Notes under the pieces: model-generated
Databases searched by the model: none
What the model was told of the DNA's origin: nothing
What the model saw: the letters and a program-made list of their open reading frames with translations, nothing else
Translations under genes and position numbers: made by a program
In this document: positions 1-57,478 of the stretch, in pieces
Numbering within the stretch: position 1 is the stretch's first letter
Layout: every line of letters begins with the position of its first letter
Assembly: GCA_030524125.1 (NCBI GenBank)
Contig: JAUNHB010000004.1
Coordinates: forward strand, 1 to 57,478
Direction: 5' to 3'
DNA length: 57,478 bases
From: Eubacteriales bacterium
GTDB lineage: Bacteria; Bacillota; Clostridia; Lachnospirales; Lachnospiraceae

Positions 1-55
1 TCATACCAGAAAAAGGGGGATTGTTCATAATTTATTTACTCATGCGTTTGTCGTG

Positions 56-84
56 GGACAGAGGAAGATTTTCTTCCCCTGTCC
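56..84. repeat. 29-nt palindromic repeat, copy 1
   Basis: An imperfect inverted repeat with 13-nt arms (12 of 13 pair) and a TTT loop: GGACAGAGGAAGA, then TCTTCCCCTGTCC. A nearly identical but perfect copy lies at 34149-34177, and both are followed by GCCG. It is 3' of the membrane-protein gene that ends at 137 and could end its transcript, but there is no T-run directly after the stem on the minus strand. The stretch 1-136 holds no credible gene. Confidence 0.6.
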
Positions 85-136
85 GCCGTCTGCGTTTTTT
101 GCGTCCGCCTAAAGCGGATGTAGTCTTCCTCTCACA

Positions 137-490
137 TCACCGTCTGGAAAGAAGCTTCAGAATGACCGCCCCCGCGCAAAACCCGGTCATGATGCTCACG
201 CCGATGAAGTCATACAGAAGGAACACATACTGATGATACACGACCACGAATGCGTTGAAGAGCAAAACACCAAGCACGCCGAAGCCCTTCCGTTCCTCCC
301 CCGCATGAGCGCACAGGGCTAACAGGATCCCGATGACAAACAAGGGGATATACCTGAGCACAAGCACGGTCCTGACCTGAAACCATGCTCCGGCCTGACG
401 CTGTAAGGACTGAAATACGGTATCGTAAAGGAGGGCAAGGATCTGGGCGACGGTAAGCGCGACATAAAACTGTATGGTGGCTTTCTTCAT
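137..490 (-). CDS. Small multi-pass membrane protein, unknown function
   Basis: A 117-residue protein with four hydrophobic stretches (about residues 5-22, 43-61, 72-92 and 95-111), basic at both ends (MKK at the start, LLSRR at the end), so a small integral membrane protein. I do not recognise a named family. The start is well supported by AAAGGAG about 7 nt upstream of the ATG. It lies 66 nt downstream of another membrane-protein gene on the same strand and may be cotranscribed with it. The pair follows a two-component sensor gene, so a link to that signalling system is possible but rests on position only. Confidence 0.65.
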   Translation of the reverse strand: MKKATIQFYVALTVAQILALLYDTVFQSLQRQAGAWFQVRTVLVLRYIPLFVIGILLALCAHAGEERKGFGVLGVLLFNAFVVVYHQYVFLLYDFIGVSIMTGFCAGAVILKLLSRR

Positions 491-556
491 AGGAAGTCTC
501 CTTTCTGTTTTTCTGCCTGCATTTTACCACAGGAAGCAGACCTGTGCCGTTTCCTG

Positions 557-1108
557 TCAAAAACGGCCTATGTTGTTGTCAAAATTGGAGTTTGCTTTTT
601 TCTTGGACTTACGAAACAAAATAATGGAAGCAATGACATCAACGCAAAAGATAAATTGAAGAATACCGTAAAGAAACATTTCACCTGCCGATATAGCCTT
701 ATGATCGTAACTGCGTTTAACAGCGGATATCCCAATGAAACCGCTCAGTACAATAGCCATCGCATCAAACATCATTAAAAGAACGGAAATCGCAAATGTG
801 AAAACGGTAAGCATACATACCGTTCCAACCAGAAAGACAAAAAGATATGCTGGAATGGAAATCGTTTTAATCAACATATTGATTCGGCATAATTCAACGA
901 AATCCCATTTCTTTCTCAGACTGACAGCGCATGTCGAAACTGCGCAAATACAGGCCGCAAACCAAATGACAACCAATATCAGCAGACAGAGATACGCATT
1001 GCTTTGAAATATCGTTTCCATCAGAAAACCGCTGGAAATACAGTACAGTGCAAATGCAACGGCATACGGAAACAACACGATACTTAATGTTGGCATAAAT
1101 TTTTTCAT
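557..1108 (-). CDS. Multi-pass membrane protein, unknown function
   Basis: A 183-residue protein with about five predicted membrane segments and a basic C-terminal tail (FRKSKKKANSN). The open frame extends 18 codons further upstream, but the ATG at 1108 (MKKFMPTL) is preferred because AGGAG lies 8 nt before it and the residues beyond are not membrane-like. The gene is more AT-rich than the housekeeping genes of the window. It is on the same strand as, and 99 nt downstream of, the GHKL histidine kinase. No peptide-pheromone processing motif (AgrB-like) is visible, so I do not call it AgrB. Function unknown. Confidence 0.65.
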   Translation of the reverse strand: MKKFMPTLSIVLFPYAVAFALYCISSGFLMETIFQSNAYLCLLILVVIWFAACICAVSTCAVSLRKKWDFVELCRINMLIKTISIPAYLFVFLVGTVCMLTVFTFAISVLLMMFDAMAIVLSGFIGISAVKRSYDHKAISAGEMFLYGILQFIFCVDVIASIILFRKSKKKANSNFDNNIGRF

Positions 1109-1207
1109 TCGCTTTGCTCCTTTCTGGCATACAAATCCTCTTTTTTTAACGGGACCGCTCATACCAGCTTTATTATCACTGTATCAACAAGAACTTGCAG
1201 CTCCTTT

Positions 1208-2473
1208 TTAGAAATTAAGCCTCTTATTTTCCACTTCTATGTACAGCAGAATCTTTACAAAAAAAGTATCTTTTTCTGCCCGCATCTCCATCAACCCATC
1301 ATACTTTTTGACGATCTTCCTTACATTGTGCAGTCCAATCCCATGCAGCTCCTTATCCGGCTTTGTGGTGAGAAATCTGTCCTGCTCTCTGTCTACTCTT
1401 CCATCAAAGCTGTTTTCTATTTCAATCTGCAAAATTCCTCTTGCAAACATGATACTGACTTTCAGTCTCCTTTCTTCTGTTTGCCCGGCCCCTTCTATGG
1501 CATTTTCCAGAAGGTTTCCCAATATTACATTTAAGTCAAATACATGTGAAAATTTTTCAGGAAGCTGTACCTGTACTTCCACTGTATCTAATTCCTTTTT
1601 TGCCCGCTGAAGCATGTAATTTAACACACTGTCGATTTCCCAGTTTCCTGAAGCGACTATTTCTTCCGGATTCGATACAAATTCCTGCATAGCGTCGATG
1701 TAATTCTGGATTTCACCCGTTTTATCCTGCCCTGCCAAAAGTCTGATTTCATTCATATGATGCTTCATATCATGGCGAAGGGCCTTCACTTTTTCCTCGC
1801 TTTCCATCATCAACTTCATCTGATTGGCATAACTTTGCAGCTTTTGCTGCAGGGAAGCATTTTCATACTTCTGATACAATTCGCGGGACAGCATCTCATA
1901 CAAGTGAAAGACCAGAAAATTAATCAGCAGAAGCCCCCAGTTCACAAGAACCATTCCAAAATCCGTGACGCTGTCCGAATATAATAAAATCGCATTCATG
2001 AGGACGCTGCACAACGGTAATAAAACCAACGCTTTACTTTCGACAAACGCAGTTCTTCTCGTTTTAACCAGTCTTTCTGAAAATAATTCGCATATAAAGA
2101 TAATGAATACAACGAGCACTCCTAAAAATGGACTTGTTTGCTCCCCATCCCTGTAGTCGATGAATAATAGCGTCACACCCACATCACAGACCATATTAAC
2201 TATATAAACAGAGCAGGTCACAAAAAATATCGTTTTTACAGAACGGGTATAGAGCATCACGATTAGGCCGATCCCTATCAAATTACACAGAATATTTACC
2301 CACATCAAATGGAACAGCAGGTAAGCGCCGGTATTGACAAGATAAAAGCCGACGTAAACGAGTATTTCCACCACGCCCGAAGTCCTGCGTTCCCCCAGAA
2401 GCACCTTCATAAACCGATAAATGACATACATCCGAAATAAATTTGATGCCGCGCAAAGAATTACATCCGTCAT
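1208..2473 (-). CDS. AgrC-like GHKL sensor histidine kinase
   Basis: A membrane histidine kinase of about 421 residues. The N-terminal half is a six- to seven-segment hydrophobic domain (about residues 1-200). It is followed by a coiled linker, a phospho-acceptor box ALRHDMKHHMNEI with the likely phospho-His near residue 234, an N-box NLLENAIE near 320 and a G-box GIGLHNVRKIV near 390. This layout is typical of the HPK10/AgrC group that signals to LytTR regulators. The ATG at 2473 is chosen over an upstream in-frame GTG because GGGAGGG precedes it and it overlaps the stop of the preceding abiEii remnant as ATGA, which implies translational coupling. Its natural partner is the LytTR regulator at 3904-4608, from which the AbiE module separates it. 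Confidence 0.85.
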   Translation of the reverse strand: MTDVILCAASNLFRMYVIYRFMKVLLGERRTSGVVEILVYVGFYLVNTGAYLLFHLMWVNILCNLIGIGLIVMLYTRSVKTIFFVTCSVYIVNMVCDVGVTLLFIDYRDGEQTSPFLGVLVVFIIFICELFSERLVKTRRTAFVESKALVLLPLCSVLMNAILLYSDSVTDFGMVLVNWGLLLINFLVFHLYEMLSRELYQKYENASLQQKLQSYANQMKLMMESEEKVKALRHDMKHHMNEIRLLAGQDKTGEIQNYIDAMQEFVSNPEEIVASGNWEIDSVLNYMLQRAKKELDTVEVQVQLPEKFSHVFDLNVILGNLLENAIEGAGQTEERRLKVSIMFARGILQIEIENSFDGRVDREQDRFLTTKPDKELHGIGLHNVRKIVKKYDGLMEMRAEKDTFFVKILLYIEVENKRLNF

Positions 2474-3215
2474 CCTCTGACTTCCCTCCCCTGCCAACAA
2501 AGTCTGGCTGCATTCCATATCATCTGTGTTTCTTCTTCGTGAATGATCGCAAGCCATACCGGTTCAAGAAAATTTTGAATTTCTTTCATTATGTCTGCAA
2601 AAGCAATGGCCGGGTTCCCGAGTGTCTTGAGAAAATATCTCCACTTGGTCTGCATATCCGTATCGTCAGCCAATGTCAGAACACGCTCAAAGCTATCTTT
2701 TTCGTAGGCTGTACCGCGATTTTGAAGAGTTTCCCAAATGGCAGTCTTCAGTTTCACTCCTTCAAAATCGAATGTGCGGGACAGATAATAAATATCATAA
2801 AAATCCTTCATACGACCCGTCAGCTCAAACCTCTGCAAAATCGCGTCGAACTTTTCAGCAATGGTACTTTCAAGCGAATAGGTAAGGATTTCAGGCCTCT
2901 CGAAATCTGCCAACTGCGTCTGAATGTTCCTCCATTCGGCCTTGGGAACGATCACATCTCCTACTCCAATATCTACCTGAAAAGGTACACGGACATTCTT
3001 GATATATCCGGTAATCTGTGTGCTGACACCATGATACTTCCGTTGCAGGGCGACAGGCTTTGTCCCTGACGCCTTAAACGTCACAAAATCATTTCCGGTA
3101 TCCACGGAAAGGACCTCTGCAATGATTTCATCCATTTTAGCCAGATCATGATTCAGCCCACGCATCAGAAAGTCCACATCCTCTTTGCAAGTACAGAAGC
3201 AGCTTTGTCTGCCAT
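2470..3215 (-). pseudogene. AbiEii-type nucleotidyltransferase toxin, internally deleted and frameshifted
   Basis: The expected start is the ATG at 3215, which overlaps the antitoxin stop (TGATG). From it translation gives only 16 residues, MADKAASVLAKRMWTF, and then TGA. A second frame opens with ...EDVDFLMRGL and continues to 2470, giving about 235 residues that match the middle and C-terminal part of AbiEii proteins. The first 11 residues look like a normal AbiEii N-terminus, and DVDF is the second half of the nucleotidyltransferase site. I infer an out-of-frame deletion of about 60-70 codons that removed the helical N-terminus and the KGG motif. A GTG at 3177 after AGAGG might still give a truncated product. 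The C-terminus is intact and its stop overlaps the kinase start. Confidence 0.75.
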
Positions 3216-3814
3216 CACAACCACACCCCTATCAAATCTTTTACCGTCTTTTTCACCCGCAGCAGCCCAGCATATTCCAATAGTCCGGGAACGCTTTTGC
3301 CCGGATCTGCGATATAATTTTGGATCGCCTTGTTGAAAATCTCTTTATCCATCTTATTACGATACCGCAGACAATCACAAATCAGGCGGTCTTTATCATA
3401 AATACGCGCCTGATGCCCCTCTATCTCCCCGACTGTCAATCCGATCTCCAGCAGGGACGGCTCTATATAGTAAGGCTTCACAAATGGATAGTCGATTTTG
3501 AACCGCGACTTACCGGAATCTTTGCTGACAGCCAGATGCCATACAGCAGGCGTCCGATCACTGTAACCGTAATACCGCAGAGCAGTGTCCATACAAAAGA
3601 TCGCATCAGGAAACAGACGAATCACTGTGCCAACTTCGCTGAAATCATCGTGATCGACCCACTGATAATATCCATAGCGGACTTTTTCCACCCAGCCCTG
3701 CCGGATCAGTTTTTGCAGCGGACGATACAAGATATTTTCTGCCTGAAGCTGCTTTGTCCGCATCATGCCGCCATATTTGTCAAATATTTCTTTGTATTCT
3801 GCAATACTTTTCAT
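3215..3814 (-). CDS. AbiEi-type antitoxin / transcriptional regulator
   Basis: A 199-residue protein with the layout of type IV antitoxins of the AbiEi family. An N-terminal winged-helix-like segment (residues 1-50, GGMMRTKQLQAENI and LIRQGWVEKVRYGYYQW) is followed by the C-terminal antitoxin domain (FPDAIFCMDTALRYYGYSDRTP ... DKDRLICDCLRYRNK). In known AbiE systems this protein represses its own promoter through inverted repeats and counteracts the AbiEii nucleotidyltransferase. It appears complete. The toxin ORF follows with a 1-nt overlap but is broken. A perfect-consensus promoter lies upstream at 3879-3907, so the module has its own transcription start inside the two-component locus. Confidence 0.8.
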   Translation of the reverse strand: MKSIAEYKEIFDKYGGMMRTKQLQAENILYRPLQKLIRQGWVEKVRYGYYQWVDHDDFSEVGTVIRLFPDAIFCMDTALRYYGYSDRTPAVWHLAVSKDSGKSRFKIDYPFVKPYYIEPSLLEIGLTVGEIEGHQARIYDKDRLICDCLRYRNKMDKEIFNKAIQNYIADPGKSVPGLLEYAGLLRVKKTVKDLIGVWL

Positions 3815-3878
3815 TTCACCACGCCTACATTACTTTTATGTTCAATACGCTAACAAGCGGATGAACTAGTGCATTTTC

Positions 3879-3907
3879 ATTATAGTAAAGGAGATGCAGT
3901 TTGTCAA
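3879..3907 (-). promoter_or_regulatory. Consensus sigma-A promoter of the AbiE module
   Basis: Read on the minus strand: TTGACA (3907-3902), a 17-nt spacer, TATAAT (3884-3879). Both hexamers are perfect. The -35 box contains the TGA stop codon of the response-regulator gene, so the module starts transcription exactly where the upstream gene ends. Transcription would run through abiEi and the abiEii remnant into the histidine kinase. Confidence 0.85.
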
Positions 3908-4608
3908 CTCGATCCCATCAGCCGCTCCCGTACCTGTTTCCGGTATTTCTTACTGATACTCAACATCGTACCATCTGTCAGCTCCACTTCCTCATAGGCG
4001 TACCGGGCCACAAAGGCCGTATGCACCAGATAGGACTGGTGGATCTTCAGAAATTCCGCAGGAAGTTCCTTTTCCAGTTCTTTGAGCTTCCCGTAAAATT
4101 CCCTCGTCCCGTTCACCGTCACGATCCGGATCTTTCTGCCTTCGCTGATGAAATACATGATGTCCCCATAAGGAAGATAGCAGTAATCCCGCCCGCTCTG
4201 GTACTCGAATCTCGTCTCGTTTTTCCCGAGGATCGTGACCGCCAGCGCAAGAACCTCGTTCACCTGCGCTTGCAGTACCGGCTTTATCAGGAAATCCAGC
4301 GGCTGGGTCTTAAAAAGGCTCTGCGCGTAGGACGCCTTGCCCGATATGTAGACGATCTGAAGCCGTCTGTCCTCCAGCCTGCCGCGGATAAAGCGCCCCA
4401 CCTCAATGCCGCTCAGCCGGAAAAGCTCAATGTCCAGAAAGAGGACGTCGAGGGGATTTCCCGCCCGCAGGTACTCGCAAAGCGCTTCTCCCGTGTTCCA
4501 GCTCTCCGTCCCGAGCTCCAGCTTTTTTTCTTTTGCATAGGATAAGACCATTTTCTCCAGCTCCGAGCAGATATTTTCTCCGTCGTCGCAGATCCCAACG
4601 TAATACAT
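3904..4608 (-). CDS. LytTR-family response regulator
   Basis: A 234-residue regulator. The receiver domain covers residues 1-120, with acidic residues at CDDGEN, the likely phospho-Asp in VLFLDIELF and the conserved Lys in DFLIKPV. The LytTR DNA-binding domain (about 135-232) contains GDIMYFISEGRKIRIVT and FLKIHQSYLVH. Such proteins bind direct repeats upstream of target promoters and pair with GHKL kinases. The ATG at 4608 (MYYVGICDDG) follows GAGG with 8 nt spacing and is preferred to the start at 4620. In this locus the kinase gene is not next to it but about 1.4 kb downstream, behind the AbiE module. Confidence 0.88.
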   Translation of the reverse strand: MYYVGICDDGENICSELEKMVLSYAKEKKLELGTESWNTGEALCEYLRAGNPLDVLFLDIELFRLSGIEVGRFIRGRLEDRRLQIVYISGKASYAQSLFKTQPLDFLIKPVLQAQVNEVLALAVTILGKNETRFEYQSGRDYCYLPYGDIMYFISEGRKIRIVTVNGTREFYGKLKELEKELPAEFLKIHQSYLVHTAFVARYAYEEVELTDGTMLSISKKYRKQVRERLMGSS

Positions 4609-4634
4609 CCCGCACCTCATATTCCCGCTTTTTT

Positions 4635-4657
4635 CTATCTGCCATTTTAACAGATAG
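4635..4657. promoter_or_regulatory. Palindrome over the putative -10 of the response-regulator promoter
   Basis: CTATCTG (4635-4641) and CAGATAG (4651-4657) form a perfect 7-bp inverted repeat around ccattttaa. On the minus strand this contains TAAAAT, which could be a -10 box with a weak -35 TCGACT 17 nt upstream. The position, 27 nt before the start codon, fits an operator or a 5' hairpin. No other copy was noticed. Confidence 0.4.
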
Positions 4658-4726
4658 AAGAGAAAAAGTCGACAGATCCGGACGCGTGGCCGGGCAGTTA
4701 CCTATGAGATTAAATAATATTTTTTG

Positions 4727-4754
4727 TTGAATTTTTTCGTAGATGGTATATAAT
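4727..4754 (+). promoter_or_regulatory. Promoter of the structured RNA / PBECR4 module
   Basis: TTGAAT (4727-4732), 16-nt spacer, TATAAT (4749-4754); an alternative -35 TTGTTG lies 3 nt further upstream with a 19-nt spacer. Transcription would begin near 4761, exactly at the first hairpin of the leader RNA and about 275 nt before the coding region. Confidence 0.75.
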
Positions 4755-4760
4755 ATAGAC

Positions 4761-4989
4761 AGAGCAGAAAGCTCTCGATGAAAGAGCATCGTAAAAAGTT
4801 GGGCTGCAGATGGAGCAGGGTAAATGTCCATCTCTTTAGATGCCTTAACTGGGCATCGAGCCTCGCAACGGGATAATGTTGTAGTCCACGTGGGGGACTT
4901 AATGATTCCTACGTCGTTATTGGTATCTTAACTGGGTATCGAGGCTGACAACCAGCAGAAAACTCTTTTTAAAAACAAATGAAGTTCTT
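4761..4989 (+). ncRNA. Structured leader RNA with two related hairpins, upstream of a nuclease gene
   Basis: The stretch has no ORF and starts at a clear promoter. Visible stems: AGAGC/GCTCT (4761-4775), CGATG/CATCG (4776-4791), AGATGGA/TCCATCT (4808-4833), GATGCC/GGCATC with loop TTAACTG (4839-4857), AGTCC/GGACT (4883-4899), and GGTATC/GGTATC pairing with two G-U wobbles and again loop TTAACTG (4922-4940). The last and the fourth hairpin share loop and flank (..GGGYATCGAG) while the stems differ by compensating changes, which is evidence for selection on structure. GCCTC (4860-4864) can pair with GAGGC (4941-4945) and close the central part. I recognise no known riboswitch or RNA class. It could be an antitoxin RNA, a cis-regulator, or both. 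Confidence 0.65.
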
Positions 4990-5024
4990 AGAAAAGTGTG
5001 GTTAATATCACCACACTTTTCTTT
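4990..5024 (+). terminator. Terminator-like hairpin between leader RNA and nuclease gene
   Basis: A perfect 13-bp stem, AGAAAAGTGTGGT (4990-5002) with ACCACACTTTTCT (5010-5022), loop TAATATC, followed by only a short T-rich tail (TTTTCTTTG). It ends 4 nt before the SD sequence GAGG of the downstream gene. It would terminate most transcripts after the RNA and let some read through, the arrangement seen in type III toxin-antitoxin operons. Confidence 0.75.
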
Positions 5025-5035
5025 GTGAGGTATAA

Positions 5036-5662
5036 ATGGCAACCAAGGAAGAAAAGAAAAACGAAATACGGCAAAAAATTATAGATTCGGCCATGGTATA
5101 TAGCCAGAGCTTATCAGGCAATGTGTTTTTATATGTGTATGGCAGTGATTTTTTTGAGGTATCGTTCCCTGTGGATTGTTTTCTTCATTTGACCGGTGTC
5201 ACTACATCCTTGTCTGCAAAAGCATTTTATAGGAATGCCAAAAGAAGAGAGCTTACGACTCGCCAGTTCTATTTTGACGGCAGACATCCATATGCAAATG
5301 CAAGAAAGAAGCTTCCCTGCTTGAAAAGATTGCCGGAACTTACGAACGAGGTGGTTTGTGTTCTTCGGGATACGCAGACTCAAACGGTTACATATAAATT
5401 AAGCGTAACCAATTTGGAGTTCACCTTGGGCTTAACAGAAAACATTGGTAAAGATGGAGCGAAAATCAACGACTACTTTTTGCCAAAGTCTTTGCGGGTC
5501 AAAGATTCTGCGATTGAAAAAAGCAGCGGCGGAGAGGTGGTAGATTTTATATTCTCAAAAAGCGCCAGCGTAGCAAAGTATAATAAGCTGCTGGTTGAGG
5601 ATAAAACTAAGAAAATACCAGACTGCGTAAAACATTTGATACATGGGGATTTTCTGGAATAA
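5036..5662 (+). CDS. PBECR4-like nuclease domain protein (putative toxin)
   Basis: A 208-residue soluble protein. Its central part (NVFLYVYGSDFFEVSFPVD, FLHLTGV, LSAKAFYRNAK, LTNEVVCVLRD, YKLSVTNLEFTLGLTENI) resembles the PBECR4 domain of the barnase/EndoU/colicin E5-D/RelE-like nuclease superfamily. The assignment is from memory of family sequences and is moderately sure. Conserved polar positions that could be catalytic include H and T in FLHLTGV and the R/K-rich stretch after it. GTGAGG precedes the ATG by 5 nt. Base composition is visibly lower in GC than the next genes, suggesting transfer. It is monocistronic behind a structured RNA and an attenuator-like hairpin and is followed by its own terminator. 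Confidence 0.7.
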   Translation: MATKEEKKNEIRQKIIDSAMVYSQSLSGNVFLYVYGSDFFEVSFPVDCFLHLTGVTTSLSAKAFYRNAKRRELTTRQFYFDGRHPYANARKKLPCLKRLPELTNEVVCVLRDTQTQTVTYKLSVTNLEFTLGLTENIGKDGAKINDYFLPKSLRVKDSAIEKSSGGEVVDFIFSKSASVAKYNKLLVEDKTKKIPDCVKHLIHGDFLE

Positions 5663-5679
5663 AAGAATAGTGCAGGCAA

Positions 5680-5706
5680 AGGCATCAGCTTCTGGTGTCT
5701 TTTTTT
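5680..5706 (+). terminator. Intrinsic terminator after the PBECR4-like gene
   Basis: AGGCATCAG (5680-5688), loop CTT, CTGGTGTCT (5692-5700), a 9-bp stem with G-U pairs, then a run of T residues. It closes the RNA-plus-nuclease unit, making it a self-contained cassette of about 1 kb. Confidence 0.85.
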
Positions 5707-5788
5707 GTGCTCACAGTCCTGTATCACCTTTTCTCTAATAGAAATTTGGTAAAAACACGCCAAAAATGACGTAATCAATAGATTCTTG

Positions 5789-5797
5789 TGTTATACT
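5789..5797 (+). promoter_or_regulatory. Extended -10 promoter of the ParB-BMP gene
   Basis: TGTTATACT fits an extended -10 (TGn followed by TATACT). No good -35 is present. It lies 75 nt before the start codon at 5872. Confidence 0.5.
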
Positions 5798-5871
5798 GAT
5801 CACAATACGGCGAGGACTGAACGTCTATGATAACGGAACTCAGAGACAAAAAACAGAGAGGAGCGCATCCT

Positions 5872-7797
5872 ATGTCCAAGACAGAATACCAGAAAGCAAG
5901 AAGAAAGGCACAGAAAACCTACCGCATGCAGCTATTAAAGGGAGAATGGCCCTATCTGCAGGCGCTGGACGACATCGTCTCGTTCACCGACGTCGCCGCC
6001 AGCACGGAACTCGGGCTCTGCGAGATCTCTCTGGACGCGGTGGCCGGAACGCGGACCTCCGGGCGCAAACAGGCCTTCGCCAGCGATTTTATGCCGCTTC
6101 TGGAGGACGACAGCGAGTTTGCATGGAAGTGGATCAATCTGTACGAGGCGCATATGGAGGAGGGGATCCGGGAACCCATCACCGCTGTGGAATTTATGAA
6201 CCGCTACTATGTGGTGGAGGGCAACAAGCGGGTCAGCGTCCTCAAATACGTGGGCGCCGTCAGCATCCACGCCTATGTGACCCGTATCGTTCCCAGACGG
6301 GACGATTCCAGGGAAAACCGTATTTACTATGAATTTCTGGATTTTTACCGGGTCTCTCAGGCAAATTACCTGACCTTCTCCCAGGAGGGCTGCTACGCCA
6401 GACTTCTGTCTCTCCTGGACAGGGATCTTCAGACCGAGTGGACGGCGGACGAACGTATGGAATTTCACTCGGCTTACCTTCATTTTCTGGACGTCTACGA
6501 GGAGCGGGGCGGCAAAAGTCTCCGCCTGACGGCCGGGGACGCGTTTCTCGTCTATCTGGAGATCTACGGCTATGAGGGCCTTCCGGACAAATCCTATCAG
6601 GAGCTTCGCCGGGAGATCCCCGCGATCTGGAAGGATTTTGAGATCTATCCCGAAAAACGCAGCATAGAGCTTGTCATGGCCCCGGAGGAGCCGCCCTCCG
6701 CGCCGGTCTCCGTGCCCCGCCTGCTCTCCCGCGCCGCGCCCCGCCTGAAGATCGCCTTTATCTACGACCGGGATCCCGCGGTGTCGAGCTGGGCGTACGG
6801 GCATGAGCTTGGGCGGCTCTATCTGGCCGACGCCCTGAGAGACCGGGCCGACGTCTCCCGCTTCACCGTGCAGGGCGGCCCGGAGAAGCAGCTCCAGACG
6901 ATCCGGCAGGCGGCGGAGGAAGGAAATTCGCTGATCTTTACCACCAGCCCCCGCCTTTTGAACGCCAGCGTAAAGGCCGCGGTCCTCCTTCCCGACGTGA
7001 AGCTTTTGAACTGCTCCTTAAATTCCTGCTTCGGCCATCTGCGCACCTACTACGGGCGCATGTACGAGGCCCGGTTTTTGAGCGGCCTGCTGGCCGGGAT
7101 CTTAAGCCCCGAGCCGTCCGTGGGCTACGTGGCGGATTATCCCATCTACGGCTCCACCGCCAACATCAACGCCTTCGCGCTCGGCGTGCGCACCACCAGG
7201 CCCGATGCAAAGGTCTATCTGGAATGGTCCTGCGTCCGGGACAATCCCGCGGAGGAATATTTCCGGGCCAGAAGGATCTCCTGTATCTCGGGTCTCGATC
7301 TTCTGAGCCCGTCCAAGGCTTCCCAGCGGCATTTCGGTCTGTACGACACCTCCGGCGGCCAGATCCGCAATCTGGCCATGCCGGTCTGGAACTGGGGAAA
7401 ATTTTACGAGCGGATCGTGCGCTCCGTCCTGACCGGCGCGTGGAAGCGCACGGAGCCCGCCTCGGATTTTAAGTCCGTCAACTATTTCTGGGGGATGTCC
7501 TCGGGGCTGATCGACCTGATCTGCTCCCACCATGTGCCGGACACCGCCAGACGGCTGGTGGAGGCCATGGGGCGCGAGATCAGCTCCGGAGCGTTCCAGC
7601 CCTTCGGCTGCCGGGTCGTCTCGCAGGACGGCGTCCTCCAAAGTCCCGCCGGAGAGGATATGCCCGCCGGGCAGATCGGTTCCATGGACTGGCTTCTGGA
7701 CAACGTGGTGGGAGGCTTCCCCGCTCTGGACAGCCTGACGGACGAAGCGCTGGAGATCGTCCGGCTGCAGGGCGTGGACGGCTTTCGGGAGGAATGA
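5872..7797 (+). CDS. Cytosolic ParB-like / BMP-family binding-protein fusion
   Basis: A 641-residue protein without signal peptide or membrane segment. The N-terminal part has a basic start (YQKARRKAQK) and near residues 100-140 a ParB/sulfiredoxin-like motif (EPITAVEF, YYVVEGNKRVSVLKYVG). From about residue 290 it resembles the BMP/PnrA-like nucleoside-binding fold of ABC-transporter binding proteins (LKIAFIYDRDP..SSWAYGHELGR, SVGYVADYPIYG, NINAFALGVR). In that family the protein is normally a lipoprotein; here no export signal exists, so an intracellular sensor or enzyme is likelier. The start at 5872 follows AGAGAGGAG; the frame opens 15 codons earlier without an SD. The stop overlaps the next gene region, so both are cotranscribed. 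Confidence 0.75.
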   Translation: MSKTEYQKARRKAQKTYRMQLLKGEWPYLQALDDIVSFTDVAASTELGLCEISLDAVAGTRTSGRKQAFASDFMPLLEDDSEFAWKWINLYEAHMEEGIREPITAVEFMNRYYVVEGNKRVSVLKYVGAVSIHAYVTRIVPRRDDSRENRIYYEFLDFYRVSQANYLTFSQEGCYARLLSLLDRDLQTEWTADERMEFHSAYLHFLDVYEERGGKSLRLTAGDAFLVYLEIYGYEGLPDKSYQELRREIPAIWKDFEIYPEKRSIELVMAPEEPPSAPVSVPRLLSRAAPRLKIAFIYDRDPAVSSWAYGHELGRLYLADALRDRADVSRFTVQGGPEKQLQTIRQAAEEGNSLIFTTSPRLLNASVKAAVLLPDVKLLNCSLNSCFGHLRTYYGRMYEARFLSGLLAGILSPEPSVGYVADYPIYGSTANINAFALGVRTTRPDAKVYLEWSCVRDNPAEEYFRARRISCISGLDLLSPSKASQRHFGLYDTSGGQIRNLAMPVWNWGKFYERIVRSVLTGAWKRTEPASDFKSVNYFWGMSSGLIDLICSHHVPDTARRLVEAMGREISSGAFQPFGCRVVSQDGVLQSPAGEDMPAGQIGSMDWLLDNVVGGFPALDSLTDEALEIVRLQGVDGFREE

Positions 7798-7799
7798 CG

Positions 7800-8390
7800 A
7801 TGAAAATACTGGTGCTTGCAGACAAGGAATCTCTGTATCTGTGGGATTTCTTTGAAAAAGAGAAGCTGGAGGGGATCGATCTGATCCTCTCCTGCGGAGA
7901 TCTTCACCCGCAATATCTGTCCTTTCTGGCCACCTTTTTCTCCGGCCCTGTGCTCTACGTCCACGGCAACCACGACGGCTGCTACAGGGACACGCCGCCG
8001 GAGGGCTGCATCTGCGTCGAGGACCGGATCTATGAATACAAAGGCGTGCGGATCCTTGGTTTGGGCGGCTCCATGCTGTACAGCGGCGGACCGCACCAAT
8101 ATACGCAGAAGCAGATGGATCTGCGGATCCTCCGTCTGGCCCCGAAGCTTTGGTTCCACAAAGGGTTCGACATCCTTCTGACCCACTCTCCGGCCCTCGG
8201 GCTCCACGACGGGACGGATCTGCCCCACACGGGCTTTCAGGGCTTTTTAAAGCTGATGGACCGTTTTCATCCGCGGCTGTTCGTCCACGGACATGTGCAT
8301 ATGTCCTACGACCGCACGATCCCGCGCAGGTCGTTCTACGGCGACACCGCCGTGGTCAACGCCTACGAGCGGTATGTGATCGACCTGTGA
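7800..8390 (+). CDS. Metallophosphoesterase
   Basis: A 196-residue calcineurin-like phosphoesterase. Metal-binding motifs are visible in order: a degenerate first motif LVLADKE in place of DxH, SCGDLHPQY (GD), VHGNHDG (GNHD), LTHSPALGLHD and VHGHVHMSYD (GHxH). It is close to the small YfcE-like or Mre11-like phosphodiesterases; the substrate cannot be told. The ATG at 7800 has GGGAGG at 8 nt; an ATG at 7794 overlaps the stop of the preceding gene and is less likely. Coupling to the ParB-BMP protein suggests a common pathway, perhaps processing of a nucleotide-type ligand. The 110 nt after it are GC-rich and contain no gene or clear terminator. Confidence 0.85.
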   Translation: MKILVLADKESLYLWDFFEKEKLEGIDLILSCGDLHPQYLSFLATFFSGPVLYVHGNHDGCYRDTPPEGCICVEDRIYEYKGVRILGLGGSMLYSGGPHQYTQKQMDLRILRLAPKLWFHKGFDILLTHSPALGLHDGTDLPHTGFQGFLKLMDRFHPRLFVHGHVHMSYDRTIPRRSFYGDTAVVNAYERYVIDL

Positions 8391-8501
8391 GGCGGGTTCC
8401 TGCGGCCCGCGGCCGCCGGGACCACCCCGGAACGCACGGGCCGGAGCCGCCAAGGGGGCGTGAGCCGGAGCCGCGAAAGCCCCGCCGCGCACCGGCCCCT
8501 G

Positions 8502-9674
8502 TCAGAGCGTCCACGCCTCCGCCGCCTGCGTAAGCCTCCACCAGAAGTCGATCCGTTCCACCTGTTCCGCCGCGTACACCGGGAAGAGATCCAGCACTTC
8601 CCCGTTCACATAGTAGATCACCGTCCCCACCATCTCCCCGGCCCGCACCGGCGCCTCCAGCCGTTCCGGGATCAGCACATCCATCGTAAATTCATCCTCC
8701 TCCTTCAAAAGAAGTTCCTCCATGCGCACCTGCGCGATCAGAGCCGCCTCCTCCTTCCTGCCGTCCGTCACCGGGACCGGGGAAAGAGGAAGCACACTCT
8801 CCCCCACCGTCTCCCTGTGAAAATCCGTAAGCCCGTAGTCCATCAGTTTTCTCGTGTCCGACCATTTCCACGTCCGGTTGCCCGGCCAGCCGCAGGCCAG
8901 CACCACCGCGATCAGTCTCTTTCCCTGGCTTTCCAGCGCGCCCACATAGCAGTACCCGGCCCCGTTGGTAAAGCCCGTCTTGCCGGTCAGCGCGCCCTCC
9001 ATCATTCCCAGAAAGGCGTTTTTGTTGCTGACGGTAAAGCTTCTCGTGCCGTCCAGATCCCCGAAGGACCATGACGCCTGTCTGGTGATCGTGAGAAATT
9101 CTTCATTTTCCATGCACCGGCGCATGATGGCGGCCAGATCCCGCGCCGTCGTGGAGTGAACGCCCCTTCCGTCCTCGGCGTCCAGCCCGTTGGGCGTGAT
9201 GAAGTACGTGTCGTAGCACCCCAGATCCCGCGCCTTCTGGTTCATCAGCGCCGCAAATCCCTCCACGCTGCCGCCCACATGCTCCGCGATGGCCACGGCG
9301 GAGTCGTTGTGGGATTCCAGCATCAGGGAGTAGCACAGATCCAGCAGCCGGTACCGCTCCCCCGCCCGGATGTGAAGCTGCACGTCCGGCATGGACGCCG
9401 CGTAGTCCGACACCTCCACCGTCCCCTGCAGATCCGCGTTCTCCAGCGTCACGAGAAGCGTCATGATCTTTGTGGTGCTCGCCATGGGCATGGCCTCCCG
9501 GCCGTTTTTCTCAAAAAGAATACGCCCTGTGTCCGCGTCCATCAGGACCGCCGACCGGGCGTAAAGCTGCTCCGGCTCCCCCTGCGCGCGCGCCCTGATC
9601 CCCGCTGTGAGGATCAGCGCCGCCAGAAGCGCCGCCATATATGGTTTCCAGATTGTTTTCGGACGATGTGTCAT
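8502..9674 (-). CDS. dacF: D-alanyl-D-alanine carboxypeptidase (DacF type, PBP5 family)
   Basis: A 390-residue S11 peptidase that trims the terminal D-Ala from peptidoglycan stem peptides outside the membrane. A signal peptide is clear (MTHRPKTIWKPYMAALLAALILTAGIRARA). Catalytic motifs: SxxK in ASTTKIMT (near residue 66), SxN in ESHNDSA (near 121) and KTG in LTGKTGF (near 228). The C-terminal beta-domain follows. No C-terminal membrane anchor is evident. It is the last gene of a minus-strand series dacA, phosphoesterase, scpA, scpB, dacF. In spore formers dacF homologs act in cortex synthesis; the symbol is by family and context. Confidence 0.9.
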   Translation of the reverse strand: MTHRPKTIWKPYMAALLAALILTAGIRARAQGEPEQLYARSAVLMDADTGRILFEKNGREAMPMASTTKIMTLLVTLENADLQGTVEVSDYAASMPDVQLHIRAGERYRLLDLCYSLMLESHNDSAVAIAEHVGGSVEGFAALMNQKARDLGCYDTYFITPNGLDAEDGRGVHSTTARDLAAIMRRCMENEEFLTITRQASWSFGDLDGTRSFTVSNKNAFLGMMEGALTGKTGFTNGAGYCYVGALESQGKRLIAVVLACGWPGNRTWKWSDTRKLMDYGLTDFHRETVGESVLPLSPVPVTDGRKEEAALIAQVRMEELLLKEEDEFTMDVLIPERLEAPVRAGEMVGTVIYYVNGEVLDLFPVYAAEQVERIDFWWRLTQAAEAWTL

Positions 9675-9733
9675 AGAGCACCCGCTTACCGGCTTTGTAC
9701 CATCCTATGCAAAAGCCCCCGCGTTCATGCGCC

Positions 9734-10336
9734 TTACAGGTTCAGTTTAAGCTGCACCTCCTCCTCGGCCTCCGTCTTCATCTCCTCCACCAGCTCCGGC
9801 TGCACCGTCGGCAGCTCCTCGGTGGAACGCACTCCGAAATTTCTCAGAAATTCCTCCGTCGTGCCGAACAGGATCGGGCGTCCCGGCGCGTCCAGCCTGC
9901 CGGCCTCCCCCACGAGCCCGTACTCCACCAGACGGTTGAGCGCGTGGTCGGAGTTGACTCCGCGGATCTTCTCCACCTCCTGACGGGTGACCGGCTGCTT
10001 GTAGGCGACGATGGACAGCACCTCCAGCTGCACGTCCGTCAGCACGTATTTCTTCGGCTGCTTCGCCACCCGGATCAGCGCGTCGTAATATTCCCGCCTC
10101 GTGCACAGCTGAAAGGAATCCTCCAGCTCGATGATCTCCATGCCGCCTTCGCGGCTGTTGTACCGGTCCATCATCTGATGCACCAGCCTTCTTGTGGTCT
10201 CCCCGTCGTGGCCGATGGCCGCGGCCAGCTTGTCTGTGCTCACCGCCTCTCCCATGGCGAACAGCACGGCCTCCACCACCGCTTCTATCTTTTCCAGTTC
10301 CACATCCGTATCCTCATTTCCTTCTGTCATTTTCAC
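9734..10336 (-). CDS. scpB: Segregation and condensation protein B
   Basis: A 200-residue ScpB. It holds the two winged-helix repeats typical of the family (VEAVLFAMGEAVSTDKLAAAIG; LTDVQLEVLSIVAYKQPVTRQEVEKIRGVNSDHALNRLVEYGLV; then PGRPILFGTTEEFLRNFG). ScpB dimers bind ScpA and the SMC heads to form the condensin that separates replicated chromosomes. It begins 22 nt after the end of scpA, in the usual order scpA-scpB. The acidic C-terminal tail is normal. Very secure assignment. Confidence 0.95.
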   Translation of the reverse strand: MKMTEGNEDTDVELEKIEAVVEAVLFAMGEAVSTDKLAAAIGHDGETTRRLVHQMMDRYNSREGGMEIIELEDSFQLCTRREYYDALIRVAKQPKKYVLTDVQLEVLSIVAYKQPVTRQEVEKIRGVNSDHALNRLVEYGLVGEAGRLDAPGRPILFGTTEEFLRNFGVRSTEELPTVQPELVEEMKTEAEEEVQLKLNL

Positions 10337-10358
10337 GATGCAGGACGGCGCCGCTTTC

Positions 10359-11102
10359 CTACAGTTGCGACGTGATCCGCATATCGTCGAACAGCTCCTC
10401 CTGCACCACGAGAAGCTCTCCGGTCTTCATCAGCTCCAGAACGGCCAGAAATGTGACGATCATCTGGATCTTCCCCTTCTGGCTGCGCATCAGCTCCGAG
10501 AACAAAAACGAAGCGTGCTCCGAGGCGTAGCTCCGAAGCTCCCCCATCTTCTCGTCCAGGCTGACCTCCTCCTGCTCGATCTGTCCGAACTTGCTCCGGA
10601 TCGGGTCGATCTTTTCAGTCTGGCGGCGCATGAGCGACTGGAAGATCGCGTTCAGACGGCTCAGAGTCAGGTCTCCCACCAGCTCCTCCAGATTGACAGG
10701 CTCCTCGTAGCGCGCCACCTCGTCGGGGATCGTCGGCCCCTTATAGAGCGCCTTCCCGGACACGGACAGGCGGTCCCGGAGCTCGTAGGACATATACTTG
10801 TACATCTTGTACTCCAGAAGCTTCTGCACCAGATCCTCGCGGGGATCGATCTCCTCGCCCTCCTCGTCCACCTCCGCCGGAAGAAGCATCTTCGCCTTGA
10901 TCTCCAGCAGCGTGGCCGCCATGACGAGGAATTCGCTCATGACGTTCAGGTCCTCCGTCTCCATGGACTTCAGATAGTCCATATACTGGGCCGTGATCTC
11001 CACGATCGGAATGTCGAATATGTTGAATTTATTTACGTCGATCAGATGGAGCAGAAGATCCAGCGGACCCTCAAAGCTCTCGATCTTTACAGACAAAGCC
11101 AT
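10359..11102 (-). CDS. scpA: Segregation and condensation protein A (kleisin)
   Basis: A 247-residue bacterial kleisin that bridges the SMC head domains. Typical N-terminus: SVKIESFEGPLDLLLHLIDVNKFNIFDIPIVEITAQYMDYL, with MATLLEIKAKMLLP following. The C-terminal winged helix ends with VTFLAVLELMKTGELLVVQEELFDDMRI. It starts 3 nt after the stop of the upstream phosphoesterase, so the two are translationally linked. Full length for the family. Confidence 0.95.
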   Translation of the reverse strand: MALSVKIESFEGPLDLLLHLIDVNKFNIFDIPIVEITAQYMDYLKSMETEDLNVMSEFLVMAATLLEIKAKMLLPAEVDEEGEEIDPREDLVQKLLEYKMYKYMSYELRDRLSVSGKALYKGPTIPDEVARYEEPVNLEELVGDLTLSRLNAIFQSLMRRQTEKIDPIRSKFGQIEQEEVSLDEKMGELRSYASEHASFLFSELMRSQKGKIQMIVTFLAVLELMKTGELLVVQEELFDDMRITSQL

Positions 11103-11105
11103 CGC

Positions 11106-11930
11106 CTATGCCGCTCCTTTTACCGTGATCAGGATCAGCTCCGGCGGGTTGAAGATCCGGATGGGGACCGTGTGCTCCCCCAGCCCAGCGCTGACCACCA
11201 TATAATGCTCTCCCTTCCGGAACAGTCCCCGGTCATATTTCGGAAAGAGCTTCGCCTGCGGCGTGATCACGCCGCCGACGCCCGGGATCCGGACGATCCC
11301 TCCGTGCAGATGCCCCGCCAGCGTAAGATCCGCCCCCCACGCCGCATAGTCGTCAAAATAGACCGGATTGTGCGCCATGAGGATATGGTATCTCCCGTCC
11401 CCGGTCCCGCCGAAGCGCCTTGTCAGCTCCGTCCTGTCGTAGGCGGGCTGCAGCGGCTTCCGGTAATATGCCAGAGACATTTCATATCCGTGGATCGCAG
11501 CCTCCCCTCCGCCGTGGCGAAACGTCGCCGTCTCGTCGGAGAGGATCCTCACGCCCGCATCGCGAAGCGCGGACGCGTACCGCCCGTAGAGATCCCCGTA
11601 CCGCTCCGGACACTGGCGCATCCGGGATTCATGGTTTCCGTTGCTGGCGATCACCGGAAGTCCCATTTTCTGCAGTCCCCGAAAAAGCGTCAGCGCATGC
11701 TCCATCCGCTCCTCGCGCCCTTTTGCCACCAGCATGTCCCCCGCGCAGAGGACCATATCCGGGCCCAGTCCTTTGATGGCCCCGAGCAGCAGGCTCTGTT
11801 CCTCCCCCCACAGCCTGTTGTGGAGATCCGCCAGCAGCGCAAGCTTCAGAGACGGATCCTCTCTCCGGAAACGATCCGTCTCTATCTCATACGTCCTGAT
11901 TTTTAATTTTCCTGCCGCTGTCTTTTCCAT
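11106..11930 (-). CDS. Metallophosphoesterase (YaeI/YkuE-like)
   Basis: A phosphoesterase of about 274 residues. Motifs: LLADLHNRLWG (DxH), LCAGDMLV (GD), ASNGNHESR (GNHE), ILMAHNPVYF and LAGHLHGGIVRIP (GHxH), followed by GLGEHTVPIRIFNPPELILIT, the ending typical of the YkuE/YaeI group. Those enzymes are often membrane-linked and act on phospholipid-type substrates, but here no membrane segment is evident. The frame opens at 11942; the ATG at 11930 (MEKTAAG) is another choice, and neither has a strong SD. It is embedded between dacA and scpA in the same direction. Confidence 0.8.
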   Translation of the reverse strand: MEKTAAGKLKIRTYEIETDRFRREDPSLKLALLADLHNRLWGEEQSLLLGAIKGLGPDMVLCAGDMLVAKGREERMEHALTLFRGLQKMGLPVIASNGNHESRMRQCPERYGDLYGRYASALRDAGVRILSDETATFRHGGGEAAIHGYEMSLAYYRKPLQPAYDRTELTRRFGGTGDGRYHILMAHNPVYFDDYAAWGADLTLAGHLHGGIVRIPGVGGVITPQAKLFPKYDRGLFRKGEHYMVVSAGLGEHTVPIRIFNPPELILITVKGAA

Positions 11931-11972
11931 AGCTGTTATCATATCACAGCTTTTGCCATTTCTGCAATTCCT

Positions 11973-13250
11973 TTAGAGCAAAAAGATGTGAAATGCCCTC
12001 TGCACATAATCTCCGAAGCCCGCCTGTCTCACCCCGGCGGACGCCACGAGCGGCACCGAGCCGATCTCGCTTCCGTTCAGCCGGTACACCATCCGCCCGA
12101 TCCGATCGCCCTTCTCCACCGGCGCTTCCACCGACTCCGGCAGCTCTATGGAACGCTCCACACCGGACAGATTGCTTCCGTCGGTGGAGACATAGGAAAA
12201 TTCCTCCCCGTACCGAAGCTCCACCGTATCCTCCACGCCTCCCGTCACGGGCAGCAGCGGGAGGGCCGCCGGATTTTCGTCCCGGTACAGACTGCAGCAG
12301 GCAAAGCCGCTGTTTAAGAGCGTGACCGCGTCCTGAAAACGGCTCTTGCTGTCCGCTCCGCCCATGACGACGGCCACCAGCTCGATATTGTCCTTTTTCG
12401 CGCTGGCGGAAATGCAGAAGCCCGCCACGCTGGTATATCCGGTCTTCAGTCCCGTGGCGTACTCGTACTGCCGGATCAGCTTGTTCGTGTTGGACAGGCC
12501 GAACTCAAAGCTTCCCCTCGCCGTGGTGTGGACGATGTTTTCCATCCAGATCGTGCAGTACTCGTGGATCTGCGGATGGTTTTTCAGGATCTCGCGGGAC
12601 ATGACCGCCACGTCTCTGGCCGTGGTCAGATGCTCGTCGTCGTCGAGGCCGCAGGAGTTGACGAAATAGGTGTCGTTCATTCCCAGCTCCTTCGCCTTCT
12701 CGTTCATCTGCTTGACAAAATCTCCCTCGCTTCCGCTTATGTACTCGGCCATGGCCACGCAGGCGTCGTTGGCGCTGGCCACCGCGATGCATTTAAGCAG
12801 CGTGTCGACCGTCTGGGTCTCGTACGCCTCCAGATAGACCTGCGAGCCGCCCATGGACGCCGCGTGCTCCGACACGGTCACGACGTCCGAGAGCGCGATC
12901 CTTCCCTCCTCCAGCGCCTCGAGGATGAGGAGCATGGTCATGATCTTCGTCACGCTGGCCGGATGCACCTTCTCATCCGCCGCCTTCTCCATCAGGACGG
13001 TCCCCGTGGACACCTCGATCAGGATCGCGTGGGGAGCGGCCACTTCCGCAGCCACCTGATGAGATTCCCGCTCCGCCTGGCTGACGCGGGCGGCTTCGGC
13101 GTCCTGCCCCTCCGACGCATCCTGTCCCTGCGCCTCTCCCTGCGTCTCCGACGTCTCCTGAGCCGCCAGAACCTGTACCGGCGACGCCGGCATCGCAAGA
13201 AGGAGCGCCGCCGTCAGAAGACGCGCGCACCATTTTCTCAGATCTTTCAG
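11973..13250 (-). CDS. dacA: D-alanyl-D-alanine carboxypeptidase (PBP5 family) with apparent non-ATG start
   Basis: A second S11 carboxypeptidase with SxxK in ASVTKIMT, SxN in ASANDACVA and KTG in GLKTGYTS, and the C-terminal beta-domain. The first in-frame ATG (13193) would give a protein beginning MPASPVQVLAAQ, only the end of a signal peptide. Upstream in frame lies KDLRKWCARLLTAALLLA, a good n- and h-region, with no ATG, GTG or TTG before an in-frame TGA. GAGGTG stands 5 nt before a CTG at 13250 (ATT is the codon before it). I therefore place the start there: about 425 residues. A low-complexity E/Q/A-rich linker (residues about 30-65) precedes the catalytic domain. Confidence 0.85.
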   Translation of the reverse strand: MKDLRKWCARLLTAALLLAMPASPVQVLAAQETSETQGEAQGQDASEGQDAEAARVSQAERESHQVAAEVAAPHAILIEVSTGTVLMEKAADEKVHPASVTKIMTMLLILEALEEGRIALSDVVTVSEHAASMGGSQVYLEAYETQTVDTLLKCIAVASANDACVAMAEYISGSEGDFVKQMNEKAKELGMNDTYFVNSCGLDDDEHLTTARDVAVMSREILKNHPQIHEYCTIWMENIVHTTARGSFEFGLSNTNKLIRQYEYATGLKTGYTSVAGFCISASAKKDNIELVAVVMGGADSKSRFQDAVTLLNSGFACCSLYRDENPAALPLLPVTGGVEDTVELRYGEEFSYVSTDGSNLSGVERSIELPESVEAPVEKGDRIGRMVYRLNGSEIGSVPLVASAGVRQAGFGDYVQRAFHIFLL

Positions 13251-13310
13251 AATATCACCTCATAGTCCCTTTGCTATATGTGTAGCGCGAAAACGGGGAT
13301 TTATGCATAG

Positions 13311-13348
13311 AAAAGTCCCCGCCGGCTGTTTTTCACCGCCGCGGGGAC
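13311..13348 (-). terminator. Intrinsic terminator between yuiD-like gene and dacA
   Basis: On the minus strand GTCCCCGC (13348-13341) pairs with GCGGGGAC (13322-13315), with further pairing inside, followed by TTTT. It lies after the PAP2-like gene and about 60 nt upstream of the dacA start, so it separates the two transcripts. Confidence 0.75.
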
Positions 13349-13372
13349 GCTTCTTTCCGCGCCCTGTCTTCC

Positions 13373-13858
13373 TCACAGAAGCATGGCGCAGGCAATTCCG
13401 ATCCCGAGAAGGCATCCGGCCGCCACCTGCAGCGGCGTGTGGCCCACAAACTCCTTCAGGCTCGCCTCCCAGAACTCATACATTTTATTATTTTTTTTGA
13501 ACGCCTCCACGAATCCCTCCGTCCGGAAAAATTCGATCATCTCGTTCAGTACCTTTCCCTGTTTTCCGGTCTCCATACGCACGCCCATGGCGTCATGCAT
13601 CACGATGATCGCCATCATGCACGCGATGGCGAACTCAAAGGTACCGAATCCGTAGATCAGCCCGGACGCCGTGGCCATGGAACTGACCGTGGCCGAATGG
13701 GCGCTTGGCATCCCTCCGTCCCCGACCATCCGCTCCACCCGGAATTCGTGATGGATCAGCGCGTAGATCAGCGTCTTCAGCACCTGAGCCAGCGCCCATC
13801 CCGAAATGCCGCATATCAGCACCCGGTTGCTCAAAAGCTCCGTCAAAAAGATGTTCAT
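13373..13858 (-). CDS. Divergent PAP2 family membrane protein (DUF212/YuiD-like)
   Basis: A 161-residue membrane protein of the DUF212 family. Signature motifs are KTLIYALIHHEFRVERMVGDGGMPSAHSATVSSMATA and VMHDAMGVRMETGKQ, related to the PAP2 phosphatase signatures. Four hydrophobic segments are seen. The family is thought to be acid phosphatase/vanadium-haloperoxidase related, but no substrate is established for bacterial members. The ATG at 13858 is the natural start. It is preceded by a palindromic repeat (13879-13936) and the rpsU terminator. Confidence 0.88.
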   Translation of the reverse strand: MNIFLTELLSNRVLICGISGWALAQVLKTLIYALIHHEFRVERMVGDGGMPSAHSATVSSMATASGLIYGFGTFEFAIACMMAIIVMHDAMGVRMETGKQGKVLNEMIEFFRTEGFVEAFKKNNKMYEFWEASLKEFVGHTPLQVAAGCLLGIGIACAMLL

Positions 13859-13878
13859 TTACCGCTCCTACAAGAGTG

Positions 13879-13936
13879 ACAGTCCAGACCGCGCCATTCG
13901 CAAAACTGCGCTGACGCAGCTGGCTGAACTGTTACC
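13879..13936 (-). repeat. GTAAC-type palindromic repeat, copy A (behind rpsU)
   Basis: Read on the minus strand: GGTAACAGTTCAGCC, then CTGCGTCAGCGCAG, TTTTGCGAATGGCGCG, then GTCTGGACTGT. The ends are inverted copies (GTTCAGCC against GGTCTGGAC), so the whole can fold into one long hairpin. It starts 8 nt beyond the rpsU terminator stem. Same family as 17731-17910, 40208-40263 and 51834-52074. Confidence 0.75.
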
Positions 13937-13944
13937 TACAAGAA

Positions 13945-13973
13945 ATGCCTTGACTGTATGAGAGTCAAGGCAT
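13945..13973 (-). terminator. rpsU terminator
   Basis: A perfect 11-bp inverted repeat ATGCCTTGACT (13945-13955) and AGTCAAGGCAT (13963-13973) with loop GTATGAG. On the minus strand it is followed by TTTCTT. It lies 13 nt after the rpsU stop. Confidence 0.85.
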
Positions 13974-13986
13974 ACCTGCACAATCC

Positions 13987-14163
13987 TTAATTATATTTAC
14001 GCTTTCTTGCTGCTTCGGATTTTTTCTTACGCTTTACGCTCGGTTTCTCGTAATGCTCTCTTTTGCGAATCTCCTGCTGGATTCCAGCCTTCGCGCAGTT
14101 TCTCTTGAAACGACGTAATGCGCTATCCAAAGTCTCGTTCTCTTTAACGATCACGTTTGACAT
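13987..14163 (-). CDS. rpsU: 30S ribosomal protein S21
   Basis: A 58-residue basic protein, [19 protein letters not shown] at the start and [11 protein letters not shown] at the end, with the conserved [12 protein letters not shown] and [15 protein letters not shown]21 is a small-subunit protein needed for initiation. The gene is too short for most ORF cut-offs but unmistakable. GGAGGGAGG precedes the ATG by about 14 nt and AGGTG by 9 nt. It has its own perfect-consensus promoter (14240-14268) and terminator, so it is monocistronic. Confidence 0.95.
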
Positions 14164-14239
14164 AGTATCACACCTAACCTCCCTCCAGTTGTGTATTGTG
14201 CAGAATACAACTGTATGGGTATTTTATTGCACTGCTAAA

Positions 14240-14268
14240 ATTATATGAGCAATTCCGGATTTTGTCAA
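14240..14268 (-). promoter_or_regulatory. Consensus promoter of rpsU
   Basis: On the minus strand TTGACA (14268-14263), 17-nt spacer, TATAAT (14245-14240), both hexamers perfect. Transcription would start about 70 nt before the rpsU ATG, leaving an AT-rich leader. Confidence 0.9.
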
Positions 14269-14302
14269 CAGTTTTTTTAAGAAAACTGTCGCCCCGGCCT
14301 GC

Positions 14303-14965
14303 TCAGACGTGCCACACGGCATAGACCTCACCCTCATTGAGCTCGATCTCCGTGCCGTCCGCATCCGTGATGGTCTGACCGTCGAAGCTCACCCACAGAG
14401 CGGAGCCGTCCTCGTCCAGATACATGGACAGCATCTTATCCCCGTATCCGATCGCATCAAAGCCGTCGTTCCCGTCGGACGTCGCCACGAAGGCGTCGAT
14501 CTCCGAGAGCATCGTCAGATCGTCTGGATCCATGTACACCAGCACGCCGACGCACTCTGTCTCCGACACCGGAAGACGGTATGCCGTCTCATAGTCCCAC
14601 ATGGCCCAGTCTGCAAGCTCGTAGCCTTCGCAGCGGGACATAAAATCATCCCCGGACATGATCGTCTGCACCGTCTCAAAATCGTCGGCCATCAGCGCGT
14701 CGTACAGACCGCGGATCCACTCTGCGTCCTCCGCGTCCGTTTCCGCCTGCGGGGAGGAAGTGTTCTCTTCCGCCTGCTGATCCTCCGCAGTGTCTGCGGA
14801 CAGCGCTTCCTCCTCCGTCTCCGGAGCAGTCTCCTCTGTCGTCTCCTCCGCCGCGGGCGCGTCGGACGTCTGCGTGGCCGCGCTCTGCCCGCAGCCGCCC
14901 GCCGCGAGGGCGATCAGCAGCGCTCCCACAGTCAGTTTCATTCTGTCAACACTTTTTCTTTTCAT
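14303..14965 (-). CDS. Lipoprotein, unknown function
   Basis: A 220-residue lipoprotein. The signal peptide MKRKSVDRMKLTVGALLIAL is followed by a lipobox AAGGC, with lipidated Cys at about residue 26. A long acidic, threonine/alanine-rich linker (about residues 30-75) precedes a globular domain from EWIRGLYDALMADDFETVQTIMSGDDF to the end. The domain has no catalytic motif I recognise; a repeat of short beta-type segments (GDKMLSMYLDEDGSALWVSFDGQTI) is visible. GGGAG precedes the ATG. It starts 28 nt after alaS and probably shares its transcript. Confidence 0.8.
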   Translation of the reverse strand: MKRKSVDRMKLTVGALLIALAAGGCGQSAATQTSDAPAAEETTEETAPETEEEALSADTAEDQQAEENTSSPQAETDAEDAEWIRGLYDALMADDFETVQTIMSGDDFMSRCEGYELADWAMWDYETAYRLPVSETECVGVLVYMDPDDLTMLSEIDAFVATSDGNDGFDAIGYGDKMLSMYLDEDGSALWVSFDGQTITDADGTEIELNEGEVYAVWHV

Positions 14966-14993
14966 TTCGTTCTCCCTCCGAATCTCTGATTCT

Positions 14994-17633
14994 CTACTGA
15001 AGCTGTCCTTCCACGACCTTTGCCGCCTCCGCGATGGCCGCGTCCACGCCCGCCGGGTTCTTGCCTCCGGCCTGCGCCATTCCCGGACGTCCGCCTCCGC
15101 CTCCGCCGACCAGTCCGGCGATGGCTTTGATCAGGTTGCCCGCGTGGGCTCCCTTCTTCTGCGCCGCGTCGGTGGCCGTCGCCATCAGGCTGACTTTGCC
15201 GTCGCTGACGGACGCCAGCACCACGACGCCGTCTCCCAGCTTCTCCTTGAGCTGGTCGCCCAGATCTCTCAGGCCGTTCATGTCCACGCCGTCCAGCCTG
15301 GCCGCCAGAAGCTTCACTCCTTTGATCTCCTGCACCTGATCCATCACGTCGCCCAGCGCGTCTCTGGCCGCCTTGCTCTTAAGCGCCTCGTTCTCCGCCT
15401 GCAGCGTCTTGATCTCTGCGAACAGATGCCCGATCTTCTCGGACACGGATGCCGGCGTCGTCTTCAGAAGCTTCGCCGCTCTGGCAAGCTCCGCCTCCTG
15501 CTCCCGGTAATAGGCGAACACGCCGTCGCCGGTCAGCGCCTCGATCCGGCGCACGCCGGCCGCGATGCCGGACTCGGATACGATCTTAAACGCCGTGATC
15601 ACACCCGTATTGGACACATGGGTTCCTCCGCACAGCTCTTTGGAGAAATCCCCCATCGACACGACCCGGACATTTTCGGAATATTTTTCATCGAACAGAG
15701 CCATCGCTCCGCTCTTCTTTGCCTCCTCGATGTTCATGACCTGCGTCGCCACCGGAAGCGAAGCCTGGATCTCGTCGTTCACCAGCTTCTCCACCTTTGC
15801 GATCTCCTCCGCCGTCATGGGCTGGAAATGCGCGAAGTCAAAGCGGAGACGGTCCGGCGTCACGAGGGAGCCCTTCTGCTCCACGTGGCTTCCAAGCGTC
15901 AGCTTCAGCGCCTTCTGAAGCAGGTGCGTGGCGCTGTGGTTTTTGCAGGTGCCCGCGCGCCCCGCGGCATCCACCTGAAGCGTCGCCACGTCGCCGGTCT
16001 TGAGCATTCCTCTGGTCATGCGGCCCACATGGCCTACCTTTCCGCCCAGAAGCTTGATGGTGTCCTCCACCTGGAAGACCGCGCCGTCCAGCGTGATCGT
16101 GCCCTTGTCTCCGACCTGGCCGCCCATAGTCGCGTAGAACGGCGTCTGCTCCACAAAGACCGTTCCGCTCTGACCGTCGGTCAGCGCCTCCACGATCTCC
16201 GTGTCGGTGGTCAGCACAGTCACCTTCGACTGGCAGCTCAGTCTGTCATAGCCCACAAATTCCGTGGTCACGGCCGCGTCGATCTCATCATAGACCGTGG
16301 CGTCCGCTCCCATGTAGTTGGTCACCTCGCGGGCCTCGCGGGCCTTTGTCCTCTGCTCCTCCATGCATGCCCGGAAGCCTTCCTCATCGATGCCGTAGCC
16401 CTTCTCCTCCAGGATCTCCTTCGTCAGATCCAGCGGGAAGCCGTACGTGTCGTACAGGCGGAACGCGTCGGCGCCGGACAGCGTCTTTTCTCCGGACGCC
16501 TTCATCTCCTCCTCCAGCTGGCCGAGGATGCTAAGGCCCTGATCGATGGTCTTGTTGAACTTGTCCTCCTCCTGCGTCAGCACCTTGAAGATAAAGTCCT
16601 TCTTCTCCTCCAGCTCCGGATACCCGTCCCTGGAGCCCTCGATCACCGTCTCGGACAGTTTCGCGAGGAATTTTCCTTCGATGCCCAGCAGTCTGCCGTG
16701 ACGGGCGGCCCGGCGGATCAGGCGGCGGAGCACATAGCCTCTGCCCTCGTTGGTGGGCATGATGCCGTCGGAGATCATAAAGGTGGCCGAGCGGATGTGG
16801 TCGGTGATCAGACGGATCGACACGTCCTTCGCTTCGTCCGCGTGGTACTCACAGTGCGCAAACTCACAGACCTTGTCGCGCAGCGCCCGGACCGTGTCCA
16901 CGTCGAAAATAGAGTCCACGTCCTGCACCACCGACGCGAGACGCTCCAGTCCCATACCCGTATCGATGTTCTTCTGCGCCAGCTCGGTGTAGTTGTTGTT
17001 GCCGTCGTTGTCAAACTGGGTGAACACGTCGTTCCAGATCTCCATGTAGCGGTCGCAGTCGCAGCCCACCGTACAGCCCGGCTTGCCGCAGCCGTATTTC
17101 TCGCCGCGGTCATAGTAGACCTCCGAGCAGGGACCGCAGGGACCCGCGCCGTGCTCCCAGAAGTTGTCCTCTTTTCCGAATTTGAAGATCCGCTCCGCAG
17201 GGATGCCGATCTTTTTGTTCCAGATCTCGAACGCCTCATCGTCCTCCAGATAGACCGACGGATACAGGCGGTCCGGATCCAGTCCCACCACCTCGGTCAG
17301 AAACTCCCACGTCCAGTGGATCGCCTCGTCTTTAAAATAATCTCCGAAGGAGAAATTTCCCAGCATCTCAAAAAATGTGCCGTGACGGGCCGTCTTTCCC
17401 ACGTTCTCAATGTCTCCGGTCCGGATACATTTCTGGCAGGTCGTCACCCGCTTTCTCGGCGGGATCTCTGCCCCTGTAAAGTAGGGCTTCAGCGGAGCCA
17501 TTCCCGAGTTGATCAGCAGCAGACTTTTGTCGTTGTGCGGAACGAGCGAAAAGCTGTTCATTTTCAAATGTCCCTTGCTCTCAAAAAACTCCAGAAACAT
17601 CCTGCGAAGCTCATTTACGCCGTATTGTTTCAC
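14994..17633 (-). CDS. alaS: Alanyl-tRNA synthetase
   Basis: An 879-residue class II synthetase, full length. The N-terminal aminoacylation domain starts KQYGVNELRRMFLEFFESKGH; motif 2 region is NSGMAPLKPYFTG. A Zn-binding, cysteine-rich insertion (CGKPGCTVGCDCDRYMEIWN) is present. The editing domain has HSATHLLQKAL and CGGTHVSNTG, which bind the hydrolytic zinc and remove Ser or Gly from tRNA-Ala. The C-terminal glycine-rich stretch GLVGGGGGGRPGMAQAGG is typical. It has its own promoter at 17691-17719. No T-box leader can be recognised in the roughly 50-nt 5' leader. Confidence 0.97.
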   Translation of the reverse strand: MKQYGVNELRRMFLEFFESKGHLKMNSFSLVPHNDKSLLLINSGMAPLKPYFTGAEIPPRKRVTTCQKCIRTGDIENVGKTARHGTFFEMLGNFSFGDYFKDEAIHWTWEFLTEVVGLDPDRLYPSVYLEDDEAFEIWNKKIGIPAERIFKFGKEDNFWEHGAGPCGPCSEVYYDRGEKYGCGKPGCTVGCDCDRYMEIWNDVFTQFDNDGNNNYTELAQKNIDTGMGLERLASVVQDVDSIFDVDTVRALRDKVCEFAHCEYHADEAKDVSIRLITDHIRSATFMISDGIMPTNEGRGYVLRRLIRRAARHGRLLGIEGKFLAKLSETVIEGSRDGYPELEEKKDFIFKVLTQEEDKFNKTIDQGLSILGQLEEEMKASGEKTLSGADAFRLYDTYGFPLDLTKEILEEKGYGIDEEGFRACMEEQRTKAREAREVTNYMGADATVYDEIDAAVTTEFVGYDRLSCQSKVTVLTTDTEIVEALTDGQSGTVFVEQTPFYATMGGQVGDKGTITLDGAVFQVEDTIKLLGGKVGHVGRMTRGMLKTGDVATLQVDAAGRAGTCKNHSATHLLQKALKLTLGSHVEQKGSLVTPDRLRFDFAHFQPMTAEEIAKVEKLVNDEIQASLPVATQVMNIEEAKKSGAMALFDEKYSENVRVVSMGDFSKELCGGTHVSNTGVITAFKIVSESGIAAGVRRIEALTGDGVFAYYREQEAELARAAKLLKTTPASVSEKIGHLFAEIKTLQAENEALKSKAARDALGDVMDQVQEIKGVKLLAARLDGVDMNGLRDLGDQLKEKLGDGVVVLASVSDGKVSLMATATDAAQKKGAHAGNLIKAIAGLVGGGGGGRPGMAQAGGKNPAGVDAAIAEAAKVVEGQLQ

Positions 17634-17690
17634 TTTCTTTTCCTCCTGTCAAAGCCGCCCGAAAGGCGGCCGTATCTTCACATAAATTTT

Positions 17691-17719
17691 ATCTTAGCAC
17701 ACGATCCCCCGAACCGCAA
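17691..17719 (-). promoter_or_regulatory. alaS promoter
   Basis: On the minus strand TTGCGG (17719-17714), 17-nt spacer, TAAGAT (17696-17691). The transcript then has one small hairpin, GCCGCC/GGGCGGC (17653-17670), before the SD AGGAGG and the alaS ATG at 17633. The promoter begins 11 nt inside from a large palindromic repeat. Confidence 0.65.
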
Positions 17720-17730
17720 TATTTTTCTGA

Positions 17731-17910
17731 ACAGTTCAGCCAGCCGGGACAGTTCAGCCCGCGCCATTCGCAAAGCCGCGCTGCCGCGCTCCCCGCCGCT
17801 GCGCGGCTACCTTTGCTCATGATCCGGCGCTCCCTCAGCCGAAAGCAACAGGCCTCAGTTCGTGCAAGCACGATTGCGGCCTATCACTTCCGGCTGGCTG
17901 AACTGTTACC
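17731..17910 (-). repeat. GTAAC-type palindromic repeat, copy B (composite, 180 nt, overlaps rnhA stop)
   Basis: Outer ends are long inverted repeats: ACAGTTCAGCCAGCCGG (17731-17747) and CCGGCTGGCTGAACTGT (17891-17907). Inside lies another left-half unit, CAGTTCAGCCCGCGCCATTCGC (from 17750), so the element looks composite. Read on the minus strand it begins GGGTAACAGTTCAGCC, and this TAA is the stop codon of rnhA. It fills most of the space between rnhA and alaS. Confidence 0.75.
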
Positions 17911-18379
17911 CAACCACATCCTCGATCAGCCCGTCCCCATCTGCGGCCGAGGTGGCCAGCTTGTCGCACCGTTCGTTCTGGGGATGGCCGTCGTGTCCTT
18001 TGACCCAGATAAAGGTCACCTGATGGGGCTCCTTCGCCTTCAGGAGACGCTTCCACAGATCGGGATTTTTGACCGGCTTTTTCTGGCTGTTGACCCAGTT
18101 TTTCTTCAGCCATGAGTCGACCCAGCGCTGATTGAACGCGTCCACCAGATACTTGGAGTCGGAGTAAAGCTCCACCTCGCACGGCTTTGTGAGCGCCTCG
18201 AGCCCCGCGATGGCCGCCATCAGCTCCATCCGGTTGTTCGTCGTCTTTTTGTACCCCTGGGAGAGCTCCCGGATGTGCTCCTCCCCTCTGGGATCTGTGT
18301 AGGACAAGATCGTCCCGTAGCCGCCCGGCCCGTCGGGATTGCCCCGCGCCGCGCCGTCCGTATAGATCTTTACCTTCAT
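17906..18379 (-). CDS. rnhA: Ribonuclease HI
   Basis: A 157-residue RNase HI that cuts the RNA strand of RNA-DNA hybrids. The active-site acidic residues are present: [11 protein letters not shown] (Asp), [12 protein letters not shown] (Glu), [12 protein letters not shown] (Asp) and the final [17 protein letters not shown] with His and Asp. The ATG at 18379 overlaps the stop of the MBL gene as ATGA and has AGGAG at 8 nt; an in-frame GTG at 18388 is less likely. The last codons and the stop lie in the end of a palindromic repeat, so the natural C-terminus may have been altered by its insertion (ending DVVG). Confidence 0.93.
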
Positions 18380-19062
18380 ACCTGCCACTCCTGTCCCTCG
18401 CGTTCGATCGGATGATAATGCTCCAGAAGCCCCTTCATTTCCGGCTCCTCCAGCACCTTTCTGCAGATCCCGTACTGCTGCCAGCAGTGCATGGGGAACA
18501 CGGCGTCAGCCTTCGCTTTCCGAAGAAAATACTCCATTCCCCAGAAATACGCGTCCCCGAGCCGTCCGTCCAGCGGAAGGAAGGCCGCGTCGAAGCGCTC
18601 TCCCTCCAGCCGGTCGATCTCTCTTTTGTATCTGGCGGCCATATTGTTGTTCCAGCTCTTCTCTTCGCCCTCCCAGTGCCACCAGTTCAGATCTCCCGCA
18701 TGATAGATCCTCTTTCCGTCCGCCTCCGCGATAAAGGCCACGCCCAGATCCGTGGACTTAAGCGTGCGGACCGAAAGCCCGCCGAACGCATACTCCTCTC
18801 CGGCCCGGACGCGGTGGATCCAGTCCGCCTCCACTCCCGGACGGATATCCCGGGACAGAACATATTCCGCCCCGGGACAGACCGTGCGAAGATCCAGTAT
18901 TTCCTTTTTAAAATGGTCGGGATGGCTGTGACTGTTGAGGAAAAAAAGCTTTTTCCCGGCGGGCATCTCCGGCAGAGCTCCCTCCCCGTAATAATCAAAG
19001 ATCAACAGATGCTCCGCCAGCTCCACGGCGAAGCTGCTGTGGAAGATAAACGTAACCTTCAT
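18376..19062 (-). CDS. MBL-fold metallo-hydrolase
   Basis: A 228-residue metallo-beta-lactamase-fold protein. The metal-ligand motif appears as [14 protein letters not shown] (HxHxDH-type), followed by [15 protein letters not shown] (Asp ligand) and [13 protein letters not shown] (late His). Such proteins hydrolyse phosphoesters, lactones or thioesters; this one resembles the short UlaG-like or YycJ-unrelated hydrolases of Clostridia with no assigned substrate. Neighbours give no hint: it stands between a DUF624 protein and rnhA, overlapping the latter by 4 nt. An AGGAG lies 14 nt upstream of the ATG. Confidence 0.82.
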
Positions 19063-19071
19063 ATGCCGCGC

Positions 19072-19716
19072 TCACTCTCCTGTCTCGTTTTGTTCCGGAA
19101 TGTATCGTTGAAAGCATTTTGCAAAAAGAAAGCTGTTGAGCCACGCGATCAGTCCCGGCCCGGCCAGAAGCCAGAGGGGCAGGGTGCGGATCAAAAGCTC
19201 CGTATTCAAAAGCAGGGTCCACGCCGGAAGTCCGGTAATCAGAAAAACGCCGAGCAGCACCGGCACGTTTCCCGCCGCCATGAGCCATGCGTTTTTCACC
19301 GTGACGGGCAGCGGGTTGGCAAAGCGGGCCTGCGCCGGATAGACGAACAGCGCCTCCATCAGCCAGAGGAGCCACATCAAAGCCCCCGCTCCCGTGAAAA
19401 AGAGCCCCGCGCCGCCCGTGAACAGGGCCGCCGCCTGCCCGTAGAGGAGGAGCGCCGCCGCCAGAACCGTCAGCAGCAGGTGGATGAGCGTCGCCTGACA
19501 GAAATTTTCCCGCCACGCCCGGAAGAAGCCGGACGCCACCTTCCCTTCCTCGCCTCTCACCATCCTGAGCGTCACCGTATAGAGCGCCGCCGTGGACGCC
19601 CCCGCCGTGATCCATGGGACCGAGCAGACGATCCAGAGCACGCTTAAGGCCAAAAGCTGTGCAAACCGGGACAGCGCCCGCATGAGCGGGCCGTCCACTG
19701 AGAAAAATCCATCCAT
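19072..19716 (-). CDS. DUF624 family membrane protein (YesL-like)
   Basis: A 214-residue protein with five to six hydrophobic segments and the DUF624 beginning MDGFFSVDGPLMRALSRFAQLLALSVLWIVCSVPWITAGASTAALYTVTLRMVRGEEG (quoted in part only as landmarks FSVDGPLMR and CSVPWITAGAS). YesL homologs often accompany carbohydrate utilisation loci, but no transporter is near this copy. AGGAG is found at a suitable distance and the gene starts 8 nt after the UPF0210 stop. Confidence 0.85.
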   Translation of the reverse strand: MDGFFSVDGPLMRALSRFAQLLALSVLWIVCSVPWITAGASTAALYTVTLRMVRGEEGKVASGFFRAWRENFCQATLIHLLLTVLAAALLLYGQAAALFTGGAGLFFTGAGALMWLLWLMEALFVYPAQARFANPLPVTVKNAWLMAAGNVPVLLGVFLITGLPAWTLLLNTELLIRTLPLWLLAGPGLIAWLNSFLFAKCFQRYIPEQNETGE

Positions 19717-19724
19717 AGGCGCTC

Positions 19725-21089
19725 CTAGTTTTTGAAGCTGTGGATCGGAGCCGGGATCCGCCCGCCCCGGTTCACGAACGCCTCGCAGGAGAACCGGTTG
19801 ACCGGCATGACCGGAGCGTAGCCCAGAAGTCCGCCGAACTCCACCATCTCTCCCACTCCCTTGCCGATCACAGGGATCAGCCGGACCGCCGTGGTCTTCT
19901 GATTGACCATGCCGATGGCCATCTCGTCCGCGATCACGCCGGAGATGGTCGACGCCGGCGTGTCTCCCGGGATCGCGATCATATCAAGCCCCACCGAGCA
20001 GACGCAGGTCATGGCCTCCAGCTTCTCCAGCGTCAGCGCGCCCTCCTGCACCGCGTCGATCATGCCCTGATCCTCGCTGACCGGGATGAACGCTCCGCTT
20101 AGGCCGCCCACATAGGAGGACGCCATGACGCCGCCCTTCTTGACCTGATCGTTGAGAAGCGCCAGCGCCGCCGTCGTGCCCGGCGCGCCCGCTCTCTCGA
20201 GACCGATCTCCTGCAGGATCTCCGCCACGCTGTCTCCCACAGCCGGAGTCGGGGCCAGCGACAGATCGATGATGCCGAACGGGATCCCCATCCGTCTGGA
20301 CGCCTCCTGCGCCACCAGCTGCCCCACGCGGGTCACCTTGAAGGCCGTCTTCTTGATGGTCTCGCACAGTACCTCAAAGCTCTCTCCCCGCACCTTGGTC
20401 AGCGCCGTCTTCACCACGCCCGGACCGCTGACTCCCACGTTGATGACCGCGTCTCCCTCCGTCACGCCGTGGAACGCTCCCGCCATGAAGGGATTGTCGT
20501 CGGGGGCGTTGCAGAACACCACCAGCTTCGCGCAGCCAAGCGAATCCTTTTCCTTCGTAAGCTCCGCCGTCTCCCTGATGATCTGTCCCATCAGGCGCAC
20601 GGCGTCCATGTCGATGCCGGTCTTGGTGGAGCCTACGTTGACCGAACTGCACACCCTTTCGGTCTCCGCCAGCGCTCTGGGGATCGCGCGCATGAGAAGC
20701 TCGTCGCTCTGCGTGATCCCTTTGGACACCAGCGCGGAAAATCCGCCGAGGAAATTCACGCCCACCGTCTTGGCCGCCCGGTCCAGCACCTTCGCCAGCT
20801 CCACGTAATCATCGGCGCTTTTGCACGCCGCTCCGCCCACCAGCGCCACGGGCGTCACAGAGATCCTCTTGTTGACGATAGGCACCCCGTACTGGGCCTC
20901 GATGGCCTTCCCCGTGCTCACCAGATCCTTCGCGGTCCGCGTGATCTTCTCATAGATATTGTTCTTCAGAGTCTCCAGATCCGCGTCGATGCAGTCCATC
21001 AGACTGATGCCCAGCGTGATCGTGCGCACGTCCAGATTCTCCTGCTCGATCATTTTATTTGTTTCAAGCACTTCCGTAATATTGATCAT
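19725..21089 (-). CDS. UPF0210 / PFL family protein (DUF711)
   Basis: A 454-residue protein of the UPF0210 family (called PFL because of a weak resemblance to pyruvate formate-lyase-type folds, not because it is one). Landmarks: the N-terminal [25 protein letters not shown] region, [32 protein letters not shown] and the C-terminal [14 protein letters not shown]. Full length. Its job is not established. It follows 16 nt after an ACT-domain protein of UPF0237; this pair is conserved across Firmicutes and Archaea, so the two probably form a functional unit regulated by a small ligand bound by the ACT domain. Confidence 0.9.
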
Positions 21090-21105
21090 AGTCTCTCCTT
21101 GGGCC

Positions 21106-21378
21106 CTATACCCGGTGCATCATATTGAAAATATCCTCGTGCTGGCAGCGGATCACAACGCCGATCTCCTGTCCCAGCGCGCCCAGATCGCCCGACATCT
21201 CCGTCACGTCCCCGGCGGCCGCCGCGTCCACGATCATCATCATGTTGAAATACCCGTCCACGATAGTCTGGGAAATGTCGAGAATGTTCACCTGATGCTC
21301 CGCCAGATACGTACAGACCTTCGCGATGATGCCGACCGTATCATGTCCTACCACTGTGATGATAAATTTGTTTTGCAT
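21106..21378 (-). CDS. ACT domain protein (UPF0237)
   Basis: A 90-residue single ACT domain: [35 protein letters not shown], then [16 protein letters not shown] domains bind amino acids or similar ligands and regulate partners. The partner is most likely the UPF0210 protein encoded directly downstream. GGAGGAG precedes the ATG. Complete and of normal length for UPF0237. Confidence 0.92.
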
Positions 21379-21393
21379 AGCTTCTCCTCCGTC

Positions 21394-22191
21394 TCAAAAA
21401 TTGCAGATCCCGGAAATCCGGTCTCTCTCCGCCACCTGGATGTCAAAATCCGTCGGCCCGTACTTCACGGGATCCAGCTGGATCTCCAGCTTCACCGTCT
21501 CGTAGGCCAGCTGCGCGTAATTGTTTTCCTTGCTCAGATGTCCCAGATAAATTTTTTTCATATTGTCGTGCAGGATCCGGCAGAGGAGCTGTCCGGCGCT
21601 CTCGTTGGAAAGATGGCCCATCTCGCCTAAGATCCTCCGCTTGAGCGGGTACGGGTACGGCCCCACCTGAAGCATCTGGATGTCGTGGTTCGCCTCCAGG
21701 AGCAGCACGTCCAGATCCCGCAGATGCTCCACGATGTAATCGCTGTACACGCCCATATCCGTGGCCACCGCCGCGCTCTTCTCCCCGCACTCGAACCGGT
21801 AGGCCACCGGCTCCGCCGCGTCGTGGGAGATGGCGAAGGGCTCGATCCGGATATCACCGATCGAAAATGGTTCGTCGGCCCGCACCACGTGGTACAGTCC
21901 CTCGTCGATGGTCCCGAGACTGTTCGTGGCCTTCATCTGCCCGATGGTCCCCTGCGTGGCGTAGATCGGGATCCCGTATCTCCTGGCGAGGATCCCCACT
22001 CCCTTGATGTGATCCGAATGCTCGTGGGTGATCAGAAGTCCCTCGATGTCGCCGCCCTCCACCTCAAGCTCCCGAAGCCCGGCCTCGATCCTTTTGGCGC
22101 TGATCCCGGCGTCCACCAGAAGGTGCGTGTTCTCGCTGCCCGTGTAGATACAGTTTCCGCTGCTCCCGCTGGCAATACTGCATAATCTCAT
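21394..22191 (-). CDS. MBL-fold hydrolase (YycJ/WalJ-like)
   Basis: A 265-residue metallo-beta-lactamase-fold protein with the start MRLCSIASGSSGNCIYTGS, the metal motif LLITHEHSDHIKGVG and later LLLEANHDIQML and HLSNESAG, as in YycJ/WalJ. YycJ is a putative exonuclease linked to DNA repair and, in other genomes, to the walRK operon; here it is not near walRK but follows polA and coaE. The ATG at 22191 is immediately adjacent to the coaE stop, so translation is coupled. Confidence 0.88.
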   Translation of the reverse strand: MRLCSIASGSSGNCIYTGSENTHLLVDAGISAKRIEAGLRELEVEGGDIEGLLITHEHSDHIKGVGILARRYGIPIYATQGTIGQMKATNSLGTIDEGLYHVVRADEPFSIGDIRIEPFAISHDAAEPVAYRFECGEKSAAVATDMGVYSDYIVEHLRDLDVLLLEANHDIQMLQVGPYPYPLKRRILGEMGHLSNESAGQLLCRILHDNMKKIYLGHLSKENNYAQLAYETVKLEIQLDPVKYGPTDFDIQVAERDRISGICNF

Positions 22192-22779
22192 TTACCGTCT
22201 CATCCTTTTGTCAATCTGGCGGAACGTCTCCCCGGCGCTTCCGTTGTTGTCGATGACCGTCCTGCACCGGCTGAGGAACTGCCCGTGCGTCATCTGGCTT
22301 GCAAACATCCGGCTGATCCGCTCGTCGCTGTAACCGCGGCTTTCCCGTAGCCGTCTCCGCCTGTTCTTTTCATCCGTATAAATATACCATGTTTCATCAC
22401 AAAATGCATCATAATTTTCTTCGAGGAAAAGCGCCGCCTCCACCACCGCGCACGGGACGCCCCGTTCCCGGTCCTCAGACAGCCGCCTTAAGATCTCCTC
22501 CTTCACGGCCGGATGGACGATGCCGTTCAAAAGACGCCGTTTTTCCTCGTCCCCGAACACGATCTTTGCCAGCGCCGCCCGGTCCACAGAGCCGTCCGCC
22601 GTCAGGATCCCCGGCCCGAACGCCTCCGCCACCGCTCCGCAGACGGCCCCGCCCGGCTCCATGACCTCGTGTCCCACCAGATCCGCCTGGATGACGTCCG
22701 CGCCGTAGCGCTCCTTCAGATAATCAAGCACCGTGCTCTTGCCCGCGCCCACGCCTCCGGTCACACCGATCACTCTCAT
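22192..22779 (-). CDS. coaE: Dephospho-CoA kinase
   Basis: A 195-residue P-loop kinase catalysing the last step of coenzyme A synthesis, phosphorylation of the 3'-OH of dephospho-CoA. The Walker A is GVTGGVGAGKSTV (residues 5-17); other CoaE landmarks are DVIQADLVGHEVMEPG, RLLNGIVHPAVKEEI, VVEAALFLEENYD and the lid RLRESRGYSDERISRMFASQ. It follows polA without a gap (stop and start adjacent), the common polA-coaE order in Firmicutes. Confidence 0.95.
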   Translation of the reverse strand: MRVIGVTGGVGAGKSTVLDYLKERYGADVIQADLVGHEVMEPGGAVCGAVAEAFGPGILTADGSVDRAALAKIVFGDEEKRRLLNGIVHPAVKEEILRRLSEDRERGVPCAVVEAALFLEENYDAFCDETWYIYTDEKNRRRRLRESRGYSDERISRMFASQMTHGQFLSRCRTVIDNNGSAGETFRQIDKRMRR

Positions 22780-25311
22780 CTATTTCGCCTCATACCAGTT
22801 CTCTCCTCTGTGAAGGTCGATCTCCAGCGGCACCTTCAGGGACGCCGCCTGCTGCATCTCCTCCCGGAGGATCCGCTCCACCTGATCGGCCTCCGAAAGC
22901 TCCGCCTCGATCAGAAGCTCGTCATGCACCTGAAGGATCAGCCGCGAGCGCAGGCCCTCCCGCTGCAGCCGGTCGTGGACCCGGTTCATGGCGATCTTGA
23001 TGATGTCCGCCGCCGTGCCCTGGATCGGGGAGTTCATGGCCACCCGCTCCCCGAAGGAGCGCTGCATGAAGTTGGACGATCTAAGCTCCGGCACCGGCCG
23101 TCTGCGCCCGTACATGGTCGTCACATAGCCCTGCTCCTTCGCCTGCCGCACGAGGCCGTCCAGAAATCCCTTGATCCCAGGATAAGTCTCAAAATACCGG
23201 TCGATATACTCCTTCGCCTCCCTGGTGGAGATGCTCAGATCCTGCGACAGCCCGAAAGAGCTGATGCCGTACACGATCCCGAAATTGACCGCCTTGGCGT
23301 TTCTCCGCTGCTGGGGCGTCACCTCCTCAAAGGGCACGTGGAACACCTCCGACGCGGTGATCCGGTGGATGTCCTCCGCCTGCCGGTACGCCTCGATCAG
23401 CTTCTCGTCCCCGGACATATGGGCCAGCACCCGAAGCTCGATCTGGGAATAATCCGCGTCCACGAAGACGCAGCCGTCCTTCGGGATGAACACCTTGCGG
23501 ATCAGGCGTCCCAGCTCCATGCGCACCGGAATGTTCTGAAGGTTCGGCTCCGTGCTGCTGATCCGGCCCGTGGCCGTGATCGTCTGGTTGAAGCTGCTGT
23601 GGATCCGCCCGTCGTCCCGGACGCACCCGGCCAGCCCGTCCGCATAGGTGGATTTCAGCTTGGTCAGCTGCCGGTATTCCAGAATGTCCCGCACGATCGG
23701 ATGCTCCGGCGCCAGCTTGTCCAGCACCTCCGCCGACGTGGAATAGCCGGTCTTCGTCTTTTTGCCGCCCTTCATGCCCAGCTTTTCAAAGAGGATCACT
23801 CCAAGCTGCTTGGGAGAATTGATGTTGAACTCCTCTCCCGCCGCCTCGTGGATCTGTCTCTCCAGCTCCCCGATCCGGCCTACCAGTGCCTCTCCGTAGG
23901 CCCAAAGCTCCGACGCGTTGACCCGGATGCCCGCCTGCTCCATGTCGTAGAGCGTGAACACAAGCGGCATCTCCACCTCGTCGAACAGCTTCTGCATTCC
24001 CGTCTCCTGAAGCTTTTCCTTAAGCCCGTCGAGCTTCCGGAGCGTCGTCAGCGCCGCATAAGGCTTTCCCATATCCTCGTGGGCGTAGCCGTTCATCAGC
24101 GGATTGACCAGATAGGCCGCGATCTCGATGTCGAACAGATGCTCCTTTTTCGCCGGGCAGATGCGGGACAGCGCCCGCTTCACATCCGAAGCCGCGCACA
24201 GCGGGACGCTGTCCACCAGGCGTCCGAGCCGGTCCATCAGATAGTCCTCCGTGAGAAATCCTTCCGGGACAAGGAGAAATACCTCCTGCTCCGACAGCGC
24301 CAGCGAGATCCCCGGCCCTTCCTCCAGCGCGCACAACTCGAACGCGATCCGCTCCTGCCTGGAGGCCCGCTCAAAGATCTCCTCGGCCTCGGCAAGCTCC
24401 GTCACGCGGCGGGCCTGCGGCTCTCCATCCGAAGCCTTTGCGCTGTCGTCGAACCGCTCCAGCAGCTTTTTGAAATTCAGCCTCCGGCACCACTCGAACG
24501 CCTCCGGCGTGTAGAGATTTCCAAGGCGAGCCTCCTCCCAGTCAAGCTCCAGCGGCGCCTCCACGCAGATGGTCGCCAGCTTTTTGCTCATGACCGCCAT
24601 GTCGTAATGGTTTTTCAGCGCCTCCTTCGCCCGGTTGGGCTTAATTTCCTCCACATGCGCATAGGCGTTTTCGATGGTCCCGTAGGCCACGATCAGGTTC
24701 GTGGCCGTCTTTTCCCCGATGCCCGGCACACCCGGAATGTTGTCGGAAGCGTCGCCCATCAGCGCCTTCAGCTCGATGATCTGGGGCGGCGTCACCTGAT
24801 AGGCCGCCCTGACGTCCTCCGCGTGGTAGTTTTCGATCTCCGTCGTTCCCCTCTTCGTCTTCGGCATCCGGATCAGCACCTTTTCGGTGGCCAGCTGCAG
24901 AAGATCCCGGTCTCCCGAGACGATCACGGCGTCCATGCCCCGTCTCTCGCTCTGTCCGGCCGCCGTCCCCAGCAGATCATCCGCCTCATAGCCCTCTTTC
25001 ATGAGGAGCGGGATCCCCATGGCCGTCAGAAGCTCTTTCAGCACCGGGACCTGCTCCCGCAGCTCCTCGGGCATGGGCTTTCTCGTCCCCTTGTACGCCT
25101 CGTACATCCGGTGCCGGAAGGTCGGAGCCTTCAGGTCAAAGGCCACCGCCAGATAATCCGGACGCTCCTCGTCCAGGATCCGGAACATGATGTTCAGGAA
25201 CCCGTAGATCCCGTTGGTGTGCAGACCCTCCGAGTTGGTCAGGTCCGGCACCCCGTAAAACGCCCGGTTGATGATGCTGTGGCCGTCGATCAATACTATT
25301 TTCTCGCTCAT
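22780..25311 (-). CDS. polA: DNA polymerase I
   Basis: An 843-residue family A polymerase for primer removal and repair. N-terminal 5'-3' nuclease (residues 1-290): VLIDGHSIINRAFYG, VIVSGDRDLLQLA, GDASDNIPGVPGIGEKTA. The middle domain (about 300-470) lacks the DxE of a proofreading exonuclease, as is usual in Firmicutes. Polymerase motifs: A at DADYSQIELRVLAH (near 616), B/O-helix at RRNAKAVNFGIVYG (near 670), C at LQVHDELLIEAE (near 792). The start is 2 nt after the stop of the zf-HC2 gene. Complete. Confidence 0.97.
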   Translation of the reverse strand: MSEKIVLIDGHSIINRAFYGVPDLTNSEGLHTNGIYGFLNIMFRILDEERPDYLAVAFDLKAPTFRHRMYEAYKGTRKPMPEELREQVPVLKELLTAMGIPLLMKEGYEADDLLGTAAGQSERRGMDAVIVSGDRDLLQLATEKVLIRMPKTKRGTTEIENYHAEDVRAAYQVTPPQIIELKALMGDASDNIPGVPGIGEKTATNLIVAYGTIENAYAHVEEIKPNRAKEALKNHYDMAVMSKKLATICVEAPLELDWEEARLGNLYTPEAFEWCRRLNFKKLLERFDDSAKASDGEPQARRVTELAEAEEIFERASRQERIAFELCALEEGPGISLALSEQEVFLLVPEGFLTEDYLMDRLGRLVDSVPLCAASDVKRALSRICPAKKEHLFDIEIAAYLVNPLMNGYAHEDMGKPYAALTTLRKLDGLKEKLQETGMQKLFDEVEMPLVFTLYDMEQAGIRVNASELWAYGEALVGRIGELERQIHEAAGEEFNINSPKQLGVILFEKLGMKGGKKTKTGYSTSAEVLDKLAPEHPIVRDILEYRQLTKLKSTYADGLAGCVRDDGRIHSSFNQTITATGRISSTEPNLQNIPVRMELGRLIRKVFIPKDGCVFVDADYSQIELRVLAHMSGDEKLIEAYRQAEDIHRITASEVFHVPFEEVTPQQRRNAKAVNFGIVYGISSFGLSQDLSISTREAKEYIDRYFETYPGIKGFLDGLVRQAKEQGYVTTMYGRRRPVPELRSSNFMQRSFGERVAMNSPIQGTAADIIKIAMNRVHDRLQREGLRSRLILQVHDELLIEAELSEADQVERILREEMQQAASLKVPLEIDLHRGENWYEAK

Positions 25312-25312
25312 A

Positions 25313-25636
25313 TCAGAAAAAACACCTCACGATCATATAAATCAAAAGCGCTGTCACGCCTGTGCGCAGCAGCAGCAGATACCGCTGGAGGAAATGGTCG
25401 TCTCTCACATCCTCCTCGGAGGTCTGCAGATAGTCCTCCACCAGCGTCCGGTAGTCCACATGCTCCTGCGAACCGTCCAGCTGCCGGATCCCCGCGAACA
25501 CGGTGGAGTAGACCTCCAGCTCCTCCCTGCATTCCGGACAGCGCCGGACATGCTTCACAAACTCTTCCTCTTCCTTCTCGTCCAGCTCGCCGTTGATGTA
25601 CGGCATCAACAGCCGCTGCGTCTGTTTACAATTCAT
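25313..25636 (-). CDS. zf-HC2 (anti-sigma-factor-like) membrane-anchored protein
   Basis: A 107-residue protein with an N-terminal zinc-binding zf-HC2 motif (MNCKQTQRLLMPYINGELDEKE with C3, then HVRRCPECREEL giving HxxxCxxC) and one C-terminal membrane segment (LLLRTGVTALLIYMIVRCFF). The layout is that of ZAS-type anti-sigma factors, but no sigma factor gene is adjacent; polA begins 2 nt after its stop. The ATG at 25636 is chosen because AGGAG and AAGAGG precede it; the frame is open 17 codons further. Confidence 0.8.
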   Translation of the reverse strand: MNCKQTQRLLMPYINGELDEKEEEEFVKHVRRCPECREELEVYSTVFAGIRQLDGSQEHVDYRTLVEDYLQTSEEDVRDDHFLQRYLLLLRTGVTALLIYMIVRCFF

Positions 25637-25707
25637 CCTCTTTGCTCCTGTCCTCGTATGCATCTGCATCACATTCTCACGCCTCAAACAACAAGTAGGA
25701 AGCCAGC

Positions 25708-27543
25708 CTACTGAATACCAGCTTCCCGCGTATGGATCATACTCCGTTCAGACAGATCTTTCAGATAGCTTTCCACATTCCGGTACCGCACTCCATTTTC
25801 CAATGCGGCGTCCTCCCCCCGGTACAGGACATAGCGTCCCCGGACCAACCCAAACCGCCGCATGGTTTTGTCGCATTTCTCCTTGTCAACCAGATGCCGG
25901 TATTGCGCCGGAACCTGTTTATCACTGTGCTTGATCTCGAAAATCTCACAGCAGTTTTCCTTCTCATTATAGATCACCATGTCAAATTCACCGGCTGCAA
26001 ACTGCAGTTTGAAAACCCGTTGCTCTCTGTCGGCCGACTTCATGGTCTCCAACAGTACAATATCCTCCAGCATCCGTCCTCGCACTTCCTCGAGGATTCT
26101 GCCCGCAATCCGGGTTTTCTCCCATTCGCTGAGCAAAGAGAAGGTTTCGTCCTTCATCAGCGAATGGACAAGCGCCTGCGCCTGACAGTACCGCATCCCC
26201 GGCTGGGTAAACAGGATATGTTCCACCGGCCTTGTTCCCGGGTCAGCCGTTTCCATAGGGCAGTCCACGATCAGCTCCAACGCAGAGAGATACTCTTTGA
26301 TCTCCCGGATATGGGTATCTGTAATGCCAACGGACTGTTCCTCTTTGTTGCGGATATCCAGCAGTTCCATTAAACGCCGGGTGACTGCTTCCGTATCAAT
26401 ATGATCCAGTACCTCAGTCCGCTTTCCCGGGTCGCGCTCTTTCCGGAGATTCGAGGCGGTAAGCCGCAGGTCATGGGACTGGAAATCATCCGTCAGGACA
26501 GAGATCAGAAAACGGTGGTTCATATCCTCGATGATCCGGTTAATGGCACTGGTCAGTTCGCCGGCCTCATACAGAGCGTACAGATGGCGGAAATGTCCGC
26601 CTGCCTCGTAGCAGGTCAGGGAATGCTGTATGTTTTTGCAGATTGCCGTGTCAATATACCGCCGTGTGGACTCATCGTCCCGGAAGGAAGCGTCACGGGC
26701 ATTTACATCTTCATCATCAAAGGCAAGCTCACCAGCCCGGAGTGTCCCTCCATATCGGATATATTCATCAATGCTGTCGATCCCCAGCAGGCGGCTGTAT
26801 TCCCGGTATGGAATGAAGGTGGTATGGATGGCTCCTGCCCGGTCATACAGTTCCTGATCCATTGCCAGCCAGAAGCCCAGAGAGTCAGTGCCGGAGAGGA
26901 CGATCTTCATCCCCATCGCCGCAAATACATCTGAGAACAGGGCTGCAGAGTCAATAAAGTCCCGCATCAGGGTGACCTCGTCGATAAATATATAATGGAA
27001 ACCTGCCTCGAACAACTTCTTCAGATCCCGGTTCATCATTGCCATATTATCATTTCTGCGGGCTTTGATATAGGCTGTGCGGCTGAAATCCTCTTTCGTC
27101 ATTCGGGAAATGGCCTGCCGGAGCATGGTCGTCTTTCCGGTTCTGCGCAAGCCAAAGATCAGACAGACCCGGTCGCTTTCTTTACTGTATAGATAGTCCT
27201 CCAATTGTTCAAAGCAGTCACGGCGGCCCCAGTCCTTTACACCTTGCGACATGGCCTCCAGCCCTTTTCCGATGACTACGCTGGTTTCAAAATCCAACTT
27301 AGGCTGGCGCAGCCTTGGGGCTTTGGCCTTCAGCTCTTTCAGCCTGGCCTGTAATCTCTTGCGCTGCTCTATTTGCTCTTGCAGCGGTCCCAGCTCTCCT
27401 TCTCTCAAATACCGGCTGCGTTTTTTCCCGTGTTCTGTCCACTGATGATAATAACGTGTCTTTCCGTTGATCGTCTTTTTTGAAATATAGCCGACAGGCA
27501 GGGCCGCGATCTGCCGCTCCAGTTCCTGCATTTGATCTTTCAT
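25708..27543 (-). CDS. AAA ATPase with C-terminal nuclease-like domain
   Basis: A 611-residue protein. N-terminal part (1-90): a DUF6788-like basic segment KTINGKTRYYHQWTEHGKKRSRYL with a coiled stretch. Central AAA_14-type ATPase: Walker A FGLRRTGKTTMLR, Walker B YIFIDEVTL, sensor 1 VLSGTDSLGF. The C-terminal part (from about 440) resembles DUF4143-type proteins and has EFDMVIYNEKENCCEIFEIKHSDK, an ExK-containing core of PD-(D/E)XK nucleases. Such genes are patchily distributed and often part of defence or mobile regions; function is unknown. It has its own strong promoter, lower GC, and sits next to a tRNA gene. GGAGG precedes the ATG at 27543. Confidence 0.8.
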   Translation of the reverse strand: MKDQMQELERQIAALPVGYISKKTINGKTRYYHQWTEHGKKRSRYLREGELGPLQEQIEQRKRLQARLKELKAKAPRLRQPKLDFETSVVIGKGLEAMSQGVKDWGRRDCFEQLEDYLYSKESDRVCLIFGLRRTGKTTMLRQAISRMTKEDFSRTAYIKARRNDNMAMMNRDLKKLFEAGFHYIFIDEVTLMRDFIDSAALFSDVFAAMGMKIVLSGTDSLGFWLAMDQELYDRAGAIHTTFIPYREYSRLLGIDSIDEYIRYGGTLRAGELAFDDEDVNARDASFRDDESTRRYIDTAICKNIQHSLTCYEAGGHFRHLYALYEAGELTSAINRIIEDMNHRFLISVLTDDFQSHDLRLTASNLRKERDPGKRTEVLDHIDTEAVTRRLMELLDIRNKEEQSVGITDTHIREIKEYLSALELIVDCPMETADPGTRPVEHILFTQPGMRYCQAQALVHSLMKDETFSLLSEWEKTRIAGRILEEVRGRMLEDIVLLETMKSADREQRVFKLQFAAGEFDMVIYNEKENCCEIFEIKHSDKQVPAQYRHLVDKEKCDKTMRRFGLVRGRYVLYRGEDAALENGVRYRNVESYLKDLSERSMIHTREAGIQ

Positions 27544-27568
27544 GCCGCACCTCCGTTCTGTTGCATTT

Positions 27569-27597
27569 ATTATACTCTGCTTCACCCATGTAATCAA
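27569..27597 (-). promoter_or_regulatory. Promoter of the AAA ATPase gene
   Basis: On the minus strand TTGATT (27597-27592), 17-nt spacer, TATAAT (27574-27569), 26 nt before the ATG at 27543. Confidence 0.8.
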
Positions 27598-27622
27598 GGG
27601 GTTACACAGGGGGTTACAGCGT

Positions 27623-27832
27623 TTATTGTAGCCGTTTCGTCAACGTACATGTATATTCCGTATAACTGATCCACCTCTTATGTTTCCATATCCCTTTACA
27701 CGTACCATTGTGAATGCAGCATAAGCTGCACTGTTCGCAGCACATTCTTGAAATAGCAAGACATAATGCCTCTTCCTCGGGGGCGCCATATTTTTTTGCC
27801 CGTTCTGATAACCGCTTTACTTCATGATTCAT
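27623..27832 (-). CDS. Small cysteine-rich ORF, hypothetical
   Basis: A possible 69-residue protein MNHEVKRLSERAKKYGAPEE... with a dense cysteine cluster MCCEQCSLCCIHNGTC in the middle and a basic C-terminus. GGAGACGG stands before the ATG at 27832. The longer frame seen upstream runs through the tRNA-Leu gene and is not real. Against it: a terminator ends just 21 nt upstream and no promoter fits between them. The Cys spacing (CCxxCxxCC...C) could bind zinc or an Fe-S cluster. Uncertain. Confidence 0.4.
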   Translation of the reverse strand: MNHEVKRLSERAKKYGAPEEEALCLAISRMCCEQCSLCCIHNGTCKGIWKHKRWISYTEYTCTLTKRLQ

Positions 27833-27852
27833 TTTCCGTCTCCGGTTCCACG

Positions 27853-27878
27853 AAAAAAAGCCCTTGAAAATCAAGGAC
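27853..27878 (-). terminator. Terminator of tRNA-Leu
   Basis: On the minus strand GTCCTTGA, loop TTT, TCAAGGGC, followed by seven T residues. It lies about 19 nt after the 3' end of the tRNA. Confidence 0.9.
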
Positions 27879-27896
27879 TTTTTTCGCAGCTTGCAG

Positions 27897-27979
27897 TGCA
27901 GGAGATGGGACTTGAACCCACACGAAGTCACCCTCGTCAGATTTTGAGTCTGATGCGTCTGCCATTCCGCCACTCCTGC
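27897..27979 (-). tRNA. tRNA-Leu (anticodon CAA)
   Basis: An 83-nt tRNA. Acceptor GCAGGAG pairs with CTCCTGC and the discriminator base is A. The anticodon arm is TCAGA-CTCAAAA-TCTGA with anticodon CAA (reads UUG). The long variable arm CGAGGGTGACTTCG and the T-arm GTGGGTTCAAGTCCCAT (GGTTCAA core) are typical of leucine tRNAs. CCA is not encoded. A promoter lies just upstream. Confidence 0.95.
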
Positions 27980-27995
27980 GCATTTCAACTCTGAT

Positions 27996-28024
27996 ATTCT
28001 AACATAGGTGTTTCTAAAGTGCAA
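27996..28024 (-). promoter_or_regulatory. Promoter of tRNA-Leu
   Basis: On the minus strand TTGCAC (28024-28019), 17-nt spacer, TAGAAT (28001-27996), 17 nt before the mature 5' end. Confidence 0.75.
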
Positions 28025-28060
28025 GCAATTCTTTTATAATCATTCCGTCGGTCGACTGAA

Positions 28061-29338
28061 CTATTTGATCAGCTTTTTCCCGATCTCGAAGCAGTCCAGC
28101 GTCGCAAAATAGTCGTTCAGCGTCTCCGCCCTGCGGATGAGCTGCACGGAACCGTCTTCCTTCAGAAGAAGCTCTGCGGACCGCAGCTTTCCGTTGTAAT
28201 TGTAGCCCATAGAATGTCCGTGGGCTCCCGTGTCGTGGATGAACAGGTAATCTCCTTTGTCGATCTTCGGGAGCGCGCGGTCCACGGCAAATTTGTCGCA
28301 GTTCTCGCACAGAGAGCCCGTCACGTCGTACACGTGGTCGCACGGCGCGTCCTCCTTGCCGAGCACCGTGATGTGGTGATACGCGCCGTAGATTGCCGGG
28401 CGCATCAGGTTCGCCGCGCAGGCGTCCACGCCGATATACTCCTTGTGCGTGTGCTTCTCATGGATCGCCTGCGTCACCAGTCCGCCGTACGGTCCCATCA
28501 TATAGCGTCCAAGCTCCGTGCAAAGCGCCACGTCGCCCATTCCGGCCGGTACGAGGATCTCCTCATATACTTTTCTCACGCCCTCTCCGATGACCATAAT
28601 GTCGTTGGGCTCCTGGTCAGGCTTGTAGGGAATCCCGATGCCGCCCGACAGATTGATAAACGTGATGTGCGCGCCGGTTTCCTTCTTAAGCCGCACCGCC
28701 AGCTCAAAGAGCACCTTCGCCAGCATCGGATAATACTCGTTGGTCACCGTGTTGCTGGCCAGGAACGCGTGGATCCCGAAATTCTCCACGCCCTTTGCCT
28801 TCATGGTCCTGTACGCCTCGATCATCTGCGCCTCAGTCATCCCGTACTTGGCGTCGCCGGGGTTGTCCATGATGCCGTTGCTCATCTTGAAATATCCGCC
28901 CGGATTGTACCGGCAGCTCATAGTCTTCGGCAAATATCCCACCGAACTTTCCACCGCCTCAATGTGCGTGATATCGTCCAGATTGATGATCCCGCCCAGC
29001 TTCTCACAGAGGGCAAACTCCTCCACCGGCGTGTCGTTGGAGGAAAACATAATATCGTGGCCGGTGATCCCCACCGCCTCCGAGAGCACGAGCTCCGCCC
29101 TCGACGAGCAGTCGCTGCCGCAGCCGTACTCCTTTAAGATCTGCATCAAAAACGGGTTCGGCGTGGCCTTCACCGCGAAATACTCTTTGTAGCCCGGATT
29201 CCACGAAAATGCTTCGTACAGGCGTCTGACGTTTTCCCGGATCCCTTTCTCATCGTAGATGTGGAAAGGCGTCGGATAGGTTTTCACAATCTCCTCGATC
29301 TGTGCCTTGGTCACAAACGGTACTTTTTTCATCTGCAT
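28061..29338 (-). CDS. lysA: Diaminopimelate decarboxylase family protein
   Basis: A 425-residue PLP-dependent fold III decarboxylase, expected to convert meso-diaminopimelate to lysine. The PLP lysine is in YFAVKATPNPFLM; other landmarks are GCGSDCSSRAELVLS, FSSNDTPVEEF, NLSGGIGIPY, the phosphate-binding CTELGRYMMGPYGGLV and DACAANLMRPAIYGAYH near the C-terminus. It belongs to a longer clostridial variant rather than the classic short LysA, so the substrate (DAP or a related amino acid) is inferred. GAGGAG is 4 nt before the ATG at 29338; the ATG at 29332 has 10-nt spacing and is an equal choice. Confidence 0.85.
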   Translation of the reverse strand: MQMKKVPFVTKAQIEEIVKTYPTPFHIYDEKGIRENVRRLYEAFSWNPGYKEYFAVKATPNPFLMQILKEYGCGSDCSSRAELVLSEAVGITGHDIMFSSNDTPVEEFALCEKLGGIINLDDITHIEAVESSVGYLPKTMSCRYNPGGYFKMSNGIMDNPGDAKYGMTEAQMIEAYRTMKAKGVENFGIHAFLASNTVTNEYYPMLAKVLFELAVRLKKETGAHITFINLSGGIGIPYKPDQEPNDIMVIGEGVRKVYEEILVPAGMGDVALCTELGRYMMGPYGGLVTQAIHEKHTHKEYIGVDACAANLMRPAIYGAYHHITVLGKEDAPCDHVYDVTGSLCENCDKFAVDRALPKIDKGDYLFIHDTGAHGHSMGYNYNGKLRSAELLLKEDGSVQLIRRAETLNDYFATLDCFEIGKKLIK

Positions 29339-29388
29339 CTTACTCCTCTTGTCATAATTCTCGCCTTTTCGGCTCTCTTCCGTATTGC

Positions 29389-29417
29389 AAAAATGGGAGT
29401 CTGCTTTGCAGACCCCC
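29389..29417 (-). terminator. Terminator of tRNA-Pro
   Basis: On the minus strand GGGGGTCTGC, loop AAA, GCAGACTCCC, then ATTTTT. It lies 38 nt after the tRNA and 51 nt before the lysA start. Confidence 0.85.
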
Positions 29418-29454
29418 ACCTCGGAGCGAAGCCGCGTCGGCAGCCTCTTGCAAT

Positions 29455-29528
29455 CGGGGTAACAGGATTCGAACCTGCGACCTCACGGCCCCCAGCCGTG
29501 CGCTCTAGCCAAACTGAGCCATACCCCG
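29455..29528 (-). tRNA. tRNA-Pro (anticodon GGG)
   Basis: A 74-nt tRNA. Acceptor CGGGGTA pairs with TACCCCG, discriminator A. The anticodon arm CACGG-CTGGGGG-CCGTG has anticodon GGG (reads CCC and CCU). The T-arm holds GGTTCGAATCC. CCA is not encoded. Confidence 0.95.
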
Positions 29529-29540
29529 ACAACGTTGATA

Positions 29541-29569
29541 ATTATACCTCAAGCTCCCGGAAATTGCAA
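29541..29569 (-). promoter_or_regulatory. Promoter of tRNA-Pro
   Basis: On the minus strand TTGCAA (29569-29564), 17-nt spacer, TATAAT (29546-29541), 13 nt before the mature tRNA. Confidence 0.8.
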
Positions 29570-29684
29570 GTCCCTTTTTCAAAAAATTCCGCCTCCCTCC
29601 CCCGCCGGAAAATCGGCGAAGGAGCGGGCTTTCAGGATGCACGGCCGAACGGCACCTCTCACTTGCGCAATGCGTTGGAATCAA

Positions 29685-29713
29685 TTGACAAAATGAAATT
29701 TTATGCCTATAAT
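29685..29713 (+). promoter_or_regulatory. Consensus promoter of the DUF6465 gene
   Basis: TTGACA (29685-29690), 17-nt spacer, TATAAT (29708-29713), all positions perfect. The gene it serves should be among the most strongly transcribed in the window. Confidence 0.9.
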
Positions 29714-29788
29714 GAGCATGACTTGAATATTGGGACCTGAGAATAAATGAAAAAAATGTGTTTTGGTTTTTGAGGAGGGAATGAAAAA

Positions 29789-30223
29789 ATGGCAAGACCA
29801 AGAAAAGCAGAAACCACCGCAAAGGCGGCTGCTCCGGCAGAGACCGTAAAGGCGGCTGCCGAGAAGACTGTCGAGGCTGCGACCGCCGAAGCCGTGACCG
29901 CCGAGGCAACGCCGGCCGAAGAAAAAGCAGCTCCCGCGAAGGCGGCTGCAAAGAAGACGACCACGAGAAAGACCGCTGCAAAGCCGGCGGCCAAAAAGAC
30001 GGCTCCCAAGAAGGCTGCGTGCAAGACTTCCGTGTGCGTAGAGATGAACGGCCTGAGCGTATCTGTGGATGCGATCCAGGACGCTGTAAAAAAAGCTGTG
30101 AAGGATCAGGGGCTCGACGCTTCCGATCTGAAGATCTACATCAACGCCGCAGAGCAGGCTGCATACTACACTGTGGACGGCGTGGGCGGAGAGAGCTCCA
30201 AAGTGGATCTGAACTCTCTGTAA
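29789..30223 (+). CDS. DUF6465 protein with histone-H1-like Lys/Ala tail
   Basis: A 144-residue protein. Residues 1-80 are low-complexity, made of Ala, Lys, Thr and Pro (AAKKTTTRKTAAKPAAKKTAPKKAA), like the tail of bacterial histone-H1-like proteins, with an acidic first half (VEAATAEAVTAEATPAEE) and a basic second half. Residues 83-144 form a small folded domain, SVCVEMNGLSVSVDAIQDAVKKAVKDQG, placed by memory in DUF6465 of Lachnospiraceae. Nucleic-acid binding by the tail is an inference. GAGGAGGG is 10 nt upstream. Perfect promoter, own terminator, so an abundant monocistronic protein is likely. Confidence 0.85.
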   Translation: MARPRKAETTAKAAAPAETVKAAAEKTVEAATAEAVTAEATPAEEKAAPAKAAAKKTTTRKTAAKPAAKKTAPKKAACKTSVCVEMNGLSVSVDAIQDAVKKAVKDQGLDASDLKIYINAAEQAAYYTVDGVGGESSKVDLNSL

Positions 30224-30237
30224 GCTGCCGCAAAAAG

Positions 30238-30291
30238 ACCTCCGGAACATCCCCGGCTCCCCATGGAGCCCCGTCGTTCCGGAGGTTTTTT
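30238..30291. terminator. Bidirectional terminator between DUF6465 gene and ABC operon
   Basis: ACCTCCGGAAC (30238-30248) pairs with GTTCCGGAGGT (30276-30286), with an inner stem GGCTCC/GGAGCC. T-run follows on the plus strand; on the minus strand the tail is TCTTTTTG. The stop of the ABC ATPase gene (30290) lies inside the T-run. Confidence 0.9.
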
Positions 30292-31402
30292 ATATAGATC
30301 CGTTCTTTACATTTCCGTTTCTTTCTGCAAGCGCAAGAAGCCTTCGCTCCGTCTCGCTCTCTCCTCCCCGCTCCAGCGTGCAGATCACGCGCCCGCACGC
30401 CCGGATCAGCGTCCGCGCCCGGTCAAGAGAGACCTCCGACAGCGACGCGTACGCCCGCTCCGCCACCACCTCGGCGGCGAGGCCGCAGGCCGCCGGATAG
30501 TCCAGATCGTTCTCCCACAGCACGCCCGTGGCAAAAGGCGTCCCTTCCCGCTGAAGCCTTCGATAGACCGGCGTTCCCGTTCCCCGTCCCGCGATCACAA
30601 ACACCTGCGGTTCTCCCGCCGGGCGCTCCAGCTCCGGGCTTCCCGTCAGCTCGTCGTAAGCCCCGGACGTCATCCCGTAGAGCTCCGGAATATAGCCGCC
30701 CGTGAAGATTTCCTCGGGCGTGCCGAAGCGGTCGATACAGTCCCCCCGGACGCAGGCGATCTTGTCGGACACCCGCTCGGCCAGATCCAGCTCGTGGAGC
30801 GACATGATGACGGCCAGTCCCCGCTCTCTGGACATTTTCTGGATCACCGAGAGGAACTCCAGCTTATAGCGGACGTCCAGAAACGAGGTCGGCTCGTCCA
30901 GTACCAGCACCTGCGGCTGCTGGCAGAGCGCGCGCGCCAGCATGACCCGCTGCTTCTGCCCGTCGCTCGTTCTTAAAAAATCCCGACCGGAGAGCTCTCC
31001 GACCTGCGAAAGCTCCATGGCCTCCCGCACGATCCTCCGGTCCTCCTCCGTCAGCACGCCGAACCGACCGGTGTAGGGGTATCGTCCGGTGGCGACCACC
31101 TCCTCGCAGGTCATGAGCTCCGGGCGCACCCGCTCCGTCAGCACTACGGACAGACGCCGGGCCAGCTCGTTTCCAGTCAGCCCGCTCATGTCCGAGCCGT
31201 CCAGATAGACGACCCCTCCCACGAGCGCGAGCTGGCGGATCATGCTTTTCAGGATCGTCGTCTTCCCCGCCCCGTTGGGCCCGATCAGCGTCAGGATCTC
31301 TCCTTTTCGCAGGCCGATCTCAATATTTTTGATCAGCGGCACGCCCCGATAGCCCACCGACATTCCCTTCGTGTAGAGATAAAATGACTGTTCTCTGTCC
31401 AT
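30290..31402 (-). CDS. ABC transporter ATP-binding protein (FecE/BtuD type)
   Basis: A 370-residue ATPase that energises the importer of this operon. Walker A GPNGAGKTTILKS, signature region RTSDGQKQRVMLARAL (degenerate LSGGQ, here TSDGQ), Walker B VLVLDEPTSFLD, H-loop MSLHEL. Residues 1-250 form the normal ATPase; about 110 more residues (VFVIAGRGTGTPVYRRLQREGTPFATGVLWENDLDYP and on) form a C-terminal extension with a separate Rossmann-like look. It starts 7 nt after the permease stop. Substrate by context: cobalamin, corrinoid, heme or another metal chelate. Confidence 0.9.
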   Translation of the reverse strand: MDREQSFYLYTKGMSVGYRGVPLIKNIEIGLRKGEILTLIGPNGAGKTTILKSMIRQLALVGGVVYLDGSDMSGLTGNELARRLSVVLTERVRPELMTCEEVVATGRYPYTGRFGVLTEEDRRIVREAMELSQVGELSGRDFLRTSDGQKQRVMLARALCQQPQVLVLDEPTSFLDVRYKLEFLSVIQKMSRERGLAVIMSLHELDLAERVSDKIACVRGDCIDRFGTPEEIFTGGYIPELYGMTSGAYDELTGSPELERPAGEPQVFVIAGRGTGTPVYRRLQREGTPFATGVLWENDLDYPAACGLAAEVVAERAYASLSEVSLDRARTLIRACGRVICTLERGGESETERRLLALAERNGNVKNGSI

Positions 31403-31409
31403 AAGGCTC

Positions 31410-32420
31410 TTACACTCCCTCCCTTCTCCTGCGGATCATGATCAGGATCACGATAGGAGCTCCAAAGACCGCTGTCATGGTGCTGATGCTCAGCTCCGTG
31501 GGCGCAAACAGCGTCCTTGCCAGAAGGTCGCAGAAGAGGCAGAACACCGCTCCCCCGAGAAAGCAGGCCGGGATCATCAGAAGCGGCTTCGCCGTCCGGA
31601 ACAGGTTCTTGACCAGCTGCGGCACCGCGATCCCCACGAAGGACACCGGCCCTGCAAACGCCGTCACGCAGGCCGACAGGATGCTGGAGAGCAGCACGAG
31701 AAGCACGCGGAACAGCTTGATATTCAGCCCCATGTTTTTCGCGTACGCCTCTCCCATCTGGTATGCGCCGATGGGCTTTGACATCAGAAACACAAAAAAC
31801 GACGTCAGAAAGATCACCGCCGACATGACCGCCACATTGTCCCAGCTGATGCCCGAAAAGCTTCCCATCGACCAGTTGTGCAGGTTGACGATATCCGCGT
31901 CGTCCGCGAACGTCACGACAAAATCTGTGATGGCGGTGCAGATATACCCGATCATGACGCCGCTGACGATCAGCATGGACATCTGGCTGAGCACCCTCGA
32001 CATCAGGAGCACGAAGCCCATGGAGATCATCGCCCCCACGAAGGCCGCCCCGATGAGGACCAGCGAGCTTACGCGAAGCGCCCTCTCCAGGAAAAATACC
32101 ATAGCCAGCGCCACCACAAGCTTTGCTCCCGAGGAGATGCCGAGGATAAAGGGGCCCGCGATCGGATTGTGGAAAAATGTCTGCAAAAGATAGCCGGACA
32201 GCGCCAGACCGCCGCCCAGGACAGCCGCCGCCAGCGCCCGCGGCAGACGGATCCGAAGCACGATGTCCGAGGACACCTCCGCTCCCTCCCCGCCGCCAAG
32301 GATATGCAGCACATCCCCCAGCGGAATATTGACGCTTCCAATACAAATGTTTGCCGCCAGCAAAAGCGCGGCGGCCGCGGCCAAAAACAGAAAGGCCGAC
32401 AAATACCGGGTTCGTCCCAT
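31410..32420 (-). CDS. ABC transporter permease (FecCD/BtuC type)
   Basis: A 336-residue permease with about nine to ten membrane segments and the FecCD landmarks LRIRLPRALAAAVLGGGLALSGYLLQTFFHNPIAGPFILGISSG (quoted in part: RLPRALAAAVLGGGLALSG), GAFVGAMISMGFVL and GPVSFVGIAVPQLVKNLF. Transporters of this class import cobalamin, heme and siderophores. It starts 3 nt after the binding-protein stop. Confidence 0.92.
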   Translation of the reverse strand: MGRTRYLSAFLFLAAAAALLLAANICIGSVNIPLGDVLHILGGGEGAEVSSDIVLRIRLPRALAAAVLGGGLALSGYLLQTFFHNPIAGPFILGISSGAKLVVALAMVFFLERALRVSSLVLIGAAFVGAMISMGFVLLMSRVLSQMSMLIVSGVMIGYICTAITDFVVTFADDADIVNLHNWSMGSFSGISWDNVAVMSAVIFLTSFFVFLMSKPIGAYQMGEAYAKNMGLNIKLFRVLLVLLSSILSACVTAFAGPVSFVGIAVPQLVKNLFRTAKPLLMIPACFLGGAVFCLFCDLLARTLFAPTELSISTMTAVFGAPIVILIMIRRRREGV

Positions 32421-32423
32421 CCT

Positions 32424-33572
32424 TTAATCCAGCCTGTACAGGTACGTCAGGCTATCCTCCTCTCCGGTCAGCATTCCGTGAAGATCGGCGATCAGCGTGC
32501 CAAGCTCCATGGAGGACTGATACAGATTCCGCGTCGTGCAGTATACATTCCCGTCCCGCACGGCTTTGAAATTTTCCAGAAGCTCGCTCTTCCCGAACAG
32601 CTCCTCCACCGAGGACAGTTCCCCGTCGATGGTGCTGTTGTAGACGATATAGTCCGCCTCCCTGGCCGCCGCGTAAAATTCCTCCATCTGCATCGTCAGC
32701 GTGGACGAGGCCGTATCGTCCTCCTCTCCCAGATCGGAGAAAATGTAGCTTCCGCCCGCCATCTCGATCATTTTCGGAAGGTAGTCCGAGGATTTCCGCA
32801 CGTTGACCTCCCCGTTGTTCGTAATATAGAAAAACGCCACGGTCTTTCCTGTCTCCGGCGCTTCCCCGACGGCGGCAAACGCCTCCTGCTCTCCGGCAAA
32901 CGCCTCCTGCGCCTCCTCTTCGCGGCCGGCCAGAAGCCCGTAGAGCTTCACCCACTCCGTCCTGCCAAGCGGCTCCGTCTCGTAACTGGAATAGTCCACA
33001 AGCACCGGGATGCCGAACTGCTCCAGCTGCTCCTTCACCTCCGGCGTGTGGTAGATCATCGTGTTCTCAATGGCCAGGTCGCAGCCCTCCGCGAGGATCT
33101 GCTCATAGTCCGGAGCAGAATATTTCCCCGCATAAAGGATCTCTCCACTCTCCACGGCCTCCCTGGCCTCCTCCAGATACCAGCCGTCCGCCTTCGTGCC
33201 GGTGAAGCGGACCGCATCCAGCGCGTCCATGGAAAGAAACATATCCATCACCGCGGACGCCACCAGATAGATCTCATCCAGCGGCTGCTGCAGCGGTACG
33301 ATATCCGGATCCAGATCCTCCGGCGCCGTCCCGCCCTCCGGGATCACCAGATAGCGGTCCGCACCCGCGATCGTGACCAGCGCGTACCCGCCCTCATAAT
33401 AGTCCACCGAAAATTCTTCCGCATAGGTCAGCTCCATACTTCCCGTATAGGTCAGCGCCCCGCTGATGTCCGTATCCTCCTCTTTGGAGGAGCCGTCTTT
33501 TGAAGCGCCGCAGGCCGCCGCCGACACGATCAGCACGGCGCAAAGCCCTATGGCTGTCAATCGTTTCTTCAT
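32424..33572 (-). CDS. ABC transporter substrate-binding lipoprotein (FecB/BtuF-like)
   Basis: A 382-residue lipoprotein. Signal peptide MKKRLTAIGLCAVLIVSAAACG with lipobox AAAC. The mature protein has a periplasmic-binding fold of cluster A-II: VVSDYS-type substitutes such as YALVTIAGADRYLVIPEGG, LDEIYLVASAVMDMFLSMDALDAV, GCDLAIENTMIYHTPEV, then KTVAFFYITNNGEVNVRKSSDYLPKMIEMAGG and DGNVYCTTRNLYQSSMELG. This group binds heme, siderophores or corrinoids. The ATG at 33572 is chosen for the signal peptide; the frame extends 43 codons upstream into the preceding gene. Confidence 0.88.
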   Translation of the reverse strand: MKKRLTAIGLCAVLIVSAAACGASKDGSSKEEDTDISGALTYTGSMELTYAEEFSVDYYEGGYALVTIAGADRYLVIPEGGTAPEDLDPDIVPLQQPLDEIYLVASAVMDMFLSMDALDAVRFTGTKADGWYLEEAREAVESGEILYAGKYSAPDYEQILAEGCDLAIENTMIYHTPEVKEQLEQFGIPVLVDYSSYETEPLGRTEWVKLYGLLAGREEEAQEAFAGEQEAFAAVGEAPETGKTVAFFYITNNGEVNVRKSSDYLPKMIEMAGGSYIFSDLGEEDDTASSTLTMQMEEFYAAAREADYIVYNSTIDGELSSVEELFGKSELLENFKAVRDGNVYCTTRNLYQSSMELGTLIADLHGMLTGEEDSLTYLYRLD

Positions 33573-33576
33573 ATTA

Positions 33577-34125
33577 TCATGCGTTCCTTTTTCTCTTTCT
33601 CCCCAGACAGACCGCGCCGCACAGAACGGCGGCCGCCAATACCGCTCCCGCGATCCGCCGGACCGGGAGCCGCCCCTGCGCCGGGACGATGGAATCCTCA
33701 AAAAATGTCAGCGTGTATTCCACCTCATGAGGCACGCTCATGGCCGTGGTGTCCCCCACCACCTCCATCGGTTCGTCAAAAGCCGTCACCGGGATCTCAT
33801 AAAGCGAATTTCCCTCCTCGTTGACCGGCAGGTATTGCTCCCCGTCCACGACCATGTAGTCGTAGTGGGAGCTGCTCCACTCGATACGCGCGTACGCTTT
33901 TTGATCCCTCACAAGAAGGGTCGCCGGGGAATACACTGTCGCTCTGCCGCTTCCGCCCTCCAGCGTCACATCCACCAGATATTCGCCGTCGGACAGCTCT
34001 GTGCTCACAGGGCCGGAGACCCCGGAAGCGGCTGCCTGCGCGGACAGCGCCCCCGCTCCCTGCTGCAGCGCGAGCGTCGCCAGCGCCGCCAGCAAAAGCG
34101 TCCGTCCTCTGCTTCTTCTTTTCAT
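33577..34125 (-). CDS. Membrane-anchored surface protein with NEAT-like domain
   Basis: A 182-residue protein with an N-terminal signal peptide (MKRRSRGRTLLLAALATLAL...ALSAQA), a single extracellular domain (about 38-140) and a C-terminal membrane anchor (IAGAVLAAAVLCGAVCLGRKRKRNA). The domain, DGEYLVDVTLEGGSGRATVYSPATLLVRDQKAYARIEWSSSHYDYMVVDG, resembles NEAT (near-iron-transporter) domains: a central SSxxYDYMxVDG and a late PHEVEYTLTF. In Gram-positive bacteria NEAT proteins pass heme to ABC importers, which fits the neighbours. The homology is by pattern only. SD AGAGG precedes the ATG. Confidence 0.7.
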   Translation of the reverse strand: MKRRSRGRTLLLAALATLALQQGAGALSAQAAASGVSGPVSTELSDGEYLVDVTLEGGSGRATVYSPATLLVRDQKAYARIEWSSSHYDYMVVDGEQYLPVNEEGNSLYEIPVTAFDEPMEVVGDTTAMSVPHEVEYTLTFFEDSIVPAQGRLPVRRIAGAVLAAAVLCGAVCLGRKRKRNA

Positions 34126-34147
34126 CCTCTTCTCTCCGTTCCAAAAT

Positions 34148-34178
34148 CGGATAGGGGAAGATTTTCTTCCCCTATCCG
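34148..34178. repeat. 29-nt palindromic repeat, copy 2 (perfect hairpin)
   Basis: CGGATAGGGGAAGA, loop TTT, TCTTCCCCTATCCG: a perfect 14-bp stem inside the operon between two surface-protein genes. It matches 56-84 in loop and in 10 of 13 arm positions or better. Without a T-run it is unlikely to be a full terminator; it could protect mRNA 3' ends or tune expression of the genes behind it. Confidence 0.7.
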
Positions 34179-34226
34179 CCGCGATACCACAGCCAGCTCA
34201 CAGCAAAGCTGTTCGCTGTCCGCATT

Positions 34227-34829
34227 TTATTCGAGCGACTCCGGATCCGAGACACTGACCTTGTGGTCGTACCACGTCCCCTTTGTTCCCACAAGCGCCA
34301 CATCAAACTCCTGATCCAGCGCGGGCACCGGAATATCGAAGCCGTAGACCTCCTCCGTGATGCCGTCGCTGTAGGTCACGGAATCCACCGTAGGCTCCAG
34401 AAGCTGCGCCCCTTCCTTTTGGGCGTCCTCGGCCAGCCCGGCATACAGATTGACGATGTTCTTTGAGGCCAGGGAAACATGGATCGTCATCTCCCCGTTT
34501 TCCACGGTCAGAGTTCCTCTGCCGTCGTTCGCCTCGTTGACATGAAACATCCCGCTGTCCGTGTCGAACACGGCGGTATAGACGCCGTCCTCCAGAGGGG
34601 CGGCCGCCGTTTCCCCGGCGTCCGCCGGATCCTCCGACGCCGCATCCGCCACACCGGCGTCCCCGCCGGTTTCAGTCTCCGCATCCGTGTCGGTTTCCGC
34701 GTCCGCATCGGCCTGCGCGCCGGTTTCCTGCGTCTGCGTCTCTGTCTGCTCCGCCGCCTGGGAGCAGCCGCCCAGCAGCGCTCCTGTCAGCACGGCGGCT
34801 CCCAGCAATCTAAGTAATCTCTTCTTCAT
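34227..34829 (-). CDS. Lipoprotein with iron-transport-associated (NEAT-like) domain
   Basis: A 200-residue lipoprotein. Signal peptide MKKRLLRLLGAAVLTGALLGGC with lipobox LGGC; then a D/E/T/A-rich spacer (about 25-75) and a domain starting DGVYTAVFDTDSGMFHVNEANDG, with GTLTVENGEMTIHVSLASKNIVNLYAG and EEVYGFDIPVPALD. It belongs to a family of surface proteins found next to Clostridial metal-chelate importers. Its place between the CbiK-type lipoprotein and the NEAT-like protein suggests ligand relay at the surface. No heme-binding tyrosine can be assigned. Confidence 0.72.
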   Translation of the reverse strand: MKKRLLRLLGAAVLTGALLGGCSQAAEQTETQTQETGAQADADAETDTDAETETGGDAGVADAASEDPADAGETAAAPLEDGVYTAVFDTDSGMFHVNEANDGRGTLTVENGEMTIHVSLASKNIVNLYAGLAEDAQKEGAQLLEPTVDSVTYSDGITEEVYGFDIPVPALDQEFDVALVGTKGTWYDHKVSVSDPESLE

Positions 34830-34839
34830 CGCCGATCCC

Positions 34840-36075
34840 TTACTCGTTCATGGCCGCCGCGGTATGCGCCACATAGATGTCCTGGATCGCCTGGATCTGT
34901 CCCATGCCCGCGACCTGCGCGTCCACGCTGTCAAAGCTTCCGGAAGCGTTGAACATGCTCAGCCAGGAATCCGCATCCTCGCCTGCCATATCGTTGCTGG
35001 CATGATCTCCTGCCACCACCATCAGCGGACGAAGGACCACTTTCTTGTATCCTGCCTGGGAGACGGCCTCGATGACTGCTTCGCACGCGGTCTCCTCCGG
35101 TTCGCCCTCCACGGTTCCAATAAATACGTTGTCATAGCCAAGCTCGTCCATCTGCGTCTGCATCTGGCTGTAAGACACCTTCGCAGTGTGGGAGGTTCCG
35201 TGTCCCATGAAGACGAACGCCACGCCGTCTTCCTTCGCGGCCTCGAGGCTGTCGTAGCCCGCATCCTGTACGGCCTCTGCGGTGAGCGCCTCCGCCACGG
35301 CCGCTTTGTCCTCGTTGATGACTGTGGCGTCAGATCCCACCTCGCCCAGCAGCGGCTCCGCGACCTTCACCGTCTCAAACTGATCCTGATAAGCCTCCAC
35401 GGAATCCATCAGCTCGTCGTACTCCGCGCCGTGCATCAGGTGCGTCGGCTGGATCACCAGATTCTTCACGCCGTTGGCCACGGCGCGGTCCAGCGCCTGA
35501 TCCACGTTGTCGATCTTCTCGCCGTCGCGGGCCTGAATATGGTTGATGATGATCTGAGCCGTAAAGGCGCGTCTCACAGACCAGTCCGGATTCGCTTCCT
35601 GAAGCGCGTCCTCGATCCCCTTGATGTCGGCTACGCGGCTGTCGTTGAAGGACGTTCCGAAGCTGACCACCAGAAGCTCGTTCTCTCCGATCTCATCCCC
35701 GTTTCTCGGGTCGTCCTTGGAGGCGTCTCCCGTATCTCTTCCAAAATAATCCGGATCCGCGTTCTCGCCCTCTACCAGCTCCTTCTGGGCGTCTGTCAGC
35801 GCATCCCACGCCGCCTTCGCCTCCTCGCACTGGGCGTCCGTCTCGTCCGTCCGTTCCTGCACATAGATCGCGTCGATCAGAGCCGCCACGTGATCGGCCG
35901 CCTCCTGATCCGCGTTGGCGTCAGACGTCTCCGTCTCTTCCGCCGGAGCAGTCTCCTCCGCTTCCGTTCCGGTCTCCGCCGGAGCCGCCGCGTCGTCCGC
36001 ACTGCTGCCGCAGCCCGCTATGAGGGCCGCCGTCATCGCCGTACTGAGCAGTACTGTCAAAAGTTTCTTTTTCAT
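34840..36075 (-). CDS. cbiK: CbiK-type cobaltochelatase as an extracytoplasmic lipoprotein
   Basis: A 411-residue protein. Signal peptide MKKKLLTVLLSTAMTAALIAGC with lipobox IAGC, followed by an A/E/T-rich spacer to about residue 50 and an alpha-helical segment. From about 130 comes the CbiK domain: LLVVSFGTSFNDSR, LVIQPTHLMHGAEYD (first metal His near 209) and FVFMGHGTSH (second His near 291), then VLRPLMVVAGDHASNDM. Class II chelatases of this type insert Co2+ into sirohydrochlorin; an exported homolog in Desulfovibrio is heme-binding. It is the first gene behind the cobalamin riboswitch, in line with a B12-related role. GGAGG precedes the ATG. Confidence 0.88.
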   Translation of the reverse strand: MKKKLLTVLLSTAMTAALIAGCGSSADDAAAPAETGTEAEETAPAEETETSDANADQEAADHVAALIDAIYVQERTDETDAQCEEAKAAWDALTDAQKELVEGENADPDYFGRDTGDASKDDPRNGDEIGENELLVVSFGTSFNDSRVADIKGIEDALQEANPDWSVRRAFTAQIIINHIQARDGEKIDNVDQALDRAVANGVKNLVIQPTHLMHGAEYDELMDSVEAYQDQFETVKVAEPLLGEVGSDATVINEDKAAVAEALTAEAVQDAGYDSLEAAKEDGVAFVFMGHGTSHTAKVSYSQMQTQMDELGYDNVFIGTVEGEPEETACEAVIEAVSQAGYKKVVLRPLMVVAGDHASNDMAGEDADSWLSMFNASGSFDSVDAQVAGMGQIQAIQDIYVAHTAAAMNE

Positions 36076-36153
36076 GTTGTTCCTCCTTCTGCCGCTTCCT
36101 TCGCGGCATCTGTAAATTTTTGTACCTCCGGAACGTTTTTCCTCTCATAGAAT

Positions 36154-36193
36154 GAAAAAAACGTCCTCTCCGCAGGTACCGGTAAGAGGACGC
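36154..36193 (-). terminator. Riboswitch-controlled terminator
   Basis: On the minus strand CGTCCTCT (36192-36185) pairs with AGAGGACG (36169-36162), followed by a run of seven T. It stands between the cobalamin aptamer and the cbiK start and is the likely off-switch when the ligand is bound. Confidence 0.85.
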
Positions 36194-36273
36194 AATGATG
36201 TTGTATTTATGGAGTTCCCATACATCAAGCTGCGACCAGTTACTCGTGGTCCGGGATCTTTCCCGCTGCTTTC

Positions 36274-36440
36274 ACAGGCAGGTCTCCTGACTTACGGATC
36301 CATACGCAAAACCGCCTTCCCGATAGACTCAGTGGCATACCGGCTATGCGCTCCCCGCTTACAGTGACGAGTTCGTACAGGATTTTCACCTGTTTCCCTT
36401 TTCATCAGACTGACTGCCCGGCAGTCTGTCCGACACCTGT
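36274..36440 (-). promoter_or_regulatory. Cobalamin (B12) riboswitch aptamer
   Basis: Read on the minus strand, hallmarks occur in order: ACAGG (P1, 36440-36436), GGGAAACAGGTGAAAATCCTG, GTCACTGTAAGCGGGGAG, GCCACTGAG, TCGGGAAGG, and the B12 box AAGTCAGGAGACCTGCC (36293-36277), closed by CCTGT (36278-36274). A further hairpin CGGGA-AAGA-TCCCG follows, then the terminator. The element controls the cbiK-ABC operon, which should therefore be on when cobalamin is scarce. Confidence 0.95.
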
Positions 36441-36446
36441 AAATAT

Positions 36447-36475
36447 ACAGTAGCACACGAGCATCCAAATTGCAA
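36447..36475 (-). promoter_or_regulatory. Promoter of the cobalamin-riboswitch operon
   Basis: On the minus strand TTGCAA (36475-36470), 17-nt spacer, TACTGT (36452-36447). Start of transcription would be close to the aptamer P1 stem. Confidence 0.55.
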
Positions 36476-36490
36476 CTCCATTGTTGCGAT

Positions 36491-37411
36491 TCACAGCCGA
36501 TTCAGCTCGCCGCCCGCAAAGCCGCGCTTACGCGCTTCCCGCCGGTATTCCAGCGGCGTGCAGTTCATCTTCCGCCTGAAGATCTTCGCAAAATAACCGG
36601 GGTTGGAAAATCCCGTCAGGCCGGCGATCTGCGTCACGTCCAGCCCGGTGGTGCGCAGAAGCGCAAGGCTTTTCTCCACCCGGTAATCCAGAAGATAGTC
36701 GAAGATCGATTCGTTCATATAGCGCCTAAAGAGGCGGCAGCTCTCGCTCCTGCACAGATGGATCTGCTCCGCCAGATCCTCCAGCGTGATCTTCTCCGCG
36801 TAATGGCGCTGGATATATTCCATGATCCGCCGGATCCTCTCCGTATCCCGGCCATACCCGGCCGCCTCCTCCCCGGAGCACTCCGCGTTCTCGTAGATGC
36901 GTCTCCAGATCTCCAGAAGCGCGATCTGGATCTGCAGCTCCATGGAGACAGGCTTTTCCTCCGTCAGACGCCGGATCTGTCCGATCAGGTCCAGCACCTC
37001 CTGCTGCCACGGCGTCTCCCTCCGGAAATGGATCGAAGCGAGCGAGGGGCTCTCCAGAATCCGCTCCATATATTTTGTCTGCATGACGCTGGAGCTGTAA
37101 CCGTACAGAAGCCTTGGATGGAACGTCACGGACAGATAGCTGCAGTCCGGCGTCCCCGCTCCCCGCCCGGCGTGGAGCACGTTTGTGTTGCAGAAAAGCC
37201 CTTCTCCCGCCTTCAGCCGGTAGAGGCTGTCGTTGACCTGATAGTGGATCTCCCCGTCCAGGATCAGCGTCAGCTCGATCTCCGGGTGCCAGTGCCACGC
37301 GAACTCTCCCGTGTCGAACCATGACAGCCGCTCGGGGCTCACCAGCACCGGAAATTCGTAGCTTCCGTGGGATTTCAGCTCTTTTTGTTCCTGATCGATC
37401 TTCAGACGCAT
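36491..37411 (-). CDS. AraC-family transcriptional regulator
   Basis: A 306-residue regulator. Residues 20-120 form a cupin-type sensor domain (FAWHWHPEIELTLILDGEIHYQVNDSLYRLKAGEGLFCNTNVLHAGR), expected to bind a sugar. The C-terminal 100 residues hold the two helix-turn-helix motifs (ITLEDLAEQIHLCRSESCRLFRRY and VTQIAGLTGFSNPGYFAKIFRRKMNCTPLEYRR). It is divergent from galK with 111 nt between the start codons, so it may control the galactose genes; this is inference. AAGGA lies before the ATG. Confidence 0.9.
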   Translation of the reverse strand: MRLKIDQEQKELKSHGSYEFPVLVSPERLSWFDTGEFAWHWHPEIELTLILDGEIHYQVNDSLYRLKAGEGLFCNTNVLHAGRGAGTPDCSYLSVTFHPRLLYGYSSSVMQTKYMERILESPSLASIHFRRETPWQQEVLDLIGQIRRLTEEKPVSMELQIQIALLEIWRRIYENAECSGEEAAGYGRDTERIRRIMEYIQRHYAEKITLEDLAEQIHLCRSESCRLFRRYMNESIFDYLLDYRVEKSLALLRTTGLDVTQIAGLTGFSNPGYFAKIFRRKMNCTPLEYRREARKRGFAGGELNRL

Positions 37412-37450
37412 AATATCTCAATATCCTTCTATTTTTTGCAAATATACTTG

Positions 37451-37479
37451 TTGAATCCGCTCCTGTTTCTCATTATATT
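37451..37479 (+). promoter_or_regulatory. Putative galKT promoter
   Basis: TTGAAT (37451-37456), 17-nt spacer, TATATT (37474-37479), 43 nt before the galK ATG, in the divergent region shared with the AraC regulator. Confidence 0.6.
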
Positions 37480-37522
37480 GATATTAACAACGATGTCAAC
37501 ACGAACAAGGGGGAACCGATCT

Positions 37523-38698
37523 ATGGAATTTACGTTAGACCAGCTGAAAGAAACTTTTGCCGGACTCTACGGAGCCGAGGGCGAGCCGAAGGCCTACTTC
37601 GCGCCGGGGCGCGTCAACCTCATCGGCGAGCACACCGATTACAACGGAGGACACGTCTTTCCGTGCGCGCTGACCATCGGCACCTACGGGATCATCCGTC
37701 CCCGCGCCGACCGGACCGTCCGGTTTTACTCGCTGAACTTTGAAGACATGGGGGTTGTGACCACCTCTCTGGACGAGCTCGTCCCGGACGATGCGGCCGG
37801 ATGGACCAACTACCCGAAGGGCGTCATGTGGACCTTTGAAAAGCGCGGCTCCCATCTGCCCGCAGGCGCCGACATTCTGATCTACGGGGACATCCCCGCA
37901 GGCAGCGGCCTCTCCTCCTCGGCCTCTCTCGAGGTGCTGACCGGGCTCATGCTGCGCGACACGTTCGGCTTCGACATCTCCATGGCGGATCTGGCGCTGA
38001 TCGGCCAGTATTCGGAAAACAATTTCAACGGCATGAACTGCGGCATCATGGATCAGTTCGCGTCGGCCATGGGAAAGAAGGACTGCGCCATCTTCCTGGA
38101 CACCAACACGCTGAAGTACGAGTACGCGCCGGTGAAGCTTCCCGACGCCAGGATCGTCATCACCAACAGCAAGGTGAAGCACAGCCTCGTCTCCTCCGCC
38201 TACAACGACCGCAGAAGAGAGAGCGAGACGGCGTTGAGGGAGCTTCAGGCCGTCGTCGATATCCGGACGCTGGGCGATCTGACCGAGGCGCAGTTCGAGC
38301 AGTACAAGGACGCCGTCAAGGATCCCGTCTGCCGCAGGCGGGCGAAGCACGCCGTCTACGAAAACCAGCGCACGATCCACGCGGTGGAAGCTCTGAAGGC
38401 CAACGACATCGTCACCTTCGGAAAGCTGATCAACGAGTCCCACATCTCTCTCCGGGACGACTATGAGACCTCCTGCCCGGAGACCGACCTTCTGGCCGAG
38501 CTGGCGTGGGCCGTCCCCGGAGTTTACGGCTCCCGCATCACCGGCGGCGGCTTCGGCGGCTGCACCGTCAGCATCGTGAAGACCGGGTCTGTGGACGCCT
38601 TCATCCGCACGGTGGGGGACGCCTACAGGGAAAAGACCGGACACGCCGCAGAATTTTATGTAGTGGACATCGGAGACGGCGCCCACGCCCTCGCCTGA
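37523..38698 (+). CDS. galK: Galactokinase
   Basis: A 391-residue GHMP kinase that phosphorylates galactose to galactose-1-phosphate in the Leloir pathway. Landmarks: substrate motif FAPGRVNLIGEHTDYNGGHVFPCAL (residues about 27-50), ATP-binding PAGSGLSSSASLEVL (about 130) and the third motif GSRITGGGFGGCTVSIV (about 335). GGGGG is 10 nt before the ATG at 37523; the frame is open upstream but only this start gives the normal N-terminus (MEFTLDQLKETFAGLYG). Operon with galT; no epimerase or mutarotase is in the window. Confidence 0.96.
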   Translation: MEFTLDQLKETFAGLYGAEGEPKAYFAPGRVNLIGEHTDYNGGHVFPCALTIGTYGIIRPRADRTVRFYSLNFEDMGVVTTSLDELVPDDAAGWTNYPKGVMWTFEKRGSHLPAGADILIYGDIPAGSGLSSSASLEVLTGLMLRDTFGFDISMADLALIGQYSENNFNGMNCGIMDQFASAMGKKDCAIFLDTNTLKYEYAPVKLPDARIVITNSKVKHSLVSSAYNDRRRESETALRELQAVVDIRTLGDLTEAQFEQYKDAVKDPVCRRRAKHAVYENQRTIHAVEALKANDIVTFGKLINESHISLRDDYETSCPETDLLAELAWAVPGVYGSRITGGGFGGCTVSIVKTGSVDAFIRTVGDAYREKTGHAAEFYVVDIGDGAHALA

Positions 38699-38715
38699 CA
38701 AAGGAGTGATCAGAC

Positions 38716-40206
38716 ATGACAGTATCCGAACAGATCGCCGCGCTGGTACAGTACGGCATAGACGCGGGGCTGACCCCCGCCTGTGAAAAAATCTATACGA
38801 CCAACCTGCTTCTGGAGCTCATGAAGGAGGACGATTACGAGGATCCCGCGCAGATCCCCTCCCTCCCTCTTGAGGACATTTTAAAGGGCCTTCTGGACGA
38901 GGCCTGCCGCCGGGGGTTCGTCGAAGACAACGTGGTCTGCCGGGACCTTTTCGACACGAAGCTTATGAACTGTCTCGTGCCGCGGCCCGCGCAGGTGCAG
39001 GCAGAGTTTCGCGAGAAATATGCCCTCTCTCCCCGGGAGGCCACCGATTACTTCTACAAGCTTTCGCAGGACAGCGATTACATCCGCCGCTACCGGGTGT
39101 GCCGAGACCAGAAATGGAAAACGCCCAGCCAGTACGGCGACATGGACATCACGATCAACCTGTCCAAGCCGGAGAAGGACCCCAAGGCCATCGCCGCCGC
39201 GCGGAACGCCAAAGCGTCGTCCTACCCCAAATGTCAGCTCTGCATGGAAAACGAGGGCTATGCAGGCCGCCTGAACCATCCGGCCCGGGAGAACCACCGG
39301 ATCATCCCCCTCACCATCAACGGCGGGCAGTGGGGCTTCCAGTACTCGCCCTATGTGTATTACAACGAGCACTGCATCGTCTTCAACGGAGAGCACACGC
39401 CCATGAAGATCGACCGGGCCGCCTTCACGAAGCTTTTCGACTTCGTCAGGCAGTTCCCCCACTATTTCCTCGGCTCCAACGCGGATCTCCCCATCGTGGG
39501 CGGCTCCATCCTGAGCCACGATCATTTTCAGGGAGGGAACTACACCTTCGCCATGGCGAAAGCTCCCATCGAGATCCCGGTCCGGATCCCCGGCTACGGG
39601 GACGTGGAGTGCGGCATCGTCAAATGGCCGCTGTCGGTCCTGCGCATCCGCTGCGCCGACGAGGGACGCCTGATCGATCTGGCCTCCCATGTGCTGGAGA
39701 AGTGGCGCGTCTACACCGACGAGGACGCGTTTGTCTATGCGTTCACTGACGGCGAGCCCCACAACACCATCACGCCCATCGCCAGAAAGACGGACGGGAT
39801 CTATGAGCTGGATCTGACGCTGCGCAACAACATCACCACCGAGGAGCATCCGCTGGGCGTCTACCATCCCCACGCCCGCCTGCATCACATCAAAAAGGAG
39901 AACATCGGCCTGATCGAGGTCATGGGACTGGCCGTGCTGCCCTCCCGCCTGAAGAATGAGATGGCGCTTCTCAGGGAATTCCTCCTGTCCGACAGGGACG
40001 TCGCCTCCGACGAGACGCTGGCCAAGCACGCGGACTGGGTGGCGGAATTTCTGCCGGAATACCCCTCGCTCACGGAGGAGAACATCGACGGGATCCTCGA
40101 ACAGGAGATCGGAAAGGTGTTCGTCCAGGTGCTGGAGGACGCCGGCGTGTACAAGTGGACGCCGCAGGGACACGAAGCCTTTCTGCGGTTTATCGGGACG
40201 CTGTGA
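38716..40206 (+). CDS. galT: UDP-glucose--hexose-1-phosphate uridylyltransferase (class II GalT)
   Basis: A 496-residue enzyme of the Firmicutes-type GalT family. It exchanges UMP between UDP-glucose and galactose-1-phosphate. The nucleotidyl-His region is GSILSHDHFQGGNYTFAMAKAP (HxHFQGG); the N-terminal domain has SEQIAALVQYGIDAGL and DLFDTKLMNCLVPRPAQV. AAGGAG precedes the ATG and the gene starts 17 nt after galK. A palindromic repeat begins 2 nt after its stop codon. Confidence 0.95.
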   Translation: MTVSEQIAALVQYGIDAGLTPACEKIYTTNLLLELMKEDDYEDPAQIPSLPLEDILKGLLDEACRRGFVEDNVVCRDLFDTKLMNCLVPRPAQVQAEFREKYALSPREATDYFYKLSQDSDYIRRYRVCRDQKWKTPSQYGDMDITINLSKPEKDPKAIAAARNAKASSYPKCQLCMENEGYAGRLNHPARENHRIIPLTINGGQWGFQYSPYVYYNEHCIVFNGEHTPMKIDRAAFTKLFDFVRQFPHYFLGSNADLPIVGGSILSHDHFQGGNYTFAMAKAPIEIPVRIPGYGDVECGIVKWPLSVLRIRCADEGRLIDLASHVLEKWRVYTDEDAFVYAFTDGEPHNTITPIARKTDGIYELDLTLRNNITTEEHPLGVYHPHARLHHIKKENIGLIEVMGLAVLPSRLKNEMALLREFLLSDRDVASDETLAKHADWVAEFLPEYPSLTEENIDGILEQEIGKVFVQVLEDAGVYKWTPQGHEAFLRFIGTL

Positions 40207-40207
40207 C

Positions 40208-40263
40208 GTAACCATTCAGCCGCGTCAGCACGTCTTTGCGAATGGCGCGAGCTGAACGGTTAC
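40208..40263 (+). repeat. GTAAC-type palindromic repeat, copy C (behind galT)
   Basis: GTAACCATTCAGC (40208-40220) and GCTGAACGGTTAC (40251-40263) are inverted ends; the middle is CGCGTCAGCACGTCTTTGCG and AATGGCGCG. It begins directly after the galT stop, is 56 nt long, and can fold as one hairpin. There is no T-run after it. Confidence 0.8.
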
Positions 40264-40283
40264 GCTCTGACCGCAAAATTTTC

Positions 40284-40312
40284 TTGCAAAATGGTCCGGT
40301 TTCCGATAAGAT
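40284..40312 (+). promoter_or_regulatory. Promoter of the ZTP-riboswitch purine operon
   Basis: TTGCAA (40284-40289), 17-nt spacer, TAAGAT (40307-40312), followed by the riboswitch starting near 40322. Confidence 0.7.
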
Positions 40313-40321
40313 AAACATAAG

Positions 40322-40415
40322 AACTGCACGACTGACGGAAAGCAGACGTAAGCGTCTGTGGTAGGGCGACCTACAGGAAGTGCAGCGGTATTGTTAGACA
40401 GCCGACCGTCTGGGC
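40322..40415 (+). promoter_or_regulatory. ZTP/ZMP (pfl) riboswitch aptamer
   Basis: CTGCACGACTGACGGA, hairpin CAGACG-taag-CGTCTG (40343-40358), hairpin GTAGG-gcga-CCTAC (40361-40373), then GGAAGTGCAGC: CTGCAC (40324-40329) pairs with GTGCAG (40380-40385). The second domain contains CCGACCGTCTGGGC, matching the conserved CCGCCUGGGC of pfl riboswitches. The ligand is AICAR 5'-mono- or triphosphate, the substrate of the downstream AICAR transformylase, so the logic is consistent: accumulation of ZMP turns the operon on. Confidence 0.85.
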
Positions 40416-40450
40416 GCATTGCAGGACTTGCCATGCATCCGGGCGGTTTT
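40406..40450 (+). terminator. Terminator of the ZTP riboswitch
   Basis: CCGTCTGG (40406-40413) pairs with CCGGGCGG (40439-40446) through G-U pairs, followed by five T. The 5' arm is part of the conserved aptamer sequence, so ligand binding and termination exclude each other. Confidence 0.8.
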
Positions 40451-40522
40451 TGTCTGCCCGGAAGACCACGCGGCGGTCCCGCGGATATTCTATATTTCAT
40501 CTTCAACCCACAGGAGGTACTT

Positions 40523-41236
40523 ATGAAACTATTGTCTTTGGAACAGGAGCTCTCATCCAACGCCTACCCCGGCCGCGGCATCATCCTCGGCCGCACGCCT
40601 GACGGCGCTCACGCCGTGGCCGCCTATTTCATCATGGGCCGCAGCGTCAACAGCCGCAACCGCGTGTTCGTGGAGGACGGCGCGGGCATCCGCACACAGG
40701 CCTTCGATCCCTCCCTGCTGTCGGATCCGAGCCTGATCATCTACGCGCCGGTGCGGGTCCTCGGCAACAAGACCATCGTCACCAACGGCGACCAGACCGA
40801 CACCATCTACGAGGGACTGGACCGGCAGCTGACCTTCGAGCAGTCGCTTCGGAGCCGCGCCTTCGAGCCGGACGCCCCCAACTACACCCCACGGATCTCC
40901 GGCGTCCTCCATATCGAGGGAAATGTGTTCAACTATGCCCTGTCGATCTTAAAGAGCAGCGACGGAGACCCGGATTCCTGCCACCGCTACACCTTCGCCT
41001 ACGAGCATCCGAAGGCAGGGCAGGGGCATTTCATCCACACCTATCTGCACGACGGCGATCCGCTCCCGAGCTTTGAGGGCGAGCCGAAGCTCGTGTCCGT
41101 CCCGGACGACATGGAGGAGTTCGCGCAGACCCTCTGGACCAGCCTGAACGAGGACAACAAGGTGTCGCTTTTCGTGCGCTACATCGATCTGAGCGACGGA
41201 ACGTACCGGACGAAGATCATCAACAAACATCAGTAG
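40523..41236 (+). CDS. IMP cyclohydrolase, stand-alone (PurO-like)
   Basis: A 237-residue protein resembling the IMP cyclohydrolase-like family related to archaeal PurO: ELSSNAYPGRGIILGRTPDG, YFIMGRSVNSRNRVFVEDG, FDPSLLSDPSLIIYAPVRVLG and TNGDQTDTIYEGL. It would close the ring of FAICAR to make IMP. AGGAGG stands 6 nt before the ATG at 40523. It comes right after the ZTP riboswitch and 13 nt before the AICAR transformylase, which lacks a cyclohydrolase domain; the two together replace bifunctional PurH. Confidence 0.85.
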   Translation: MKLLSLEQELSSNAYPGRGIILGRTPDGAHAVAAYFIMGRSVNSRNRVFVEDGAGIRTQAFDPSLLSDPSLIIYAPVRVLGNKTIVTNGDQTDTIYEGLDRQLTFEQSLRSRAFEPDAPNYTPRISGVLHIEGNVFNYALSILKSSDGDPDSCHRYTFAYEHPKAGQGHFIHTYLHDGDPLPSFEGEPKLVSVPDDMEEFAQTLWTSLNEDNKVSLFVRYIDLSDGTYRTKIINKHQ

Positions 41237-41249
41237 GAGGTATCTTGCC

Positions 41250-42428
41250 ATGAACGAACTGCAGTTAAAGTACGGATGCAACCCCAACCAGAAGCCTTCC
41301 CGCATCTATATGGAGGACGGCTCCGACCTGCCCGTCACCGTGCTTCTCGGGAAACCCGGCTACATCAATTTTCTGGACGCCTTCAACGGCTGGCAGCTTG
41401 TGAAGGAATTAAAAGAAGCCACCGGACTTCCGGCGGCGGCCTCCTTCAAGCACGTCTCCCCGGCCGGCGCGGCCGTGGGCCTTCCGCTGACCGACACGCT
41501 GGCCAAGATCTACTGGGTGGATGATCTCGGAGAGCTCTCCCCGCTGGCCTGCGCCTACGCCCGCGCCAGAGGAGCCGACCGCATGTCCTCCTTCGGAGAC
41601 TTCATCTCTCTCTCCGACGTCTGCGACGCCGACACCGCGCGGCTCATCAAGCGCGAAGTATCCGACGGCGTCATCGCTCCGGGCTACACCGACGAAGCGC
41701 TGGAGATCCTGAAGCAGAAGAAAAAAGGAAACTACAACGTCATTCAGATCGATCCGGACTATGTGCCTGCGGCTCTGGAGAAAAAGCAGGTGTACGGCGT
41801 CACCTTCGAGCAGGGACGCAACGAGCTGAAGGCGGACGACGAGCTTCTCTCCAACATCGTCACCGAGAACAAGGCTCTCTCCCCGCAGGCGCTGATGGAC
41901 ATGAAGATCGCGCTCATTACCCTCAAATATACGCAGTCCAACTCGGTCTGCTACGTGAAGGACGGACAGGCCATCGGCATCGGCGCAGGACAGCAGTCCC
42001 GCGTGCACTGCACCCGTCTGGCGGGCAATAAGGCCGACAACTGGTTCCTGCGCCAGTCCCCGCAGGTGCTGGGACTCCAGTTCCTCGACACCCTGGGCCG
42101 GGCCGAGCGCGACAACGCCATCGACGTCTACATCGGCGACGAGTACATGGACGTGCTGGCGGACGGCGCATGGGAGAAGATCTTCCGCGTAAAACCTCCG
42201 GTCTTCACCCGCGAGGAGAAGCGGGCATGGCTCGACGGCCTGACCGACGTGACGCTGGGCTCCGACGCGTTCTTCCCGTTTGCGGACAACATCGAGCGCG
42301 CTTACAAGAGCGGCGTCCGGTACATCGCCCAGCCCGGCGGCAGCGTCCGGGACGATCTGGTCATCCAGTGCTGCGACAAATACCGGATGGTCATGGCCTT
42401 CACAGGCATCCGCCTGTTCCATCACTAA
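41250..42428 (+). CDS. AICAR formyltransferase (stand-alone PurH transformylase domain)
   Basis: A 392-residue protein corresponding to the transformylase half of PurH. Landmarks: LKYGCNPNQKPSRIY, the catalytic KHVSPAGAAVG (Lys-His), SPLACAYARARGADRMSSFGDFISLSD, and the C-terminal IGIGAGQQSRVHCTRLAG and DAFFPFADNIERAYKSGVRYIAQPGGSVRDD. It transfers formyl from 10-formyl-THF to AICAR. No MGS-like cyclohydrolase domain is present; the upstream gene supplies that step. GTAGGAGG precedes the ATG. Confidence 0.92.
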   Translation: MNELQLKYGCNPNQKPSRIYMEDGSDLPVTVLLGKPGYINFLDAFNGWQLVKELKEATGLPAAASFKHVSPAGAAVGLPLTDTLAKIYWVDDLGELSPLACAYARARGADRMSSFGDFISLSDVCDADTARLIKREVSDGVIAPGYTDEALEILKQKKKGNYNVIQIDPDYVPAALEKKQVYGVTFEQGRNELKADDELLSNIVTENKALSPQALMDMKIALITLKYTQSNSVCYVKDGQAIGIGAGQQSRVHCTRLAGNKADNWFLRQSPQVLGLQFLDTLGRAERDNAIDVYIGDEYMDVLADGAWEKIFRVKPPVFTREEKRAWLDGLTDVTLGSDAFFPFADNIERAYKSGVRYIAQPGGSVRDDLVIQCCDKYRMVMAFTGIRLFHH

Positions 42429-42436
42429 ACAACAAA

Positions 42437-42478
42437 AGACCGCCGCAGGACGAAATGCGCTGTCCTGCGGCGGTCTTG
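42437..42478. terminator. Bidirectional terminator between the purine operon and the cyclase gene
   Basis: AAGACCGCCGCAGGAC (42437-42452) and GTCCTGCGGCGGTCTT (42463-42478) form a perfect 16-bp stem between convergent genes, with T-rich flank on the plus side and A-rich flank that gives T on the minus side. Confidence 0.9.
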
Positions 42479-42495
42479 TTGCTGTCTCCTGTTTT

Positions 42496-43158
42496 CTATA
42501 CGGCTGCCACCGCTCTTGCGGGGGCTCCGGAAAAGCCCTGAAGCTTCAGCGGAAACGCCATCAGATAGCAGGTCCTGTGCTCCATCAGTTCGTCCGGAAG
42601 CCGGATCTCCTCCAGCGCCCACACGCCGTGACTTAAAAGCTCCTCGTGGCACGGTCTTCCGGTACCTTCATACCATCCCCCGATGCTCATCGCGTCAATT
42701 CCCACGCCCTTGATGCCCCGGCCGCACAGCCATCGGGCCGCCTCTCCCGTCAGGTAAGGCCAGTCGTGGATATAGTCCTCCCCGAAGCCTCTCTTCTCTC
42801 CCCATCCGGTATTCAGAAGCACGATGACGCCCTCCCGGATCAGATTCTCATACGGCTTGAGATGCTCCGTGCGGATCCCTTCCTTCGCCGAAATCTTCCC
42901 CCGCAAATCCGCCAGCACCGCCTCTCCCTGAAAGAGCTCCACCGGCATCCGGTCGATGGTGATCCCGTCCGGGAAGAAATGGTACGGCGCGTCCAGATGA
43001 GTTCCTGTGTGGCTGTTCAGCCGAATCTGCTCCGCGTTGAAATGATCCCTCTCATGGAACGCCTCATTTCTCACGGTCGTGACCTCATAGGTGGGCCACC
43101 CCGGGCAGTTGTCATATACCGGCTGAGATATGTCATAAAATTTCCGAAATTTGTTCAT
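42496..43158 (-). CDS. Cyclase family protein (kynurenine formamidase-like hydrolase)
   Basis: A 220-residue metal-dependent hydrolase of the cyclase family, with the signature LNSHTGTHLDAPYHFFPDG (HxGTHxDxPxH, Zn or Mn ligands), YDISQPVYDNCPGWP at the start and GIDAMSIGG near the C-terminus. Known members include kynurenine formamidase and isatin hydrolase; the substrate here is not deducible. It is the last gene of the sugar-transport operon (after the binding protein, 23 nt gap), suggesting it opens a cyclic or lactone-like metabolite of the imported compound. GGAGAGG precedes the ATG. Confidence 0.85.
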   Translation of the reverse strand: MNKFRKFYDISQPVYDNCPGWPTYEVTTVRNEAFHERDHFNAEQIRLNSHTGTHLDAPYHFFPDGITIDRMPVELFQGEAVLADLRGKISAKEGIRTEHLKPYENLIREGVIVLLNTGWGEKRGFGEDYIHDWPYLTGEAARWLCGRGIKGVGIDAMSIGGWYEGTGRPCHEELLSHGVWALEEIRLPDELMEHRTCYLMAFPLKLQGFSGAPARAVAAV

Positions 43159-43181
43159 GCCAAACGCCTCTCCTGCTGTTT

Positions 43182-44234
43182 TTACTCGTCGGTCAGAGCA
43201 ACCTCCACCAGCGTGTCATACACCTCGTCGATATTATCCTTTGTCACCAGAAGGGTCTCCAGCTGGATCTCCGCCTCTACTTCTTCGCCCTTCAGGATCT
43301 TCTCCACACACTGCGCGGAGGTTCTTCCCATGACGACCGGCTGCTGCGCCGCCGTTCCGGCTACGGTTCCGGCTTTGATAGCTTCTACGACCTCGGGAGA
43401 GCAGTCAAACGCCGCCACGAGCACGTCGGTTCTCTCCGCAGCCTCCAGAGCGGACACTGCTCCCATGGACGGATCCTCGGAATGGCAGAAGATCGCTTTC
43501 AGCTCCGGATGGGCGGTGATGAGATCCTGCGTGAAGGTTTCGCCCTCCTCGCGGTTCACTTTTTCCATCTGCTTGAACTCCACATCGGTGATGTCCTTTC
43601 CGGATGCCTCAAGACCTGCGTCAAAGCCATCCTTCCGGAGCACGCCGTTGATGCGCGCCTGGTTCAGCGTGATCTGCGCCACCGTATCTCCGTCGTTTAA
43701 CAGAGACGCGATGTACTCTCCCAGCTCTTTGGCTCCGCCCTCATTGTCGGTGGAGATGAACGATGCGTACGTCCCGGAATCCGTTCCGATGTCGCAGATC
43801 ACTACCGGGATCGACGCTTCCTCAGCAATGGAGAGCACCGATACGCACGAGGCGCTGTCCGTCGGGGAGATGATGATGGCGTCCACCTGCTTGGTGATAG
43901 CGTCCTGTGCATTGGAGAGCTGCGTGTTGGCGTCGTCCTTGGAATCATAGACCACGACCTCCGAATCCGGAACGAGCGTCTTCATCTCGTCCTCCACCCC
44001 GTGCTTCACATATCTCCAGAACGGGACGTCCAGCGACGGCGTCAGATACGCCACCTTGATACCGGAGAGCTCCGCGTCGTTTGCAGCAGCCTCCGCAGGC
44101 TCCGTGTCCTCCTCGGGCGCAGCCTCCTCCTCAGTCCCTTCCGCCGGCGCGGTCGTGTCGGCCGATCCGCAGCCTGCCGCCATGGACACTACCATAACGG
44201 ATGCCAGAAATACTCCCAATAACCTCTTTTTCAT
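43182..44234 (-). CDS. Sugar ABC transporter substrate-binding lipoprotein (RbsB type)
   Basis: A 350-residue lipoprotein: signal peptide MKKRLLGVFLASVMVVSMAAGC with lipobox AAGC, an acidic spacer, then a periplasmic-binding fold of cluster B (IKVAYLTPSLDVPFWRYVKHGVEDEM, VDAIIISPTDSASCVSVLSIAEEASIPVVICDIGTDSG, AIFCHSEDPSMGAVSALEAAERTDVLVAAFDCSPEVVEAIKAG). It binds a pentose, hexose or polyol. GGAGG precedes the ATG. Part of the permease-ATPase operon. Confidence 0.92.
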   Translation of the reverse strand: MKKRLLGVFLASVMVVSMAAGCGSADTTAPAEGTEEEAAPEEDTEPAEAAANDAELSGIKVAYLTPSLDVPFWRYVKHGVEDEMKTLVPDSEVVVYDSKDDANTQLSNAQDAITKQVDAIIISPTDSASCVSVLSIAEEASIPVVICDIGTDSGTYASFISTDNEGGAKELGEYIASLLNDGDTVAQITLNQARINGVLRKDGFDAGLEASGKDITDVEFKQMEKVNREEGETFTQDLITAHPELKAIFCHSEDPSMGAVSALEAAERTDVLVAAFDCSPEVVEAIKAGTVAGTAAQQPVVMGRTSAQCVEKILKGEEVEAEIQLETLLVTKDNIDEVYDTLVEVALTDE

Positions 44235-44285
44235 ACCTTTTCCTCCTTTAAATGTGGATGATGTTTATCATAATGGATCGCTCCA

Positions 44286-45281
44286 CTATTTCGATGTTTT
44301 GATCTTCAGCTTGGACACCTTCTCCGCCAGCACTGCGATAATGATGACCGCGCCGATGGCGCTTCCCTGCCAGTACGGGTTGATGCCGAGAATGTTCAGC
44401 GCATTTCGGAGGAATCCCACCAAAAAGACGCCGATGATCGTTCCCCACAGCGTTCCTCTGCCGCCGCTCATGCTCGTTCCTCCAATGACGGCCGCCGCGA
44501 TGGCATCCATCTCATTTCCGTCTCCGTAGGTCGGATCGCAGGCCATCAGACGGGAGGTCATAACCCACGCCGCCAGGCCGCACATCAGGCCGGAGATCAC
44601 ATAGGCCATCATCGTGTTAAATTTCACGTTGATGCCAGACAGTCTGGACGCCTCCGCATTGGAACCGATGGCATACAGAAATCTTCCGAACTTTGTTCTC
44701 GACATGACCCAGATAAAGATGCCGAACATGATAAAAATGAAAAGAATATATACCGGAAGCTGTCCCGCGATCTTGCCCTTCCCGAGAAAGCTGTACGCCT
44801 CCGGGAACTTGGACGCCGTGTTTGCATTCGAGATCACATAGTCGAGGCTCCGACAGATCTGCATCATTCCCAGCGTCACGATGAAAGCGGGCATCTCCAG
44901 ATATCCGACAAAAAATCCGTTGGCCGCGCCCACCAGCACCGAGATGATCAGGATCACCGCGATCCCGAGAAACAAATTCTGCGTATTCATCATGACCATG
45001 CATCCGATCATGCCCGACAACCCCAGATTCGCGCCCACCGACAGGTCAATCCCCGCCGTAATGATCACAATCGTCATTCCGATCGCCAGCATGGAGGTGG
45101 ACGACACCTGCGACATGACGTTCATAATATTCTGTCTTGTGAAAAAATAAGGCGACGCAAAGCTCATCAGTGCAAAAAACACTACAAAGATCAAAAGCAT
45201 GGCAAGCTCTGTCTTATATTCCTTTACGATCCGGCCGCCGACGCCGGATCTCCCCTGTACCTTTTTCTCTCCCATTTCCAA
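44286..45281 (-). CDS. Sugar ABC transporter permease (RbsC type)
   Basis: A permease of about 330 residues with eight to ten hydrophobic segments and RbsC landmarks: NIMNVMSQVSSTSMLAIGMTIVIITAGIDLSVGANLGLSG, LEMPAFIVTLGMMQI, ALNILGINPYWQG and the loop GGTSMSGGRGTLWGTIIGV. The start is ambiguous: a TTG at 45281 has GGAGGAG at 6 nt, the ATG at 45275 has it at 12 nt. The reading frame extends to 45302 over the end of the ATPase gene. It overlaps or closely follows the ATPase gene, showing coupling. Confidence 0.9.
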   Translation of the reverse strand: MEMGEKKVQGRSGVGGRIVKEYKTELAMLLIFVVFFALMSFASPYFFTRQNIMNVMSQVSSTSMLAIGMTIVIITAGIDLSVGANLGLSGMIGCMVMMNTQNLFLGIAVILIISVLVGAANGFFVGYLEMPAFIVTLGMMQICRSLDYVISNANTASKFPEAYSFLGKGKIAGQLPVYILFIFIMFGIFIWVMSRTKFGRFLYAIGSNAEASRLSGINVKFNTMMAYVISGLMCGLAAWVMTSRLMACDPTYGDGNEMDAIAAAVIGGTSMSGGRGTLWGTIIGVFLVGFLRNALNILGINPYWQGSAIGAVIIIAVLAEKVSKLKIKTSK

Positions 45282-45294
45282 TTTTCGCTCCTCC

Positions 45295-46812
45295 TTAACC
45301 AACTGTTGAAAAATATCCGATCTTTTCTTCCTCTGCCTCGGCTGCGTTGAGCACTCCCGTCACCTTGCCTTCTCTCATCACATAGATGGTGTCACAGATT
45401 CCAAGAATCTCCGGGATCTCCGAGGAGACGACTACGATCGCCATCCCCTGCGCCGCAAGCTCTTTCAGGATCGCATAAATATCCGCTTTCGCACCGATGT
45501 CCACACCTCTCGTAGGCTCGTCCACGATCAGCACCTCCGGGGCGAGAAGAATCCACTTGGCCAGAAGGACTTTCTGCTGATTGCCTCCGCTTAAGCCCTT
45601 GATCGGCATGTCCACATCCGCGGTCTTGATACGCATCCGGCGGATCATCTCCGCACAGTCTTCCGCATCCTTCTTCCAGTCAATCAGCGCTCTTTTAGAC
45701 GCCGCCAGTTTTGCCAGACCGATATTTTTGATAACGCTCATCTCCTGGAGAAGTCCGTCCCGCTTACGGTCCTCGGACACGAAGCCAATCCGCTCCGCCA
45801 CGCTGGCCCGGATCCGGTCCGCAGGGATCTCTTTTCCATGGAGATACACCTTTCCTTCCGTCCGCCTGTCCGCTCCGAACACGCACCGGACAAGCTCGCT
45901 CCTGCCCGCTCCCACCAGTCCGGAAAATCCCACGATCTCGCCTTTATGAACCTGAAAGGAGATGTGCTTCAGATATCGGTTTTCATCCACCATATCCCTG
46001 ACCTCCAAAACGACCTCCTCCCGGCTCCAGTCCTTATCCAGATGATCGCTCCGGTCTCCGTACAGGTTGTTCACCTCGCGGCCCACCATGGCCTTGATCA
46101 GATCGCTCTGTTTCAGTTCTTTCGTGGCTGCCCCGTTCAGGATCAGTCTGCCGTCCCGCAGCACGGTGATGCGGTCCGAGATCTCATAGATCTCGTTGAT
46201 TTTATGGGAAACGATGATAAATCCTACGCCTTCTTTTTTTAATTTTCGCACGATCTCAAAGAGCTGATCGATCTCTTTTGTGGAAAGAGACGCCGTCGGC
46301 TCGTCCAGAATGATGGTTCTGGCGTTGGTCGATACCGCTTTCAAAATCTCGATCACCTGCATCTGCGCCACCGACAGATCTTCTACCTTTTCATACGGGT
46401 CAATGTCCCGCTCCATCCCGAAAAGAGCCAGAAGCTCCCTCGTCTTTTCAGCCATGGCTCTGCGATCCGAGAGAAATCCGCTCCTGTAATACCGGTCGTC
46501 CGTCAGGAAAATATTTTCCGCGACGGAAAAATCCGGGAGAAGACTGAATTCCTGCGTCACAATGGAGACGCCGTGACGAACCGCCTCCCTTGTGTTGGCG
46601 AAGCTTCTCCGCTCCCCCTCCACCAGCATCGTTCCGCCGTCGGCCTGATAGATACCGGAGATGATCTTGGAGAGCGTGGACTTTCCCGCTCCGTTTTCAC
46701 CCATCAGCGCGTGCACCTCGCCCTCCTCCAGATCGAAGTCGATACCTTCCAGTACCGCCACGCCGGAGAATACCTTTTTGATGTCGTGTACTTCTATTAG
46801 CTTTCTGCTCAT
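45295..46812 (-). CDS. Sugar ABC transporter ATP-binding protein (RbsA type, two ATPase domains)
   Basis: A 505-residue double ATPase. First domain: Walker A MGENGAGKSTLSKI, signature LSVAQMQVIEI (degenerate), Walker B IILDEPTASLS. Second domain: the first P-loop-like site is GLVGAGRSEL (as usual for RbsA, degenerate), signature LSGGNQQKVLLAKW, Walker B VLIVDEPTRGVD. The ATG at 46812 has AGAGGAGG at 7 nt and is preferred to the upstream ATG at 46872, which would overlap the SDR gene. Confidence 0.93.
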   Translation of the reverse strand: MSRKLIEVHDIKKVFSGVAVLEGIDFDLEEGEVHALMGENGAGKSTLSKIISGIYQADGGTMLVEGERRSFANTREAVRHGVSIVTQEFSLLPDFSVAENIFLTDDRYYRSGFLSDRRAMAEKTRELLALFGMERDIDPYEKVEDLSVAQMQVIEILKAVSTNARTIILDEPTASLSTKEIDQLFEIVRKLKKEGVGFIIVSHKINEIYEISDRITVLRDGRLILNGAATKELKQSDLIKAMVGREVNNLYGDRSDHLDKDWSREEVVLEVRDMVDENRYLKHISFQVHKGEIVGFSGLVGAGRSELVRCVFGADRRTEGKVYLHGKEIPADRIRASVAERIGFVSEDRKRDGLLQEMSVIKNIGLAKLAASKRALIDWKKDAEDCAEMIRRMRIKTADVDMPIKGLSGGNQQKVLLAKWILLAPEVLIVDEPTRGVDIGAKADIYAILKELAAQGMAIVVVSSEIPEILGICDTIYVMREGKVTGVLNAAEAEEEKIGYFSTVG

Positions 46813-46825
46813 GCTGCCTCCTCTT

Positions 46826-47629
46826 TTAAATATTCCACGGCTGGCCTCCGGCCAGGCAGCCTCCATCCACATGATACAGCATGCCGGACATATAGGCGGA
46901 TGCGTCGCTGGCCAGCAGGATCGTCATGCCCAGAAGATCCTGCGGCGTGCCCGGTCTTGCCATGGCGATCCGATCCAGCATATATTTGGACAGCTCCGGG
47001 TCATCCCACAGCGGCGCCGTCAGTTGCGTGCGGATATGACCGGGCGACAGGGCGTTGGAACGGATCCCGTACTTAGCCCACTCGATGGCCTGCGACCGGG
47101 TCATGGCCGCCACGCCGCTCTTGGACGCGCCGTAGATGGAATTGCCGCCCAGCATCATGACTGCATTGTAGGACGCTACGTTGATGATGCTTCCGCTCTG
47201 GTTTTTTTTCATCACCTCGGCCGCCGCCTGACTCATAAAGTACGCCCCCTTCAGATTGACGCCCATGATCCGGTCAAACAGCTCCGGGTCGTTGTCCATG
47301 ATCGGTTTTCTCTTGTTGATCCCCGCCATGTTCACCAACACGTCGATCCTCCCGTACTCGGCCTCAATGCGTTCCACACAGGGCCGGATCGTCCCGACCT
47401 CCAGAAGGTTCAGCGGCATAGCCTGCGCCTCTCCGCCTGCGCTTCGTATTTCCTCTGCCAGAGATTCCAGCCTCTCCTCGTTCACGTCGCAGAGGATCAT
47501 ACGTCCCCCCACGCCCGCCATTCCCTTGGAAAGCTCGCTTCCGATGGCTCCGGCGGCCCCGGTCATGACGATCACCTTGCCCTCCAGAGAGAACAGTCTG
47601 CTCAGATTCTCACATACTCGCTGATCCAT
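46826..47629 (-). CDS. SDR-family oxidoreductase (gluconate 5-dehydrogenase-like)
   Basis: A 267-residue short-chain dehydrogenase. Cofactor motif VIVMTGAAGAIGSELSKGMAG (TGxxGxIG), NMAGINKRK (NAG-like), catalytic Ser in IINVASYNAVM and YGASKSGVA (YxxxK). The ending HVDGGCLAGGQP is typical. First gene of the minus-strand operon with the RbsABC importer, so it probably oxidises or reduces the imported sugar or its derivative. CGAGG is before the ATG. A divergent SDR lies 295 nt away. Confidence 0.9.
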   Translation of the reverse strand: MDQRVCENLSRLFSLEGKVIVMTGAAGAIGSELSKGMAGVGGRMILCDVNEERLESLAEEIRSAGGEAQAMPLNLLEVGTIRPCVERIEAEYGRIDVLVNMAGINKRKPIMDNDPELFDRIMGVNLKGAYFMSQAAAEVMKKNQSGSIINVASYNAVMMLGGNSIYGASKSGVAAMTRSQAIEWAKYGIRSNALSPGHIRTQLTAPLWDDPELSKYMLDRIAMARPGTPQDLLGMTILLASDASAYMSGMLYHVDGGCLAGGQPWNI

Positions 47630-47676
47630 ATTTGTACCTCGCTGTCATATGATTGTTTTTGTTGTTTTATGTGCTA

Positions 47677-47706
47677 ATTCTAATCCTTCCTAGATCGTTA
47701 TGTCAA
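47677..47706 (-). promoter_or_regulatory. Promoter of the SDR-RbsABC operon
   Basis: On the minus strand TTGACA (47706-47701), 18-nt spacer, TAGAAT (47682-47677). The remaining divergent region 47707-47924 is very AT-rich with no ORF; a possible plus-strand -10 TATAAT is at 47844-47849 but lacks a -35. Confidence 0.7.
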
Positions 47707-47924
47707 GTTATTTATCTATTTTTAACAAATACGCTTTTTATATAAAGATATTTTTCATTATTTTACACAATTTCGTCTCCAGTAACAAATTTTAACATTT
47801 CATATAGTCACGAAAAACATATATGGAGGGGGATCTTTTTTCGTATAATTTTGAATGGATTTTTTGGTTTTTATGAGATATCACGCACAGACATGCCGGA
47901 GAGCCGGCAGAGAAAGGAGCGCTT

Positions 47925-48722
47925 ATGGATCTTCACATGAATGGAAAGACCGTCGTGATCACAGGGGGAACCGCCGGGATCGGCAGGGCGGTGGCTCTCG
48001 CGTTTTTGAAGGAGGGAGCCAACGTGGCCGTGTTTTCCAGAAGGGAACAGAAGGTTACGGAATTTACAGAGGAAATGTCCGCGCAGTTTGGTCCGGAGCG
48101 TATCCTCGGAGACGTCCTCGATGTAACAGACGCCGGACAGATGACGCGGTTTGCCGACCGTGTCAGGGAGCGCTTCGGGAGTCTCGACGTGTGGGTCAAC
48201 AACGCAGGCGTAAAGATTGACCGTTTTTTCACGGACTACACCTCCGACGAGTGGGAGTACGTCATGCGCGTGAACGTACAGGGCGTGTGGGAAGGCGCAA
48301 AAATCGCCGCTTCCCATATGAAATCACAGAGAAGCGGCGTGATCGTCAATATTTCCAGTTTTGCCTCAAAGATTCCCCACGCAGGTCAATCTCTGTACGC
48401 GGCCTCCAAAGCCGCCGTCTCCAGTCTGACCCGGACGATGGCCGCAGAGCTGGCCCCTTTTGGCATCCGGGTTGTGGGGGTCGTTCCTGGCATGATCAAG
48501 ACAGATATCGCCAGAGAAAATATCCGGCAGTTCGGGGATAAATATGTAAACGACATCGCCATGCGAAGACTGGGAGAACCCGAGGATCTGGCCGATCCCA
48601 TCGTCTTTTTATGCTCCGGCGCGGCGTCCTATATCACCGGCGTGGACGTGGAAATCTCCGGCGGAAAATTTTCCGTACAGAATTCTCCCTATCCTTGGGC
48701 CGAGGCAGAAAAGGGCTGCTGA
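47925..48722 (+). CDS. SDR-family oxidoreductase
   Basis: A 265-residue short-chain dehydrogenase: VVITGGTAGIGRAVALAFL (TGxxxGIG), VWVNNAGVKIDRF (NNAG), VNISSFASKI (catalytic Ser) and YAASKAAVSSL (YxxxK); C-terminal ITGVDVEISGGKFS. It is divergent from the SDR-RbsABC operon and may act with it on the same compound. AAAGGAG precedes the ATG. The gene ends 6 nt from the convergent oxidase gene, and no terminator lies between. Confidence 0.9.
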   Translation: MDLHMNGKTVVITGGTAGIGRAVALAFLKEGANVAVFSRREQKVTEFTEEMSAQFGPERILGDVLDVTDAGQMTRFADRVRERFGSLDVWVNNAGVKIDRFFTDYTSDEWEYVMRVNVQGVWEGAKIAASHMKSQRSGVIVNISSFASKIPHAGQSLYAASKAAVSSLTRTMAAELAPFGIRVVGVVPGMIKTDIARENIRQFGDKYVNDIAMRRLGEPEDLADPIVFLCSGAASYITGVDVEISGGKFSVQNSPYPWAEAEKGC

Positions 48723-48728
48723 CCTTCC

Positions 48729-49748
48729 CTACCCTCTCCGGATCATCTCTCTGGAGATCTCTCTGACGGAGCCGGCTCCGCACATGGCCATGGCGTCGGC
48801 CAGCTCTCCGCCGATCTTGTCCACATAGGACTGTACGCCCTCGGCCCCGCCGCCGTAGACAGCGGGCACGAAGGGGCGGCAGATCAGCACGCCGTCGGCT
48901 CCCATGGCCAGCGCTTTGAACACATCCACGCCGCTTCGGATCCCGCCGTCCACGAGGATCTTCATCCCGCCGCCGACCGCGTCCGCGATCTCCTCAAGCA
49001 CCTCCGCCGTGGCCGGACATTGATCCAGCACGCGCCCGCCGTGGTTGGACACGACGATGGCCGCCGCTCCGGCTTCCTTTGCCTTCTGCGCGCCTCTCTT
49101 TGTCATGATCCCCTTTACGATAAACGGAACTCCCGCCATCCCGGCAATCTCCCGAAGCTCCTCCACCGTCTTGCTGCCCGCGGGCGGCGTCATGTTTTTC
49201 AGGAACGGAAGCCCTGCCGCGTCGATGTCCATAGCCACCGCGAACGCTCCCGCGCTTTTCACCATCTCCATCTTCTCCCGGATCGTCTCTGCATTCCACG
49301 GCTTCACGGTGGGGATCCCGGCTCCGTCCGCCCTGCGGATCGCCTCTGTCGCTCCGATCATCACCTTCTCATTGACGCCGTCCCCGGTGAACGCCGCGAT
49401 CCCCGCTTTGGCGCACGCCTCCACCAGAAGATTGTTGTAGGACAGATCATCGTATTTGTCTCCGTAGTGCAGGTTCACCGCCCCCACAGGTCCCGCGAAA
49501 AACGGATACCGGAACGTCCTGCCAAAGAGCTCCGTGGACGTGTCCACCGGGCCGTTCCCGTGGATCGTATCCATGTTCACCCGGATCTCCTGCCATTTCT
49601 GATAGTTGCGGATCGCCGTGTCCCCCACGCCCTTCGCGCCGGGCCCCGGCATCTGGTTTTTGCAGGCCGCCCCGTTGCACACCGGACAGGCCCTGCAGTG
49701 GCTCCCCATGACGCCTCTCGCCTGTTTCAATACCTCGCTGTAATCCAT
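48729..49748 (-). CDS. FMN-dependent alpha-hydroxy-acid oxidizing protein with N-terminal Cys cluster
   Basis: A 339-residue TIM-barrel flavoprotein of the lactate/glycolate oxidase family. Landmarks: RTFRYPFFAGPVGAVN, PFIVKGIMTKRGAQKAKEAGAAAIVVSNHGGRVLD (catalytic His in NHGG) and DGGIRSGVDVFKALAMGADGVLICRP. At the N-terminus lies HCRACPVCNGAACKNQMPGPG, four cysteines with CxxCxxCxxxxC spacing, not part of classic enzymes and possibly a metal or Fe-S site. In an anaerobe a dehydrogenase role is likelier than oxidase. GGAG precedes the ATG. Confidence 0.88.
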   Translation of the reverse strand: MDYSEVLKQARGVMGSHCRACPVCNGAACKNQMPGPGAKGVGDTAIRNYQKWQEIRVNMDTIHGNGPVDTSTELFGRTFRYPFFAGPVGAVNLHYGDKYDDLSYNNLLVEACAKAGIAAFTGDGVNEKVMIGATEAIRRADGAGIPTVKPWNAETIREKMEMVKSAGAFAVAMDIDAAGLPFLKNMTPPAGSKTVEELREIAGMAGVPFIVKGIMTKRGAQKAKEAGAAAIVVSNHGGRVLDQCPATAEVLEEIADAVGGGMKILVDGGIRSGVDVFKALAMGADGVLICRPFVPAVYGGGAEGVQSYVDKIGGELADAMAMCGAGSVREISREMIRRG

Positions 49749-49770
49749 TTCCCTTTTCTCCTTTGCTTTC

Positions 49771-51603
49771 TTATTTGCAGACGTCCACCCACGCCTCGAA
49801 GCCCGACGCCAGCTCCAGCTCCCCGATGGTCAGCTCCACCGCGCTGTTGCCGCTGCCGCAGGCCGGATAGACGCTCTCAAACCGCCGGAGCGACTGATCC
49901 AGATAGACTCTGACGCCCTCCTTCACGCCGAACGGACACACGCCGCCGACGCCGTGGCCGATCCGCTCCTCCACCTCGTCGTGGGGGATCATCTTCGCCT
50001 TCACATGAAACTGCGCCTTATATTTTCCGTTGTCCACTCTGGCGTCCCCCGCCGCCACGATCAGGATGCTCTCGTCTCCCACGAGAAACGACAGCGTCTT
50101 GGCGATCCTGGCCGGTTCACAGCCCACCGCCTGCGCCGCCAGCTCCACGGTGGCGCTGGACTCCTCAAACTCCATCACATGACTGTCCAGCCCGAACTGC
50201 TTCAAATATTCTTTTGCTCTCTCAAAAGCCATCCTCTTGTCCTCTTTTCGTTCCAGTAATTGTTCTCCCCACACAGCCGCAAGCCGGTCCGCAGTAAAGA
50301 TCGCGTTGGCCGGGCTGGTGGACGGCAGCCTGACGATGGAGCGTCCGGTCTGCGCCTGACAATATCTGCGGTAAAGCTGCCACGCCTTCCCTCCGTTGGC
50401 AAAGATCGCCCGGATCGGGCTTTTCGACAGGATCCGGTTGATATCGGCCGGCACCACATTCCGGATGCTGCTGTCGCTGGAGCCCGCGATGTCGCAGCTT
50501 TGCACCACGTCCCACAGGGCGATGCGGTGCTTTTTCAAAAGCGCCTTCTTCTCCTCGACGCCGGACGGCTCCGGCTCGCCTGTCAGCTGTGCCAGCACCT
50601 TCCAGAACCGGTTCTGCGGGTGGCCGTAGTAAAAGCCCTCCTCCCTCGACCTGACCGACGGGAACGAGCCGAGGATCAGCACCTCCGACTGCTCGTCGAA
50701 CACCGGCTCGAAGGTGTGCTCCACATGGCGGTACCCTGCGGTCTCCTTCTCCGGGATCACATCGGCCGGAGCCAGCTCCATGCTCCCCGGATAGATGCGC
50801 CCCACCAGCCCGTCCCTGGCCATGGCCACGAGATAGGAATTGATCTTCAGCTTATGCTCCTCATAGAGCCCCATGCTCTGATACAGCTCTTTGTAATGCT
50901 CCAGCAGCTGAAATTTAAGCTTCACCGCATCCACGGACACGGCTTCCGTGGACACAAGGCTGCCCTTTCTCTTCATATAATAATAGACCGGCTTCTGCAG
51001 CGCCCGGATGCGGACGGCGCGGCGGATAAACGACAGGTTGAACAGGAAATCCTCGCACCAGTTCATCGTGACGTCGCAGGCCAGCCCATGGCGCTCCACG
51101 ATCTCTCTGCGGTAAAGCTTGTTCCACATGACTCCGTAATAGTAGTCGGCGGGATCGTTGGCCATCTCCATGGCAAATTCCTCGCGGGTCATCACGCGGC
51201 TGCTGCGGATATGGTTTTTCTGAACATATCGTTTTCCGCTGACCCGATAGAAATCCGCGATCACCAGATCGCAGTCGTCCTCAACGGCGGCCGCCGCCAG
51301 GCTCTCCGTCGCGTCCGGCGTCAGCCAGTCGTCGCTGTCCAAAAACTGAAGGTACGTCCCCCGCGCCAGCCGCATGGCTTTGTTGCGGGTGTCCGACACT
51401 CCCGTATTTTCCTTGTCCACGGTCCGGAACCGCAGATCCTTCTCCTCGTATTCCCGGCAGATCTCAAGACTTCCGTCCGTGCTGCCGTCGTTCATCATCA
51501 GCACTTCCATGTCGGTAAACGTCTGGGCCATCACGCTGTCCAGACACCGGCGCAGGTAGCGCTTTGCATTATAGACCGGTATGATCAGTGTCACCAGCGG
51601 CAT
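49771..51603 (-). CDS. Triple fusion: GT2 glycosyltransferase, DNA-deoxyinosine (MUG-type) glycosylase, YbaK/EbsC domain
   Basis: A 610-residue uninterrupted frame with three unrelated modules. Residues 1 to about 285: family 2 glycosyltransferase (LVTLIIPVYNAKRYLRRCLDSV, MMNDGSTDGS, LQFLDSDDWL). About 290-455: uracil-DNA-glycosylase superfamily, deoxyinosine type (VLILGSFPSVRSREEGFYYGHPQNRFWK, WDVVQSCDIAGSSDSSIRNV, RLPSTSPAN). 458-610: YbaK/EbsC tRNA-deacylase-like domain (MAFERAKEYLKQFGLDSH, VGGVCPFGVKEGVRVYLD). The YbaK part has an ATG at 50232 after AAGAGGACAAGAGG and may be translated on its own. In related genomes these are normally separate genes. It is followed by the oxidase gene and preceded by DUF6472. 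Confidence 0.85.
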   Translation of the reverse strand: MPLVTLIIPVYNAKRYLRRCLDSVMAQTFTDMEVLMMNDGSTDGSLEICREYEEKDLRFRTVDKENTGVSDTRNKAMRLARGTYLQFLDSDDWLTPDATESLAAAAVEDDCDLVIADFYRVSGKRYVQKNHIRSSRVMTREEFAMEMANDPADYYYGVMWNKLYRREIVERHGLACDVTMNWCEDFLFNLSFIRRAVRIRALQKPVYYYMKRKGSLVSTEAVSVDAVKLKFQLLEHYKELYQSMGLYEEHKLKINSYLVAMARDGLVGRIYPGSMELAPADVIPEKETAGYRHVEHTFEPVFDEQSEVLILGSFPSVRSREEGFYYGHPQNRFWKVLAQLTGEPEPSGVEEKKALLKKHRIALWDVVQSCDIAGSSDSSIRNVVPADINRILSKSPIRAIFANGGKAWQLYRRYCQAQTGRSIVRLPSTSPANAIFTADRLAAVWGEQLLERKEDKRMAFERAKEYLKQFGLDSHVMEFEESSATVELAAQAVGCEPARIAKTLSFLVGDESILIVAAGDARVDNGKYKAQFHVKAKMIPHDEVEERIGHGVGGVCPFGVKEGVRVYLDQSLRRFESVYPACGSGNSAVELTIGELELASGFEAWVDVCK

Positions 51604-51617
51604 CGTATTCTCGCTCC

Positions 51618-51797
51618 TTACATCTGTTTCCGGACGATCAGGTACTCGTTATCCAGCTGATAGTAAGGGCAGCTGTCCACGGCGCTGCTCAGAAACCGGT
51701 ACATCTCGTCCTCGTCCAGATCCATCTCGCACACGTAATATTCGTAGTCCTCGTCATACACATAGTTCCGGCAGGTCTCGCAGCTTACGGTTCCCAT
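51618..51797 (-). CDS. DUF6472 small protein
   Basis: A 59-residue acidic protein, MGTVSCETCRNYVYDEDYEYY, with three conserved cysteines in the first half (CETC and YYVCEMD) and CPYYQ in the second, so a possible zinc ribbon-like mini-domain. The family DUF6472 is known from Lachnospiraceae but has no function. AAGGAGG is 6 nt before the ATG at 51797; the long frame upstream crosses repeats and is not real. Starts the operon that contains the triple fusion (15-nt gap). Confidence 0.85.
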   Translation of the reverse strand: MGTVSCETCRNYVYDEDYEYYVCEMDLDEDEMYRFLSSAVDSCPYYQLDNEYLIVRKQM

Positions 51798-51833
51798 GTC
51801 GTCCCTCCTTCTTTCGCGCCTCCGCGTATGCGG

Positions 51834-51866
51834 CAGTCCAGCCCGCGTCATTCGCAAAGATACGCA
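51834..51866 (-). repeat. GTAAC-type palindromic repeat, copy D (right half only)
   Basis: On the minus strand ATGCGTATCTTTGCGAATGACGCGGGCTGGACTG, matching the right half of the other copies (TTTGCGAATGGCGCGGGCTGAACTG). It lies about 37 nt upstream of the DUF6472 start. The left half is missing or has diverged. Confidence 0.6.
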
Positions 51867-51945
51867 TTCTTTTGTTAGTATAGCACCCTTTGCCCCGTCC
51901 GGTAAAGCCTGTATTTTCCGGACGGCCCGGCCTGAAATAACGAAA

Positions 51946-52074
51946 CAACAGTTCAGCCCGCGCCATTCGAGGAGCCGCGCTGACGCGCGAAACAGCAAAC
52001 AGGAGAACCGTCTGCTTACATGCAAGCATGACGCAGTCGTCTCTCCTGTTTACCGCATGGCTGAATAGTTGCGC
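51946..52074 (-). repeat. GTAAC-type palindromic repeat, copy E (behind spoIVA, 129 nt)
   Basis: Ends CAACAGTTCAGCC (51947-51959) and GGCTGAATAGTTG (52060-52072) are inverted copies. The inside contains CGCGCCATTCGAGGAGCCGCGCTGACGCG near one end and a second inverted repeat, AAACAGGAGA against TCTCCTGTTT. Read on the minus strand it begins right at the spoIVA stop codon (TAG at 52077-52075). Confidence 0.75.
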
Positions 52075-53565
52075 CTATATGATAATGCAGACCAGTCCTC
52101 CGTTGGAGTCGTTGACGATCTTCTGCATGGTGTCCTGAAGCTTTACCTGGCTCTCCTCGCCGATCTGATAGAGCTTGCTCCGGATGCCGTCCTCCACCAG
52201 CTCCTCGATGGTCTTGCCGAAAATGTTGATCTGCCAGATTCCCTCCTCCTGCTTCCTGCCGTCCTGGATATACTGGATCAGATCCCTCGCCTGCTCCTCG
52301 CTCCCTACAATGGGCGCGATCTCCGTCTCGATATTGGCCCGTATCATGTGGACTGACGGGGAGAAGGCGCGCAGCTTCACGCCGAACTTTCCGCTCTGGT
52401 GGATCAGCACCGGATCCTCCATGCGGATCTCGTCCTTCTCCGGCAGCACCATGCCGTATCCCTTCTGCCGCACGGTGTCCATGGCCTTTATGACCTTGCC
52501 GTACTCCTTCTGCATGGCCGACAGCTCCCTCAGCTGCTCCATCAGATCGTACTCGTCCTCAAGCTCCATCCCGGTCAGCTCGCTGAGCATCCCGTAGTAG
52601 CAGCTCTCCTCCATCTCCACCGAATAGACGGCCGTCCCTCTGTCCAGCGCCACTTTCTCCAGCTTCACGCGGCTGATGCACGGCCCCGGGCAGTCTGCCT
52701 GCACCGGCCCCACGTCCCGAAGCACCCGGAAGCTCTCCAGCATGGCCCGGCCCGTCTCCACCACCTCCTGCTTGACCGGATGGGACAGCGGGAGCATCTC
52801 CACCCAGCGCGGCATGTGGTACTCCACCTCCACCAGCGGAAATTCCAGCAGCACCTGCTCCAGGATCATCGTGACGTCCTCTTTTTTCAGCTGCTCGCAG
52901 TTGACCGGAATCACCGGGATCTGATAGCTGCGGTACATCTCCTCCGCCTGCCTTCGGACCTGCTCGCTGTAGGGACGGACCGTATTCAGAAGGATGACAA
53001 AGGGTTTTCCCAGCTTTTTCAGCTCCTCCACTGTCCGCTCCTCCGGTTCCCGGTAGCTCTCCGCCGGGATCTCCCCGAAGCTTCCGTCGCAGGTCACGAC
53101 GACGCCGATCGTAGAGTGATCGTGGATGACCTTGTGAGTCCCCAGCTCCGCCGCCTTTGTGAACGGGACCTCCCCGGCAAACCACGGCGTCTTCACCATC
53201 CGCTCCGCGTCCCCCTCCAGATGCCCCGACGCGCCTTCCACCATATAGCCCACGCAGTCGATCAGCCGGATCTTCACGGAGATCTCCCCGGCGACCCGGA
53301 CCTCCACCGCCTCCTTCGGGACAAATTTCGGCTCGGTCGTCATGATCGTCCTGCCCGCCGCCGACTGGGGCAGCTCGTCGATCGCCCGCTCCCTCTCGTG
53401 GACGTCCTCCATACCGGGCAGCACGAGCAGATCCATGAACCGCTTGATGAACGTGGATTTCCCTGTGCGGACCGGCCCGACCACCCCTATGTAGATCTCC
53501 CCGCCCGTCCGTTCTCTGATGTCATTGTATAGATGGAATTCTTTCTGACTCTGAATATTGTCCAT
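52075..53565 (-). CDS. spoIVA: Stage IV sporulation protein A
   Basis: A 496-residue ATPase that polymerises on the forespore surface and anchors the spore coat. Landmarks: IYIGVVGPVRTGKSTFIKRFMD (Walker A), LIDCVGYMVEGASG (Walker B-like), VVTCDGSFGEIPAESY, and the C-terminal IYQIGEESQVKLQDTMQKIVNDSNGGLVCIII, the conserved tail needed for localisation. The ATG at 53565 (MDNIQSQKEFHLY) has GGGAGGG at 7 nt and starts at the usual place; the frame is open far upstream by chance. A sigma-E-like promoter is at 53592-53620. Confidence 0.97.
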   Translation of the reverse strand: MDNIQSQKEFHLYNDIRERTGGEIYIGVVGPVRTGKSTFIKRFMDLLVLPGMEDVHERERAIDELPQSAAGRTIMTTEPKFVPKEAVEVRVAGEISVKIRLIDCVGYMVEGASGHLEGDAERMVKTPWFAGEVPFTKAAELGTHKVIHDHSTIGVVVTCDGSFGEIPAESYREPEERTVEELKKLGKPFVILLNTVRPYSEQVRRQAEEMYRSYQIPVIPVNCEQLKKEDVTMILEQVLLEFPLVEVEYHMPRWVEMLPLSHPVKQEVVETGRAMLESFRVLRDVGPVQADCPGPCISRVKLEKVALDRGTAVYSVEMEESCYYGMLSELTGMELEDEYDLMEQLRELSAMQKEYGKVIKAMDTVRQKGYGMVLPEKDEIRMEDPVLIHQSGKFGVKLRAFSPSVHMIRANIETEIAPIVGSEEQARDLIQYIQDGRKQEEGIWQINIFGKTIEELVEDGIRSKLYQIGEESQVKLQDTMQKIVNDSNGGLVCIII

Positions 53566-53572
53566 AAAAATA

Positions 53573-53605
53573 CCCTCCCACATTTGTACTAAATATATGG
53601 GAGGG
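53573..53605 (-). promoter_or_regulatory. Inverted repeat that pairs with the spoIVA Shine-Dalgarno
   Basis: On the minus strand CCCTCCCA (53605-53598) is complementary to TGGGAGGG (53580-53573), and the latter contains the spoIVA SD. A transcript entering from upstream could hide the SD; one starting at the sigma-E-like site would lack the first arm. Confidence 0.5.
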
Positions 53606-53620
53606 AGTTTGGTTTTATGC
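53592..53620 (-). promoter_or_regulatory. Sigma-E-like promoter of spoIVA
   Basis: On the minus strand GCATAAA (53620-53614), 14-nt spacer, CATATATT (53599-53592), against the sigma-E pattern GNATA-type -35 and CATACAAT -10 (6 of 8). spoIVA is a sigma-E gene in Bacillus and Clostridia. Confidence 0.55.
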
Positions 53621-53645
53621 CCGCGTATTCTGTCCGCGCCCGGAA

Positions 53646-54854
53646 TCAGAGGATCGCCTCGATCTCGCCGCGGATCGCCCGGATAAAGTCCGCCGAGTTC
53701 AGCACCTGCACGTCCGGAAGCTCCGTGATCAGCGCCAGATCCTTCGTCATCCGTCCGGATTCGATGGTCTTTAAGGACGCCTGCTCCAGCACGTCCGCGA
53801 AACGGATAAGCTCCGGAAGCCCGTCCAGCTCGCCGCGCTTTCTGAGCGCCCCGCTCCACGCGAAGATCGTGGCGATGGGGTTGGTGGACGTCTCCTTTCC
53901 TTCCAGATGCTGGTAATAGTGGCGCTGCACCGTGCCGTGGGCCGCCTCGTACTCGTAGTATCCCTGCGGGGACACCAGCACCGACGTCATCATGGCGAGA
54001 GAGCCGAAGGCCGTCGCCACCAGATCGCTCATCACGTCCCCGTCGTAATTTTTGCACGCCCAGATAAATCCGCCCTCAGATTTGACCACTCTGGCCACAG
54101 CGTCGTCGATCAGCGTGTAGAAATACGTAAGCCCCGCCTTCTCAAATGCTTCCCTGTATTCTTCGTCGAAGATCTGCTGGAAAATATCCTTGAAATGATG
54201 GTCGTATTTTTTGGAAATGGTGTCCTTCGTGGCGAACCACACATCCTGCTTCGTGTCGACGGCATACTGGAAGCAGCTTCTGGCAAAGCTCGTGATGGAG
54301 GAATCCAGATTGTGCATTCCCTGCACGATCCCCGGCCCTTTGAACTCGTGCACCGTCACGGCGCTCTTCTCACCGTCCTTTGCCGTGTAGACCAGCTCCA
54401 CTTTTCCCGGCCCGGGAATCTGCATCTCCGACGCCTTGTACACGTCGCCGTAGGCATGTCTCGCCAGAGTGATGGGCTTCTTCCACGTCTTCACATAGGG
54501 CTCGATGCCCTTCACAATGATGGGCGCGCGGAACACCGTGCCGTCCAGAATGGCGCGGATCGTCCCGTTTGGGCTTTTCCACATTTCCTTCAGGCCGTAC
54601 TCCTCCACTCTCGCCGCGTTGGGCGTGATCGTGGCGCACTTGACGGCCACGCCGTATTTTTTCGTGGCCTCGGCGGCCTCCGCCGTGATCCTGTCGTCGG
54701 TCTCGTCCCGTTTTTTCAGCCCCAGATCGTAATACTCCGTCTTCAGCTCCACAAACGGGAGCAGAAGCTCGTCCTTGATCATCTGCCAGAGAATCCGGGT
54801 CATCTCGTCCCCGTCCATCTCCACCAGCGGCGTTTTCATCCTGATTTTTTCCAT
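53646..54854 (-). CDS. icd: NADP-dependent isocitrate dehydrogenase
   Basis: A 402-residue enzyme of the eukaryote-like NADP-IDH subfamily: [47 protein letters not shown] (substrate-binding Ser-Asn), [27 protein letters not shown] (metal-binding Asp) and [15 protein letters not shown] (NADP). It makes 2-oxoglutarate for glutamate synthesis in anaerobes with a partial TCA cycle. GAGGAGG precedes the ATG. It starts 15 nt after a GntR-family regulator, so they form one operon. Confidence 0.95.
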
Positions 54855-54869
54855 TCGGAAGGTCCTCCT

Positions 54870-55550
54870 CTATAATATTTTCTCCAGACCGTATGCCTGA
54901 ATACTTTCTATGGTATGCTTCACATGCTCTCTGGCCAGCGACTCGGCGCGTTCGGCGTCCCTGTCCCTGACCGCCTCGAAGATGGCTCTGTGCTCCTGCG
55001 TGGATTTCACCGAGCGGTTTTCCGCGGAGATGGTTGCCTTGCGGACCATCTTCACATAATCGTGAAAATCCGACAGTATGTGCCGCAGGATCCGGCTGCC
55101 GCCCGCCTCGTAGAGCTGCTCGTGGAACAGGCTGTCCAGCTCGTAGAGCTTCTCATAATTCTGTTTCTCCGTGTGGTGCTCCGTCAGACACAAGGTCTCC
55201 TCCAGATTGTCCAACTGCTCCTTCGTAATAGATTCCGTCGCCCATCTGGCGCACAGCCCCTCCAGCATGGAGCGGATCACATAAATATCCTGCACATCCT
55301 TCGCCGTGATCATATTCACGTACGCGCCCCGGTTGGGGATGATCGTGACCAGCCCCTCCAGTTCCAGCTGTCTTAGCGCCTCCCGCACCGGAGTCCGGCT
55401 CACGCCCAGCTCCGCGCCGATGGCCGCCTCCTTAAGCTCCGTATTCTGCTCGTATCTGCCGCTCAAGATGTCCTCCCGGATGCTCTCAAACACTTTGCCG
55501 CGCAGGGAATATTTGTCCCGGCTTTCCTTCTGCCCCTGTGTATCGTGCAT
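54870..55550 (-). CDS. GntR-family transcriptional regulator (FadR/FCD type)
   Basis: A 226-residue regulator: N-terminal winged helix (SLRGKVFESIREDILSGRYEQNTELKEAAIGAELGVSRTPVREALRQLELEGLVTIIPNRGAYV) and a C-terminal helical FCD ligand domain (VIRSMLEGLCARWAT, LDSLFHEQLYEAGG, EHRAIFEAVRDRDAERAESLAREHVKHT with metal-binding His). FCD regulators sense organic acids. Cotranscription with icd suggests control of or by citrate/isocitrate-type metabolites. GAGGAGG lies 13-15 nt before the ATG, somewhat far. Confidence 0.9.
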   Translation of the reverse strand: MHDTQGQKESRDKYSLRGKVFESIREDILSGRYEQNTELKEAAIGAELGVSRTPVREALRQLELEGLVTIIPNRGAYVNMITAKDVQDIYVIRSMLEGLCARWATESITKEQLDNLEETLCLTEHHTEKQNYEKLYELDSLFHEQLYEAGGSRILRHILSDFHDYVKMVRKATISAENRSVKSTQEHRAIFEAVRDRDAERAESLAREHVKHTIESIQAYGLEKIL

Positions 55551-55659
55551 GGCGTTCTTCTGATGTCCTCCTCGTTTCTCTGTATCATTGTATACAATTC
55601 TGATCCGTATTCATTTTAACACGTCCCGGAGAGATGTCAAGAAAAAGCGGCGGGTCCGC

Positions 55660-57363
55660 CTACCCCACCGGCCAGATCCCCCGCATAGCCTGAAAGACGC
55701 CGTACAGATCCAGAAGACCGTAGCCCCAGTTTTTGTTGGGATAGGAAAAATTGTCCGGCCGTCTGGCTCCCCGGATCAGGTAGCGCTGGATCGTGACGCT
55801 GTCCATGGACGGCGCGTTCTGACGGACGATCCCCCACTCCAGCAAAAGGGCGCAGGCTCCGGCCCCCAGCGCCGCCGAAGCGCTGGTACCGGTGAGCGTG
55901 CTGATCCTCCCCCTCGCATCGATGGCGGACACCTCCACGGCGGGAGCCGCCACGTCCGGCGCCAGCAGGCCCTCTCTCGTAAAGCCTCTCCCGGAATCGT
56001 ACCAGACCGCGGACGTCCTGGCGTCGTAGCCCGCGAAGGTGAGCACGCCCTCGGCGTTGGCCGGCTCGGTCACCGTCGTGTCCGGGTCTGGCCGCAGAAA
56101 ATAGGTCTCATCGCTGATAAAGCCCGTCACCGGAAGCCACATGTGAAAGCTCCCCTCCAGATTTCCCGCCGAGTAGACCCGGATCGTCCAGATGCCGGGC
56201 GTCGGCTTCTGAAAAGCCAGAAGAAGCCTCTCGTCCCCGGAGATCACCTCCGAGAGCTCGTACTGGATGTCGAGGATCGTATTTTCAAACACAAAATCGT
56301 GCCGCTCCCGCTCCACGCCGCGGGACGCGGTCCTGGGGATGCGCTCCCCGCCCGGCGCGGTCACCTCCACGGAAAAAAGCCCCGGCGCGTTGCCCCAAAG
56401 ATTGACCTGAAAGCCTTCCTCCCCCGGCCCTACCCTGAGCTCCACGTCCACATAGCCCGGAGAGGCCGGGACGATCCCGAAAAAATGATGCGCCTTGTTT
56501 CCTTCGTTGCCCGCCGCGGCCACCACGGCTCTTCCCGATTTCCTGGATAGATAGCTAAGATACAGGCCGAGCGGCGTATCCCCCGTATGCCCGCCGGAGT
56601 TGCTGCCCAGAGCGATACAGATGATCAGCGGCTTTCCCTCCCGCTGCGCCAGAAGATCCAGATACTGGACGCCCAGCATGATATCCGCCTCCTCGTAGGC
56701 CACGCTGTCCTGCGGGATCCGCTGAAGCTGCCGGATAAAGGGCTTCGCCTCCTTCAGCTTCACAAACGCGATGTCCGCCTCCGGCGCCGCTCCGAGGAAA
56801 TTTTCCTCCGCCAGCGGCGATCCGGCCGCGATGGCCGCCACCTTCGAGCCGTGGCCGTTCTCGTCCCGCCCCGGCAGGCTCTCCCTTCCCTCCCGGAGCA
56901 TCCCGTCGATCTGTTCCGCCGTGTAGACGCTTCCGTACAAAAGTCCCTCCGGGGGCGTCCCGCTCTGATCGGTCTGGTCCCAAAGCTCCAGCACGCGGGT
57001 CCTGCCGTCGGACGTACGGAACACCCCGGACTCCAGCGAGATCCCGGAATCCAGAAACCCGATGATCACGCCCTTCCCCCGAAGCTGCAGGGCCGGCTGG
57101 TTCTGGATGGTCAGGATCCGGGACGACTCCAGACTCTCGGTGTTCATCTGGGTGTGGCAGTAGGACACCGCATAGTCCCCCACCGGCAGGCTGGTCCGGT
57201 TGCCGAACACCTCCTCCCGGCTCACATAGAAGATCGTAAAATTCGGGTTCACATACTGGGCGCACTGGCCGTAGGGCAGCCAGTCCGGCCCGGAAGGCTC
57301 CACGTCCGCCTTCCATATATAGTCCACATACTCGTTGGATAAGATCGCTTCGCGACAGGTCAT
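55660..57363 (-). CDS. S8 subtilisin-like protease of the Csp (spore germination) type
   Basis: A 567-residue subtilase. The N-terminal segment AILSNEYVDYIWKA and the pro-region end (NTESLESSRILTIQNQPAL) are like clostridial Csp proteases that activate the cortex hydrolase SleC. Catalytic Asp in IGFLDSGISL, His in DENGHGSKVAAIAAG, oxyanion Asn region ALGSNSGG, Ser in LTGTSASAALGAGA; all three are present, though the His and Ser contexts (HGSKVA, GTSASAA) depart from HGTHVA and GTSMAAP. The jellyroll-like insert (about 300-420) is present. The ATG at 57363 after GGAGACC is preferred to that at 57402. Confidence 0.88.
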   Translation of the reverse strand: MTCREAILSNEYVDYIWKADVEPSGPDWLPYGQCAQYVNPNFTIFYVSREEVFGNRTSLPVGDYAVSYCHTQMNTESLESSRILTIQNQPALQLRGKGVIIGFLDSGISLESGVFRTSDGRTRVLELWDQTDQSGTPPEGLLYGSVYTAEQIDGMLREGRESLPGRDENGHGSKVAAIAAGSPLAEENFLGAAPEADIAFVKLKEAKPFIRQLQRIPQDSVAYEEADIMLGVQYLDLLAQREGKPLIICIALGSNSGGHTGDTPLGLYLSYLSRKSGRAVVAAAGNEGNKAHHFFGIVPASPGYVDVELRVGPGEEGFQVNLWGNAPGLFSVEVTAPGGERIPRTASRGVERERHDFVFENTILDIQYELSEVISGDERLLLAFQKPTPGIWTIRVYSAGNLEGSFHMWLPVTGFISDETYFLRPDPDTTVTEPANAEGVLTFAGYDARTSAVWYDSGRGFTREGLLAPDVAAPAVEVSAIDARGRISTLTGTSASAALGAGACALLLEWGIVRQNAPSMDSVTIQRYLIRGARRPDNFSYPNKNWGYGLLDLYGVFQAMRGIWPVG

Positions 57364-57432
57364 AGCAGCCGGTCTCCAAAAAAATCTCCTTGCCTTATCC
57401 ATATGCCGCCGCGGGGAAATTGTGAGTCGCCC

Positions 57433-57476
57433 CCACCCGTAAAACGGGTGGCTCGGGACGCGGGCTATAAGCCCGC
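57433..57476. repeat. Two adjacent short hairpins at the window edge
   Basis: CCACCCGT-aaa-ACGGGTGG (57433-57451) and GCGGGCT-ata-AGCCCGC (57460-57476), both perfect. They are upstream of the protease gene. Such paired hairpins resemble ends of IS200/IS605-type elements, but the sequence stops here and no transposase is visible. Confidence 0.5.
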
Positions 57477-57478
57477 CC

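What the first reader, a model, noticed from the sequence alone, without database searches (positions are those of the whole stretch)
4727..5706. Candidate RNA-regulated toxin cassette: structured RNA, attenuator hairpin, PBECR4-like nuclease
In about 1 kb there is a promoter, a 230-nt non-coding RNA, a perfect 13-bp terminator-like hairpin ending 4 nt before the SD, a nuclease-like gene and a terminator. This is the order of type III toxin-antitoxin operons (RNA antitoxin, attenuator, endoribonuclease toxin), but the protein is not a recognisable ToxN, CptN or TenpN; it looks like a PBECR4 nuclease. The RNA holds two hairpins (4839-4857 and 4922-4940) with the same loop TTAACTG and the same flank, whose stems differ by compensatory changes. 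The cassette is AT-richer than its neighbours. It could be a new RNA-protein toxin-antitoxin or anti-phage family; a simple cis-regulatory leader is the main alternative.
Basis: partly seen in the sequence, partly recalled or inferred. Interest (0 to 1): 0.82.

Follow-up and report, generated by a model that had tools for sequence, protein, structure and literature searches.

The report
Pseudoknot RNA paired with PBECR4 nuclease
A one-kilobase cassette of gut bacteria makes a knotted RNA and, behind a likely leaky stop signal, a probable RNA-cutting toxin; the same pairing recurs across relatives of the protein, which points to a family of RNA-controlled toxins not seen before and gives an orphan RNA family called drum a likely job.

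Summary
The gene (5036-5662) is PBECR4 (PF18813, E 5.5e-25). Its leader folds far better than chance (z -4.6) and matches no Rfam family. Aligned with 33 relatives, a model with pseudoknots is 98% paired, with 23 of 62 pairs changed on both sides (0 of 500 shuffles). The layout recurs: a terminator-like hairpin lies just upstream of PBECR4 in 65 of 86 leaders against 11 of 85 control genes. I see at least five RNA classes. One is Rfam drum (RF02958): 12 of 23 drum places found lie directly before PBECR4. On a tree of 54 proteins RNA class needs only four changes for five classes. Flanking genes mostly differ, the RNA-deletion alleles found (4) all have broken genes, and one window-type RNA precedes an Abi_2 gene. 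Best reading: a type III-like RNA-antitoxin/ribonuclease-toxin module whose toxin is not a recognised ToxN relative. A cis-acting leader is the main rival.

The parts
4727..4754 (+). sigma-70-like promoter (TTGAAT, 16 nt, TATAAT)
   Evidence: TATAAT within the first 20 nt of 29 of the 34 rows of A4
4761..5024 (+). structured non-coding RNA (type W), predicted antitoxin; start inferred from the promoter, end from the terminator
   Evidence: fold z -4.61; 34-sequence covariation; no Rfam match
4776..4791 (+). hairpin CGATG/CATCG; its loop 4782-4786 can pair with the 3' tail 4963-4967 (ring closure)
   Evidence: helices 2 and 3: 8 of 10 pairs never vary, 2 have a change on both sides in one sequence each
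4798..4801 (+). GTTG, can pair with the loop CAAC 4949-4952 of the last hairpin (second ring-closing helix)
   Evidence: helix 4, invariant in 34 of 34 sequences, so not tested by covariation
4804..4833 (+). H-type pseudoknot: stem CTGC/GCAG, loop 4808-4814 pairs with 4827-4833
   Evidence: helix 6: 4 of 7 pairs with changes on both sides; stem (helix 5) invariant
4839..4857 (+). repeat hairpin 1 (loop TTAACTG)
   Evidence: helix 7; repeat D1
4865..4882 (+). hairpin GCAAC/GTTGT
   Evidence: helix 8
4883..4914 (+). H-type pseudoknot: stem AGTCC/GGACT, loop 4888-4894 pairs with 4908-4914
   Evidence: helix 10: 4 of 7 pairs with changes on both sides; stem (helix 9) invariant; RNAalifold prefers a long hairpin here
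4922..4940 (+). repeat hairpin 2 (loop TTAACTG)
   Evidence: helix 11; repeat D1
4944..4967 (+). last hairpin GCTG/CAGC and A-rich tail that can close the ring
   Evidence: helices 3, 4 and 12
4990..5022 (+). perfect 13-bp terminator-like (attenuator) hairpin
5026..5030 (+). Shine-Dalgarno-like TGAGG
5036..5662 (+). PBECR4 (PF18813) predicted endoribonuclease, 208 aa; HLTG motif with His51
   Evidence: E 5.5e-25; phrog_18856; His and Gly of the motif invariant in 32 of 32, His51 in 33 of 33; dN/dS 0.08
5678..5702 (+). terminator-like hairpin after the gene

Best explanation
The cassette is a self-contained RNA-antitoxin/ribonuclease-toxin module of type III kind. One promoter makes a pseudoknotted RNA; the hairpin before the gene stops most transcripts, so RNA is made in excess over nuclease mRNA. 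The RNA, a chain of hairpins and H-type pseudoknots whose first and last units pair to close a ring, binds the PBECR4 protein and blocks it. When transcription stops or the RNA is degraded, as on phage attack, the nuclease is freed and cuts RNA. Shown here by sequence: operon order, RNA helices by covariation, co-inheritance of RNA class and protein clade, mostly different insertion sites, allele pattern. Inferred: termination at the hairpin, ring closure in the window type, RNase activity, toxicity, binding, release trigger, phage defence.
For: PBECR4 assignment; PBECR domains are described as predicted metal-independent endoRNases, five of six families with a His in the N-terminal helix (PMC5512222, passages; whether PBECR4 is one of the five, and whether the HLTG His is that residue, I did not establish). 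His invariant in 32 of 32. Covariation in three RNA classes. Terminator-like hairpin in 65 of 86 leaders against 11 of 85 controls; fold z mean -3.19 against -1.46. At least two H-type pseudoknots by a mechanical scan in 36 of 86 leaders against 3 of 85 (outside the window type 7 of 49). RNA class needs 4 changes on the tree of 54 proteins, the minimum. 12 of 23 drum places lie directly before PBECR4. 12 of 780 locus pairs share a flanking ORF. RNA-deletion alleles: 4 of 4 with broken genes, against 6 of 35 full-RNA alleles. RNAs persist without the gene. AbiF/RCd22 in C. difficile has the same layout and is reported to act like a type III system (PMC12373285).
Against: No experiment shows toxicity, RNA binding or nuclease activity. 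The protein has no Pfam match other than PBECR4, so no homology to ToxN is seen. The window RNA has two imperfect repeats, not the short tandem units of ToxI. PADLOC has no match. Solo RNAs and broken genes are common, so some loci are decaying. 21 of 86 leaders lack a recognised terminator (L117, L119, L126, L131 and L132 show a hairpin by eye and were missed through a wrong start codon or an imperfect stem); L029 has neither structure (z 0.2) nor terminator. Outside the window type the pseudoknot scan is weaker: 22 of 49 with one or more against 24 of 85 controls. The deletion alleles are related sequences, so few independent events. Eight of 23 drum places have no PBECR4 behind them.
Confidence: 0.72

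Rival explanations
1. The RNA is a cis-acting leader only: an attenuator or riboswitch that senses a signal and lets transcription pass the hairpin into the nuclease gene, without binding the protein.
For: The hairpin ends 3-4 nt before the SD; in the leaders inspected the RNA is upstream and on the strand of the gene; RCd22 also lowers abiF expression at the transcriptional level (PMC12373285).
Against: Several RNA classes without evident sequence likeness serve one protein family and follow its tree, which is odd for a ligand sensor; full-length RNAs occur with no PBECR4 behind; the RNA-deletion alleles found all have broken genes; loop-tail pseudoknot chains resemble the pseudoknot antitoxins described in PMC5086642.
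Confidence: 0.17
2. The RNA is not an inhibitor but the guide, sensor or scaffold of an active ribonucleoprotein (for example an anti-phage nuclease armed by its RNA).
For: RNA-protein co-inheritance; one window-type RNA sits before an Abi_2 gene, and AbiF proteins are linked to Cas13 ancestry (PMC12373285 abstract).
Against: A terminator before the gene would make RNA in excess, which suits inhibition; broken genes with intact RNA exist (6), and RNA deletion with an intact gene was not seen among the loci counted.
Confidence: 0.08
3. The leader is a decaying or chance structure and PBECR4 a stray phage gene.
For: Several loci are broken or solo; low GC.
Against: Covariation, purifying selection on the gene, recurrence in many genomes.
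Confidence: 0.03

Closest known systems
AbiF/RCd22 of Clostridioides difficile (abiF RNA RF03085 plus Abi_2 protein; PMC12373285)
   Same: Promoter, structured RNA with two motif copies, Rho-independent terminator, RBS, toxin gene; found near phage lysis genes, as in L132/L145 here (gene named by eye).
   Different: Toxin is Abi_2, here PBECR4; the window RNA does not match RF03085; the RNA is about twice as long (RCd22 132 nt) and predicted pseudoknotted.
ToxIN, CptIN and TenpIN type III toxin-antitoxin systems (PMC5086642)
   Same: Operon order, terminator between RNA and gene, H-type pseudoknot RNA, (predicted) endoribonuclease; type G units of about 32 nt in tandem are close in size to ToxI repeats of 34-36 nt.
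   Different: The protein matches only PBECR4 in Pfam; repeats in the window RNA are two imperfect copies.
AvcID type III system with a deaminase toxin (PMC10511110)
   Same: An RNA antitoxin of up to about 300 nt with a toxin that is not ToxN.
   Different: Toxin is a deoxycytidylate deaminase and no terminator was predicted between avcI and avcD.
drum RNA (Rfam RF02958), function not known to me
   Same: Occupies the same place before PBECR4 in 12 of 23 drum places found; 8 of 9 drum leaders have a terminator-like hairpin.
   Different: The window RNA is another class with no match to drum.
PBECR domains of polyvalent phage proteins (PMC5512222)
   Same: The paper's PBECR clade, from which I recall that Pfam's PBECR families derive.
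   Different: There fused or solo in phages; no RNA partner appears in the passages read, and 'noncoding RNA' does not occur in the text.

Membership tests
Type III toxin-antitoxin system (PMC5086642) | one promoter, RNA gene upstream of the toxin gene | tested here: met
   promoter-like site 4727-4754 and order, by sequence; transcripts not measured
Type III toxin-antitoxin system (PMC5086642) | Rho-independent terminator between RNA and toxin gene | tested here: met
   4990-5022 by sequence; 65 of 86 leaders against 11 of 85 controls; termination not measured
Type III toxin-antitoxin system (PMC5086642) | antitoxin RNA in pseudoknots | tested here: met
   loop-tail helices covary in types W, G and T; in W the partner stems never vary, and in G and T they vary in one pair per stem, so coexistence of both stems rests on few changes
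Type III toxin-antitoxin system (PMC5086642) | RNA made of several short repeats | tested here: inconclusive
   window: two 26-nt copies, 85% alike, 83 nt apart; type G: two adjacent ~32-nt units in 10 of 15 loci
Type III toxin-antitoxin system (PMC5086642) | toxin is an endoribonuclease | not testable with these tools
   predicted from PBECR4; activity not measured
Type III toxin-antitoxin system (PMC5086642) | protein toxic, neutralised by the RNA itself | not testable with these tools
   needs experiment
ToxIN/CptIN/TenpIN families | toxin similar in sequence to ToxN, CptN or TenpN | tested here: not met
   only Pfam hit up to E 1 is PBECR4; with the 33-row profile the PDB gives only two glycerol kinase hits at E 0.26, taken as chance. 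No direct profile comparison with these toxins was run, and remote homology is not excluded
Pfam PBECR4 (PF18813) | score above the curated cut-off | tested here: met
   89.3 bits against 27
Pfam PBECR4 (PF18813) | BECR fold | not tested
Rfam drum RF02958 (window RNA) | match to the covariance model | tested here: not met
   no match up to E 10
AbiF/abiF RNA RF03085 (window cassette) | abiF RNA motif and Abi_2 protein | tested here: not met

The most novel reading that the evidence does not exclude
PBECR4 defines a widespread superfamily of RNA-neutralised toxins with at least five classes of antitoxin RNA (drum among them), built as ring-closed pseudoknot chains, and these RNAs can be re-paired with unrelated toxins, as the window-type RNA before an Abi_2 gene suggests.
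Probability: 0.45. Interest if true: 0.86.

Novelty: new variant of a known kind. Interest (0 to 1): 0.77.

Why it matters
It would add a predicted BECR-type nuclease family to the few toxin families known to be held by RNA, give the drum RNA a function that can be tested at once, and offer small cassettes from cultured gut bacteria in which RNA-protein co-evolution, and possible toxin exchange, can be measured.

Tried and rejected
Small peptide in the leader: ORFs of 15 aa or more begin at one shared column in 31 of 34 sequences. That TTG lies in the invariant GTTG of the structure, I see no SD before it, and a one-base insertion at column 139 in 7 of 34 rows shifts the frame. The longest leader ORF of any frame ranges from 20 to 51 aa; I did not track this frame alone. 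Rejected as an antitoxin peptide, not excluded by experiment.

Phage or plasmid origin: no DNA match in phages or plasmids, no protein match in phages, one protein match on a Butyrivibrio plasmid, which by eye also has a terminator hairpin just before the SD; the W model finds nothing there beyond 6.1 bits. One IMG/VR contig has RNA and gene beside what I read as an amidase gene. A type T motif gave no viral hit, and A3 none.

W-model search in 311 class genomes: 4 genomes, two of them (window, G510) training sequences or copies; the G422 match (20.4 bits, E 8.8e-4) I take as chance. drum pseudoknots were looked for by eye without a clear result. L029, L031, L042-L044, L121 and L122 were not put in a class; the tree holds 54 chosen rows (17 of the W rows, not all), is a quick tree with 21 of 51 inner branches open, and has one long row (L022) and one short one (L125, 38% of columns). 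L012 was left out of the type T alignment (10 of 11 found), and L014_u1 out of the type G one as a copy (24 of 25 units). The W pseudoknots are not proven against the long-hairpin alternative of RNAalifold at columns 155-179. One covariation measure, further pair types, did not beat shuffles in types G (459 of 500 as high) and T (386 of 500); in G the number of pairs with double changes was reached by 16 of 500.

The 86 leaders are not independent (37 are of the window type as listed) and include broken genes; 25 of 85 controls also have z of -2 or less. In the RNA/gene table the regex called L108 deleted; it has a full-length model match and was counted as full RNA. Not in that table: L110 (no leader held), L112 and L115-L117, L118, and the solo RNAs. 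Flank comparison reaches at most about 2.5 kb (3 kb in L132) on each side.

Full report
What is there. The window is one contig of an incomplete genome (95 contigs, 80% complete); the nearest rows to its PBECR4 on my tree are Lachnospiraceae. At 4727-5702 on the + strand are a promoter-like site, a leader of about 270 nt, a perfect 13-bp hairpin at 4990-5022, an SD, an ORF of 208 aa and a second terminator-like hairpin. The ORF is PBECR4 (PF18813, E 5.5e-25, 89.3 bits against a cut-off of 27) and phrog_18856 (E 3.3e-34); NCBIfam and PADLOC give no match up to E 1. The leader folds with z -4.61 and matches no Rfam family at gathering; up to E 10 there are six hits in 4650-5750, all far below their cut-offs.

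The RNA is conserved and covaries. Relatives came from 299 genomes of the family, 391 of the class, GTDB contigs (53 loci) and IMG/VR (one locus). I aligned 34 window-type (W) leaders. My model of 62 pairs in 12 helices, with pseudoknots, pairs 98.0% of 2094 cells, has 23 pairs and 68 cells with changes on both sides (shuffle means 8.7 and 14.1, 0 of 500 as high), and falls to 35-48% paired when partners are slid. The model was drawn from the window sequence, which favours it over slid versions. Two loop-tail helices (4808-4814 with 4827-4833; 4888-4894 with 4908-4914) each have 4 of 7 pairs with double changes. Their enclosing stems never vary, so in W the data show the loop-tail helices but cannot prove that stem and loop-tail helix coexist; RNAalifold prefers a long hairpin for the second. 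Two ring-closing helices (first hairpin loop with last tail; GTTG with the last loop CAAC) are almost invariant and so untested.

Other PBECR4 genes have other RNAs of similar design. Type G (for example Veillonella, Granulicatella and several Lachnospiraceae) has H-type pseudoknot units of about 32 nt, two in tandem in 10 of 15 loci: 92.6% of cells paired, 24 cells with double changes, 0 of 500 shuffles. Type T has a loop-tail helix with six different, fully complementary sequence pairs in 10 of 10 aligned sequences, and a ring closure in which both helices show a double change; whole model 97.6% paired, 9 pairs with double changes, 0 of 500. A fourth class is drum: Rfam RF02958 lies just before PBECR4 in 9 of the 34 loci scanned. 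Searching drum itself in 382 class genomes gave 23 places in 18 genomes, one of them below the cut-off (G475, 41.6 bits). PBECR4 follows directly in 12 of 23, in two of these broken or partial (L059, L073). Two more (L066, L067) show by eye a PBECR4-like start that breaks off, one ends at a contig end (L078), and eight have no PBECR4; four of these eight are near-copies in one genome. A fifth class (C), set apart by eye, is in L037-L040.

The layout is general. Over 86 PBECR4 leaders, distinct by their last 150 nt, the 280 nt before the start fold with mean z -3.19 (61 at -2 or less) against -1.46 (25 of 85) for control genes with at least 150 nt of upstream space (Mann-Whitney 6e-10); a terminator-like hairpin lies within 95 nt in 65 of 86 against 11 of 85 (Fisher 2.6e-17). 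A mechanical scan for H-type pseudoknots finds one or more in 58 of 86 against 24 of 85, and two or more in 36 of 86 against 3 of 85. Without the window type it is 22 of 49 and 7 of 49, against 17% of their shuffles for one or more; so much of this signal is the window type, and the scan asks for 5 loop-tail pairs, which type T does not have.

RNA and protein go together. On a tree of 54 PBECR4 proteins the five RNA classes (W 17, G 14, T 10, drum 9, C 4) need four changes, the least possible (shuffled mean 30.9, 0 of 200), although genomes of the window's family or named Lachnospiraceae occur in W, T, G and drum. Rows without an assigned class were not included. Flanking genes mostly differ: of 780 pairs among 40 loci, 12 share a flanking ORF, some only as distant paralogs. 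The protein is under purifying selection (median dN/dS 0.078 in the 6 of 325 pairs with unsaturated dS; median pN/pS 0.235 over all 325), and a His and a Gly of the HLTG motif are invariant in 32 of 32 diverse members.

Natural alleles. Four loci (L106, L107, L109, L111) have lost the RNA segment between the two repeat hairpins; in all four the gene is broken. Of 35 loci with full-length RNA, 29 have an intact gene and six a broken or missing one (Fisher 0.0026). L118, which keeps little but the terminator hairpin, is broken too. These are related sequences and few independent events. Conversely, RNAs without PBECR4 exist: of 12 family genomes with a W-model match (four of them training sequences), five have an intact, broken or remnant PBECR4 and seven show none (G040, G082, G113, G118, G130, G169, G263; in G082 the contig ends about 420 nt after the RNA). 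A scan recovers both pseudoknots in G118 and G130, only the second in G040 and G082. The G169 RNA is cut short. In G475 a full W RNA stands without PBECR4 behind it on one contig, and a drum with a PBECR4 fragment on another. In G263 (L144) the RNA (42.9 bits, E 1.3e-10) is followed by a hairpin (by eye) and an Abi_2 gene (PF07751, E 1.4e-18), with no Rfam abiF match up to E 0.5. This is one case and could be chance joining, but an Abi_2/AbiF protein is itself the toxin of a reported RNA-antitoxin system (PMC12373285; abstract, section 7 and passages read).

Mechanism. PBECR domains are predicted metal-independent endoRNases of conflict systems (PMC5512222, passages). Type III systems are described by one promoter, a pseudoknotted RNA of several repeats, a Rho-independent terminator and an endoribonuclease (PMC5086642, passages). 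The cassette meets the structural features that I could test, repeats excepted (inconclusive); it shows no sequence likeness to ToxN-type toxins in Pfam. I therefore read it as working like a type III system, with a different toxin family. AvcID (PMC10511110, passages) shows that such systems can have other toxins. Steps not shown: nuclease activity, toxicity, RNA binding, trigger, defence.

Novelty. In the open library no paper holds PBECR4; PF18813 is in none of the 20 papers listed of 97 found with broader terms; two hold PBECR, one on polyvalent proteins and one naming PBECR3 (passages); four hold drum RNA or RF02958, three listed, of which I read passages of one (PMC7657543, structure only). 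The paper that I recall as describing drum (Weinberg and others, 2017) is not held, so what it says of drum's neighbours is unknown to me. The kind (RNA antitoxin behind a terminator) is known; the toxin family and RNA classes appear new in this role, as far as these searches reach.

Noticed in passing
window 1208-4620 (-): An AbiEi/AbiEii pair (3215-3814 and 2470-3177) sits between a LytTR response regulator (3904-4620) and an ORF that looks by eye like its histidine kinase (1208-2557, not searched). AbiEii lacks its N-terminal part (best PADLOC match starts at model position 76, and the frame is closed upstream), so it looks truncated.
   Followed up: partly
L144 (G263:C9): Window-type RNA followed by an Abi_2 (PF07751) gene instead of PBECR4.
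   Followed up: partly
L072, L074-L077 (G314, G532): drum RNAs without PBECR4, near-copies at four places in one genome and one in a second genome of the same genus, all followed by a similar terminator: drum as a dispersed element.
   Followed up: no
L126 1967-2105 and 2227-2351: A type T RNA lies a short way upstream of a type G RNA and its PBECR4 gene: two RNA classes in one place.
   Followed up: no
L117 (Peptoniphilus vaginalis): An ORF that looks by eye PBECR4-like (YHHFT) starts 835 nt after the start of the match, perhaps a tandem pair.
   Followed up: no
L132/L145 (IMG/VR contig): The cassette lies next to what I read by eye as an amidase-type lysis gene in a viral contig.
   Followed up: partly
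L141 (G113:C201): A window-type RNA ends about 28 nt before the start codon of a small ORF and a further 193-aa ORF, with no terminator seen and no clear Pfam match.
   Followed up: partly
window 36260-36455 (-) and 40318-40422 (+): Cobalamin riboswitch and ZMP/ZTP riboswitch.
   Followed up: no
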